A stretch of 64,000 bases of DNA from Aurelia coerulea (lineage: Eukaryota > Cnidaria > Scyphozoa > Semaeostomeae > Ulmaridae), in NCBI GenBank assembly GCA_039566865.1, contig CM076961.1, forward strand, positions 8,517,501 to 8,581,500, given 5' to 3'. This document shows positions 1 to 64,000 of this stretch, in pieces; positions within the stretch are counted from its first letter, which is position 1, and each line of letters opens with the position of its first letter. The notes under the pieces were generated by a model. It was given only the letters and a program-made list of their open reading frames with translations, ran no database searches and was not told the origin of the DNA. A program made the position numbers and the translations under genes.

Positions 1-98
1 GCAATTAGATCGTTCTTAGGGCTCCATTTCATCTGATCAATTTCATTTGCACATGGTTTGTCGCATATTTGATGGAATGCTTTCGGATTCACACTCAT
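1..98 (-). CDS. ANAPC4: First coding exon of an ANAPC4-like gene (anaphase-promoting complex subunit 4)
   Basis: Read on the minus strand, an ATG at 98-96 opens a frame that runs off the left edge after 32 complete codons. The peptide contains the block MKWSPKNDLIA preceded by a Lys-Pro-Cys-Ala-Asn-Glu-Ile stretch. This matches the start of ANAPC4, where a short N-terminus leads into a first WD-like strand with a WSPK-DLIA signature. In the family the protein is a scaffold of the APC/C ubiquitin ligase, built on a WD40 propeller. The frame stays open upstream of this ATG for about 45 codons and includes an earlier in-frame ATG, so a longer N-terminus cannot be excluded. The ATG at 98 was chosen because the distance to the WSPK motif fits the family. 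The assignment rests on about 30 residues. Confidence 0.7.
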   Translation of the reverse strand, partial: MSVNPKAFHQICDKPCANEIDQMKWSPKNDLI

Positions 99-1198
99 CT
101 TGAAACCTTCTTTTCTTGCTTGTTGATCTAATTTGTTCCCGCCTTTGGCAGTCTCGTTAACACAGCGAAGAAATGCAAAACGAGGCTTGGAACATACTTG
201 ATTTATGCCAAATGCTTTGATACATGTGCTCACAGGAAATGAAATCATTTTTGCAAAACAGTTCTTCCTGTTGTTGCAAAAAATCCCTTTACCCGAAGCA
301 GTAAAAACAACCTCAGGAAATCATGGTTGTTAGGTTTGGGCTCCTATCTTTGGTCTTAATTTTTGACCCCAAGATGAAATTCATTTCTATAATTGTTTTG
401 ATGGATTTGAAACACATACCATGTGTTTACATTTTCCAAAAGGAAAGAGCCAAGAAAGACTTTTTTGTACGCTAACATAATATTTTAAAAAGTCTACCGT
501 CCAGTCGATATTTTGCTTCGACCGGGGTAAAGTGAACTACCCATTATTTTTCATTTTCTCATGTGAACATGAAGTCAGATGAAGAAGACCTTTTCAATCT
601 CATTTGGTTCATCAGTCTGCCTTCAGAAAATCATAATTTGGAGGATAATTTTTCGCTCGGATGACACAGAACTATATTCTGATACCAGCTCCCTGAAAAA
701 CCTCCAAACATTTGACAGCCGAAGTCTGACGTTCATTCAGAAATGCGGTTACTGATCCAAGAATTTTGTTGGGATTTGATGAAGCAAGCATACCTATCGA
801 CATGAAAAGGATAAATGGCCATCACTGTGAAATTAGGATATAGATAATTATTATAGATTTATAACTATTTTTGGTTTTATTTCTGGGCCGAGGTTTCAGG
901 GCAAAGTGAGCTACTTTGAAGATATTGCTTCTTTTTGTGGTAATTTGGTATTTATATGCAATATAGTATTTTCGAAGAATATTCCCATTATTGTTCATCG
1001 ACTTGTATTCAGGTCTCGCAATCTGACTCGAATTGATGACTTAGACAATAGTTCTTGGTTAATATTTGATTTGCAAAGATCGTTCTTAACATAGGTCACA
1101 ATTTAATTTTTTTAAATATCACTCTTGTGAAATTTTTGGGTTTGTTTCGTTTTGGCATGCGAAGAACTCCTTAGAGTTACAAAATAGATCATATTTTA
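99..1198. other. Upstream region of the ANAPC4-like gene, no gene seen
   Basis: The sequence is AT-rich with only short chance frames. It should hold the promoter and 5' UTR of the minus-strand gene, but no convincing core promoter motif was recognised. No repeat partner was found elsewhere in the window. Confidence 0.4.
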
Positions 1199-1279
1199 CG
1201 GAGTCATGTGTCGGACAAAATGGGTAGCCTAAACAGTTTTCGTCGTTTCATGTTTCGTGGGAAGCGTTTTCGTGACTAC

Positions 1280-1530
1280 TATTCGTGGAAATTTCAGATT
1301 CGTGGGTCACTTTTCGTCGTTTGACTTTTCGTGGGATCTCAGATTTTGTGCCTGTTAGTGGTTAGCGTGCACCATCAGTTTATTCTTTTTCGTGGATTTC
1401 AATTCGTGGGTTTCTCCTTTTCGTCGGTCTGTTAGCCGGCTTTTCAATTCGTAGGTTTCTCCTTTTCGTCGGTCTTCTTTTCGTGGGTTTGTCCTTTTCG
1501 TCGGTCTGTTAGCCGGTCTTCTTTTCGTGG
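1280..1530. repeat. Degenerate minisatellite inside the palindrome arm, mirrored at 2755-2905
   Basis: Short units built on TTTTCGTGGGTTTCTCC and TTTTCGTCGGTC repeat irregularly. The inverted copy at 2755-2905 reads as GACGAAAAGG and CCCACGAA units. The two arms differ in unit order, so units have been gained or lost since the palindrome formed. Confidence 0.8.
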
Positions 1531-2106
1531 GTTTTGCACTCATCTCTCTTATCAACTTGTCGATCGTCCACTTAAGTGCTGCAACACGTTTAACACATTT
1601 TAAGATGGCAGATGTAACGAGCTCTCCGACAGAGAACGTTAGAAATTTCGTGAAACGGCAGTTGTTACAGTTGATAAGAGAGACAGAAGGCTTGGACATT
1701 GTATTGCAGATAGACATACCTATGATCATGCTTGTATAAAATGGAGCATCTGATTGATATATGTGCCCAATCTTTCAGGGTTTGGCCAGGTTTCATCCCT
1801 TTTCAAGCACTTACTGGCCTCCTAGAAGCACATACATAACATGCTTCTTCAATATGCTTCAAATGTGATTCCTAGCTTACATAGAGACGGTGGCGGTCTA
1901 CCAAGAGGAACAGCAGACAGGCCATTAATTGACATACCCGAAGAGACTTTGGTGAGCTACCTTAGATATGGATTCACGCAAAAGAAATGTCTATCTGCAA
2001 CAATGTCCAAGCCTTCTGCCTCTCTTGTCCAAGCCTCCTGCCAACTACCGTTTCACGAAATTTCTAACGTTCTCTGTCGGAGAGCTCGTTACATCTGCCA
2101 TCTTAA

Positions 2107-2689
2107 CCCTATAGTGGTTGGGCTATCTGACACGTCCTATGTTGGTTGGGGGGCAAAAAAGCCCCCCCCACGTAACTCTTGATTGGAAATAGATAGAGCA
2201 ACCAAATTTGGTGTACTAATAGCCCCAGGCATGTACTTTATAAAAATATAAAAATCAACATAAAATTATTCGCCATTATTGCTTGCGTCAGCATTTTTCT
2301 CAGTGTGGTCAAGAAAAGTGGCAAAATCAGGAAAAATGCGATAAAGATTAATCTTGTGCATTATTTCCATCCAAATATAAGAATTATGATAGATTATATC
2401 AAATAACACTACCCTGCAAATTATATTTGCAAAACATTGCAATTTTGCTACTTTTTTTCGCGAAAATTAATATTTGAGAATTGGCGATTTTGACAGAGTC
2501 AGGTCTCGAAAATTGTCTCCCTCCCCCTCATTTGTCAAAACATTTTTATAAAACTTCTTGAGTCGTTGCATAATAAGTAGCAGCCAAAAAGTCAGAAAGT
2601 TTCAGGGCCGTAATTGTTCTCCTGGCAGAGTTATAACAAAAAGTCTACTAAGGGGGGGGGGGCACATTTGCCCCCAAACCAAAATAGGG
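2107..2689. mobile_element. piggyBac-like MITE in the right arm of the palindrome
   Basis: The 583-bp insertion is flanked by TTAA at 2103-2106 and 2690-2693. Its ends are CCCTATAGTGGTTGGG and, inverted, CCCTATTTTGGTTTGG. The left arm of the host palindrome keeps the unbroken site (around 1602), so the empty target is visible and held a single TTAA. TTAA duplication with ends starting CCCT is the pattern of piggyBac elements. No transposase frame is present. Confidence 0.75.
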
Positions 2690-3204
2690 TTAAAATGTGT
2701 ACGTGTTGTAGCACTCAAGTGGACGATCGACCAGTTGATAAGAGAGATGAGTGCAAAACCCACGAAAAGAAGACCGGCTAACAGACCGACGAAAAGGACA
2801 AACCCACGACAAGCAGACCGACGAAAAGGAGAAACCTACGAATTGAAAAACCGGCTAACAGACCGACGAAAAGGAGAAACCCACGAATTGAAAATCCACG
2901 AAAAGAATAAACTGATGGTGCACGCGAACCACTAACAGGCACAAAATCTGAGGTCCCACGAAAAGTCAAACGACGAAAAGTGACCCACGAATCTGAAATT
3001 TCCACGAATAGTAGTCACGAAAACACTTTACCCACGAAACATGAAACGATGAAAACTGTGTACCCATTTTGTCCGACACATGACTCCATAGGAACAAACC
3101 TTCCGCAAAAGAAAATTAATGGCGACACTGGCGGATGCCAGTCTCTGGTTTTAGCACCCGATCACCGTGTTGGCGCCAAAATATGCGCCCGATTCAAATC
3201 AAAA

Positions 3205-3570
3205 CAGTCTCATATTTCATATTTCATATTTCATATTTTCATATTTCATTCTTTTAAGGAGGGTTGCCCTTCAGCAGAAGCTGTTTTTCAAGGGGCCTTT
3301 TAAAACCATTCAGGGAGGATGCCGTCTTAGATTCAGCTGGGAGGCTATTCCATAGTTTAGCTCCCCGGAAAGAAAAGCATTTTTGCCCATTTGTTGACTT
3401 TTTCTTTGGCAACCTTAAATCAGTTTCAGTATTCCTGAGACTGCGGGAGGAACTTGTTGAGTTCTACATGAGATTTCCGTTCTCATTGAGCTCACCTCGT
3501 GGGAGGTTGGTGAAGCTGCCAGAGCAGAAGATATCCAAAGATTTATCAAAGAAGCGTCAGTAAATGCATT
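3205..3570 (-). mobile_element. 3' end of a 5'-truncated LINE with heptamer tail
   Basis: On the minus strand the frame reads GAKLWNSLP, then about 25 residues, then a stop. This is the usual C-terminal block of L2/CR1-type reverse-transcriptase proteins. It is followed at 3205-3250 by a microsatellite tail of TTTCATA units (plus-strand reading). The match to LINE protein fades near 3570, so most of the element was lost at insertion. Confidence 0.65.
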
Positions 3571-4389
3571 AGTTGCTGTTACCAAAAAGGTGCAATTTTG
3601 TCCAATAACAGCGATTTATTCAAAATGAAATAAAAGAAAAACTGGTCCTGGCCCTACAATCTAACTTGGTGGTACAAAACTTCAGGATACAACAAACATG
3701 ATGGACAAGGTAGGATATCTGGGAAAATTTGCAAACTATTTGTAAATTCCTGTTACTTTGCTCAAGTCACAATATCTTTATTTTCCCGTAACAGTACCAC
3801 TCCCTCATCAAATTGGGATTACTCTATCAGTTTTTGGAATTAAAGGCTGAGAATAGATCGAGAAAACAGTGGAAAGACCCTTAATTTGATTTTTGTTTCT
3901 GGATTGAATATTTTCCCTCCCGTTTAAAATATTCATGGAAAAGTAGCAGATAAACATTTTTATGCCTGAAATTGCAGCCCCTCGACTGACCTCAGGGAAA
4001 TTGCTGTAAAACAAATCCACTCCTGGCCCTACCAAGAAACTTCGCAATTTTGAATTTAACATGTTGGTATAACATGGCAGTGTACTGCGATTATCTAGGA
4101 AAATTTGCAAAATGTGTTATTTTCGTTTTTGAAAAGTTTCATTTCTGACGGTAATTTCTCTTATAAACAATGGCCTATGGGCCTATACACAGCTGTGTTT
4201 TGAACAGATGCAAGTAGGCTTGTTTATGTTATCTTCAAATAAATTAAGAACTAGATGAAAGGCTGGAAACTAATTACCACTTCACATATTTTGAATGAAA
4301 ATAAAGTTGACTGCTAATTTTAAACAATTGTTTGACAAAAAGAAGCATTTTAATCAAAACATTGACCTAACTGTTGTTCTTGGTTGAGC
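3571..4389. other. No gene or recognised repeat
   Basis: This stretch is AT-rich with short frames only. Nothing in it could be tied to another part of the window. Confidence 0.4.
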
Positions 4390-5059
4390 TTAAGGTAACT
4401 CTGCTTTCCGCTCTAGTGCACAGCAAGATGCCGTTTCGCAAAACCACTCTCCTCAGAAAACAGTTAATTTCTCCAATATTATTCGGCCTATCGAAAAGCG
4501 GTAAAAAGGATGTTGTTCTGTATAATCTGGGCAATCGAAAAATGTATAAATCGCAATGTTTCCGCCAACCCTAGCTTCGCAAATCCTATTTCAAATCTTT
4601 TTGCTAATTTCAGAAAAGTGGATTTATCTCCAAAACTACTCAAAAAATGTTCGATTTTTTTTCGTTCCATCTTTAGCTAGGTTGTTGATCTACAACTTTG
4701 CCAAGTCTGATTGAAAAAGCTAGGCTAGATTTCCTGCAATCGAATTTCTGTTTACTTTTCGACAGCGAAATGGAGAAACCTTGGTCAACGGATTACCATG
4801 CTATGAAGCACGCTGGCAAAAGCTCAGGCTTGAAATAACTTTCAGAGGTTTTTCCATTGGCAAACAAATGAACGTCATCTTTTGGGAATGCCATACGCAG
4901 GTCTCAAAAGACACCCATAGTGCGCTTGTAAAAGTATCACTTGCATCTATTGATTAAAAAGTACTGACTTTTACCAGCAACTTCACGCAACCATGCTTTG
5001 GGTGTCTTTCGAGACTTTCGTAAGCATTCACAGACTATCAATTTCTTTTAGAGTCCACA

Positions 5060-7725
5060 ATGAGCGTTTGCGTATACGTGAAAGCAGACATTAAATTCGA
5101 GGTGCAACATGACTTAACATTTAATTGTCAAACCCCTTGTGAAAACCTTTGGTTTACTATATCACGAGATAACGTAGAAACTATCATAGGTTTGATTTAT
5201 AGACATCCTGACGGATCCATCAAAGACTTCAGCCAAAAACTTGAGTTCACACTTGACAAAATTGCAAAATCTAAGTTTAAGCAGGGAATCCTTATTGGAG
5301 ACATTAACATTGATCTGCTTAAGTACAATGACAGTAAACATAAACCCGTCAAGGAATACTTAGATCTCCTCATTGCGCATAGCTTCTTTCCCCAAACAAT
5401 CTTGCCTTCAAGGGTAACTAAAAATACTTTCTCACTCGTTGACCACATCTTTTTATTTCAACAGCGACACAGTGCAAAAATAGGAGCAGGTAACTTAATA
5501 ACAGACATCAGTGACCACTTTGCATCCATCCTTGTTCTGAAAGAGGACACGAACAGCAATAGGAACGTACCAAAAGTACGTTGCTTCAGCGAGAAAAACC
5601 GTGCCAGATTCAAAGAAAATATGCAAAAAATGAATTGGGACGATTTCTTCAAGCGCAAAGATGCTAATAAATGCACTGTAGTTTTCAACGACAATTTGAC
5701 AAAATGCTTCAATGATTGCTTCCCTTTAAGAACATTACCCAAAAAGCGCCTGAAAGATAAACCATGGGTTAATAAAGGCCTTAGAAGGTGCATTCAGAAG
5801 AAAAATAAGCTTTATAAGCGCTCAGTCAAACTCAAAGACGAAGGTTCAATTAGTAAGTACAAGACATATAAGAACATCTTGACAATGTGCTTGAGACAGG
5901 CCGAAATAAATTACTTAAACGATATCTTGAAAGACAAAGCAAGTGCTATATTCCGTATGTGGTCAATTATGGGACCCATGCTAAATCCCAAAAAATGCAA
6001 ACAGACGATCAGAATAGCTAAGTTAGTCGATAAATCTAAGCGTACTTGGACGTCAGATGCTCATATTGCTTCGTTGCTAAATAACTTTTTCTGTAACATT
6101 GGCAAGGCAATTAATGGTATGGTTGAGCCCACACATACAGCTTTCACTGAGTACCTTAGAAACCCCAACGAGCATTCTTTCTTTCTAAGCAGGGTTACCG
6201 AACTAGACGTTCTTAATGAAATCAATGGCTTAAAGCCAGGTAAAGCTGCTGGTTACGATAACATTAGACCTGATCTTATAAAAGATTGCTATGAGAGCCT
6301 AGTGAGACCCCTTACTTATATCTACAATATGTCTTTCAAAACTGGGGTTTTTCCAGACATTTGGAAGATTGCAAAAGTAATTCCTGTTTTCAAAAAAGGA
6401 GATCGAAGTAACGTAGATAATTATCGCCCGATCTCTCTACTTTCGTGCTTTGAGAAAATCTTTGAGAGATTAATGTGCAAAAGAATGCTAGCCTTTCTAA
6501 AGAAGCATAACATCTTATACAAACTACAATTTGGTTTCAGAGAAAACCATTCCACTGTGATGGCACTTATCGAAGCCTTAAATGAGATGTACAAAAGCCT
6601 TGACGAAGGAAAATTCGTCTTAGGTGTCTTTCTCGACCTCAAAAAGGCTTTTGATACGATTGACCACAAAATCCTTCTGAAAAAGCTCGAGCATTATGGC
6701 TTTCGTGGGATAGTTAATAAATGGTTTTCTAGTTACCTACTCAATAGGAAACAATTTACTTCTGTAAATGGGAATTGCTCTACACTGAGCTCTATTAGCA
6801 CTGGTATCCCACAAGGGTCTGTTTTGGGACCATTACTTTTTACCATATATGTAAACGACATCGCTAATTCAACACATCTCCAGCCACGTCTATTCGCTGA
6901 TGACACAAATATTTTTGCTGCCAATGAAAACATTACCCATCTTATCCAAAACACCAACACTGAACTAGCAAAATAGATACATGGTTTAAGGCTAATCGTT
7001 TAAAGTTAAGCGTAGACAAGACAACTTACTGCGTATATTCTCCAAAAAAGAAATTAGTCATGAATACTCCCGATGTTCGTATAGGTGATGTAATACAAAA
7101 ATCTGACAGTGTCAGATACTTAGGATTAATCATTGATGAAAAACTTACATGGGAAAAGCACATAGATGAATTAGGAAACAAAGTTAACCGTTACGCCTCT
7201 ATCTTCCGAAAAATTCGTCACCTTCTTCCAAAGAACTGTCTGCAGTCTATATACAATGCTTTTATCCAGTCTAGAATAGATTACGCTATCGAAATTTATG
7301 GTGATGCAACCAAAAAGTTAATTCAGCGTAGCCAAGTACACCAAAACAGAGTTTTGAAAATCCTGCAATACAAAAGGAGGCTTGCCTCTACCAATGAAAT
7401 ACATAAAGATTTCCAAGTTTTAAAAATCTCTGACCAATATGAACATAAAATCCTGAAATTGATGCATATGTATGTAAATAACAAAGATAAACTACCAGCA
7501 GTCTTCCAAAATCTGTTTCAAACAAGATCAAGCTTACATAACTACGAAACGAGACACAGTGATCTTTTCCAAGTGCCAAAAACCAAAACTCGATTTGGTA
7601 ATTGTGCCATCTCTGTAAAAGGAGCAAAATTGTGGAATTCCCAGCCCCCTCATTTGAGAAAGATACAGGCATTAACAAGCTATCTTAAAGCTCTGAAAGA
7701 GTATCAAATAGGCTCCTACCTTTAA
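5060..7725 (+). pseudogene. L2/CR1-type LINE ORF2 (endonuclease C-terminal half plus reverse transcriptase), one frameshift
   Basis: The first part (5060-6976) holds the C-terminal half of an APE-type endonuclease (GDINID, then a SDHF motif near residue 153). A reverse transcriptase follows, with KKGDRSNVDNYRPISLL, motif [25 protein letters not shown] and the catalytic FADD. At about 6975 the frame ends at a TAG. The protein resumes one frame over (DTWFKANRLKLSVDKT) and runs to the stop at 7725, so a single missing base explains the break. The N-terminal half of the endonuclease is absent, which fits 5' truncation. The product would copy its own RNA at a nicked target. It sits in the loop of the TTAA palindrome and must be younger than it. 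The otherwise open frame suggests a recent insertion. Confidence 0.88.
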
Positions 7726-8100
7726 TTAATTTCTTATTCTGGTTTACTGTAGCTTCAGGATAGAAATATAAGTTTGTTCCCTTTTTCGTCAATCTATGGA
7801 TTATCCTTATTATATTCTATTGCAGTATTACTATCATTATCATAATCATTATAATTTGTTTCATATCTAACCGCGCTGTTGTATTCAAGTAATTTTTATT
7901 GCATTTAAACACGTTATATTCTAATCATATGGTACTTGTAGTTAATGTTTTAAATTGCTGTTGTTAGGTTTTGCTATTATTGTAAGCGCCCTAGACTCGA
8001 TAAGCTATGCTTCTCTAGGGCGTATGAAAATGTTTGGTAGTTAGTTTTAACATCAATTTGTTTTCATAAATCATTATCATCATTATCATCAGCATAGATC
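7726..8100 (+). mobile_element. 3' UTR and microsatellite tail of the LINE
   Basis: AT-rich sequence follows the LINE stop codon and ends at about 8068-8100 in an ATCATT/ATCATC repeat. Simple-repeat tails are typical of the L2/CR1 group. Inverted-arm sequence of the TTAA palindrome resumes from about 8165. Confidence 0.7.
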
Positions 8101-8317
8101 TTAGATCAAGAACTAATTTTTTGCAAAAACATTCTACGGGCGTTCAAATCTTTCTGCATGGGCTAAACTGTTGACCAACGCCTTTCCCCTTCGATGTCTA
8201 AAAGTAAACAGAAATGTAAAATTCGATTGCAGGAAATCTAGCCTAGCTTTTTCAATCAGACTTGGCAAAGTTGTAGATCAACTACTTAGCTAAAGATGGA
8301 GCGAAAAAAAATCGAAA

Positions 8318-11130
8318 ATTCTACGCTCGTAAATTGAGCTTAACGCCAAGGCCACCAAACCCATTTGTCTCACCCCCAAACCCCCTGGTTGGTCCACTAG
8401 TACCAGGTCTCACCTCATGGCATTGCCAACGCCTGTATCGAGCATCGCAAGTATTCCTGTTGACTCTGCTTTGGTGGGTTTGGTAGATCAAAGATTTGTC
8501 GATTATTCTGTGTATCTGACCGCTGCAATATTCTTATGTTGGCGTTGAAGTATCCGTGCAACAAGGTGGCAGTGGAATTCTCAATGTTATCATATTGTTA
8601 TGAGCAGCCATTTTGACAGGAAAGAGGGAAGAGATGTGCAAGCTGTTGTTTACCTGTCTCGCCCGATGGCCTACCCAGTAATAGTATCGCAAGAACCAAG
8701 CTCAAGCAATACGTGCAATTTGTTATCCTTCTCGGGTATGGCTTTATATCAGAAATAACACTTTCATTACTGGAACCGTGGTTGCAGATCACGACTGGTG
8801 TATGAGGCAGGCATGAAAAGCTACCATCGAATCCAGCTAATTAATCCAGCGTCGGGCATGGCGCCAAATATGCAGCAACGAGGAGCAAATTGCTGCTTGA
8901 GTAAGACTTCCTTCAGAGTCACAAACTACTGCATCTCAACCGATTATCTAATCCCAGTAAGGTGCTTCAATTGCCATTGATTATACAGCATCAACTACAT
9001 TAAGAATCAATGGGGGTAGCAATGGTGGAAATGAAGGTATCGAAAGCTGCCATATCATAGACATATCAAGTGCTGAGCAAACAAGAAAGAAGGGTCCAGA
9101 ACTTGCGGGTTGTTGAAAAAAGGAACAATATTGTACTCTGGCTGATGTTGCCGCAGTTCACAATCATTATGTGCTGAGCACAGCTATAAACGTCAAAAGA
9201 AAAGAAAAGAAAAACAAAAAAGGGCATCTTTGTCAGCTGCTGGTTACCCACTCAAGGCAAATTGGCAGCATTACAAACAGACAAGGTATCTGATCTTCAA
9301 TTATCTGCCCTCCATTCACAAACCCCGGTTATATAGATTTACTGCACAGCGAGTTTCCCTGTAGGAATTTCCCACCTCTATTACATCACTTTCTAGCCTT
9401 CTTCAATTTATGTGGTAGTATGCAATAACCTTGCTTGAATTGAAAAGTCACTGTAATGACAGACATATCCGTCAGCATTGAAGTTGCTCATTGAGTTTTA
9501 ACCACATTGATAGAGTAGCATTGCTTAAAGCATACATTACACCATGCATGGCCTATGGTTGTAACACAAATATTGCAGGTTTTGTCCAGCTGTTCCATGG
9601 TCTATGGTCTACGCAATAGAATCTTATAAGTCTACATCATTTGCTATCATCCCAGTTACACTAGTTGTGCATTGTACAAGCACCTGGCTTTATTCATAAT
9701 GCCAGGAGGTAAACGACTCTTCCAGTGTAGTGGTCAGGAGAAGGACACATGTTCTTCCAATTTCTCAAGTAGAGGATGATCACTGTTCAATTTAGAGCAA
9801 TACAGACTAACCAACCCATCACCCCTCCCCCCCCTCCTTTCCCTCACTTTTTCTTGCAGGTGCAGTAATCCCACATTATCCTACCAGGTGTACTTTTTTG
9901 GGCATACCCTTGGGCAACGCTGCAACTTGTGCTCTTTGCAGAAAAAGAAAGTTTGTCACTTGATATGCAGTATTAGAAGTTAGGCTCAAGATAATTGTCC
10001 TTTGGGCCTAAAATGCTGCACAGAGATACTAATAGGATGACCACTGTTTTATGTTGATAAACGCACATTCCCAGGTTTACCAACCCCCTTTCCCCATCCT
10101 TTATTTTGTTTCCTTGCAGGTACAGTAATCTCACAGCTTTATACACAGGGCCTTCATGCAATGCTATCATTGACACCCCTTTGGGCATCAACACATTTTG
10201 ATCCAGTGCAGGAAATGTCACTTAGACAAAATCATCAGGGGTTGAGTATAAGATGTACATTTATCAACAACAAGAACCACAGCAACAAATGACATACTAC
10301 AGCAGATGGTTTAGTACAGTATTTCCCACAGTGAAACCCTTCATCTCCTCACAGATGTTGACACACAGTCTCAGCATATCATATAAACTCCTACCATTGC
10401 ACCCTTTAGTTGCTCCCTGCTGTAGCTAATTGTATTTGAACCCTCAGCGATTGTTAGAACAGCCCATGTGCTCGCTCTTGATTATCTTTCAACAGGTGTC
10501 CAAAGTTGCATGATGTAAAACAACTCAGAACCACCAACAATGTGCTTCAAATTGTTCAACAGCATTCTCACACAAATGGGACTTCACCGAAAGTGAATCT
10601 ATGCAGAGCCACTTGTAGAATTTGAGTGAGGTAGATAAACATATGTTGCCAGTTAAAGTAGAAGTAATTCATCAGATGCCCAATGAGCTTGGTTGTACGA
10701 GGATACAAAAGTTGTGAGTTTATGTTATGGTCATATAAGGTCATCCTGGTGGCTTTGGGGTTACTTTGGCGGTTACTTTGGCGGTATGGCCGCACGTTTG
10801 CGGCTTTTATCTGAGATTTAGTTGTATGAGAAGAATTAATTGAAAAAGTATGAGGATTAGAGTTTGAGATGTAGTTGCATGAGTCTCAAGAAATATGAGT
10901 CTCTAGAAGAATATGGCTCAAGAAAAGGCAATTGAAAAGTATCAGGCAGATGTTAAAAGAATGCCGTATTAACAAGTATGAAGAAAGAAGTATCAGACTT
11001 TAGAAGTATATCACTTAAGAGTATGTGATTTAATGAAGGTTGTATTATATGCCAGATATGACCCCAAAAGCTGCCAAGGATGAAGGTTGTTATCTCTATT
11101 GTTCAGTCTGTTTGGTGGCCGCCCGGCGTT
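8318..11130. mobile_element. Tandem element E1 (first of two with shared ends)
   Basis: E1 lies between copies of the octamer AATCGAAA (8310-8317 and 11131-11138). Its first 184 bp (8318-8501) and last 349 bp (10782-11130) appear identical, by eye, to those of E2. Its 2.3-kb core (8502-10781) is unique in the window. Near the ends there is a short asymmetric inverted match (AACGCC..GGCCACCAAAC), offset by about 24 bp on the left. The core contains two diverged direct copies of a 0.2-kb segment (about 9755-9965 and 9995-10230), each with a pyrimidine tract and CAGGT, but no recognisable protein. The superfamily is unknown; an 8-bp duplication would allow hAT-like. Confidence 0.6.
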
Positions 11131-11138
11131 AATCGAAA

Positions 11139-13119
11139 ATTCTACGCTCGTAAATTGAGCTTAACGCCAAGGCCACCAAACCCATTTGTCTCACCCCCAA
11201 ACCCCCTGGTTGGTCCACTAGTACCAGGTCTCACCTCATGGCATTGCCAACGCCTGTATCGAGCATCGCAAGTATTCCTGTTGACTCTGCTTTGGTGGGT
11301 TTGGTAGATCAAAGATTTGTCGCCCTCCCGCCTCCCTCAATTCAGTACCTTGTCCACAAGATCCGGGTCATATCTCTGGTTTAAGTCCATAGTTGTACAT
11401 AGTCAAAAGTGGTCTGGCCACTCACTTGCAGCCTTTCTCGGTATTATCCCTGAACCCGCTCATAATTTTGTTCACTTAAACCGCATATCTTATGTAGTGC
11501 ACGGGTTTGCTCAGGTGTTGCCTGTCTTGCCCCACAAGTGCACCCTCGCTTAGGCTTGGTATCACGTATGCGTCTCACATAATTGTATGAGCCTTACAAT
11601 AGAATGAAGTCCAAGATGAAATTGAAAAAGTATGAGGTTTAAGTATTCGAGACTTAAAATGTATGAGTTTAATAGTCTCGGGTAAAATGAGACTCTGAAA
11701 TGAAATTGAAAAAGCATGAGACTTAAAATGTATGAAACTTAGAACTGTATGAGTATTAGAAATACGGGTATCTGGAAAGATGAGACTTAAGAAAATGAAA
11801 TAGAAAAAGTATGAGTCTTAAAATGAACGAGACTTAGAATTGTACGAGTCTTAGAAATTCGAGTCTCTGGAAAGATGAGACTTGAGAAAATGAAATAGAA
11901 AAAGTATGAGACTTAAAATGTATGAGACTTAGAATTGTATGAGTCTTAGAAATACGAGTCTCTGGAAAGACGAGACTTGAGGAAATGAAATTGAAAAAGT
12001 ATGAGACTTAAAATGTATGAGACTTAAAATGTATGAGACTTAGAATTGTATGAGTCTTAGAAATACGAGTCTCTGGAAAGATGAGACTTGAGAAAGTGAA
12101 ATTGAAAAAGTATGAGACTTAAAATGTATGAGACTTAAAATGTATGAGACTTAAAATGTATGAGACTTAGAATTGTATGAGTCTTAGAAATACCAGTCTC
12201 AGGAAGATGAGACTTGAGAAAATGAAATTGAAAAAGTATGAGACTTAAAATGTATGAGACTTAAAATGTATGAGACTTAAAATGTATGAGACTTAGAATA
12301 GAACTGTATGAGTCTTAGAAATACCAGTCTCAGGAAGATGAGACTTGAGAAAATGAAATTGAAAAAGTATGAGACTTAAAATGTATGAGACTTAAAATGT
12401 ATGAGACTTAGAATTGTATGAGTCTTAGAAATACCAGTCTCAGGAAGATGAGACGTGAGAAAATGAAATTGAAAAAGTATGAGACTTAAAATGTATGAGA
12501 CTTAAAATGTATGAGACTTAAAATGTATGAGCGTTAGAACTGTATGAGTCTTAGAAATACGAGTCTCTGGAAAGATGATACTTGCGAAAATGAAATTGAA
12601 AAAGTATGAGACTTAAAATGTATGAGTCTTAGAACTGTATGAGACTTAAAATGTATGAAATTAAAATGTCTCTGGAAAGATGAGACTTTGAAAAAGTATC
12701 AGACTTAGTGGTATGCGTTAAATAGTCTCTGAAGGGATGATGAGACTTTGAAATAATATCAGATTGAAGCCGGTATGGCCGCACGTTTGCGGCTTTTATC
12801 TGAGATTTAGTTGTATGAGAAGAATTAATTGAAAAAGTATGAGGATTAGAGTTTGAGATGTAGTTGCATGAGTCTCAAGAAATATGAGTCTCTAGAAGAA
12901 TATGGCTCAAGAAAAGGCAATTGAAAAGTATCAGGCAGATGTTAAAAGAATGCCGTATTAACAAGTATGAAGAAAGAAGTATCAGACTTTAGAAGTATAT
13001 CACTTAAGAGTATGTGATTTAATGAAGGTTGTATTATATGCCAGATATGACCCCAAAAGCTGCCAAGGATGAAGGTTGTTATCTCTATTGTTCAGTCTGT
13101 TTGGTGGCCGCCCGGCGTT
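11139..13119. mobile_element. Tandem element E2 (second of two with shared ends), carrying a minisatellite
   Basis: E2 starts directly after the second AATCGAAA and ends before the third (13120-13127). It has the same 184-bp start and 349-bp end as E1. Its core is a 0.25-kb unique segment plus the array at 11590-12770. The palindrome arm at 4394-4800 shows that the target originally held a single copy of the octamer, so all three copies result from the insertion or duplication history. Confidence 0.6.
11590..12770. repeat. Higher-order minisatellite, 16-bp base unit GTATGAGACTTAAAAT
   Basis: The base unit repeats one to three times inside a larger module. The module starts with GAAATTGAAAAAGTATGAG and ends with GAGTCTCTGGAAAGATGAG. 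Successive modules are about 90 to 130 bp apart, and the steps are explained by the number of base units. Both GAGACT and its complement AGTCTC are present, so the strand can form small hairpins. Degenerate modules continue into the shared 349-bp end of E1 and E2. Confidence 0.9.
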
Positions 13120-13394
13120 AATCGAAACTTTTTCGAGTAGTTTTAGAGGTAAATCCACTTTTTTGAAACCAGCAAAAAGATTTGAGCAAGGATTTGCGAA
13201 GCCAGGGTTGACGGAAACATTGCGATTTATACATCTTTCGATTGCCTAGATTATACAGAACAACATCCTTTTTACCGCTTTTCGATAGGCCGAATAATAT
13301 TGGAGAAATTAACTGTTTTCTGAGGAGAGCGGTTTTGCGAAACGGCATCTCGCTGTGCACTAGAGCGGAAAGCAGAGTTACCTTAAGTGCACAG

Positions 13395-13681
13395 CCCGGG
13401 GGGCTACATAGTATATTTTGTTGACGGGATGTGCACTCCTTTTCGGGTATCGTTTTCGCCTCTTTTTTCTAGCGCCGGGTATCAAAAGAAGGCAAGTTTT
13501 CTAAAGCCGGTTGTCAAAAGTGTTATTTCATTGTTTTTTGACGAATTTTTACGTTTTGGGGTTCGCCGATTTTTTCTAAAGCCGGCTATCATTTCGAGGG
13601 AAAATTTCTAAAGCCGGGTGAAAAATTGTTTTCTTGGAGTGCACACCCCCATACAATTGAAGGTCAAGTACACCCCCCGGG
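13395..13681. mobile_element. CCCGGGGG-end MITE, copy a (8-bp target duplication)
   Basis: The element opens CCCGGGGGGCTACATAG, closes GTACACCCCCCGGG, and is flanked by GTGCACAG on both sides (13387-13394 and 13682-13689). Inside, a TTTCTAAAGCCGG motif recurs several times. It has no coding capacity. It abuts the TTAA element at 13382, so the duplicated octamer begins right after that element's TTAA. Confidence 0.75.
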
Positions 13682-13689
13682 GTGCACAG

Positions 13690-14097
13690 CTGCAAACTTC
13701 AACTATTATATGCAGTACTTGTTCTTAAAGTTTTCTTGTTTTCCTGTGCATTGAACAAAATTTATTTGAGAAGTAGAGGAAGAGGATGGCAAATAAATAA
13801 TCATTATATTTGATATATTTACACACATATATTTTAACCTGTAGAATTTCCTTTATTTTGCATTATTTTTCATGAATGTATATTTGAAATGAGAAAGGAA
13901 GATCCTGCATCCCTCTCTTGAGCACACCCTCCCTTAAAGTTAGTTGACGGAGATAAATAGCCACCTCCAGGCCTGCATATGCAGGGAGCTGGGCAAGCTA
14001 AAATAGATCTTGCTTCTTAGCCAATGAAAATTGAGAACTCTTGTGGTGATCACCACTTTCACGTGATCAGGTTTTCTCAAGCTCAAACAAATTCAAA
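13690..14097. other. No gene seen; promoter-like motifs near the right end
   Basis: No coding frame is evident. Just before the ATG at 14098 there are a CCAAT-like box and a CACGTG E-box within 100 bp. Such motifs occur by chance, so this is only suggestive. Confidence 0.25.
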
Positions 14098-14280
14098 ATG
14101 GCTAACGGATTCAGAGTTGTGCTCTCCTCTCTCCTGCAAGAAACCAAGAAACTAGTGAAGTCAACGAGCTGGAAAGTTGTACACTTTGTTTTTGGGGTAC
14201 GGGGAAAAGGAAGAGGAGTTGTTGGACGAGCACGACGATATCCAGTTGTTATTAGGCTTCGAGACTTCAGCAGATCATAG
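14098..14280 (+). CDS. Unrecognised short frame with a good start context
   Basis: The frame begins at ATG in the favourable context CAAAATGG and codes for 60 residues starting MANGFRVVLSSLLQETKK. A second frame over the same DNA, entered after a shift near 14165, reads an acidic stretch (EEELLDEHDD) and remains open to about 14340. This may be a frameshifted first exon of a transposon or host gene. I do not recognise the protein and see no clear splice donor. Confidence 0.2.
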   Translation: MANGFRVVLSSLLQETKKLVKSTSWKVVHFVFGVRGKGRGVVGRARRYPVVIRLRDFSRS

Positions 14281-16297
14281 GCCGATCGTTGGCAAAGACG
14301 TACGAAACTCCCCCGAAACTCAGTCCGTGCACGACAAAATTTGAAAAGCTGGAAAAGATGGATATGTTCACATGCTGGAAGATATTCGTATGCAAGGAAG
14401 TTCCACGAAAAGAGGGCAAGTGTGATTACAGAGGATGATATTATTTTGTTGTATCATTTGTAGTTGTACGTTTTCCATCCTGTGGTTTCCCCTCTTCCTC
14501 AATTCAGTGGCGTGACGAAAGGCAATCGCTGATTGGTCAATTCATTTCAACTGTGTTGAATTGAAGTTATTTTTAGAAAGCCGTTGGCTTTAGCTCCGTC
14601 AACGAACTTTAAAAGAAATGTCAGTACAGGATTTGGAAATCAGTCATGAAAGAATTTTTAGTGCTCAGCAGTTTTTAGAAAGAACTAGAATTTCCAGTTG
14701 CATGAAAATATTCCCATGTAAAATTTTGGGGGACTTGCATCTTCAACTGTATATCTTCAATGTGGTTTGTATCTTTGATTTACAGACAACAACAGTGACC
14801 TGCTGCATTCTGTTGCCTGTGATTGCTGATTAAAGTTGCTGTTTTGAGAACAGATTCTGGGAGAAGATTGTGTGCAGCTTCCCTTTGAATGGATGTTCTA
14901 GATTTCAGCAGTAAAACAATCTAAAATCATCACATTTTTCTCAGACTATTTTCTCTTTGTAAAAGTCACAACCCATTAGCTGTAATTACCAACAAACATT
15001 TATCAAAGTAGAGGTAGAGAGACAAGGAAGTATTTCTTTGGGAAAGGCAGCTTGTTATTTACACACTATTAGTGTAGAAAAGTGATACTTTGTGACTATT
15101 TTCTTGAATGAGCACCCTCCCTTCAGGGCCGCATTTAAGTCTGTTGGGGCCCTGGGCCCAAAACTGGTCGGGGCTTCTTAGAATATACCTGACAAAAATG
15201 TGTATCATAGTACTCAGTACCTTGTTAGCATGTATGGACAAGACAGCTAGATTCAGTCTTAGCCAAAGAAGTTAATATCAACTGTATAGTTTGATAGGGG
15301 AAAACTCGAAAAATGAGTAAACTTGTACAAATATATACATTTTGGTACAATCCCAATAAAACTATCCTTGTCCAATGGTTTTTCGTGATTTTCGCCTTGC
15401 CTTCGCTGCTGCACAATTTCGGATGATTTTCTTGGGGTCTAAAACCCTCAGAACAGTGGTGTGGCCAGAGTAGATTAAGTGGGGGGAATTAAATGAGGGC
15501 CTGGGGGCGAAGCCCCCAGAAGATTTTGAGACCACGCCCTTTAATTTGGCTTAGAATGCATCTCCGAATATCATGCTTGCGATTAGCGACAAGGAAACTT
15601 TGATATTTTGTGACGGTTATCCTACAAATCGGAGTTCGAGGACATTTTTTTGAAGAAACCTCCTTTACTTTGGAATGCATTCCCTGATTCCATATTCCAT
15701 ATTTGCCAGTGCTAAAATGGAATATTTGACATTTCTCGGAAAGTTCTTTCCCAACCTTACCCAGTTAGTTTCTCTTCAGTTTTAAAGGAATCTCAAAGAC
15801 CATATTTGGACAAAAGTAGGGGGCAATTGCCCACATACCCCCTTGCCTGTGGCCACGCCTCTGCCTCAGGACATCAAAATTTGCTGCCATTCATTAAGCA
15901 AAAGGCAACAACGCGCTCTTGTGACATTGTGGACCTTGGTTGACTCTTGACCCTTTCAGCATGGAGAAACTTCTCTCAATGGAGGAAACTCTGCATGGTA
16001 AAGATCAGTCATTGCATTGAGCAACAATCTAAGTGCGGTTATTGCCTTTGGGAAGTTGCAGCTTCATCTCCTTTCAAAATTTGCTCTAATAGATCATCCG
16101 AAAAAGGCTTTTACGTTCCACGGGTTTGTCACCTCTTCGATTTCTTTCTTTTTTTACGGACTTCAGCTTCGGTATCAACGAGATTCCTCCTTTTATCGAG
16201 GAACTTTCTAGAGGCTTTCTAACAAACTTACGTTATTGCCGAATTTCTACTTTGCTCGCCCATCATGTATTGTAAATATATGAAAAAATTGTGTTCG
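14281..16297. other. No gene recognised; G-rich degenerate repeat around 15480-15860
   Basis: Short frames only. At 15480-15540 a GGGGGCGAAGCCCCC hairpin is followed by CCACGCCCTTT. The same motif pair recurs at 27330-27390 and, in other orientations, near 62450, 62860 and 63260. This suggests a scattered small repeat family whose ends I cannot define. Confidence 0.35.
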
Positions 16298-16509
16298 CTG
16301 GGGTACACAAAGATTTTTTCGTAAGGGTGATGGATTTCGCCTAAAATCTGGAATAAATCATTTGTGCACTCGTGAAATCGACTGCGCATATCTTAAAGAT
16401 ATTCTGCGTTTATTTCTGCATCGTATGATACACAAATATTTGGTATATTTTGAAGAACGGCCGTGGTAAACAGGGATTCTTAATCACCGTCTGAACGGTT
16501 ACAGTAACC
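16298..16509. mobile_element. Right-end fragment of the TTAACTGTAACC-type element
   Basis: This segment matches 56380-56591, the right end of the complete TTAA element at 53446-56591, and ends GGTTACAGTAACC followed by TTAA (16510-16513). No left end was found nearby, so it is a truncated copy. Confidence 0.7.
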
Positions 16510-16513
16510 TTAA

Positions 16514-17070
16514 GTGTGTCGACGGCCACCATTATGGAAAATCACGGCACGCAGAAATTTCACCACTCATTGTGACCACAGGGAAACCATCCCATAAATT
16601 GCTGCGCAATAGTAACAACAAGCGGAAGTGCGAACCCTCGCTACGAACCACAGGTTACCCTTCAACCGAAGACACAATTATTTTAAAATAACACACAGGT
16701 CGTCCAATGGCAACTGACATTTGAACATGGCTTTTCTGTAGAAGTTCAAGAAATTTAATAAATACTGGTTGAGGAGCAAAACACAATTTCCCAGCAATAA
16801 CAATAATTGAAAGGTACTTCAAATTCTGAGAAAAAGAATGCCATCTTTGACCGGCCTAGTAATTGGGAGCAACAGAACAAAGAGAGACACAAGCCAATCA
16901 GTATTTAAAAGTAACATATTACGTTTTGTGACTCATGTCAGTAATAAAAAAGTACTTAATTTTTCATTATTTTTGATACAGAAAGTCATTAGTTACAGGC
17001 AGATGATTAGAAATTATCTCAAATTCATATGCAACATCGAATGGAATTGATAATTCGCAATTGACAGAAG
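16514..17070. other. Presumed 3' UTR and downstream flank of the coiled-coil gene
   Basis: This lies just downstream (minus strand) of the stop codon at 17071. No canonical AATAAA signal was found on the minus strand close to the stop, so the poly(A) site is not placed. No other feature was seen. Confidence 0.3.
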
Positions 17071-17211
17071 TTAAAATAGATGTTCATAAATGTCTCTCCA
17101 TGTCCTTTTATCATAGATTGGGGATGCTCCCATGGATATGTCAATGAAATCTAACATAAATGCAGCGCCAATTGCAACTATGACAACCATTAGTGCAAAC
17201 AAGATGTAAAA
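17071..17211 (-). CDS. Terminal exon (9th seen) of the coiled-coil membrane protein: transmembrane helix and stop
   Basis: On the minus strand a TTTTCAG acceptor precedes 46 codons and a TAA (17073-17071). The peptide opens with FYILFALMVVIVAIGAAFML, a clear hydrophobic helix of about 20 residues. A 26-residue tail rich in Asp, Arg and aromatic residues follows. It joins in phase 0 to the exon at 17907-18041. A single C-terminal helix after a long cytosolic-looking region fits a tail-anchored protein of the ER, Golgi or nuclear envelope. Nuclear-envelope KASH proteins have this layout, but the usual terminal PPPX is missing. Confidence 0.65.
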   Translation of the reverse strand, partial: FYILFALMVVIVAIGAAFMLDFIDISMGASPIYDKRTWRDIYEHLF

Positions 17212-17906
17212 CTGAAAATGAAAGTAAATTATTCAAATTCACTGATTCATTGAAAGGAAACAAACATTTAGCATCAATACATGAATTAATATGAATAAAA
17301 CACATGAAGCATTGAAACGTCCTTTCAAATTGCTAACTTGACGTGGCATAATTTCTGTGAGGGCACCGAAACTGTTTCTGACGAAAACTTTACGCAATAA
17401 AGAAAAAACAAGTTCTAATCTGTTTATTTTTTATAAATTTTGGACACAGACGATAAAACCGTTATAGGTCTATAATTCTTCTTCACAAAAGCATTAAGAC
17501 TTTTGAAAAGAGATCTCGCGAGCTTTCAAATCCTTTGGAAAATAGCACTCTGACAAATTAGAGTTGAAGACTTTCTGGAGGACGGTGGCAAAAAAGGCCG
17601 GCATTTTGTTCACGAATCTTAGCAGGAATGCTGCTTATGGGAGATGACTTTTTTTGTATTCAATTTTGAATCTGAAAAGTGTCCCATGGACAGTCACTGG
17701 CTTAAATTCAAATTTGCTCAGTTCGCAATATTATTTAATCATCTTGATGCTAGGATGATTTGCATATTTCTCGATAGCTTTCTCTATTGGGTCATTTATC
17801 CCATTTGTTTGTGATAATAGTGACTGGTCTTCGGAGGTTCATCCACACAAAGTCGACAGTATCTCACATCGATGAGAATGGGAATCAGAAGCAGAAACCC
17901 TTATAC
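17212..17906. other. Intron of the coiled-coil gene
   Basis: AT-rich intron with no element that can be bounded. Minus-strand codons at about 17470-17690 look faintly like LINE protein, too weak to call. Confidence 0.3.
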
Positions 17907-18041
17907 GCATATGCGTTGTATGTTGGGCGATGGGGACTCTGGAGGGGGATCAGTGGTGGTAGCAACTGCTGTCGTTGTTGTTCCCTCGTCCGGGGTTCCA
18001 ATGTGAAACAGATCCCAGTTTTTATCAGTAACTAATCGTAT
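17907..18041 (-). CDS. Exon (8th seen) of the coiled-coil gene: Thr/Pro-rich juxtamembrane segment
   Basis: On the minus strand 45 codons lie between a CTACAG acceptor, with a poor pyrimidine tract, and a GTATAAG donor. The peptide has RLVTDKNWDLFHIGTPDEG followed by a Thr-rich then Pro-rich run ending near NIQRIC. It is phase 0 at both ends, as needed by the neighbouring exons 32692-32769 and 17071-17211, and would sit directly before the membrane helix. The weak acceptor is the main doubt. Confidence 0.45.
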
Positions 18042-18090
18042 CTGTAGCTTTTTGTAGTTGCTAATTTATTTTCATCTATTTGAATATCCT

Positions 18091-18762
18091 TAACAAGAAA
18101 ACTTTGAATCGACGGTAGTTGGACAGTTTGCTGCAGAGGCTGTAAAGACTTGTCACATTTTATCGAAATTATCGATGATAAAATGGTGGAAAGAAATTGA
18201 ATTTGTGGTGAAGTTATTCGTTAATATATCCGCTGGTTATTATTGCGAAAAAGAGTGATTTAATGCCGATTATTGGGATTCTGCTGCGGGTGAAGGTAGG
18301 CCCATTAGCTTTATTCACAGCAAATAGCTTTTATTCGTTTAGGATTTTCGAAAATCACACAAACAAATACTTTCATGTTATTCCTGGACATAATTCACGT
18401 AACATGTGAAATTTTGAAAGCTATATCTTATTTGTAGCGTTCCTGAAGAATTCTTGAACATAGGCCAATTTTCGAAGGAATGAAATTCGATGTAACGCCG
18501 ATCCCTGACGAGATTTTAACCAAATGCAGAAAAACAAATGTGGAGTGGGGCCTCTCGAATCGATTCGTGGTAAAACCAGCTCTGTATCTTTATTACTCGA
18601 ATATCCATTTTTATTTTCGTGAAGGTACTCGAAAATTTATCTCGAAAGCCTTATTTTTAGTCATGTGATCGGAATACGACGATATCATTGGCTCATAAGC
18701 GTGAAATTGGAAGATTTGCGGGTTTCCCTGTGCCCTATTGAAAGATTTGACTCATATGCTCC
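18091..18762. mobile_element. Truncated copy of the AGCATATGAGTC element
   Basis: This segment is nearly the same as 31736-32402. Its right end keeps the terminal GACTCATATGCT, but the left terminal repeat is missing. The 62-codon frame inside (18480-18668) also occurs at 32122-32310, but the DNA is conserved just as well outside the frame, so I do not take it as a gene. Confidence 0.75.
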
Positions 18763-18946
18763 TCGGGGCCATATCCATCCAAATTATGTCATATCAATCC
18801 AAACCAGGGGGGCGAAAATTAAAGGGAGCGAAACTCCCGCGAAACTTCTGGACAAGAGGGGCGAAAATAAAAGGGGCGAAAATTAAAGGGAGCCAAAATT
18901 GAAGGCAGGCGAAATTTGAAAGGACTAATGTAAGTACTCTTTGACA
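18763..18946. repeat. Short GGGGCGAAAATTAAAGG tandem motif
   Basis: Around 18810-18910 the motif GGCGAAAATTAAAGGGAG is repeated about four times with gaps. No other feature was seen. Confidence 0.5.
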
Positions 18947-19980
18947 GTTAACTTGAAGATCAATACCTGGTGTCTTGATATTGGTGCATCGTGAGTCAGA
19001 ACATCAATCTTGAAAGTCCAAATTTGTGTTCATCACCAAACCAGAGCTTTTGGGTTTTGGCCTAAATTGTAAACACGCTGGTCAAGGGAATCTCCTCCTC
19101 CGTTTTTGTGTGTTCACATTGATCAAGCGCGTTTTCAAAAACCTCCGTTTTTGTGGATCCACTTTTGATAGCGTTTTCAAAAACCTCGGTTTTTTTTGCA
19201 GTTTTTGTGCGGATCAGTGTGAACACTTTTCCAAAAACGGATGTTTTCCCCTCCGTTTTTCGTTTTTGTACAAAAAACGGAGCACTGTGAACGGGTAGCT
19301 TGGATGCATAAAAAACGGATCATAACAAAACGAGCGGAGTGAACGGGGCCATAGAATTGTTTTGACAATGATCCATCCTTTGACTCATGCGAATAGACTA
19401 TAAAAACTGACAAATGAATTAATGAACAAAGTTACCAAGGAATATCTCCCTGTGCAGCCAAAATGAATGCATTTACAAAAGTACACCAAGCCAAGCAAGC
19501 ACGAGTGAGCAGTGAGCATTTTTATGTTCCCTTTGGAATAAACGATTGCTTTTTTCGTAATAATAAGGAGAGAGATGATAACGAAAAGCAATTCTTTGAA
19601 GGATTCGAGCAATGAAAACTGCAATATAGCCCAAAGGAACTATTTCGCGTATGAATAACTTCTATTAGGCAGATGCAATTTAAATTTTTTGTTGAATTAA
19701 GAACGATGTGTCTGTGGGATTATATTCATGAATCTAATTGTAGAGTTCAGACTCGATTTCTGTTACAATGCGTTTCTAAGCACGAGGTTTCTTGCTGTCC
19801 TTCGCTATAAGTGAGGAGATTCCACAACGCAGCGCGTTAACAGCTTAGGCCAAAGCCCAAAGCCCAAAGATTTGGTTTGGAGTTGAAGGCAAATTTGGAC
19901 TTTCAAGATTAATATTCAAACTCTCAACGCCCTAATATCAATGAATGAGGTAGTTATGTTCAAGTTGACTATCGAGGATT
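18947..19980. mobile_element. DNA element with ~130-bp terminal inverted repeats
   Basis: The left arm about 18947-19075 matches, inverted, about 19845-19980. The clearest block is AATCTTGAAAGTCCAAATTT at 19009 and its complement at 19898-19917. The core (19085-19350) is full of CGTTTTTGTGG and AAAACGGA runs. It has no transposase frame. The exact ends and target duplication are not resolved. Confidence 0.6.
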
Positions 19981-20044
19981 AATTTTCAAAAAATATTGCA
20001 GAATGATTGAAGCTAAATTCTTATTACTACGCCGCGTCAAATCT

Positions 20045-20068
20045 GTTACCTTTTTTTGGGACACCCGG
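20045..20068. mobile_element. Solo terminal repeat of a TACCGGGTGTCCC element
   Basis: The sequence TTTTTTTGGGACACCCGG followed by TA is the right end of the MITE family seen complete at 42434-42942 and 44687-45206. No left partner was found. Confidence 0.5.
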
Positions 20069-20185
20069 TATAAAAAAGATATTAGAAATACTTTGAGAGG
20101 ATGCGTCTGAGGAATCTGCTTTGGAATGGTTTCGAGTTTCTATTTCTATACTCATCTCAGACTCATCCTCTTGATACCTTGTCAT

Positions 20186-22067
20186 AACAGCTGGGCTAAG
20201 TCAGATCCTGAAAGCTGTTGGTAAATTGTCCGTTAAAATCTCATCTCCATATACGAGGAAGAAGCATCAAGAGATTTCAAAGCAAATTTTCCAACCTTCC
20301 ATTCGCAAGACTAGCGTCAAAGTTGCAAGTAACACCAAGTACTTGGGTATTAAAATCAACGAAAATCTCACATGGAAAGAGCAAATAAAAAGGGAAACTG
20401 CGAAAGCTTCTCCAGCTATTGGCTTCTTGAAATAAGCCAAAAAGTATCTTCATGCTGGAGTTGTGAAGACTTTCCATAGCAGCATCGTTGAGCCTCATTT
20501 CCAATGCCTTTGCTCTGTTTGGGGTTGCTGCAATTCCACCGACATCTTACAATTGCAGAGACTTCAAAACAGAGCAGCTCGTATCATTTCATTCCATTTC
20601 ATTTTAAATTCTTTATACATGGTAGCCCCATAAGCCAATGATGGCTGATTTTCGGGGGGCTATGGTAAAAAAATAATTACGATGTTATAACCTTATAACA
20701 AATAAAAAACAAATATTTACAATATTAAATTAGAATAAATTAAAAACATTGAAAGCTATTTGCAGCGCAATCTACATTCAAAAGTAGATTGGCTTGACCT
20801 CGGGCTCTAATTTATTCGAAACTGTTGATCCACGGAATGGAAACGCTTTTTGGCTATCGCTCGTTTCATTCGTGGAGCAAGCAAGTCAGTCTCAGAATTT
20901 CTCAAATTTAGAATTTGATTTAATCTATGTTTGAGGTTGCCCTATTTACTTTACAAAGCTGCAGTCTTTTTTCAGATAAGAAGAAAACCAGATGTGTTCA
21001 AGGCCAGTCCTTCCATACATTTCTAATTTTTAAAGTAGAATATCGTGATCCACAACATCGAATGCCTTTTTCAAGTCAATAAATACTGTAGCAGTGAATC
21101 TACCTTTGTCCATATTAACCTACCAGTCATTGGTAGACTTTAGCAGACAAGTGACAGTGGAGTGCAGTGACCGAAACACAAACTGATTATAGTATATGAG
21201 CTTGTTTTCATATAGATACTCATAAAGCTGGTTAAAACCAATTTTTCAAACACCCTGGACAGAAAGGGAGCACTCAAATCGGCCTATAACTTGATCGATC
21301 ATCAAAATGACCACTTTTTAAAAATGGGGGCAAGTCTAGCAAGTTCCAACAATCTGGGAATGCACCGGTTGTTATAGAAGGATTGAAAATGTCGCAAAGT
21401 GATTCACCGATGACAGAAAGCGCATTTTTTAAGAAATGATTGGCAATTCCATCAGTGCCAAAACCCAAGGACTTTTTGTATTTTCCAAAGACCTATTCTG
21501 AAGAAGGGGGTTCTCCGTTTGTGGCAGTTTGTCACAGGTTTTTAAAAATCTTTTCGCGACTAATAGTCAGTTCGATGCTCCAAGTAAACCCTTGATACAA
21601 AGTTTAGGTTGGCACACGACCAAGGAGTTCATAGATAAACAATCAAAACTAACGGTTTTCAAATTCCTCAACGACCTTGGTCCTAACTATCTTCGCCATC
21701 TTTTCACCAAAAAAGCTGATTGCACCCAGCGCAGCCTACGAAATACAAATACTGACTTAAGGCTTTGAAAAGATCTGCTAACGGACAAACATGCTTTTCA
21801 TTCATGGGTGCAAAAAGCTGGAATAGCCTTTCTACAGATGTTAAACAAGCATCTTCGGTTAATGCCTTCAAGAGCCACATTTAGAGTAGACTGGTGTGTA
21901 TTATATATTTAGAAACGTTGTAAAGTGATTCCTGTAAATTGCCTGACACTGTTTTCCAATAGATCAATTAGACTTTGTAATTATTTGTAATTGTAATTAG
22001 GTTTTTTCTGGCATTTTAGTTTAATTAACAGATAAATTTAGGTTTGTTCTTTTCTTTGCATTATATC
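20186..22067 (+). mobile_element. LINE remnant, interrupted by an antisense LINE
   Basis: The first part (20186-20586) encodes the region after the RT palm: YLGIKINENLTWKEQI and then LQRLQNRAARII. After the antisense insertion, from about 21530, the protein resumes with QFDAPSKPLIQSLGW, KFLNDLGPNYL and an exact-style LINE C-terminus with shifted frames near 21768. The tail around 21985-22010 is TGTAATTATTTGTAATTG-like. It is a 5'-truncated, decayed L2/CR1-type copy. Confidence 0.7.
20587..21515 (-). mobile_element. Antisense LINE inserted in the plus-strand LINE
   Basis: On the minus strand the frame at 21468-21274 reads GFGTDGIANHFLKNAL, TTGAFPDCWNL and SSYRPI, the early RT motifs. A decayed motif A (FIDLKKAFDVVDH-like) follows near 21060. 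A GAAAT-rich tail (minus strand) lies at about 20587-20615. The plus-strand LINE protein reads through the junction once this piece is removed. Confidence 0.65.
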
Positions 22068-22221
22068 TACCGGGTGACCCAGAAAAAAGTGACCCAAGGC
22101 AATCTGCCTCAGAAAAAAAAGTACGTGGGATGGCTGATGCAAATGCTTCAAACGTTGTTTTGTCGTTAAAAGACTAGCCTACGTTATGAGTATTTTTTGA
22201 ATTTCTTTCAGCACTGTAAAT

Positions 22222-23078
22222 GTCCCGAAAAGACCATTTCACAATTTGGATAAAGGACTGAGGAGAGCGCGACCCATTCTGACAGCCTTGGCAACAAGTA
22301 TGAAATCTAAGGAGTCCCCTCTTCTGCAGTGCAAAGTGTACGGTTGGCGGCTCATTCGCATCTCTCTCCAAACTAGAGTTACTTTCGATTTATTTGCAAC
22401 TTCCAAGAGTTATGCGATGCTTTTTTCGTGTGGTAAGTGTTTTCTTTGGATTATTTAGCCGTTTTGGCATCTTTTCGCTCATTTGTGAATGTATTTTAAA
22501 TCATTTTATTTCAGTTGTTTCCCTCGAGTTTGAGGCGGCTCAAGTTAGGCCAATTGATCTTGCATCATCTTCCTCGACTTCAATTGACTTGGTTTGATCT
22601 GTTATTGCTTGTTAAATCTATCAAAACAGTACACAATTTCATTGTGAATCTTTAGATGATTCCAAACAGTGCTTTTCATTTGCTTGCATTGCCGTAAATG
22701 CGTTCGATTATCTAGTAAACAAGCAAAACTTCGTTGTAGGTCGGCTAGGCCTATAAACTGAGCTGTTTCATAGTCGAGGGAAAATACCTGAAATAAAGTG
22801 GCTCAAATTACACTCAAAAATGAGCGAAAAGATGGCAAAACGGCTAAATAATCCAAAGACAATACTTACCATACTAAACAAGCATCGCATAACTCTTGGA
22901 AGTTGCAAATATATCGAAAATAACTCGAGTTTGGAGAGAGATGCGAGCGAGCCGCCAACCGTACACTTTGCACTGCAGAAGAGGGGATTCCCTAGATTTC
23001 CCCGTTGCCAAGGCTGTCAGAATGGGCCGCGCTCTCCTCAGTCTCTTTCTCCAAATTGCGAAATGGTCTATTGAAGAT
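22222..23078. mobile_element. Foldback element with AGACCATT ends, copy 1
   Basis: The arms 22222-22500 and 22800-23078 are inverted copies. Shared blocks include GAGGAGAGCGCGACCCATTC and CTTCTGCAGTGCAAAGTGTA with their complements. The loop is about 300 bp. The surrounding family sequence resumes directly after it, which proves it is an insertion. The target duplication is not clear. The small frames are shadows of the arms. Confidence 0.75.
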
Positions 23079-23285
23079 TTTGAGAAAACAGGCAAGCTTG
23101 AAATCCACAATAATTCGTCAAAAAACAGGGGATCGATTTAAAACCATTTCAGATCTTCAAAACAACGAGGAGGGTGTTTCATTTCAGCCTGGGAATAGGC
23201 AACTCAGTTAGGCCCGTTTTATGAGTCGTGCCGCGTCGTGCCGAACCATAGAAATTTGAGTTCGACTGAGGTTCGACTTGGAGCG

Positions 23286-23584
23286 CCCGGGGGAGGGGGG
23301 GGGTACATAACATATTTAGGGTACGGGTATGTGCCGCCCATATGGGTGGGTTTTTGGACCGAAAATTCTCTAAACAAGGGTCCTTTTTCGGCAGATTTTC
23401 CATAAACATGGGTGGGGTTTTGCTGAAATTCGCAAAAAATGGTCAAAATGGGCAGTTTCCCGCCAAAATTCATCATAAAAGTGGGTATCAAAAGCAAGTT
23501 TCGGTAATTAGAAGAGGGTAGCTTTCTGAAAACCGGGCGGCAGACCCCCGTCCATCCTCAAGTCATGTACCCCCCCCCCCCGGG
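23286..23584. mobile_element. CCCGGGGG-end MITE, copy b
   Basis: It opens CCCGGGGGAGGGGGG and closes in a C-run with CCCGGG. The octamer TTGGAGCG is present at both flanks (23278-23285, 23585-23592). Internal degenerate units carry CATATGGGTGGGTTTTT and ATTCTCTAAACAAGGG. Copy c has the same layout. Confidence 0.8.
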
Positions 23585-23643
23585 TTGGAGCGCCTCTGTT
23601 TCATAAGGAAAAGTTTCACAGTGAAACATGCACATGTTCGGTA

Positions 23644-25650
23644 GGGTAGGGTGGGGTAATGTGGGTCGAAAATGAGCAAAATCTCAAAATGGATAGCTGG
23701 TAAAACGAGACTAAAATGCAAAACATTTCAAAAGTTTCGTTTAATTGACATTCAGTACTTCTTCTTTCTTGGGAAAAAATCTCAGCTCTGACAAAGGCAG
23801 TTAAATATTTTTAAAAAATTTTCTCTTTTGGCAACTAAAATAGGCCCACTTTTTCCGACGAGCAGGAAAAGTGGGTCTATTTTCAAAACTTGCACAAAAT
23901 CGGCATATGAAAGGCTAAATGATTAAAAAAATTAATGGACATACGTTTCCCAACCATTCTCTGTTCAATAAAATCACAGTCTTTGCCTTTTATCACAAGC
24001 AACCCCGTGTCCGCGATGAAAATAAAACTACGGTCATTATGCTGTGATACACCATCGTTGCAATTTGCAAGTCAGTGATCGGATTTGATAAAATAACAGT
24101 CAAATAAAGATGTTTGCAGTATGTTTACTCCAATTTACTGGTTACAAGACAGCAATTGCGGTAATAGGAAGCCCGTTTTCGCATTTTAGACAGAAAACAA
24201 CGTGGCAAGATGAACATAAGTGCGAAAATTTTAGGCAATTCAAGGCTTCGTTGAATTTGAATTATGGCTGAATTCTCAGTAGGCCCACATTACCCCCACC
24301 TGGTAAAAAATAAAAATAACAATAACAATCGCGTCAATGACTTCGAAATAATCGTTATTGCATTTGTAAAACATCAAACTCTCACCTCATGGTCATTAAA
24401 TTGACCAGAAAAGCAAAACAACAGTGGCAGGAGAAAGTTTTCCTGGCTTTGAAATTCGTGCACAATAGGCCATTCAGTAAAGTTATTTTATAAAACGAGT
24501 GGAGACAGCATAGGAATCATTCGTCGTACATAGCCGATTGCTCGTGGCCCATGGTCGAAACCGCCAAAGCCTCAATTTCACGGACCAATCAGACGGCTAA
24601 AAAGCGAAGGAGACAAAAGAAACCCGTGAAGATTTTCCTAAATTTTACCTACCTTCGTAAAACGCAACCAGGACAAAAAACTGCTTGAGATTTCCCAAAT
24701 TTTTTTAAAGCAATCTGCTCTCCAGATGTTTGGGAGTACAAGTTTGGATGCCGGTTAAAATATCTTCAGGATTGGCGGAGTTATTGCCTCTCCAATAGAC
24801 AAAATCGGCGAAGGCTTGTCGAGACCTGTTTACGCCACTTCAAGTCAGGTGATAAAGCCTCTTGATAAAACCTCTTTTGAATTTCAAAAGTTATTTCGCA
24901 ACGAGCAAACTTTTGCCATGAATGTAAAAAGTAGTACAATACAGAAACTTCCCTAGAGCATTGCCACATGACTTGAAATGCGCGAACAAACCTTTGTAGA
25001 CTTTTCAATTCACATAGAAACCGTAGGGGCATTGAATCTTCAATAAAAGAAAATTTAGCGAAAAACAATGGCAAAAACAATTGAAAACGCAGATTGTGGC
25101 GTTTTTTGGTCGTTCTTACAACAATCACTATTGTTATTACTATTGTCTCCCGGCCAGAATTTCTATTGTTCAAGGTTCAGTGCCTTATCGGTTTGTTTGT
25201 GGCCATAACTCCACCAATCCTGGAAATATTTTAAAGGGCATCCAAACTTTTACTCCCAAACATCTGGAGAGTAGATTGCTTTAAAAAAATTCGAGAAATC
25301 TCAAGCAGTTGTTTGTCCTGGTTGCGTTTTATGAAGGTAGGTAAAATTTAGGAAAATCTTCATGGGTTTCTTTTGTCTCCCTCGCTTTTTAGCCGTCTGA
25401 TTGGTCCGTGAAAATGAGGCTTTGGCGGTTTCGACCATGGGCCACGAGCAATCGGCTATGTACGACGAATGATTCCTATGCTAGTGGAGACACATCTAAG
25501 ACGAATGTTTTATGTAAAAAGGCAGTTGATTATGCAGACATTAAAAGAAAAATAGCCAGCCTTTTTTTCATTGAACGAGGAAGGATATTTCTAGCGAAAA
25601 GCTCAATAGACCCACTTTACCCCGTAGACCCATATTACCCCACCCAACCC
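23644..25650. mobile_element. G-rich TA-flanked element nested in the Harbinger-like element
   Basis: The left end GGGTAGGGTGGGGTAATG matches, inverted, ACCCCACCCAACCC at 25637-25650, each beside TA (23642-23643, 25651-25652). Internal copies of the terminal motif (CCCACATTACCCC near 24290) occur. Style and target resemble the element at 35315-40219. It holds a Mutator-like foldback. Confidence 0.7.
24507..25482. mobile_element. Mutator-like foldback with 9-bp target duplication
   Basis: The ends are AGCATAGGAATCATTCG and its complement. The nonamer AGTGGAGAC flanks it at 24498-24506 and 25483-25491. The arms (24507-24770 and 25225-25482) are inverted copies with few differences. Long arms and a 9-bp duplication match Mutator-like elements. 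The loop and arms give frames of up to 130 codons, but none resembles a transposase. Confidence 0.75.
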
Positions 25651-26000
25651 TATGGTTGGGTTGCACATCCACAACAAATAATGGCTTTTGTCGTAGCACG
25701 GCGCGACTGAAATTTGGTTTTATAAGCCGCACCGGGTCGACCCAGTCGAGATGCCTTTGGAATATGGTTCGACTCAGTCGAACTAAGTGTCAAATTGGTT
25801 TTGTAAGAGTCGCGCCGCGTCGAACCAGACAAAATTGTTCGAAATCCACTCGTTTCGGCACGGCGCGGCACGACTTATAAAACGGGCCTTAGAAGTTTCC
25901 AGAGCAAGTTTATGGTCCCTAGGTACCTAAACATTTGGAGCTGAAAATAAATATTCTTTGTAAGCTTGTGGAATTTCAAAGGAATTCAATTTTACACGCA

Positions 26001-28415
26001 AATAGACCATTCCCATGATTATGTCATCACCAGTGCGGCGCGCAATGCATGCTGGCACTTGTAGTTAAACACCTGGCCGAGTTAGTGTGTTTTGTATAGG
26101 AAGTGTATGAGAAGTCGTGTATTGCGTTGGAAATATTGAAGAAAAATTCAAAAAATCAACTACATTTATGGAAGAACATGTCCCCAGATGTTTCAGAAAC
26201 TCAAGTCCTGGATTCAGTTTGACTACAGCGCAGACGATGGAATTTTTAAGGGGAAGAGTTGACGAAAGTGCAGTGTGGCCTAATGAACGCATTGCGAGCG
26301 AAAAAGGAGGCAAGGAGGTGATTGTTTTCGGATGATTCACATGCCGTTTACTGAATCTATTCCCACTAAAAATTGGAGTCCTGAACTTTAATTCTATATC
26401 TAATAGCTCTATCCCAGTCGGAAAAAATTCTGAAAAACAGAGACTGACGCAAACGTGGAAACACTGGACAGCGAGAAAGAATTTCGGAGATCATGGGTTT
26501 GTAACAGCACACTTCAAGCGTATAAATGATGCCAGAGTTAAAAAACAGCATTTTGTCTTTCTCAAAACTATAGAAAATTGAAGACTATAGTAAATTTTCG
26601 GATTTTCCTCCTTGCAGAAAGCACTGTACTCAATTTTAGGTGCTAATGTAACCATTGCCGAAATGCAGCGACTTGACTTCAGTGATTTTTATCGCGTCAG
26701 TACGTAAAGGGGAAAGTTCTCCCTTCATACGATTGCCGTCGGAAGCCAAAAAGTCAATAATGTTAAACTCCCAATGGCTCCGTCTCTGATCACAAGATAA
26801 TAAACTCAAATTTTAAATTTGGTCTAATTTTAGATAAGAGTACAGCCCTTTCTCTCCCCCTTTTCTGGCCTCCTCAAATCACTTGCAATGTTTACGTTAG
26901 GCCGCATTACATTTTCATTGACCTTCCTTGCGAATATTTCCTTCATCTCCGCTTCATCTGCACTTTAGTAGCACTTAAACAGGGCAGCCGAGAGCGAGGG
27001 CGGGCCACGGGCAACTAGTAGATGCGGGCCCCTTGCTTGACACTTGAACTAAAAGCGTAGACTCATTACATAAGACCCTCTACCTTTCGCGTGTGTTTTG
27101 ACAAGAGAATTTTGGAATGAGTCTACTAAGAGCGCACAATTGGGAACATTTTGTGAATTCCAGAACATAAAAATCGTGAATCTTTTTGTCGGATTTTCAG
27201 ACGAAAGTGCAACGTAGTGTCCCATCCTGATTGATTTTTTCTAGCTGCAAAATAATACACTGTGAGAACAAGGCCTATCGGAACGAAATTTATATCGGGA
27301 GGGGGCTAAAATTTGATGCGAGCGTAGCGAGGAAAAATGGGGTCCGGGGGCTTGCCCCAGGGAAAATTGTTTATGACCACGCCCTTTTAGATCGCTGGAA
27401 AACGCATCATTTTACGAGAATCTGCCATTTAAAGAAGCAAAGGATCGCAGCTGATTAGGGTCTTTCCGGAAAATTTTGAAAATAGGACTTCAATTTCACG
27501 AGGATATAGAATATATTTGAATTGCTAATAGAAAAATGACAGCTCTTCCGACGGGCCTGAAGAACATAGATAGAAAAGCAGTAACTTTCTGACAGAGTTT
27601 ATTTATTCTAAAACATCAGTAATAGCATGAGCAATATTTCCTGTCGCTTATTCTCAATACAATTTAAAGAAACAACTTCAGGGTAAAATAACGCATTACT
27701 TCCAAATATAGGAGACAATTGCATTCAAGATAGCAGCGAGGAGATCGAGGATAAACTCCCATTCGACTCCTGTGCATTTGTTTTACATTCGGCGAGAAAC
27801 TTACAAAACAACTCAAAGTTTATTGCAAATGAAATGATCTGAGGCCCGTGATACCATTTCAAAGTGCAATGGACGAGAACAAAATTTGATTTTGCCGATG
27901 GTATGATTGCAACATACAATGGAAGAAACAAATGTTAGCTTTTACGGGCCCCGGGGCAGTTGCCCCGGCTACCCCCCCCCCCCCCTCTCGGCGGTCCTGC
28001 ACTTAAACCCCTGATTAGAGTTTTTAAAACATCTAGGGACATGCTGTTCGGAGAGTTTGGGTGATTTCTCAAATTATTCTTCGATATTTCCAACGCAAAA
28101 CACAACTTACCACATGCTCGCAATGTTTTCATCAGGCCACACTGCACTTTCGTCGACACTTCCCCCTGAAAATTCCTTCGTCTGCGCTGTAGTCAAAAGA
28201 AATCCAGGACTTGAGTTTCTTAAACATCTAGGGACATGTTCTACAGTAAATTTAGTTGATTTTTCGAATTTTGTCTTCGATATTTCCAACGCAATACACA
28301 ACTTCTCATACACTTCCTATACAAAACACACTAACTCGGCCAGGTGTTTAACTACAAGTGCCAGCATGCATTGCGCGCCGCACTAGCGAATACGTAATGA
28401 TGGGAATGGTCTATT
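26001..28415. mobile_element. Foldback element with AGACCATT ends, copy 2 (large)
   Basis: The ends share AATAGACCATTCCCAT and its complement. The arms extend about 340 bp (26001-26340 and 28060-28415). They share a stretch that can be read as protein on both arms (RCFRNSSPGF, then VDESAVWP), but this follows from the DNA repeat. The right side has an extra partial copy of this stretch near 28010-28100. The 1.7-kb middle has no recognised gene and includes the GGGGCTTGCCCC hairpin motif near 27345. Confidence 0.7.
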
Positions 28416-28884
28416 GAAATGTTCAAGCACTGCTTACAGAAAAGCAAGAGCATCCTTGTCCCATGAGACAAGAATATTTTAGGTATCTAGGGACTATAAA
28501 CTTGATCTGACAACATTCGACTGAGTTGCCTATTCCCAGGCTGAAATGAAAGACGCTCCTCGTTGCTTTGAGCAACTGAAAAGGTTGCAAATCGATCCCC
28601 CTTCTTTGACGAATTTTTGAAGATTTCAAGAATGCCCTTTTTCGCATAATCCTTAATTCGGGAAATTTACCGTGTCGAAAAAAATGCGAAAAGTACACAT
28701 AACGTAGGCTGATCTTTTAGCGACAGAATAACAATTGAAGCATTTCAATCAGCCATTTACTTTTTCTTCTATAACAGATTGCGTTGGGTCACATTTTTTT
28801 AGGTCACCCGGTATTATTGAATTGTATCGTAGATGGAGGGCCCCTTGAAAATCAGCACTTGCTGAAGGGCCAAATCAAAGCAAA

Positions 28885-29300
28885 TCAAACATCTTCCAAT
28901 CTACGTTTGGGTGATCTATGCAGGTGATACTTTCTTCAAAGCACTTACCCGCAGAACGAAATTGGTCCTCTGTCTTTTCTGTTCGAGTTTATCACCTCGC
29001 GCAATCGAGCCTGAGACACATACATCAATCCAATTAAATCCTATTGATGTGGCCAAGGCCACAATGTCTGAAGCGATCGTACCTTCTGATTTGCCCGTTT
29101 TGTTGAGATTGTTAGTTCCACAGTGAATGGTATTGGTATCCGGTTTCTTCTCAACGAGTGGTTGAAAGTAGCTTACGAAATTCAGACTCGCAAAATTTGA
29201 TCAACGTGTTTCGGTCGATTTTGGCCGCTTTCAAGACAACAGTTTTCAAGGAATCGCTGATGCTTGGGAAGTAGGCCGCCAATATCAGTAAACTTTTCAC
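28885..29300 (-). mobile_element. LINE ORF1 remnant with SGNH/GDSL esterase-like motif
   Basis: On the minus strand, with one or two shifts, the peptide reads EKKPDTNTIHCGTNNLNKTG, ASDIVALATSIGFN and VSGSIARGDKL. This is the block found in esterase-like ORF1 proteins of some CR1/L2-type elements. The catalytic region is present but the frame is broken and no RT follows, so it is a fragment. Confidence 0.55.
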
Positions 29301-29610
29301 AAGTATTATTTGAGATTTTGACCAAAATTAAAATCGCCAATCTTCGAAATCATCACACAGTTGGCCCAGAATGCCGAATTTTGGAAATTTCATGACACCT
29401 TGCGAAAAAGAATAAAACCCACGCTTGTTGGAACGCTCCTTGGAATGTAGGTTGAATCCGGATTAAAAAACCACAAACGGATAATTTTGAGTGAAAATTG
29501 CTGTTTTGGAACCAAAGTAACGATATTTAGGAGCTCCTAACCCTGAGAGATCTTATAGACGAGTCGGGCATGTTTTATCCCTTATAATTTCAACATCCAT
29601 TGTAAGGCCT
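29301..29610. other. No feature seen
   Basis: AT-rich sequence between the antisense ORF1 remnant and the plus-strand LINE. Some of it may be the 5' part of one of them, but no motif is readable. Confidence 0.3.
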
Positions 29611-31475
29611 CTTACTCTTAAGAATTCTTAAGGAAAATTCTGATATATTTTGTTCAGTCATTCAAAATCTGTACAACTCTGGATTATCCAAAAATACTTT
29701 TCCTGAAGAACTGAAAGCCGGAGATATAAGTTCGCTGTATAAAAAAGAGGACGCATTTACAAAAAAGAACTACCGACCCATCACAGTTTTGCCATCAGTA
29801 TCGAAAATTTACGAAAGGTTGATGCAAGATCAAATGTTACCTTTCGCCCAAAGCCTCTTGTCCCCATTTCTTTGTGGGTTTCGAGAGGGCTATGGTACAC
29901 AGCATGCACTTTTAAATTTTGTGGAAACCTGCAAGAAGTCATTGGACAACGGTGGCGTTGCAGGGGCCGTCCTGACGGACCTTTCGAAAGCCTTCGATTG
30001 TCTAAATCACGAATTATTGATTGCAAAATTGAATGCATACGGTTTCAGTAGATCTGCCTTGCTGTTTATCCATAGCTATCTCACCGACAGGAAGCAGAGG
30101 GTAAAGGTCAATGGTTCATTCAGCACGTGGACAAAAACTGTCCTGGGTGTACCACAAGGTTCAGTCTTGGGACCCCTTTTGTTTAACATATACCTGAAAG
30201 ACCTATTCATGTTCTTGGAGGAAACCAAAATCTGTAACTATGCAGACGATACAAAAATTTATGCGTGTGGTCCTAGGATTGAAACTGTCATTGCTCATTT
30301 AGAACATGATGCCTTTAAAATAACTGAGTGGTTTCCAAACAATTGTATGAAGTTAAATGAAGACAAATGCCATTTAATGATTTTTGGTGCGAAGGGAGAT
30401 AATGAAATAACCATCAAAATAGGCGAGGCCAGTGTGAAAGAGAGTAGTGAGGAAACTCTTCTCGGTATAACCTTTGATCGATCACTATCTTTCAAAGGAC
30501 ATGTGAAGACCCTATGTAGAAAGGCCGGCCAGAAACTCCATGCTCTTGCCCGTATATCCTGCTACATGGACACTGATAAATTGCAGCAGCTAATGAGAGC
30601 ATTTGTGTTATCGCACTTTAACTACTGTCCACTTGTTTGGATGTTTTATGACAGAACTTTAAACCATAGAATAAATCATGTTCACGAAAGGGCACTGCGC
30701 ATTGCGTACAAGGATCACGGAAGTGATTTTGGTTCTCTCCTGGAACAGAGCAATTCAGTGCCCATCCATGTAAGAAACCTACAGTTGCTTATGATGGAAA
30801 TTTTTAAAACAAAGTCTGATCTAAATCCACCTTTCATGAAGGATATTTTTATGGAGAGAGGTATTAGCTGCAACCTAAGGCATGGCAATGACGCTCAAAT
30901 TCCAAAGGTGCGAACCACGTCCTTTGGAGTTGAGACCATAGCCTACCTTGGAAATAAACTTTGGCAGTTTTTACCGCACGAAATAAAACGATCAAGCACC
31001 CTTCCTATTTTCAAAAAACGAATTAGATGTTGGAATGGCGAAAAATGCAACTGTAGACTCTGCAAAACATACATTCCAAGAGTTGGGTTTCTAACATGAT
31101 AAACATTTCTTGGGCCTTCTCGCGAGGATGGGGGCGGTGCGCTGCTTCCCGGTGGGATGGGGGATGTGCTGTGCGGGATGTGAGGTCCCCTTCACGATGC
31201 AGGCACCAGGCTGCGGTTGAACTGGGGAATTGCTCCCTAGCGGCGACCGCAGCTTAGGATATGCGTGTCGCGCGGGGGGTTCCCTCAGGGGAGGCATGCT
31301 TTTATCTTGTATATAATCCACTAAATGTTTTTACTGATTAGCTTTAGGAATTAATTTGTAAATTTTGTAAATTTTTGTAAAGTAGGCCTAAATTAGCTGT
31401 AATTTAGCTATTCTTTTTATTTTATTTAGCCTACATTAAATAAATTATTGATGATGATTGATGATGATGATGAAG
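29611..31475 (+). mobile_element. 5'-truncated L2-type LINE with intact RT C-terminal frame, 3' UTR and tail
   Basis: An open frame enters at about 29611 and runs to the stop at 31099. It carries KKNYRPITVLP, motif [27 protein letters not shown], the catalytic YADD, a thumb region and a Cys-rich C-terminus (CNCRLCKTYIPRVGFL). The endonuclease and N-terminal RT are missing. A GC-rich 3' UTR follows, and a TGATGATGAT tail ends at about 31475. The frame has no breaks over about 490 codons. The 3' end is almost the same as 48282-48780, so the family was active recently. Confidence 0.88.
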
Positions 31476-31682
31476 GCCCCTGAAGACTTCAATCTGTTCC
31501 TTTTTGAAAGTTTCTCATTAAAACTTATTTGCATTCAATCGATCTTTCCAGAAATGTTTAGCAAAAGTCGTGATTTCCAAATAATGTGGTAATTTCTGCT
31601 ATAGTTATTGATTTACTGAACAAATGTAAATAAGATGTATTTCAAAAAAGCGAACAGAATAATATTTCGGCATGCTGCACGT

Positions 31683-32402
31683 AGCATATGAGTCAAATCT
31701 TTCAATAGGGCACAGGGAAACTTCCACCGTGTTTGCAACAAGAAAACTTTGAATCGACGGTAGTTGGACGGTTTGCTGCAGAGGCTGTAAAGTCTTGTCA
31801 CATTTTATCGAAATTAGCGATAAAATGCTGGAAAGAAGTTGAATTTATGGTGAAGTTATTCGTGACTGTATCCACTGGTTACTATTGTGAAAAAGAGTGA
31901 TTTAATGCCGATTACTGGGATTCTGCTGCAGGTGAAGGTAGGCCCATTAGCTTTCTTTGCAGCAAATAGCTTTAATTCGTCTAGGATTTTCGAAAATCAC
32001 ACAAACAAATACTTTCATGTTATTCCTGGACATAATTCACGTAACATGTGAAATTTTGAAAGCTATATCTTATTTGTAGCGTTCCTGAAGAATTCTTGAA
32101 CATAGGCCAATTTTCGAAGGAATGAAATTCGATGTAACCCCGATCCCTGACGAGATTTTAACCAAATGCAGAAAAACAAATGTGGAGTGGGGCCTCTCGA
32201 ATCGATTCGTGGTAAAACCAGCTCTGTATCTTTATTTGTCGAATATCCATTTTTATTTTCGTGAAGGTACTCGAAAATTTATCTCGAAAGCCTTGTTTGC
32301 AGTCATGTGATGGGAATACGACGATATCATTGGCTTGGAAGCGTGAAATTGGAAGATTTGCGGGTTTCCCTGTGCCCTATTGAAAGATTTGACTCATATG
32401 CT
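31683..32402. mobile_element. AGCATATGAGTC-end element with 9-bp target duplication
   Basis: The 42-bp inverted repeats begin AGCATATGAGTCAAATC. GCTGCACGT flanks the element at 31674-31682 and 32403-32411. At 720 bp it has no transposase. A 9-bp duplication fits Mutator-like or related groups. The copy at 18091-18762 is truncated. Confidence 0.8.
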
Positions 32403-32691
32403 GCTGCACGTTGTCACAAATAGTTTACATGTTCATAAAATTATTTGGGCTTGGACTATTTCATTCACTGTTTTGTTAAAATATTTTTTTAAATGAAAAT
32501 GATGACCAAAAAGAGTTGCAGAAATGGCAGTTTTTCTGACATTTTCCTAATTTCAACCATAAATCATGAAGCTATTGAAAAACAGACTTGTCTTTTTGGT
32601 ATTTCATTATATGTTCTACAAATTTCGGTAGTTTACGGCCCATCAGAAGTTGATACTTTTGGCGCACCTGACAGCTGACAACAACACTTAC

Positions 32692-32769
32692 TAGCTGGTT
32701 CTTCTTGTCCGTTGTCCGTTTTAATTGTGTGCCCAATGAATATCTTCTTTTATGATCTTCAATGGAGTC
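32692..32769 (-). CDS. Exon (7th seen) of the coiled-coil gene
   Basis: On the minus strand a TTTTACCTTTTATAG acceptor and a GTAAGTG donor bound 26 codons. The peptide starts DSIEDHKRRYSLGTQLKR and ends in DKKNQL. Only phase 0 is open. It follows 34648-34717 (which ends in phase 0). The KRRYSLG stretch looks like a basophilic kinase site, which is inference. Confidence 0.7.
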
Positions 32770-32974
32770 CTATAAAAGGTAAAAATCAAGAGCATTATAG
32801 TAGAATAATTACAGACTGGGCAAATGCTTAAAATGATTATCGATTTAGAATTTGACTAAATATTTTGTTTATTCATATTTCTTATAATTCTTCAACAGAT
32901 ATAGAGTTATATATGGTATACAGTACCAACAACTAAATAAACGAAGATTACATGAACTTTTTGACCTTAATCTT

Positions 32975-33130
32975 TTATACGAATGACAGCTAAGATTTGT
33001 GAACATCATAAAGTCACTCAATGCTAATAAAGCACATGGATGGGATGAAAAGCTTGCGTGCATGACAAAATTAAGCGGTTATTTCACTTACTTAAGATCA
33101 TATTCACAAACTGCTTGAGATGTGGTCTAT
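32975..33130 (+). mobile_element. Short LINE RT fragment
   Basis: The frame reads IIKSLNANKAHGWDEK, the conserved start of the RT domain in L2/CR1/Rex-type elements (N-KAHG-D). It decays after about 50 codons. Confidence 0.5.
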
Positions 33131-33488
33131 TTCCGGAAATATAACTAAACTCAGAAATATTTCTATGCACGTCATCAGAAAATTCACCATCTTATAATAG
33201 TTGCGTTAGAACCTCATTTGAAAGAGTTCCATTTCCAAAGGATCGTAGAAGAGCAAACGTGAGCAAACTGGTTTGGTTTATGTAAATGATCTAACTTCAC
33301 ACTGAACATGCAATATTAATTGAAGCTATATCCAGAAAACTGGTCGGTTCGATGAAAAGCGTTCTAAGGGGGTTCTAAGTTTAGGTGTACGCCTATTGCC
33401 ACAAATTCCAGTTCGTCAGTTTTCTTCTAAGCTAGTAAAGTCTGTTGTACAACATTGGATGGGCCGAGGAAATATCATGTAAAATTAA
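33131..33488. other. No feature seen
   Basis: Probably decayed continuation of the LINE fragment. No readable motif. Confidence 0.3.
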
Positions 33489-34427
33489 GGTTACTGTACC
33501 CCTTCAGTGACCACTCACGGTGTTTTTCTCTCCTGATCACCACGCACGCCACATAACACGAATAAATTAAACATCATTCGAATCGTCATTAAATGGGGAG
33601 TATCTATAAGCCACAAATATTGAGCGCTGCTATACACCTGAAAACGCAAAAATTGGACCTTCCCCCTTCTAGAACCTTCCTGTACCCACATATAAGTTTC
33701 ATATAAACTTCATTATCAGCATAAACTTCACTATCATTATCATCTTTTGCATTATCAACACATTAACGCAAATTTCCTTTTGTGTCTTAGCTTCAGAATA
33801 ATTAATAAAACAATATTGCACTTCGCCCCCGGCCTCGTTTCGAGATTCATTAAAATTTTAAATTTGAACCATGCAATCTTTCTCAACACTGAGACACACT
33901 TTGGTTCCCTATGCTTTTTCTCTCTTTCTGCCAAATCCCAGCCAATTACGTTGAGCTGTTGGGTACAGGGCAATGCGTCAATACTCGCTGGCCACGAACA
34001 ATTTAATTTTGAGCAAAGGGCTGAAATAGTTTCTTAGCTTAAAACTCTACTGATGTCAATAATTGACCACAATTAATTAAATAACCTTAACATGTTTGCC
34101 AAAATGTTACTTATGTTAATCATTTACGTATTTAGGGCAGAGTTCATAATAATTAATTGGTATCAAACCGCAAAATCTCTTCAGACTCTTCAACAGGAAA
34201 TCAAGGACACTTGAAACCTTTAATCTTTAGTTAGCAAATTTTTCTCCAAATGTAAAAAGCATTTTCCTAACTGGGAGGACGCTGCTCTGACATGCTTATA
34301 ATTCAATGAGAAATAAAAGAAAATCCCTTGAAATTGTCAGAAATTGTAGGTAGATGTGTGTTACCCAAATATCTAAAAATCCAAATTGATCAGATAGTTT
34401 ATCCTCCTGAAGGGGTACAGTAAAAAT
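33489..34427. mobile_element. TTAA-flanked MITE with TTACTGTACCCC ends
   Basis: The left end GGTTACTGTACCCCTTCAG and the right end CTGAAGGGGTACAGTAA are inverted copies, flanked by TTAA at 33485-33488 and 34428-34431. The ends resemble those of the element at 53446-56591 (GGTTACTGTAAC). No coding frame. It lies in the intron between the exons at 34648 and 32769. Confidence 0.7.
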
Positions 34428-34647
34428 TTAAGCTATAAACTGAGCTATCAATCAATGAATTTTCAAACCATCGATTCACTTTGGAATTCACGGAATGGCC
34501 ATAAAGATACAGCCATTAGACTAATGTGGTGCTCCCAAAAATATCTGAATGAATGAGCAAAAATACGGCCATGAAGAGATACAAATCAAAAGGAATTGAA
34601 TTTTCAATTGAAATTCAAAAGAACATGCATTTAAAAAACAAAGGTAC

Positions 34648-34717
34648 CTCAGCAGGAACGCTTCCCTCTGTGTTCTCAGTTTTGAAAGTGTGTTTATCTT
34701 CGTCATCATTCGGCGAT
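34648..34717 (-). CDS. Exon (6th seen) of the coiled-coil gene: acidic linker
   Basis: On the minus strand a TTTCTCACTCAG acceptor and a GAG/GTACCT donor bound 70 nt. In the phase set by the upstream exon it reads SPNDDEDKHTFKTENTEGS then VPAE. It leaves phase 0 for 32692-32769. Another frame is also open, so the call depends on the phase chain. Confidence 0.6.
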
Positions 34718-35177
34718 CTGAGTGAGAAATTCAACACATCAAATTCGACCCCTATCAACCAATCTCCTCTTGCTTGCAACGCAAAAGGTTACAAAAACCT
34801 TTCTTTTTAATTAGCCATACCACTAAAATTGAAATTGACATTTTAGTGCTTTTGAGGATTTTAGCGCTTTGAGGGTTCCAGAAAATTTTAATGCTTCAAA
34901 AGTAAGGTCATCTCATATGGGAAACCATTTCAGTAGAACGTCTGCGAAAATAATAGACTGTGAACTGTTCATTATATCAGCATCTGTAAACCAGAGACCC
35001 TGAAACTAGCCGAAAATAGGTGGGCAGGGCCATTCGAATGAATCTCATCTTTCAAATGCAGTCTCTGGTTAGAGGATTTTTGCGTGCTCTTCGAAAAAAG
35101 TTCCCTCAAGAGGGTTCATTCGTCCCTAAAAATCTAGTGTTCCTCTGTTTTCGGGCAACCCTGCGTTGACTTTTGTA
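34718..35177. other. Intron, nothing distinct
   Basis: Short inverted match around the words CCAGAGACC (34990) and CAGTCTCTGG (35059). No element can be defined. Confidence 0.3.
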
Positions 35178-36267
35178 CCGAGTGACCCAGAAAACAGTAA
35201 CCCACACAATCTGTAAAAGAAGAAAGGTAAGTGGCCGACTGAAATGCTTCAAACGATATTCTGTCGCTTAAAGACCAGACTACGTTATGAGTATTTTTTG
35301 CAGTTTCTTTGATAGGGGAGACCGGGGACAATTATAACACGGGAAAATTGTAACACTGACTCTCACGCCTTGCAGAAAAGTGTAAAAAATCTGATTTTTT
35401 GTACAGAACATGCTCATTCTAACCCTCTACATACGACTTGAGAAACAGGAATATTCAGCCAAGTTTGCAACATTTTCGGGGGAAAAACATGTTTTTTGAG
35501 TACGAAAGTAAATACGTGCTTTCACTGTAGAATTGTGTCTGAAAGATTTTGCTCTTGAGTAAAAAATTTCGTTTTCACATCACAGACATGGCATCTATTT
35601 AGGATCAAAACTACGTTAAAACTTTCAAGTTTCACAGCTTATGAGATAAGAAAATGGAAAATAACGATAGCTAACCAGGTCAGGGGCAATTGTAACATGC
35701 TGTTACAACTGCTCCTGGTGTCAGCTGGCCGATGGTTTGGTTTTGATTCACTTTCTAACCTGGTTCTATAATGTGCATCCATTCAGTATTAAAGAGCTAA
35801 AGGTTGAAATTTACGAAAAAAGAAAATTTTTTCTCATTTGATTCAATTTTTTTCAACTGATGCACCCAAATTTACAAAGAAATAAAAACCACGTCTTTTT
35901 CTCAATTTTTTCTTTTTGAAGCCATGAATAATCTGCCTCCTGATGCTACATTTTGTTTAAAGGTCAGATAAACCCAAATGATATTTTTATTGATTTTCAC
36001 TATTTATGACCCGGAGATTTCAACAATTCGAACGAGATTTCGAAATGAGCTGCGGAACCTGTCGAAATCGACCATTGAATTCCGTTTTTCAGCCAAATTT
36101 TCCAAAAAAACCGCGCAAGCAAAAGAGCCTGGAACTAGCCGAGGCGTGACGCGAAGTGAGTCATAGAGCTGTGAGAGAATGGAAGAGTCAAGTGTGTACT
36201 CACTGAAAGTCAAGTCACGAAAGTTAGAAACAACAACTTGTATTAACTTGTCGCAGAGCAAAACGCC

Positions 36268-36640
36268 GAGAAAGTGTATAGTTTATCGTTGTGCAGAGTC
36301 AGCTTGTGCAGAGAAGAATGTATATGCTCATAATTCCTAACTTTGGAGCTGATAGACCGCTTGCAGTGAGCTGTGGACTGACTCATGGAGAGGAGGACAC
36401 GGAAGAACTGCAAAGCAACAAAAACATCGAGGATCTGCACAAAGTATTTCAATCCTAACGACTTTGAACAGTCCGCTACAAGTACATCAGGTGGCTCCAA
36501 GAGCCCATCTCTGAGAATTCTTCGGCGTGCTGAACATGGAATTAGTTCATATCGAACGATACACTCACCGAAGATGATGACAGCGGAAATTGCCACATCA
36601 AGTTCAAGACTAGGCCAAGTGATTGTTCTCGTGGACAGGT
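36268..36640 (+). pseudogene. Decayed THAP zinc-finger exon of a Kolobok-like transposase
   Basis: At 36268 the codons read PRKCIVYRC, with ACG where the start ATG would be. This is the start of a C2CH THAP finger. A stop and a shift follow near 36330. From 36385 another frame gives SRICTKYFNPNDFE, the second half of the finger, where family members have C-x2-H and here His is Tyr. The frame continues to a GACAG/GTAAGG donor at 36640. A TTTACAG acceptor at about 36769 continues the same phase (SFVKPFRCKCRQ) to a stop near 36840. THAP fingers bind the transposon ends. The lost start, stop and His show it is dead. Confidence 0.7.
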
Positions 36641-37693
36641 AAGGACATCCATTCTTTCTGCACACTTAGTTTTCCTTTTCTTCGTAAACATTCTCGCTAT
36701 ACCTCTTCGTGGACTTTTGGTTGGCCTATGTATTCTCTGCCTCATACGATATAATTTGTGTTTACAGGTCATTCGTGAAGCCTTTTCGTTGCAAATGTCG
36801 ACAGGCGCTTGTGGGCGGGCCTAAGGAGAGTGGATGCTGATAATAACAATCACATTCTGGATTGACAAAGGCGTGTTTTTCTGTAGGTTTTGCAAATTCC
36901 ACAAAAGTGAATTGTTTGAGCCATTCACAGCTAAATATAATCATCATTAATTGTGAAGTCATCAGATTTGCATCAAAATAATGCTCCAAATTATGTTTTT
37001 TGTTTCCATTGCAGATTCAGTTCCAGTTGAGGAGAGAACACAGAAAACATGATGCTATCCGTTGTGCATAAAAACAACCAAAGGTCACAAGGATCTGCTT
37101 GATTGCCCCAGAAATGAGCAGTACTGATATCATTGCAAATATTTTAGCATTTTAGATAATATTTCGAGTCTGCAGGGGGTAAGAGGGTAGACTAGGGGCA
37201 GTGCAGAGCCAGGGGCGGATATGAGGAAATATACTCCCACTTTTAACTTTGGCTAAAATTTGAACTGAAATATCCCCCCTCCCCCTAGTTGGACAATTGT
37301 GGAATTTTACCCCCTCATTATTTTTTTCTGGCTCTGCCACTACTGAGCTGGGGCTGAAATGAGTAGTGTTGATAGGTAGAAAATACTCATGAAATATTGA
37401 ACCAACATTCACAGCATCAAGGAAGTTAATTAAAACAGTTGTGTTGTATTTGAAGACAATCTATGAATCAACATTTTGATTAAATTTATTAAAATGTTTT
37501 GCTTTGCCTCTTTTACTCCTTGCTTACTCATTCACCCCAGTGTACTATTTTGGGGTTTTAAAAGTCTTTTTGTGATGACATATTTGTTCTGTTTTGGCTT
37601 TTGTCCAGAAAGTTTTCATATATTAACAAATAAAATCACACAAATATGAGCAAGAGCATTATGAAAATTGCATGTGACTATTCAAAAGATATA

Positions 37694-37861
37694 CCAGGTG
37701 CACCAAAATAAACTATGCACGTTTGGCAGGCCACAATAAATCGTACACTACCGATTTCAAAGATTTATGACTTTATCTTTGGCAGTCTCTTTAGCAGAAA
37801 GCCTGACATAGACTCTGGGACTTTTTGCATTTTTTTGCACAGTTTATTTAGGTGCACCCGG
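37694..37861. mobile_element. 168-bp TA MITE, innermost layer
   Basis: The ends CCAGGTGCACCAAAATAAAC and inverted CCGGGTGCACCTAAATAAAC match over about 22 bp, flanked by TA (37692-37693, 37862-37863). The termini resemble the TACCGGGTGTCCC and CCGGGTGACCC families, so these may share a transposase source. Confidence 0.8.
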
Positions 37862-38699
37862 TAGATAATGTCTATCATGGTTACAAAGTAGTGAATATTG
37901 TTCCAATGATGATGATCAGTGTCAGTTTATCTCATGTTCATCTCATTGAGTGTAACATGTTGCCCTCTCAGTCAAGTTTAGCATCTCTCTGACTGCATTA
38001 TAGGCAGTAGGCACAGGATAACAGTATAGTGGCAGGCATCTTTCTGAGGTTTCCAGGAATCAGCCCTGCAAATCCTTGGTAGACAACAGTTTGCATAATT
38101 CTGGAAAGGTAGGAAAAGTCATCTTTGATTAGGCATGTAGAACTGGGCATAAATGAGGGATATGCAAATGTAGACAGCTAGCAATTTACTTTCTGTAATG
38201 AATAGTTTGGTCTTGGAAGCTGCTGGCAATACGTCTATCAACAATCCATAGTCATTATTATGTGTAATTATGTTTCATTAAGATTGAGCTTTCTATTCTT
38301 GAGGATTATTCACCATGCTTTTATGTTTTGACCCTGATACTACTCTTTTTTCTTGCTAAATTGTCCTGTATTGCAAGAAACAAATATATTTAATTCTGGG
38401 TACGAATTACATCATAATTTATGCCCCATAAAATTGGAAGCAAATTAAGAACTTTCAGTACCAAAATGCAGACATTTTTATGACATTAAGAAACTTCTAC
38501 TACCATGGGCTGATCCAAGTTCTTTATGAAAGAAAACTTGCATGTCTGTATTTCAGAGATAATCATATCACTTTTAAATATTGTTACAAGAATCATGATA
38601 TCATCCATTTCATCAAGATATCTTTATGCCCTTGTTCACTGTAAAGTGACATTGGTTGTATACATGGAGCAATGATTAAAAAGTTTGAAACTTCCTTAC

Positions 38700-38799
38700 G
38701 TGCATCTTCCCTGATCCATACTTTCAGTAATGTGTTTGCAGTAGGCTTTTATACAGGTCAGTAACAAGTCGATCAATTCTACATTTGCCTCATCTGCAC
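38700..38799 (-). CDS. Possible exon carried inside the Kolobok-like element
   Basis: On the minus strand a TTTTTCTAG acceptor and a GTAAGG donor bound 100 nt with one long open reading: DEANVELIDLLLTCIKAYC followed by KHITESMDQGRC. It does not fit the phase of the host coiled-coil gene (41289-41337 needs a phase-2 partner). It is therefore either a second transposon gene or a captured host exon. I do not recognise the peptide. Confidence 0.35.
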
Positions 38800-40371
38800 C
38801 TAGAAAAATTGCAAAGTTTGATTTCGAGGAAGGTAACAAGTAAGTTGGGGCAAAATAGGGCCTAATAAGCTGTCCAAGCAACATGATTCTGCTAATCATA
38901 AATTATTAATCTCAGCCCAAAAGTATAGTCTTTTAGAACCAGGCCTAATAAGACAAAAAGACAAGCAACAACAAAAACAACAGAATAACACAATATAAAC
39001 CATAAATAGGCAAGGGAACCAAATAACAAACAGGTTTGCATATCTGATCATATTTTTGTCAAAACTACAAACAAGACGTGGTTATTTCGTCTGTATGTAT
39101 GCACGGCAAATGTATCTTTGCTTTGCCCTGCCTTTGTGAGACACTTGGGACCGTCAAGTTTTATTTTGATAGTTTAGGCCGAAAACAGCACCATATTTAT
39201 CAGATGATCAACCACAAACAAGAGGATCAGCTGCCCTAGGCCTAAACCAAATGTAGGGTTACAAATGCTGAAAAACGTACCTTGCATCCAACAACGGTTC
39301 TCTATCAGGGCGTCTGCTGAGTCATTCCCACACCGTTCTCTTTCTTCTCTAGCCTTTCAATAATAGTGCTACAGCCATTATTCGTCTTCCAGGGGCTCCC
39401 AAACGTTTAAGTATGCACTGACAAAATCGACCACAACGAAAATGAAGCAGCCCTAGCTCCTAATAAGGCCTAGCCTGGCCTCAGTCACTGGCTTCTTCAT
39501 TTAGCTCCTTCTACATCATCAAAAGAAAGCTCTGAAGTTGCGTTGCTCCATGCTCAATCGTCGGAAATATCAGAGAACTCCAATTATCCTACATTTTGTT
39601 GAAAAACATACAGAGACAGCGATGTAAACTGATCGAGTTGCGTCCGCCACACTGTGCATTTCATTCACTGTGTGCTTCTTGAGTTGAGTTCTTCCTGTGC
39701 CTACTGCCTGTGCCTCTCTTGGAAGTTGTTATGACTCACTTCGCGTCACGCATTAGCTAGTTCCAGGCCTTTATCGTCACGCGGTTTTTGGAAGGAGTGC
39801 CCTTTTTCAAAACCCCCAAATCGACCCTTTTGAACCCCAATAGGTAAAAATATTACTGCCATCGGATTCCTCATAGTTTAAAGTTTATTATATATAAAAA
39901 TCGCAGTTGGGTTTATCTGCCCTTTAAGGAAAAAGCAGAGTCGTGGAATAACCATCTATGATGATTATGAAGATAGGTAACGATTGCTCCAACCATCTGT
40001 TACAATTGTCCCGTGTTACCGGGGCAGTTGTAACACTTGACCAATGATTTTGAAACTATCACAGCGTCACAAAAATAGTTTCTATGTGATGGAAACTAAT
40101 GTCTATTTTATTCCAAGGGGTACAACTACAATATCATTTACCTTCAAGAGCACAATTAATCATTATTTAGACGATATGGCTATTTTCCAAAAAGTGTTAT
40201 AATTGACCCCGGTCCCCCCTACATTAAGTATCTCGAATTAAGGATATTGAGGAAAAGGATATGCCTGAAATCCTCAAAAAGTCGTCAAAAACAGGGGATC
40301 GAATTGCAACCATTTCAGATCTTCAATGCAATGACGAGCGTGTTTCATTTGACCCTGGGAATGGGCTCAGT

Positions 40372-40735
40372 TCAGTTCAGTTTTATATATCATAAATTCC
40401 TCTACATACAGGTTATCAATAATAACTACCATGACAAACAACTAAACTACAAGAAATATAGAACAATATTACAGCAAAATAATACATCAATACATGAAAT
40501 TAATGCAATTAATTTCAAGGAGCTCTCTCAGTAGTTAGACTAATCGAGGAGAGAGCACCCCTTGTTACAAAAGTATCTCATATAAATCTGATTTCTTTCA
40601 TTGACATCATAATACAACAAGGACAGATTCTGTAAGACAACAGCATCAGCCGCCCCCGTCAACACCCAAACCCGACCAAACTAGATGGAGATTGTTTTAT
40701 ATTCACAGGAATGTCATTCCAGCATAGGCATTCCA
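40372..40735 (-). mobile_element. 5'-truncated LINE fragment with CTGAA tail
   Basis: The plus strand reads CAGTTCAGTTCAGTTTTATA at the left, the same tail as the LINE ending at 49990. The right part contains GGAATGTCATTCCA, found at the same place in that LINE (50318-50331). It interrupts the outer TA element. A short CATTCCAGCATAGG duplication lies at its right edge. Confidence 0.6.
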
Positions 40736-41288
40736 GCATAGGCAAGTCATTCGAACGTTTTCAGGCTTTCAGGCCAAGTTTATAACCCCTAGGTACCAAA
40801 ATTATTCACAGGGTTCAATGAAACACAAACAAATAACAGTATAAATAATTGTGCTTTGAACTGAGCTTTATTTTGTACGAGGTTTCAGGCTTTGCTATTT
40901 GTTTGTATTTAATGAAAAATGCACACAAGAAGATTGTTTGTGCAATGAAACACGCTCCTCATTGATTTAAAGATCTGAAATGGCTTTAAATCGACGCCCT
41001 GTTTTGGACTACTTTTTGAGGATTTCAAGCATGCCATTTTCCTCGAACTCCTTAATTCGGAAAACTTACTGAGCCGACAAAATTAACGAAAAATACTCAT
41101 AATGTAGGCTAGTCTTTTAGCGACAAAACAACGTTTGCAGCATTTCAATCGGCCACTTACTTTTTCTATACAGATTGGGTTGGGTCACTTTTTTCTCGGT
41201 CACCCGGTACAAGCACAGTATCAGAAGCCTTATCAAGACCCTTTTTAAATCCATGTACGGCTGGTAGCTTAAAACAAATTGTACTCAC

Positions 41289-41337
41289 TCTTTATTCTGT
41301 AGCTCGCATGATATCGTTTCTGACTCCGTATTTTCAA
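41289..41337 (-). CDS. Exon (5th seen) of the coiled-coil gene
   Basis: On the minus strand a TTTAATTGTTGGCAG acceptor and a GTGAGTAC donor bound 49 nt. Joined in phase to the exon at 43646-43774 it reads VENTESETISCELQNK, and it passes phase 2 to 34648-34717. The acceptor lies in a 67-bp tandem duplication, so a second identical acceptor exists 67 bp upstream. Confidence 0.6.
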
Positions 41338-41466
41338 CTGCCAACAATTAAAAGAATGACCATTACAACGAAGAAACTAATAATGAAGCACAGAAAACTG
41401 TCAACTGCCAACAATTAAAAGAATGACCATTACAACGAAGAAACTAATAATGAAGCACAGAAAACA
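41335..41466. repeat. 67-bp perfect tandem duplication over a splice acceptor
   Basis: The unit starting CAACTGCCAACAATTAAAAG occurs at 41335-41401 and again from 41402. The two copies look identical, so the event is young. Confidence 0.9.
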
Positions 41467-42433
41467 GCGTCTGTATAACTATAACAGACTTGAAAATTTT
41501 CAAACTTAAACGTTTCGGTTCAAAATAAGGACATTGTTTCGTTTATCAACTTTGTGAACAGACCCTTTTTTATTACTATGCTGAAAGACAATGCTTTTAC
41601 TATCCCACTGCGCTATTATCATTTATGTAAATTATCGTTCGATTTTAACGTAATTGAAAACAAGGACACTGACCATCGCTGACCGTTATGTTACGCTGTT
41701 TTGCTGTGCTAACCTGAACAATTTAGAGAGGGACCACCAAAAGTAACTTGATTGTAAATCTATCATTTGATGCGGATTACCATTGTAATTCCGTTGTTAA
41801 ACCCGCAGTCTCTAACCTTTTACTCACTTTACATTACTTATCTATTTGTTTTAGATCAAATAAAATAACTATTAAACGTTTATACGATATGGGTTCATTC
41901 TAAAGCCTGACTGACAAACCAGACATCTTCTTCAAACGGGAAACAATGCAGGCCTTATCACTACTTATCCTGCTTAAGACTTCTTCGGCAAAGTATCTGA
42001 AACAAGCAAGTGCTTCATCGCTTAGATCTTTTGCGAAATTTGTTCACATTCTTTAACAACTCCTTTCTAATTCTTCTTCCAAACTCATATCTGGTGAGTT
42101 ATCAACAATTCACCAACTATCCTTAAAAAAATTAATGTCCGAGACACCTGTACCCTATGCACCGCACTTTGTAATAAGGTCCAAGGTAAATACAAATTTT
42201 GTTGTTGCGCAGTGCACAGTTTTGAAACAACATTCTGGGTGTGAGAAGTTCAAAGCATCTTCTTGCCAGCAGCGAAGAAAGTTGACTATGAAAAAGATCT
42301 CTATTTCAATCAATATATGTATCTCAGCTAATAAATCTTGGGGGGATTTCTATGCAAGTTAACAACGTAATTCAACTTTGAACTACTTACTGAAGTGGGG
42401 TTGGGCTCTGAAAGCCTTGTCTTTAGAAAACTA
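41467..42433. other. Intron with a possible decayed coding piece on the minus strand
   Basis: At about 41880-42115 the minus strand gives two short readable stretches, SPDMSLEEELERSC and DLSDEALACFRYFAEEVLSR, in different frames with stops between. This may be a dead gene fragment. No family was recognised. Confidence 0.25.
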
Positions 42434-42942
42434 CCGGGTGTCCAAAAAAAATTACTCCTGTTTAAAAAATCACCAAAAATTGATTATCAAACCTTTGATA
42501 AAATTGTCTTTTTGAGTTGTTTCGTCAAAGATCAAAAATATTCATAGATGATAAAATGTTTGATTTTGACACAACAATGTAGAAAAATTACACATGGAAA
42601 ATCCTTATTTTGAGCCATACTTTTTACGCAAAATCCTCAATCTTACCTTAAAGTCAAATTTTTCAGATTTTTATCATCATTGAAGTCTCCAATGATAATG
42701 CGCATTTCCTTCTACCAGAAATTGATCTGGCAATCATCAGTGCATTTTTTGCAGTATGATTCAATACCAGGTAGCCCCAAAAAGAGCCAAATTTGCCAAT
42801 TTTGAAAGCAACTACAAAATCAGCTATGTCTGGGAAAATAATTAGGTCCTTTATCTACTTGACAAAAAAGAAAATTGAAGATCAGTCGTGTAATCAAATT
42901 TTGGCAATTTTTCAACCGGGAATACTTTTTTGGGACACCCGG
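42434..42942. mobile_element. TACCGGGTGTCCC MITE, copy 1
   Basis: The 509-bp element has ends CCGGGTGTCCAAAAAAAAT and inverted CCGGGTGTCCCAAAAAAGT, flanked by TA (42432-42433, 42943-42944). Its core is alignable to copy 2 in the same orientation. No frame. A TA duplication suggests Tc1/mariner mobilisation. Confidence 0.85.
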
Positions 42943-43175
42943 TACCTTTCGCAAAATTGTTCTCCTATAGTTCTGTCAATAACCATTTTAATTTTCAATT
43001 TTTCAACATAGGTTCGTAATAAAATACTGCAATCATTCATAAGGTACGCGAAAAAAGAAGGAATTGCGATAATAAGAGCGATAAGTGCGATTGAAAGTGA
43101 ATATTTTTTTCAAAAGGTGAGAGAAGATTGATTTTTCCTTGGCCGCAGGAGCAGAGCTGGAGTTCGACTTAATTT

Positions 43176-43533
43176 CCCGGGGGGGGGGGGGGGGGGTACT
43201 TCATTGTTAAGTTGTACTGGACGTGCCGCTCATATGGATGGGTTTTTTCATCCGAAATTCTCTACATATGGGTCTGTTTTTAACCACAATTCTGGTAGAT
43301 GGGTAGTTCTTTGAGAATTTTCTTATCAATCGGCCCCATAATGATAATCCACGCAAAAAAACTGAAATTTTCCTTTGTTTCAAATCGACAAATTCATACA
43401 CATGGGTCAAAAATTTCCTGATATTCATGCAAATGGGCTGGAAATTTTTGAATATTCTGTCATACGAATGGGTCCTTTTCTCAAAGTCCAGATTCAGGTC
43501 GAATCATGTTGACAATGAAGTACCCCCCCCGGG
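43176..43533. mobile_element. CCCGGGGG-end MITE, copy c
   Basis: It opens with CCC and a long G-run then TACTTCATTG, closes GAAGTACCCCCCCCGGG, and is flanked by CTTAATTT (43168-43175, 43534-43541). Internal units contain CATATGGGT or variants about every 35-60 bp, as in copy b. Confidence 0.85.
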
Positions 43534-43645
43534 CTTAATTTCGTCCAACCAGATTCCAAAGAAATATCGAAAGAAAAAGAAAAGGGGAGCAACAGGTTCA
43601 GGTCTTATTCTTCTGACAATTGGAATGACATATCAAAGCAAATAC

Positions 43646-43774
43646 CTGCATCCATGACCAAAGACATTTCTTCCTTTACTGAATCATCTTGTGAGAGGAA
43701 TTCATAAATAAGTTTACTATCGGTAGGATCTTTCTCTTTTTCTTGCATACGAGCTTGAAGTTCTTGCAAGCGAC
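43646..43774 (-). CDS. Exon (4th seen) of the coiled-coil gene
   Basis: On the minus strand a CAAATTTTAG acceptor and a GCAG/GTATTTG donor bound 129 nt. The peptide begins RLQELQARMQEKEKDPTDSK and ends with KEEMSLVMDA. The first part has heptad spacing of Leu and Met. It enters and leaves in phase 1, like the three exons upstream. Confidence 0.75.
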
Positions 43775-44686
43775 CTAAAATTTGGCAAGTCTGGTAAGCG
43801 ATTGGTGCAAAGAAAATTCCATTACGCACTTATATGTTTTTTGTGTGAACTCCGTTTGGGGGTATGAATATAGTATATATAAAATCTATAAATGATCACT
43901 TTAAAGGGAGATGCGTATAAATTGCCCCACTGACTTCTCCTTTTATTATTGCAGGTGCAAAAACATAAAAATTAAAAGTTTGAGAGATAATATTGTCAGC
44001 CATGCATAAAAAACTTGGGACAGCTCTTCAAAATCAAAGGAAAGAACGAACGCCTCCTAGCTTCAGCTTTGATATTGTATAACAAAGGCGGACCCTTGCT
44101 GAACCCTTTCTACTTCAACTCACAATAAGTTCACACGATACGGGCACAATTTGAAAACAGAACGAAAATTGACATTAACAAAGTCATTGCAGTCTCCCCA
44201 AAAGCCAGGCTAGAATTTGGCGCCACAGAATTGTATCTACGCCCAGAGGATTGATCAGTCTCGTGCTGAAAGCATCGAAAAATGATCCATTTTCAGCGTT
44301 TTCGAGTCTTCCTGCGAAGCCATTTTAAAACTACACCGGCCAGAACTCCGTTTTCAAATGTTGCCGCTTCAAAATTGCAAAATTGTGCGGGCAAAAATGC
44401 GCCGTTTTCGGAACGGGAGATCTGTCATCACATTTGTCACCGCTTTCAAATTGTGCCGGTATTGTATGAGCGCAGTCTCAGTTAAAAATAGTTTCATGAC
44501 CAAATTTAATTATTCCGAAAATGTGAAGATAATGGCAGTCTGGTTATTACAACTGATATTCCATTGTTTCTCTATAAAAAGCGAAGTTTTTTCTGGGGAG
44601 ATTGGTATTCTTTACACAGTACTCACTCAACTGCATTCAAACTAACAAACGCTATAAATGACTGAATGATGAGAAGAGAACAACTA
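43775..44686. other. Intron, nothing distinct
   Basis: A GTTTTCAAAACGG-rich stretch at 44280-44460 recalls the core of the element at 18947-19980. No ends can be set. Confidence 0.3.
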
Positions 44687-45206
44687 CCGGGTGTCCCAAA
44701 AAAGTACTCCGGCTTAAAAAATCATCAAAAATCAACTATCAAACCTTTGATAAAATTTTCTTTTTCACTTGTTTTGTCAAAATATTTCTAGATCATAAAC
44801 GTTTTGCTTTTGATACCACAAGGTAGACAAATTAAAGATTGAAAAACCCCATTATGAGTTGTTCAGCAAAATTCTCAATCATGCCTAAGAGTCAAATTTT
44901 CGAGATTTTTCATCATCATTTAATTCTCCAATGATAATGCGCATTTGTTTCTGTCATTAATGACCAAACTAGAAGCTTTACATGCACAAAAATTGATCTG
45001 GCAATCATCAGTGATTTTTTGCAGTATGATTCAAAACCAGGTAACTCCAAGAAGAGCTGCTAATTTCTAAAGCAATTAAAAAATCTGCTATATCTGGGAA
45101 AATAATTTGGCCCTTGATCTACTTGACAAAAAAGAAAATCGAAGCTCGGTTGTATAATCAAACATTTGTGATTTTTCAAACGGGAGTACTTTTTTGGGAC
45201 ACCTGG
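44687..45206. mobile_element. TACCGGGTGTCCC MITE, copy 2
   Basis: The 520-bp element has ends CCGGGTGTCCCAAAAAAGTA and the inverse, with one change (ACACCTGG), next to TA (44685-44686, 45207-45208). It lines up with copy 1 along its length. Confidence 0.85.
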
Positions 45207-45805
45207 TACATACCGACACTTTCTTGACACAACGCACAGTAATATTGAAAACAAATTTTTTGCCTATTCATACTGTAATCTAAATGGAGGGACGCTTAAA
45301 ACATCGACTGGTTACCCACTTTGAATATATGAAATCAAATCAACAAAGTCAAATGTGATAACCAACAGACAATAAACTAATCCGCTATTTCAAAATTTTG
45401 TTCTTGACATACATTCAAAAGACTGTCGTGAAGGTATATACACTTGGACTGACCTTTAACTGCGTCGACCTGAAAAAATAATTCTGCAGTCCCGCATTTT
45501 TGTCAAGATCCATTGAAACTTTTATTGATTGGCATTGAAACACCCAAGCTAAAAAATTACTGTAAATACTTTCTTGGCCATCCGGTACAAGAAACCTTTG
45601 CCGATATACTTACAAACCACACCTAGTCCTTGCTGAAAACGTATGTTATGCCATATCAGAAAGATCTTAACGATTTTAGGGCGGGGGGATGGTCAAACAG
45701 CAAAATTTCGTGTCAGTATGCACAGTTGTTGCATGGAAGATCTGGTCAAGAGAAGAATTTTTCTAGCAAATTCGATAAGGGGTTGTTCACTGATAACTGA
45801 CTCAC
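45207..45805. other. Intron; one stray terminal-repeat-like end
   Basis: At 45560-45590 TACTTTCTTGGCCATCCGG followed by TA looks like the right end of a diverged relative of the neighbouring MITEs. No partner was found. Confidence 0.35.
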
Positions 45806-45868
45806 TATGCATAACATCAACTGAGGCCATAAGCTGCTTTCTTCTCGATTCTTCTCTACCCAATATAG
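45806..45868 (-). CDS. Exon (3rd seen) of the coiled-coil gene, 63 nt
   Basis: On the minus strand a TTTTTATTATTAG acceptor and a GTGAGTCA donor bound 63 nt, phase 1 at both ends. With its neighbour it reads AILGREESRRKQLMASVDVM and H. The frame stays open past the donor, but the donor fits well and gives the same length as two other exons of this gene. Confidence 0.65.
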
Positions 45869-46160
45869 CTAATAATAAAAACAATTAGTCGTTGTTACCA
45901 CTTACTACTACAGTAATACGCGACTCACTACTTTAATACTTATACTGCATACTAAGACGCCAAATTTCCGAGCACAACTGCGTAAAACTCTTCCTAAAAG
46001 TTATGATGAATCCATGCCCACATCAACTGCAACTCCGACTATTTAGAACCCGCGCTTGTCTGATAACAGTCAATCACTTTGTGCTCATTCGCTTGCATGA
46101 CAATTGCAAGGGAGCATGCTGGATGCGAATGGTTCAGGGACACAACCCTGAACCCAATGC

Positions 46161-46233
46161 TGCGAGGTTGGCCCAGTGGTTAAGGCGCCGGACTCACAAC
46201 CGCAAGGTCGTGGGTTCGAATCCCACCAGGGTC
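46161..46233 (+). tRNA. tRNA-like head of a SINE (not a functional tRNA)
   Basis: An A box (TGGCCCAGTGGTTAAGG) and a perfect B box (GGTTCGAATCC) are in the right order and spacing, and a T arm GTGGG/CCCAC pairs. The 5' acceptor strand does not pair with the 3' CAGGGTC and the anticodon stem is poor. It is best read as the polymerase III promoter of a SINE. Confidence 0.75.
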
Positions 46234-46272
46234 ATACTTGCTGCGAAAGTGTGAGGAGAGCTGCTAACTCTC

Positions 46273-47965
46273 AAGATAAGGCTCAAATCCTTACTGGTTG
46301 CCAGAGCATGCGGAAATCATCCAATTTCATGCTTGTCAGCCAATGAGATCACCGCTTTCTAGCCCCTGGAGACAAAATCGGCCATTTGAGGTAAATTTTC
46401 TAGTACCCTCACTAAAACTGAAATGGATGCTAAAATGCTTCAGTTATTTGCAATTTTTTTTAATAAATCAGTTGTGGGGATGTCTGTCCAGAGTTGTTTA
46501 CATGTTTAGGCACATAGCTTGTTTGGGGCCGAAGCTGCGTTCATTTTCCGGTCGAAGAATATTTTCCTTCGTTGAAATATCTATAGAAATCGCTACAAAT
46601 GAGATATACAGATAAGAATTGCAGCAATTATGCATACTGACCTGAGCAATAACCCAAACTCCTTTACTACTATCATATCTCAAAATTGGAGGCAATTTCT
46701 AATGATTTCTGGCAGAGATATCATTTGGGCCTAAGCTTGTCCTCGCTTAAAACCCATTCCATTGCACTTAAAAAGTTGCGGAAAAATTCTAGAGCTGAAT
46801 AATGCACTTACCCATGACTCAGGCAAAAGTTTAACTTCGTTTGCCTTTTTTACATTAGCAAATTTTTATAAGAAACGACCAGTTGTGGGCGAATTACAAA
46901 AACTTTCCTCGGTCCATATTTTTCTCTACACAGTCTATCCGCTTCAAACAACAAACAGTGAACTTTGTATCATAAAAGTCTTGCATCACAAAACATTCCT
47001 ATAGAACGATTCCATGCGCCTTAGCGAGGCACTCGTGAATTGTTTTCACGCATTTGGTTCAATCAGTCAATGCAAACAAGCAAAAGAGCAAAACCGGGTA
47101 TCTTTTTTAGCGAACCCAAAATGATGTTTTGTTCTTTTTATGTTTTGCATTGATCGAAATAAGAACGAAAAGAACGAAATGCGTGAATACAATTCACGAG
47201 TGCCTCGCTAAAGCGCGTGGAATCGTTCAAAAGGAATGTACTGTGATGCAAGACTTTTATGATACAATGTCAAAGTTCACTGTTTGTTGTTTGAAGCGGA
47301 TAGACTGTGCAGAGAAAAATATGGACCGAGGAAAGTTTTTGCAATTCGCCCACAATTGGTCGTTTCTTATAAAAATTTGCTAATGTAAAAAGAGCAAACG
47401 AAGTCAAACTTGTGCCTGAGTCATGGGTAAGTGCATTATTCAGCTCTAGAATTTTACCATAACTTTTTAGGTGCAATGGAATGAGTTTTAAGCGAGAAAA
47501 AGCTTAGGCCCAAATGATGTCTCTGCCAGAAATCATTAGAAATTGCCTCCAATTTTGAGATATGATAGCAGTGAAGGAGTTTGGGTTATTGCTCAGGTCA
47601 GTATGCATAATCGCTGAAATTCTTATCTGTATATCTCATTTGTAGCGATTTCTATAGATATTTCAATGAAGGTCAATATTCTTCGACCGGAAAATTGTCA
47701 CAGCTCCGGCCCCAAACAAGCTGTGTGCCTAAACATGTAAACAACTCTGGACGGACATCCCCACAACAGATTTATTAAAAAAGATTGCAAATAACTGAAG
47801 TATTTTAGCATCCATTTCAGTTTTAGTGAGGGTACTAGAAAATTTACCTCAAACGACCGATTTTGTCTCCAGGGGCTAGAAAGCGGTGATCTCATTGGCT
47901 GACAAGCATGAAATTGGATGATTTCCGCATGCTCTGGCAACCAGTAAGGATTTGAGCCTTATCTT
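46273..47965. mobile_element. Mutator-like palindromic element, ~0.8 kb arms, 10-bp target duplication
   Basis: The ends AAGATAAGGCTCAAATCC and the inverse are flanked by GCTAACTCTC (46263-46272, 47966-47975). The arms 46273-47065 and 47170-47965 are inverted copies with a loop near 100 bp. The frames in the arms (for example 46298-46615) mirror each other and are not genes. Long arms and a 9-10-bp duplication fit the Mutator group. Confidence 0.8.
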
Positions 47966-48281
47966 GCTAACTCTCTGTAATTCCAGGCAAAGGCAAAAGG
48001 AATCACGAGGTGTGGTCACATCGAGAGGAAGGACCGGGGTCGCCCTGATGGGCCCCCCCCTGCGCCAAGCGCAGAAACCCATACCCTGCGAGAATAGCAA
48101 GTGTATGTGCCTAAAAAGTGAAAGGTTATGTATAACCCGTGTCCCCTGCTGGAAACAAGTCATCTCGAGACTTTCGCAGGCTAGGCACGTTAAATACAAT
48201 TACTCACTCACTCAAGTTTGTTTGTCAACACTGAGGCATTGGGTAACAACTTCTTTTTGTTGCCATTCTAAGACCCCGTTT

Positions 48282-48780
48282 CTAAGGCATGGCAATGACG
48301 CTCAAATTCCAAAGGTGCGAACCACATCCTTTGGAGTTGAGACCATAGCCCACCTTGGAAATAAACTTTGGCAGTTTTTACCGCACGAAATAAAACGATC
48401 AAGCACCCTTCCTATTTTCAAAAAACGAATTAGATGTTGGAATGGCGAAAAATGCAACTGTAGGCTCTGCAAAACATACATTCCAAGAGTTGGGTTTCTA
48501 ACATGATAAACATTTCTTGGGCCTTCTCGCGAGGATGGGGGCGGTGCACTGCTTCCCGGTGGGATGGGGGATGTGCTGTGCGGGATGTGAGGTCCCCTTC
48601 ACGATGCAGGCACTGGGCTGCGGTTGAACTGGGGAATTGCTCCCTAGCGGCGACCGCAGCTTAGGATATGCGTGTGGGGGTTCCCTCGCGCGGTGTTTCC
48701 GCCGTCTCTCTGGGAGGTGGGCGTCGCTCCGTACCTCGTAGGGAAGGCATGCTTTTATCTTGTATATAATCCACTAAATG
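48282..48780 (+). mobile_element. 3' fragment of the same LINE family as 29611-31475
   Basis: From CTAAGGCATGGCAATGACG the sequence follows 30877-31325 almost base for base through the stop (48506) and GC-rich 3' UTR, with a 40-bp extra piece near 48680-48730. It stops at CCACTAAATG without the TGATGA tail. Confidence 0.85.
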
Positions 48781-49444
48781 TACACAGTAACGAACGCTTT
48801 GGATCCGTTACAAAAGTGTTACGGAACGGCCTCCCGATTACACATGCCAAGTGGATCCACCACATTTTTGATACGGTTAGCCGTATCGTTTTTGATACGC
48901 CTAGGAAAGCGGAGCGCTGGTGATCCGGCACTGTATAAACGCATTTACCGTCACAATTTTGATACGCTACGGTTACGAGGGCATTTCTATGAGTAAAAAG
49001 GTTATAAACGAGGCTACAGATAAGGCACCAAATTAGAAAATTACCGCCTAAACATCACCAAAAAGGAGTCTTGTGAGACTTGACATTCTAAGTTTGTTAG
49101 AAATAATCTATTTTGTGGTAATGTCATAGCAATTTCATCATTTCCTGCTGTTCTTGCTTCTGCTAAATATCCATCCTTGGCAGGCATGCACAGAGTCGCA
49201 AAGTTGGATTTAACATTTTTCATGACTTAAGGCCTTCGTTCACCATTTAACAATAAACTTTCATGAGACCATGCAGTTTCAGACTGAGTAAAGAAGGCTC
49301 ATATAGGAGAGAATTTACCAGTTTTAGGAGTTTCTCTTGCTTGCACAACTGGAGTGCTTCACTTGCAACGATCTATAGTTTACATAAATAACGGCAGAGT
49401 ATTTGTAACAGGAAACATTGTAGATTTGTGTGACAAAACAATAC
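48781..49444. other. Intron; palindromic GC-richer patch at 48781-48990
   Basis: The patch repeats GGATCC, TTTGATACG and CGTTAC words in both orientations (TACGGTTAGCCGTATC). It looks like a small transposon end but cannot be bounded. Minus-strand codons at 49110-49223 are readable (LCMPAKDGYLAEARTAG) but lack splice sites. Confidence 0.3.
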
Positions 49445-49507
49445 CTTCAAATTCTGTAGCCAAATCTTTGTACCTTCTACTCGTTGCTTGCTCAGCAACC
49501 AAATTCT
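49445..49507 (-). CDS. Exon (2nd seen) of the coiled-coil gene, 63 nt
   Basis: On the minus strand a strong acceptor (CTTTCTTTAACTTGTAG) and a GTATTG donor bound 63 nt, phase 1 at both ends. With the preceding base it reads ENLVAEQATSRRYKDLATEF and E. Charged residues and hydrophobic spacing fit a coiled coil. Confidence 0.75.
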
Positions 49508-49984
49508 CTACAAGTTAAAGAAAGGAAAGCTTCTTAAAGTGAATATGACGCGAACATGTTTCTTGAAGAAAAACATCAATTCGATTGTGTTGATTTCGAA
49601 TTTCAACATCAAACTTTCCAAAACGAAACAATATTTTAGATACAGCCATTTGAACATCAACTTTCTGCTCAAAAAAGTGTCCGGGAGATCTGGGTCAAGT
49701 TTTGACTTGTGACGTAAAGTGTTTTTTTATACACAATCTAATTACACACAATATACACAATTTCATATGCACGTAAAGTGTTTGGGTGGGCAGAATGGGC
49801 AAAGTAGGACATCAAGGAACAGTACGGTCGTCAAAGGGGTTTAGCGTTTCAAAGAAGCCCCATAGAAAATATTCACACCCATATTCCTCGAATGCCTAAG
49901 GAATTTTCAGTTGCTGATGATGAGATCTATAAAACTCTCTGCTGCTGCTCTAGCCGTTACAGGAATGTGAGGGGGGGGGACATC
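49508..49984. other. Intron, nothing distinct
   Basis: AT-rich with chance frames only. CACGTAAAGTG-like words near 49710-49780 recur at 60010 as TTTACGTCAC, which is not enough for a repeat call. Confidence 0.3.
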
Positions 49985-50649
49985 GCGAGATTCAGTTCAG
50001 TTCAGTTCAGTTTTCATTGACCAATATACCTAAATACATTTCAACAATAATACATTACCTAACTTAAAATAAATAATACAATGATACATGCTACAGGAAA
50101 ACAAGATACAAGTTTTTTTCAAAAACGAAAAAGAAACCAGAGAGCCTCCAAAGAACAATTTACTTCTGGTTAAGTGAGGAAATAGAGACCACAATTTTTG
50201 GGAGTTCCTTCAATTTTGACAATCAATAAGGAATCAAAGAGCTTAACCATTTATGAGGAATTCCTCCAGTTTTGTTCTGAAGATATGAAAAGAAGTTGAC
50301 ATTTCAATAAAAGTTGGAATGTCATTCCACAGTTTAACACCAAGATACTTTATTGACCTTAGACTATACAAAAATGTATTCCTTGAAGGTTGGAAAATGT
50401 CACCTTTAGCTGCCCGACGTGTTCCATGGCTGTGAACAGCGTTACTGAGCTGAAAATAGTTGTGAAAATGAGAAGGTGAAAGATATTGAGGATTTGAAGA
50501 CAAATTTGAGAACATCCCGAAGAATCATATCTTTCAGTTTGAGAATTCTCAGTGAAGCAAAATTGGTGTTGAAGGAGATGCATAGGAATGAAAGAAGATA
50601 GACCTCAAAACCCTTTTCTGTACTAAGAAGAGAGGTTACAGATAGGAAT

Positions 50650-50657
50650 CATAAGAA

Positions 50658-50691
<34 letters not shown>

Positions 50692-51905
50692 TTTTATTTT
50701 GAATCGAAAAAAATTTTAGCTACAAAAGCAACTAGTCTAATTCGATTATTTAATACAAATTAATAAATGTTTTAAATAAATCATATGCAGGATTAATTTC
50801 GAAGGCATACGTTGCATCTGCAGGTGGCCCCATCCCAGCTCTTGATTAGCCTTTTGAATTGGACCAGATTTTCTGCCGATTTTATATCACCTGGCATACG
50901 ATTCCAGATCTGCGGCCCAAAAGACCTGAGACTATTTGAACCGAACGTTGTTTGCTTGAGCCTAAACGCTGCAAATCATTTGGACGACGTGAAGGTCGAT
51001 TGGAGGTTCTTGTTTCGAAAATATTTTGCATGAATGCAGGATTTAGCTGGTTTACAGTTTTGAAAATCTCAATGCAGATGTATCTTAGCCTATTTACATG
51101 CATTGTGCATTTTTCTGATTTGCCAAATAGTTCTTCATAAGAAGAATTATGGTCATCATAACGAAATCGAAGGGCTCTCTCCTGTATTTTTTCCATCTTA
51201 TCCATAGATCTAGAGGAGGAGAAAAACCATACTAAAGGGCAGTAGTTAAAGTTAGAAAAGACAAAGCTTTGGACGAGTACCTTTTTCTCCGCAAAGCCAA
51301 GAAATGATTTCAGTCGTTTCAGTACATTTAGCTGGGTGGCTGCTTTTTGCAAAGATAAGATATGTGGAGGTCAAAGTTTAGTTTATGGTCGAGATTTACA
51401 CCAAGCAACGTTACTGAAGCTTCAGATCTAATCCTTTTCCCTTGAATAGAAATACTATGCCCAGTGGTGTTCGATTGATCTTTTTTAACGAGAAGTGCGT
51501 AGAATTTTTCTGGGTTAGCGATCATTTCATTTCGATCGTGCCATACGAGAGCAATGCATGCCGCCTTTTCTAACACGTCAATTAGTTGTGGGAGACTATT
51601 GGAAAAATAAGTTAGAGTATTATCATCTGCGTAATTGACAAGAGATGCTTCTTTGATGAAATGAAACAGGTCATTGATATAGAGGTTGAAAAGAATAGGG
51701 CCTAAGACGGATGCTCGAGGAACCCCTGATAAAACAGATTGATAGTTGCTGTAAACATTGTTTATTCGAACCGATCGTCTGCGCCGTTTTAAACAGGAAT
51801 AAATAAAGACCAGAGAATTTTCATCGAAACAATATGCATAGAGTTTTGCTATAAGCAAATCATGCGGGATACAGTCGAAAGCTTTCGATAAATCCATCGA
51901 TATTG
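50650..51905 (-). mobile_element. Second LINE inserted in the first, same strand
   Basis: The minus-strand protein starts at motif A (MDLSKAFDCIPHDLL), continues through VPRASVLGPILFN and the catalytic YADDNTLTYF, and after a frameshift near 51340 has SNFNYCPLVWFF. The 3' end is a CA/TG repeat at 50659-50692. The outer LINE protein (WGLW at about 51910, QKRVLRSIFF at about 50610) resumes on the far side. It is truncated before motif A. Confidence 0.75.
50659..50692. repeat. (TG)n microsatellite, tail of the nested LINE
   Basis: About 17 uninterrupted TG units at the 3' end of the minus-strand LINE. Confidence 0.95.
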
Positions 51906-52586
51906 CTCCAGAGACCCCAGGTTGTTGAGCCATAGCACAGAAATGAAGAGAAAATAGAATAAGAAAGATTTTTCAAGATATCAAGGGGAAGAAGATGTCT
52001 GATCTTAAAGAAGATACCAGATGTTCTTGAGAGTTTCTTAGTTAGTTTAGAAATATGATATTTCCAGGATAGATTTTCATCCATCAAAAGGCCTAAAAAT
52101 TTAACATACTCATGTCTTGAGACAGGCTTCTTACCAAATTTTATACTAATCTGTTCAGGAAATTTCTTTCTTGGTGATCGGAATATGACAAAATTTGTTT
52201 TATCAATGTTCAGCGCTAGCTTGTTTATTTCAAGCCAATATTTTACTTTCAAAAGCCCTCTATTAAGTTTATGGTTGAGTTTGTTAGTGTTTTCAGATTC
52301 ATAATAGATATTTGTATCATCTGCATAAATAAGAAAAAAGACAGGATTTTAGATACATTAGGCAAGTCATTTATATAGACTAAGAAAAGTAAGGGTCCAA
52401 GTACAGAGCCTTGAGGAACACCACAAGTTATTTCCCTAGATTAGAGGAATACCCATTTACTGAGACAAACTGCTGTCTATCAGTCAGGTAAGACTCAAAC
52501 CAATTTAATGCAATACTTCCTACACCATAGTGATTTAGTTTTTGTAGCAGAATTTGATGGTTCACAGTATCAAAAGCTTTCTTATA

Positions 52587-52745
52587 ATAATAATAACAAT
52601 AATAATAATAATAATAATAGCAACCAATTCTCCATTCCGGAGCAGTTACAAGCTACAAAACATGGGTATTGCACCAGTAACACAGGTTTTTTTTTGGTGT
52701 TTTTCTTTTTCCTATTTATGATAAAAACATCTCAACCATTTTAAA
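52587..52745. repeat. AAT-repeat-led insertion in the LINE
   Basis: An AATAATAAT run (52587-52618) leads a 0.12-kb unique piece that interrupts the LINE between motif A and the fingers. It may be another truncated retroelement with an AAT tail. Confidence 0.5.
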
Positions 52746-53750
52746 AATCTTTCCTAGTTTTGTTGGGTCACTTTTCAGTAAATCATTTGTGTTCAAACAC
52801 TGAAATAAGTGTTCAATGGTTTCTTCTTGAGCTCCACACGTTCTGCATAAGGCATTTTCATGTTTTCAGTCAAACTAATCAATGCGTGGTCAGGGGAGTT
52901 GCCACTACAGAAACCAAATTGCATCTCAAAGAGAATCTCATGGAGTTCTAAGAAGCTATATAGTCGCTGATGCATAAGTTTTTCAAAGATTTTACTGAAA
53001 ACTGACAATAAAGAGATGGATGGGTCTGTAATTTGCATTTATTGCTATATCACCTTTTTGTGAATTGGAATAACCATAGCAATTTTCAGCTTGTCAGGAA
53101 AAATACCATTCTGGAATGAATCATTGATGATTAGAGAGAGCTGTAAGGAAATGTGGGGGTCAAGTATTTTAAGTAATTTTACTGGAATACTATTTGGTCC
53201 AAGAGTCTTGCCTTTTTTAAGTGACTGTATTATTTTAGAAACCTCATCAGGGGCTGTTGGGGAAATAAAGAAGCTGCTGTTATTTGGAATGTTTAAGTAC
53301 TTAAGGGGAGAATTTGGATTTCTTGGGATTTTGCAATTGTTTGCAATGTTAACAGGATCTGTTACTTTAACACCATTTTCATCAGCAAGATTAGAAATTG
53401 AGACTGCTTCACCAGTGACTGCCTTAGTTTTGATGACACTTTTAAGGTTACTGTAACTGTTCAGACGACAAATTTTCGATTTTTCGTTTTTGTCATAATC
53501 TGATGGTATAAGTATTTGAGTAAGGTTTAAACCAACTCACTACCAGAAATAGCCACAATTTCTTGGAGATTCGAGCATTTTAAAAGGAGCAATCCTGCTT
53601 CAGAAATTGCGGGAATATACATTAGGGGATTAAAGTAAACTCACTTGATCTTGCAGCTATGTTCATGACATCCTGTGCTGCTTTGTTATCGACATAATGC
53701 TTTACCAATACCGCGCTTAAGCCTTATTGCTTGACCTTTCATGAATGATC

Positions 53751-56007
53751 AAGGGCAAAAAGACGATTTTTGTGTAGATAGATAGGCCTAAAGTATGTGG
53801 TGCTTTGGCCTTGATCGTCTCAATTCCTTGGCGTGACAATTAAATATTAACGTGTTCATTACCTTTATACAATATTCATTCATTTGTGTTGTGTTTTATC
53901 TGCGTCTTCCTTCCTGTTCTCTGCAATTTAAAACGGTTTGCAGGCCATATCGAAGCACACGAAACATCTGCCATTACAAAATCTTGTTCTGCTCACATGT
54001 GACACAGAGATGTCATGCACAGCGAAGGGGAGATCGGAGGAAGGAGGAAGGGAGGAAGAAGGAAGCATGTTAAACTCGTTAAGACTATTAAGTAATGTAT
54101 TTATCCGTCACTTGTTTCATTAGTTACACCAGTTTTTCACTTTTGGGGATTGGGCTCCAGTGCCCCTGTCTAAAAATAGCCTTTGGGGGCATTTTTCGGA
54201 ATGGCTCTATATCCAATATTTTTCAGCGTGTCAAACTGCCTATGTTCACCAAGTTTCATGCTTTTATCACAAAACGAACATTCCAACCTTAAATCTGCCG
54301 TACTATAGGTACCCTATTGTTTATCAACAATAAATGATTGTTTTCCCTACTGCACTAACAGATGCCTTCTTTGTAAATTTCAGATGCAAGGCCAGCAGAG
54401 CGAGAGGCAACTTTTTATAATTATTAGCCCTTATAATTATATGATTTATAATTTTATAGAAAAATATATTTTTTTAATTTTGTGTCCTGGCCCATGCTAG
54501 AATAATCGGGAGCTGCCTTTTGCTAGCACAGCACAGACAACGCCATTTTCATCGTTTACATGGAAAATAAAAGCTGCAAGTTACAAAAGTTTCTTAGCTT
54601 TTTAATTCAGATATTGTAATTTGTTGAGCCTACGGTTCCTTATAAGCGGCTTCTTATAAGGAGACATTGATTTTTTTGCTTTTTTTCTAATCTAAAAAGG
54701 GTCATTAGGCTAACTCAAGGGGGTCACCCTGGGGTTTTGCATGGAAAACTTGGCATTCTACTGCTTTCATCAAGGCATAATAAAATATGATAAGCATTAT
54801 TTCAAACAAAAAAATTATTTTCTATTATTCCAAACAAAACTCGGAACAAATAAGCACACACAAAAATAAATTTGACCTCATGCTCGATTTTTTGTAAGTT
54901 CATTGCGCAATACGACATTCCGTAACAAAGATAATAGTTTAAAAATTTATACAATGGCTCTCAACGCCGTTGCAAGACAAAGGTTTCATCAATTTTCATT
55001 TGTACTCATCCCTAACTAAAGTACAAGTGCCTCAACAGCCGTAATAGATCGAATTTACGATGGTGCAAAAGGCAAGATGAGTTTGCATGAGAGTATAATT
55101 TTAAGTGAAGAGCAAGCAGCCATCGTAAAGTTTAGTTTGGATATTAAATTGTATATATTTGGTTTTATCTCAATAAACCAGGAACAACTACTCACTTTTT
55201 CGTAGCACTTGTTTGTGAAATGGGTCATTGACACTGATTTTTCTCACTTTCAAATTGAATGTTGAATGCATCATGCTTCCAAAATGATTCAAGTTAACAA
55301 TTGGGTAATGTTTCTTCGCAGCAAAATCTCTGTACCGTTCATATGCATCTTGGATAGTGATTTGGCCTTGTGCGTGCTCCACAAATAGACTCTGGGCGAT
55401 GTAGTTAAATGAATTGCAACATGCGGCCGCCATGTTTGGTTCCGCACAAGTCACTTCTTTTTAAAACTGGCGCCAAAAGCTTGCATTGCGTAGCACTTTC
55501 CTCCTAAGAAGTTAATGCTTTGGGATTTTGAGGAAAGGACTTCTGTGGCGGAGAGTGCTTGCGTGGTTGCATTGGCCCCCTAACTTCCCTAACAAGTTGT
55601 CAGGATAGATTACCTTATATGGCAAATATATGTTTCTCGCCTCGTGCGAAGCCGTAGAATTAGCAGAAAGTTTGCGTCTCACCCATCCTTTTCCCTCTTC
55701 AGTTATATTTCGCGCAGAAGACAATTTCGCTGCGCATGACAAGACAACTCTGTGTCACATGTGAGCAGAACAAGATTTTGTAATGGCGGATGTTTCGTGT
55801 GCTTCGATATGGCCTGCAAACCGTTTTAAATTGCAGAGAACAGGAATGAAGACGCAAGATAAAACACAACACAAATGAATGAATATTGTATAAAGGTAAT
55901 GAACACCTTAATATTTAATTGTCACGCCAAGGAATTGAGACGATCGAGGCCAAAGCACCACATACTTTAGGCCTATCTATCTACACAAAAATCGTCTTTT
56001 TGCCCTT
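53751..56007. repeat. Inner inverted repeat of ~270 bp within the TTAA element
   Basis: AAGGGCAAAAAGACGATTTT at 53751 matches inverted TTTTTGCCCTT at 55997-56007. The arms are nearly identical over about 270 bp. AATGATC flanks both sides (53744-53750, 56010-56016), so this may be a separate inserted transposon with a 7-8-bp duplication, not the subterminal part of the outer element. Confidence 0.65.
55196..55433 (-). CDS. First exon encoding an RFX-type winged-helix domain
   Basis: On the minus strand an ATG in strong context (CAAACATGGCGG, 55433) opens 79 codons that run into a consensus donor (AAAAA/GTGAGT). The peptide begins MAAACCNSFN, then has FVEHAQG, DAYERYRDFAAK, HYPIVNLNHFGSMMHSTF and a Lys/Arg-rich end. 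The order (helix, Y-x2-Y, P-V/I-N-x-FG, then F and basic residues) resembles the RFX/ARID2-type winged helix that binds DNA. Later exons were not found before the left inner arm. It lies within a TTAA transposon, so it may be a transposon gene or a captured host exon. A CpG-rich GCGGCCGC covers the start codon. Confidence 0.5.
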
Positions 56008-56835
56008 GAAATGATCGTATTTCCCGCAATTCTTGCTTCATTTTGATAAAACCATGATTTCTCGAAACATGATTCCGGAGTACTGGTGGGTAATAAAAAA
56101 TCTTTGCGTACCCAACAGGCCAATCGAATTGCTTGAAACTTGGCACACAGAGTCTCAATGCATATAACTACGAAACCGTGTCAGCGATTTGTGATAGATC
56201 CACTGGTTCGATTTTTACAAGGGTCTGAAAGTTAAAAAATACATTTAAGACATTTACATTTATTTAAAATGATATCATTTCAAGAAAATACCTTTTACCA
56301 AAAATTCGTGACACGGTTTTTGCAGTTCAGGGCCTTAAGTCTTTGGTAAATAGATAGTCGTGGTCCAACGATTATCATTGGGGTACACACAGATTTTTTC
56401 GTAAGGGTGGTCGATTTTGCCTAAAATCTAGAATAAATCATTTGCGATTTTATTGAATCAACTGAATATATTTTTATGATATTCTACGTTTAATTCTGCG
56501 TCGAATGACGCATAAGTTTGTTTGGTATATTTTGACGAACGGCCGTGGTAAACGGAGTTTCTTAATCACCGCCTGAACGGTTACAGTAACCTTAATACCC
56601 TTCCAGAGCAGCTTGACATTTGCCTTATTTTCTGCAAAGTAATTTTGATAGTAGTTTGATTTACTTGCTTTTAACTCATTAACAACTCGATTTCTAAACT
56701 GTTTGTAGTCAGAATAGTCCACAAAAGATTCACTTTATTTGAATTGCTGAAATAGCCTGTCTCTTATCCTCATCATGCGCTGAATTCTAATGTAAATCCA
56801 GGGTTTATTTCTTAGTTTTAGAGATTTTTTGTTTA

Positions 56836-57590
56836 ATCGAGAGAAGTTGTACGCAGAACTTGGTTGGGAGTCGTTGAGTTCCCGAAGATGGAGTAGACGC
56901 CTTACGTTGTTTTACAAAATGATAAATAATCTGATGCCTGAATATACAACGGATCCAATCCCTCAATTTCAGCAGCCGCATTACTCTCTTCGCAATCAGG
57001 ATGTCATTGGGCGAATATGGACAAGGAAAGAAAATTCAAATCTGATTTTTATCCCAATTGCCTGTCAGAATGGAATGAACTAGGTCCGGAGGTTAGACTT
57101 GCACCATCGGTCGCTATATTAAAAGAAAGCTGATCTCCATTATCCACCCCCTTCTAAATTTGTCTTTAGGATTCATGATCCAATAGATTCATCATCCTAT
57201 CTGACTCAACTTAGAGTGGGTCTTAATAAGTTACGCTTTCACAAATTCAAGCATAATTTTAGGGACTCCATAAATACAATGTGCCCCACAAACGATGATA
57301 TTGAGATTACCGAACACTTGTTGTTGCGCTGCCCCTCCTTTGGGGTTGAACGTCGAAATCTTCTCGCTAGTGTTCTATTTGCTGCGACCATTTGGATATA
57401 TCGTTCTTTCAAATGAGGTTTTAACGCAACTTTTATTGTATGGTGATAAAGACCTTTCAAAAGACCTCAACAGAAATATACTCGAGTTGACTCTTCATTA
57501 CTTCACTCCCTTACTGACCCCCCTGTCAACAACACTGTTAGAAGTCATAAGGTTAAAGTCATAATTCTCAAGATAATGGTAAAATTATAA
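56836..57590 (+). mobile_element. LINE 3' protein remnant of another clade
   Basis: Plus-strand frames, with shifts, read LGWESLSSRRWSRRLTLFYK, INNLMPEYTTDPIPQ, LRVGLNKLRFHKFKHNF and a C-x-C...E-H-LL-RC motif. This C-terminal layout with a Cys/His motif is common in cnidarian LINE proteins. It abuts the truncated minus-strand LINE. Confidence 0.65.
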
Positions 57591-58058
57591 ATCTTGATTT
57601 TTTGTCAATTACTGCCTTGTTTATTTCATTTGTGCAAGGTTTCATTCACGAACTAATTTCCCGTTGCAGTCAATTTCATCATTTTATCTATCAATAATTT
57701 GAAGTAACCATATAAATTCATACTCCTTGCAAAACCCTCCTCCCTTTGCTTCATTTTCAAAAATATCCCGTAGACCTCCTTATTCCTTCCCCCGGCACTC
57801 ACAGTTTAATAATCCTGCCTAGGTTTGCTATGAAGAGATAATTTCAACCAGGTAACTGCGAAGGCGTCGTTATGAATTTAGGGTACGTCCAAATTAGACG
57901 CCATGCCAAAGATTTGGCCGTTCAGACCGGCTTGCGTTTGAACGGAACATTTACCAAGACAAACAAGAAGCTAGTCGTTACATTTAAGTTTAGCTTTCAG
58001 AAAGAGTTAATGAACATTTTTATCGTGATTTGCCCAGTCCTAGGGCATTTCCTTATTT
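57591..58058. other. No feature seen
   Basis: Probably the 3' UTR of the preceding LINE followed by unique sequence. Confidence 0.3.
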
Positions 58059-58390
58059 TTAAATAAATTTTGTTGCGAAACCTGACCATTTAGGGCGAAG
58101 CCTCTCTAGCAACAAGTAAGCAAGTTGTGATGCGTGCTCAAATATTCCCGATACCTTTGGAGTAAAGCCCTTTTGGATGTTGCACTCAATAAAATCATTT
58201 GGATTCAGAAACTGGAAAATTCTGTTTCGTACAGAAAAAGGTATAAACTTCAAGAAAACACATTGTAAAGAGATCGGCCAGAAATTTTGAGGATCATCAT
58301 TTGGGCCTTTTTTATGAATTAAGACTGTGATTCCAATCACAGGTGACTGTTTCCTTTCCCAGGCAGTTCTGATGATTTCCAGCAACTATG
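58059..58390 (-). mobile_element. RT fragment of an R2/NeSL-like LINE
   Basis: The minus-strand frame reads LIHKKGPNDDPQNFWPISLQ and then FIECNIQKGFTPKVSGIFEH. The IQKGF-P-VSG-EH motif differs from the L2-type elements here and resembles R2-group reverse transcriptases. It stops before motif A. Confidence 0.65.
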
Positions 58391-58689
58391 TACGTAAATA
58401 AGGACATCACTTCAGAGTTATTACAGAAATGTGATAAGAGGGCAGGCAGCATTTGCTGTTTTCATTTTAGTAATAATGTTGCTGCTTTTTAGTAATAATG
58501 TTGCTGCTTGCTATTCTCATAATAGTAATAATAATAACGATAGTAAGAAAACTAAACTATTAAAAGCAAAACGTTTCGCTTATAAAATCTTCATCAGTGT
58601 TCATATTAAAAAATTAAAAAAATGTCTCGAATGCGGTCGGTTATGATCGAAATTATATAGGCCTATTACTACTAATAATGATCGTAATA

Positions 58690-59500
58690 ATAATAACAAT
58701 CTTCTCACAGACGATGATGAAACTGCGGACATTTTCCAATCTCTTCCCCTTATGGCTTACAGACATGATAGAAATATCAGAGACATCCTCGTCTGCACAA
58801 AATTGCCATCCACAACTGAGCAATCTGGAACAACACCCTGCAACCTTCTGAAATGCCGTACGTTCAACCAAAATAATCAACAACAACAATTCCTTCCACA
58901 TCAATGCCAATTTCACGTGCTCGTCCGCCTGTTTAGTGTACTGCATCAGCTGCAAACAATGCGATATGTTATACATTGGCGAGACTTCCCGACAACCGAA
59001 ACGTAGAGAAGAGAGTTCATCTCCAAGAATTCCACAGAGATGACCCTGACTTCAAAGTATCTGAACATTTCAAACTGGCAGCCATACCATCACAGACATG
59101 TCAATAACTGGCCTTTCCTACGCACCTTTGGACTCTAATAAACGCAAAACCTTAGAATAACGTATCATCTTTAAGCTTGGAACTCTTATCCCTACAAGAC
59201 TTAACAAACAATTTTCATGTCTCTCGTAGTATTGTTACTAGAGTTGCTTCTTTCCCTCCCTCCTTTCCATTTTTTTTTCTCTCTTCTTTTTTGCTTACCT
59301 TATCATTTCACTTTATTCATTTTACTATCACGGTGTATTCCACGTCGCATTCTATGCCTAATTCTGTTGCCGCTCTCCTAATCACTGATCTATCTTTCGA
59401 AATTACCTTTCGACTCAATCATTCTATGCTCGCTTCTCTTTCTATCTTTAAACCTGATGAAGAGTTATGCTCGAACCGTCGTTAAAATCTTAGTCTTTGT
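58690..59500 (+). mobile_element. Penelope-like retroelement remnant with GIY-YIG domain
   Basis: Plus-strand frames with shifts give AYRHDRNIRDILV, then NANFTCSSACLVYCISC, KQCDMLYIGETSRQPKRR and near the end DEELCSNRR. A Cys-rich spacer followed by Y-x-I...YIGE is the GIY-YIG endonuclease block at the C-terminus of Penelope-like elements. The RT part is missing and frames are broken. Confidence 0.65.
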
Positions 59501-59708
59501 ACGATGTCGAATTTTTAAATGAATTTATGTTTTTATTGATACAGCAGATGTAGGCCAAGATCCGTTTGATCGCTTCTTTGGTAGTAGAAGTGAGAAGATT
59601 ATCTATATCATAAACCTGGCCAATCTTCCTTCGCCGAAAGTCTTCTTCCCATAAAGTACCAAAATTGATCCCTTTATAACGCAACAAATGTCCAAATTTT
59701 TGCAACAT
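59490..59708 (-). CDS. Unrecognised protein-like frame
   Basis: A 72-codon minus-strand frame reads LQKFGHLLRYKGINFGTLWE, FRRRKIGQVYDIDNLL and KEAIKRILAYICC. The composition looks protein-like. Splice sites are weak. It could be part of a retroelement next to the Penelope remnant or an exon. Confidence 0.25.
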   Translation of the reverse strand: MLQKFGHLLRYKGINFGTLWEEDFRRRKIGQVYDIDNLLTSTTKEAIKRILAYICCINKNINSFKNSTSYKD

Positions 59709-60530
59709 AGACTGTTCATTGTTATTTTAAACCTTGGGTTGGATGTGTGTAGGATAGTTATAGGTTGCTGCGAGATATGCTTTTGTGCCGTCGAAAAAGA
59801 TTTCTAAATGTTCTTTTTACCAAATTTAAGAGAGAAAACAATGTTTCATAAGATCTTTAATTTAGTTCTTGAAGTATTCAAGAAACAAGGAGTAATTTTT
59901 TTGGTTTTATTCGATGAAAAGGGCGAATAAACAACCCAAACTTGACCTTTATCCAGAGTTTCATCATGGTTTTATGTGTAAAACATTGCACGGTATTGTC
60001 TTTATCTAAACACTTTACGTCACAGCGGCCTGGTACTCAACGGTCTGACCGCATAGAATTGCCGCAACTTTTTGGGGCTGTTCAACCCCATTTTCTGAAG
60101 AAATGAAAGTCTAAATTCAGAAATGAAATACATCATGATAATCAGCGATTGCCTAAGATAAGACAAAACAATTTTTTGGGTCATATTCACTTTAGCTACA
60201 GTTTCACGGTTTCAGCTCCATTACTAAGACTTTGTGATATTCTAGCTGTCGTATTCTCAAATTATACAGAGTATAATGCTTGTCAGTTTAGTAGCAGATG
60301 TGAATCATTTCCGAACCTCATGCAGTTGCTGACGTCGAATACAATTGTTATTTTCAAAAATAAATTTTTTTGTCTAACGCCAGATGCTATCCATTATCAA
60401 CACTTGGATGTGCAAGTGAAGCATGTAAGCTTAACGATTATACATGGAAAAAAATACACAGTTTTGAAATGTGGATGTACCGAAAAATGCTTAAGATCAC
60501 ATACACAGTCATACCGTAAATGAGGAGGTC
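59709..60530. other. No gene recognised
   Basis: Contains a 124-codon plus-strand frame (60149-60523) with no motif, Kozak context or codon pattern that supports a gene. Confidence 0.25.
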
Positions 60531-61060
60531 TTCAAACGTGCCAAAGAAAAGGAATGTCATTAGAAAAGGACATAACAACACGAAAGACGCAACATTTTGG
60601 TTATTTGAAAAGAAAAGATTGTTAGAAGGGAGAGTGGTGCAAAAAGATCTGGGTGATGTCCCCGTAAAATGTAATATGAAGAACATCATGGAATGGACAA
60701 ATCAAGAGGAGCTGAAGACCGTGGAAACTGGAAGCGAATAACGACGGATCTTTCACAGGAAGCAGGCACCGAGTGATGACGAAAGTTAATTCATCAATTA
60801 CAGATTTCAATTTGAAAACTACAATCCGGCGATACAGATTCTGTCATCCATCAAATTAGGTCAAAATTTGAATCACATTTGGAATCATTCATTTTCTAGC
60901 AAAGTCCGGGGAATGTCATTAGAAAAGGACATAACAACGCGAAATACGCAACATTTTGGTCATTTGAAAAGAAAAGATTGTCAGAAGGGAGAGTGGTGCA
61001 AAAAGATCTGGGTGATGTCCCCGTAAAATGAAAGATGAAGAAAATTATGGAATCAGAAGC
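60531..61060 (+). repeat. Duplicated anonymous segments (direct repeats), third copy at 63332-63553
   Basis: 60550-60680 recurs at about 60905-61040. 60689-60910 recurs at 63332-63553 with one or two changes. One frame over the first copy reads KKRNVIRKGHNNTKDATFWL, LLEGRVVQKDLGDVPVKC and ends at 60741. The repeats may be pieces of one mobile element whose ends are not visible. Confidence 0.6.
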
Positions 61061-61175
61061 GCCGGGAGGGGGGGGGGGGGGCAAGAGGGGCGGTCGCCAC
61101 CCAATATTCTCCAGGACCACTTTTCTAATTCGTCTAATTCCGTTGTAAAATTATTGGGGGGGGGGGGGGGGTAAG
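61061..61175. repeat. Two long G-runs
   Basis: Runs of about 16 G (61066-61081) and about 19 G (61154-61172) lie 75 bp apart. Such runs mark MITE ends elsewhere in the window, but no flanking duplication was found. Confidence 0.6.
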
Positions 61176-61409
61176 GCCGATAATCTTTGGCAATTATAAT
61201 GTGAGTATCGGTTTGTACAATCTTGCTGTCTTATTGCATTTTCCAACGATCTGTATGGCACTGACTCGGAACTATTTTTCTGGTCGCGAAGGCCCTAGAC
61301 CCCCGTTCTATGTGCCCTCCGAGCTTGCACATCTCAACAACATAGCTTGTGAAAGATCTAAGTCAAGATCTTTTTCACAAACCAAATGAGGAGAAAGTAG
61401 TTCTATATA

Positions 61410-62023
61410 CCGGGTGACCCAGAAAAAGTGACTCAACGCAATCTGTCATGGAAAAAGAAGTAAGTGGCAGATTGAAATATTTCAAACGTTGTTCTGTCCC
61501 TAAAAGACCAGCCTACATTGTGAATATTTTTCGCAATTTTTTGGGCCTGGGAAAGTTCCCGAATTAAGGATTTTGAGGAAAAGGGCAGGTTTGAAATTCT
61601 CAAAAAGTCATCAAAAACAGGCGATCGATTTGAAGGCATTTCAGTTCTTCAAAACAACGAGGAGCGTGTTTCATTCTGCCTGAGAATAGTTTAAGTACCT
61701 AGGGACTATAAACTTGCTCTGAAGACTTCCGACTGGGTTACCTATTCCCAGTTTGAAATGAAAACGCTCCTCGTTGTTTTGAAGATTTGAAATGGCTGTA
61801 AATCGATCCCCTGTTTTTGACGAATTTTTGGGGATTTCAGGCATGCTCTTTTCCTCGAAATCCTTAATTTTGGAAATTTACCGTGCCGAAAAAAATTTCG
61901 AAAAATACTCATAGCATAAGCTAGTCTTTTAGCGACAGAACAACATTTGAAGCATTTCAATCGGCCACTTACTTAATTTTCTGTAACAGATTGCGCTGGG
62001 TCACTTTTTTCTAAGTCACCCGG
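61410..62023. mobile_element. Compact long-TIR TA MITE (CCGGGTGACCC family), reference copy
   Basis: The 614-bp element has ends CCGGGTGACCCAGAAAAAGT and the inverse, next to TA (61408-61409, 62024-62025). The inverted repeats take up nearly the whole length, meeting near 61690. It has no insertion and serves as the model for reading the copies at 22070 and 35178. Confidence 0.85.
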
Positions 62024-62025
62024 TA

Positions 62026-63331
62026 GGATGGGTAGTAGGGTAAGATTCTTTCGGAGAAATTATGGAAAGTGAATGGGAGAGTCGTTCTAAGCCAATGTAT
62101 AGGTTGGATTTTTGAAAAATTTCCGAGACAAACTATCACAGAACTGTCAAAATTTCAATTTTGAGGCCAGGCAAATTGGATTGTTAGAACCGTTCTGGGA
62201 CAAATTATAGTGTGTTTGCGCAAAACTTTTCCTGTGGTGGTAATTCATACAAATACTGTTACCTAATTATGAAAGTTTTCAATTGGGCACTGGTGAAGAT
62301 GGGATGCATTCTAAACCAAAGAATATAATATTTTTACAAAAATAGTTTCCTAGGGATGCTATTTTAAACAACTGTTACGAAATGATCAACAATTCTATTT
62401 CACCACCAGGTAACATGTGATCGGTAGAAGTGTTCTAAGCCAAAGTAAAGGGCGTGTCCCAGAAAATTTTCCTGGGGGCTTTGCCCCCAGAACCCCTCAT
62501 CCAGTGACTGATTTGACGTGAGTTCCATGAGTTTGAGAACTTAGTCAAGATTTCATAGATAGATTTGTCTCTGAGAATAGAATTACGATAATTATGAAAA
62601 TGAGATCCGCGATGAAAATAACAAACGATTTCAAAATCAGTTCAATTACGCTTATATAAGGGGCTACAAACTAGGCCCCTTATATGTGTCAATAAGGAAA
62701 AATGTGGCTGGCTGAAGGAGAACCATTTAAGATAAACTTAGGCCTTATGATCATATGAAGGTCCAAAATTGGTTTGGTGGGATGCTTTTCATTTCAAAAT
62801 TTTATCAGTTATTAATTAGTTAAGAAACATTTGATAGCATTTAAGGCAATCTAAAGGGCGTGGCTGCAAAAATTTTATCGTGGGGGTACCCCCGCACCCC
62901 CCTAGCTTCGCTCACCTTCGATCTCATCATGGGAAATAATTAAAAACTCGGGCTAAATCTGCCCCTGATTGTATACTGAACTTTGAAGCTTCTGCTGGTC
63001 CCGATGCCCTCTTTTTCACAAACCATATACTTCAGATTTTTGAATCTGAGAGAACTTGACAGCCCTTCGATAATTCCATTACGGAGTGACGTTTTAGATT
63101 CGTTGCGGAAATTTTTGGAAATCTGAAGTTCGTCGTTCGGTCGCCGGTAGGACATCATTTTCAAATTGTGGTACCCTACTTGTGATATTTCAACAGATTC
63201 ATTTATCTTTATGTCAACCTATAAAAGGGGCGTTGGCCGCATTTACAGCCAAAGTAGAGGGCGTGGTCCAAAAAAAAGGCCCCGTTGTGTTTGGCCCCCC
63301 CAATAAAAAAATCCTGGCGGCGCCACTGCAT
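62026..63331. other. No gene; scattered AGGGCGTGG motifs
   Basis: AAAGGGCGTG occurs near 62449 and 62855 and GAGGGCGTGG near 63258, each followed within 60 bp by GGGGGC or CCCCC hairpins, as at 15530 and 27385. A shared small repeat family is likely but its ends are not defined. Confidence 0.4.
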
Positions 63332-63681
63332 GGAATGGACAAATCAAGAGGAGCTGAAGACCGTGGAAACTGGAAGCGAATAACGACGGATCTTTCACAG
63401 GAAGCAGGCACCGAGTGATGACGAAAGTTAATTCATCAATTACAGATTTCAATTTGAAAACTACAATCCGGCGATACAGATTCTGTCATCCATCAAATTA
63501 GGTCAAAATTTGTATTACATTTGGAATCATTCATTTTCTAGCACAGTCCGGGCAAGGGCTTCTCCAAACAATCAGTTTATCACCTCATAGTAGTAGTATT
63601 ACGACAAGATCAGTATTTGCTGTAAAAATGTAAAGTGAGAAGAATTAAAAAATTAGGATATAGAACTGTCAAAATTCATAC

Positions 63682-63744
63682 CATTTAGTTCGTCAATTTG
63701 CTCTCGTACTTGACTAACTTCACTTTGGGCAGTTTCAAGTTGCT
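63682..63744 (-). CDS. Exon (1st seen) of the coiled-coil gene, 63 nt
   Basis: On the minus strand a TTACACCGTTGCAG acceptor and a GTATGA donor bound 63 nt, phase 1 at both ends. The peptide is QLETAQSEVSQVREQIDELN, with Leu/Val/Ile at a and d positions as in a coiled coil. Earlier exons must lie beyond the right edge. No other known gene fits, so the protein's family is open. Confidence 0.75.
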
Positions 63745-64000
63745 CTGCAACGGTGTAAGAAAGTAATAATGTAATTATCCAATAATGTAATAGTGAGCAT
63801 AGGTTCCAAATCTTTAACTCGGCGTAAAAAGTTGGGTGTAAAATTCAATGACCTATTTCTTCTGATTGAATGGCTTCGAAGAAACTTTAGATACTTATCT
63901 ATAATTCTACCGTTGGACTTTTCAGAAATTTAGAATATATTTCAAAATTACAGCGTATTTTAAATATTAGCTCATTTTAGGATGTGACGTCATCAATTTC
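63745..64000. other. Intron of the coiled-coil gene
   Basis: AT-rich, no feature seen. Confidence 0.35.

Follow-up and report, generated by a model that had tools for sequence, protein, structure and literature searches.

An exon for a predicted RFX-type winged helix lies in a transposon nested within a TTAA element of Aurelia coerulea

Introduction

RFX domains are known best from host transcription factors. The ends of P elements begin with CA, and Helitrons are not known to have inverted repeats or target duplications. Galileo, a member of the P superfamily, combines 7-bp target duplications with long inverted repeats and has a transposase that carries a THAP domain (PMC4168063). For Kolobok elements, PMC9587614 gives a TTAA duplication and ends of the form 5'-RR ... 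YY-3'. Many PIF1-like helicase genes are reported for the Hydra genome (PMC7642931).

Here we analyze a 64,000-nucleotide stretch of the Aurelia coerulea genome (the window), in which two unrelated elements are nested within a LINE. The outer element resembles Kolobok in its TTAA duplication and its RR/YY ends, here GG...CC. In contrast to Kolobok, the copies compared measure only about 882 bp and no transposase was seen in them, so that its placing in the Kolobok superfamily comes from the ends only. The inner element has 7-bp duplications and long inverted repeats in common with Galileo and the P superfamily, and its ends begin with CA, as in P elements. However, whereas Galileo encodes a THAP-domain transposase, what is seen in the inner element is a PIF1 gene and an exon for a predicted RFX-type domain. 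The inner loci compared yielded no transposase, and no THAP domain was among the matches seen. The inner family shares a PIF1 helicase with Helitrons, but is unlike them in its inverted repeats and target duplications. In the open-access literature we found no paper linking RFX or an RFX-type winged helix to TTAA, transposase, Kolobok or transposable element. The combination of PIF1 with an RFX-type domain in a transposon is likewise absent from the titles and abstract openings of that literature, although an existing Repbase family may correspond to it.

Two nested elements

The original prediction described the interval as one TTAA transposon with an RFX-like first exon. Its limits are real: TTAA stands on both sides, the terminal repeats extend over 22 bp with two mismatches, and joining the flanks at a single TTAA restores a continuous 39-codon LINE frame (Table 1). 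Elsewhere in the genome the outer family measures 881-883 bp and runs without a break across the insertion point in all four copies compared, each of which, like the window copy, has the TTAA duplication. At the insertion point three of these copies read TTTCATGCATGATCGTATTT and one TTTCATGCATATTCGTATTT; the window reads TTTCATGAATGAT before the insert and AAATGATCGTATTT after it. A genome search with the element's first 1,201 bp gave at least 59 matches, a lower bound because the best 40 of 1,767 first-look candidates were scored. Twenty-two of them cover the outer left part only and end near base 305, 36 cover inner parts (two overrun the border by up to 13 bases), and the remaining one is the window itself. 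The separate outer-only and inner-only matches, together with the unbroken outer copies, indicate that the interval is made of nested elements.

Table 1 Features of the nested elements (window coordinates)
Feature	Position	Strand	Remark
Outer element, TTAA-bounded	53446-56591		Two nested elements within the interval
Left target duplication of outer element, TTAA	53442..53445		
Right target duplication of outer element, TTAA	56592..56595		
Left outer terminal inverted repeat, GGTTACTGTAAC...	53446..53467	+	
Right outer terminal inverted repeat	56570..56591	-	
Outer TTAA element, left part	53446..53749		Four of four copies compared run on unbroken to 56011
Outer TTAA element, right part	56009..56591		Takes in the inner element's right target duplication
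Inner element, 2,259 bp	53750-56008		Unrelated to outer element
Left inner terminal inverted repeat, CAAGGGCAAAAAGACG...	53750..54017	+	
Right inner terminal inverted repeat	55740..56008	-	
Left 7-bp target duplication of inner element, GAATGAT	53743..53749		6/7 against the right one
Right 7-bp target duplication of inner element, AAATGAT	56009..56015		
Start of PIF1 helicase frame, cut at 55141	55077..55141	+	Frame ILSEEQAAIVKFSL common to L038
First exon, predicted RFX-type winged-helix part, 79 codons and one base	55196..55433	-	
Start of putative intron 1, donor GTGAGT, deletion-joined to the cut PIF1 frame	55142..55195	-	Intron predicted from the donor
Leader upstream of exon, partly common to other copies	55446..55600	-	

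The exon sits between the TTAA ends and might accordingly be assigned to the TTAA element, where it would encode the N-terminus of a transposase resembling those of Kolobok or piggyBac. However, all four outer copies are without the whole insert, which has inverted repeats and target duplications of its own, and we give this reading practically no chance. The unbroken outer copies rule out that the exon belongs to the TTAA element, and the assignment made in the original prediction has to be given up. An exon found within one transposon came from another nested inside it, a pitfall that is corrected here.

The outer right end recurs in part elsewhere in the window, at 16299-16509, where it is 83% identical over 213 bp and followed by TTAA.

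The inner transposon family

The inner inverted repeats are about 269 bp long and 97-99% complementary (53749-54017 against 55740-56009 as aligned), and the ends of the family read CAAGGGCAAAAAGACG. We compared 17 inner loci, the window and 16 others. Both ends are present in 12, and five (L031, L032, L033, L038 and L040) have one end only within the stretch examined. Eleven of the 12 two-ended copies have flanks that agree perfectly at a length of exactly 7 bp, the window agreeing at six of the seven bases, and no perfect match occurs at 5, 6, 8 or 9 bp. Mispaired flanks reach six of seven bases in 2 of 132 cases. A 5-bp duplication AATGA, suggested for the inner element by eye, is ruled out by the 12 two-ended copies. 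Copies of the family are about 6% diverged.

Several copies differ in their interiors. At 54066-54306 of the window (about 240 bp), other inner copies have an unrelated stretch of about 370 bp instead. Nearly 4 kb of inverted-repeat sequence (98%) is common to the two long inner copies L032 (at 5165-9001) and L033. An insert of about 0.9 kb in L042 (4188-5096) is rich in short repeats and matches no other inner copy.

PIF1 helicase and a probable internal deletion

The frame that opens at 55077 departs from PIF1 after 55141, about 20 codons in. Locus L038 runs past this point into frames that make up most of a PIF1 helicase, with one stop between two of them and a Pfam E of 1.7e-18 for the longer. 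The ends of the deletions vary among copies of the inner family, which fits the expectation for internal deletions of a larger parent. We consider it likely that the inner element, nested in the TTAA element within the LINE, arose by internal deletion from a DNA transposon that carried PIF1.

Homology of the exon segment (55142-55514) to the PIF1 stretch of L038 and L042 was considered and rejected, the alignment scores being those of shuffled sequence. A piece of the L038 PIF1 gene, 78% similar, lies inverted within the inner element on the minus strand of the window (54483-54583).

An exon for a predicted RFX-type winged helix

The minus-strand exon is present as had been proposed: its frame is open from 55433 to 55196, the ATG stands in good context, and the exon ends at a GTGAGT donor. 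Against the Pfam RFX family (PF02257) it scores 19.5 bits (E 0.0015), below the cut-off of 27, and the best score within the exon's protein family is 24.8 bits, so that all scores lie under the cut-off. The frame of L058, a related locus, matches RFX in Pfam, and the A-type exon of the parallel family described below (L051) has no RFX match of its own there. Compared with solved structures, the family profile ranks RFX1 and RFX5 best (1dp7, 8zjr), and fold comparison does likewise. By fold, PF02257 is recognized from the winged-helix order H-S-H-H-S with RFX as the closest fold; here RFX1 and RFX5 may be the closest, with the winged helix's final strand lying outside the window exon. The profile and the fold comparison support the earlier suggestion that the exon encodes an RFX-type winged helix, although the Pfam match is distant and its scores stay under the cut-off. 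Alongside these rankings we also weighed a winged helix closer to the D5 or phage P4 origin-binding type or to the ORC type, which would serve in replication of the element and not in binding of its ends; we regard this as possible but doubtful.

The predicted RFX-type exon belongs to a segment (55089-55565) that occurs once in the 574-Mb assembly, in the window. A tblastn search (E up to 0.05) did not detect the exon at any of the 16 other inner loci, 11 two-ended and five one-ended, the absence being less telling in the latter five as they may extend beyond the stretch examined. These loci, however, carry deletions that differ from one to another. A genome search with the exon protein (E up to 10, best 40 candidates scored) listed at least 39 further places at 25-38% identity, with a best E of 3.9e-4; the weakest may be chance. 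Among the matches listed, the next best are about 36% identical and several of these lie inside another transposon family; no near-identical host gene is among them. A search for other copies, proposed earlier to separate a family trait from a unique host gene, found members without the exon but no such host gene.

The protein database yielded no relative, whether queried with the exon by itself, with a padded query or with the L057-type exon, and scans of viral and bacterial contigs gave no match. The remainder of the winged-helix gene beyond the first exon was not found; frame 6153-6395 of L038 (turned), tried as its last exon, is without a Pfam match and was rejected. The leader upstream of the exon is common to 55515 with L042 and to 55489 with L053, and L081 shares it to 55446, 13 bp before the ATG, at about 80-82% identity. 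A leader resembling that of L081 is present at C2:9100094.

A parallel, divergent family

By DNA similarity, 25 of the 39 listed exon places fall into groups of eight, nine and six with two singles, a grouping that may partly reflect repeats outside the exon since the stretches compared were unequal in length. When the window exon was used as a local tblastn query, the expected exon was missed in five of these 25 related loci (L058, L071, L073, L074 and L075), of which L058 was retained for its RFX match in Pfam.

One divergent family follows the same plan as the inner element: inverted repeat, PIF1, convergent related exon, inverted repeat and 7-bp duplication. In its copy on contig C5 (L051 with L078, from the group of eight), inverted repeats of 366 bp (95%) enclose a forward PIF1 gene (Pfam E 7.3e-40) and a reverse exon with a short upstream exon recognized by eye; the 7-bp duplication ATGCGAC was seen in this one copy. 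The arrangement is the same in L054 with L080 and in L056. L055 with L079 has only the exon end in common, and L055 is without PIF1 in the stretch examined. On visual inspection, the donors of the window exon, L057, L070 and L076 are in phase 1, as is probably that of L051; L052 and L058 have no clear donor.

The end sequence of this family has 19 full-length matches in the genome. Fourteen form seven pairs, each around a listed exon place that adjoins one end, and three of the five unpaired ends have a listed exon within about 1 kb. The pairs are spaced by 3.7 kb in four cases and 5.7 kb in one; the two remaining pairs, at 15.6 kb (contig C6) and 22.9 kb (contig C4), were set by end position and orientation only, and their ends could come from different elements or enclose other insertions.

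These observations bear on whether the inner element acquired its first exon from a host RFX-like gene, along with the promoter and the beginning of the intron, in the manner of gene-capturing transposons. The exon segment is single in the assembly, the other inner loci lack it, and the region where it starts, ATGGCGGCCGC, looks like host promoters, all of which would fit capture. However, the assembly holds no near-identical donor although inner copies are only about 6% diverged, the leader is common to another element almost as far as the ATG, and the PIF1-exon arrangement recurs in the divergent family. Capture, one of the explanations offered in the original prediction, draws on the uniqueness of the segment, but the other matches are distant and several lie within a transposon family, and we consider it unlikely. 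Because the divergent family repeats the plan of PIF1 with a convergent exon, the exon most probably is native to a family of large transposons that carry a helicase, its place in the parent being deduced from the parallel family for want of a second copy of the segment in the assembly. The alternative offered at the outset, an accessory or transposase N-terminal domain, is thereby supported, but for the inner transposon and not for the TTAA element.

A candidate transposase and the proposed parent element

A protein family runs convergent beside the L052 exon; two queries for it matched the genome 69 and 102 times, and its open frames reach 1,436 aa. The protein had no significant match in Pfam or among solved structures, so that "transposase" stays a putative label. 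Transposases of the hAT/P/MuDR/Kolobok/Dada clade are recognized by a C/DxxH motif between the second D and the last E; in the gene at L082, 433 residues contain a single CGLH, preceded by HTDGTK and MTDRCAVN, which may hold catalytic residues. The protein beside some related exons is a candidate DDE transposase. Seven of the 39 listed exon places lie less than 3 kb from a match to it and nine less than 10 kb, against means of 0.2 and 0.6 in 2,000 rotations, none of which reached seven or nine, respectively. Three of the seven close places belong to the L052 group and four lie outside the compared loci, and they may be non-independent. At the A-type exon C17:1864560 a match lies 6.3 kb off on the opposite strand (E 2.5e-7). 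All these associations concern related exons, outside the window family.

We propose that the 882-bp TTAA element first entered the LINE and that the 2.26-kb derivative, with its long inverted repeats and 7-bp duplication, then inserted into the TTAA element. In the parent, a PIF1 helicase gene would begin near one end, and a convergent gene from the other end would have the RFX-type winged helix as its first coding exon. The parent would move by cut and paste via its inverted repeats. The winged-helix protein, as the N-terminal part of a transposase or as an accessory, may bind the element's own ends or an inner origin, and PIF1 may unwind DNA in gap repair or replication as the element moves. 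Loss of the middle in the window copy would have fused PIF1, at about codon 20, to the first intron of the gene for the winged helix. As this copy retains the first exon alone, it would make no working protein, and it could be mobile only through the proteins of another copy.

More tentatively, and at somewhat less than even chances, the remnants, many of them concentrated on four contigs, may derive from an undescribed type of large animal DNA transposon (about 15-23 kb). Such an element would be bounded by long inverted repeats and 7-bp duplications and carry separate genes for PIF1, an RFX-type winged-helix protein and a CxxH-type DDE transposase. If confirmed, the full element would be a cut-and-paste transposon with its own PIF1 helicase and RFX-like DNA-binding protein. 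Since RFX domains are known best from host transcription factors, such elements could have supplied hosts with RFX- or D5-type domains, or owe their own to the host.

Of the 39 listed exon places, 31 lie on contigs C5, C22, C9 and C17, which make up 15.8% of the assembly. The same contigs carry 139 of the 170 matches to the candidate transposase, a figure merged from two lists in which some places are counted twice.
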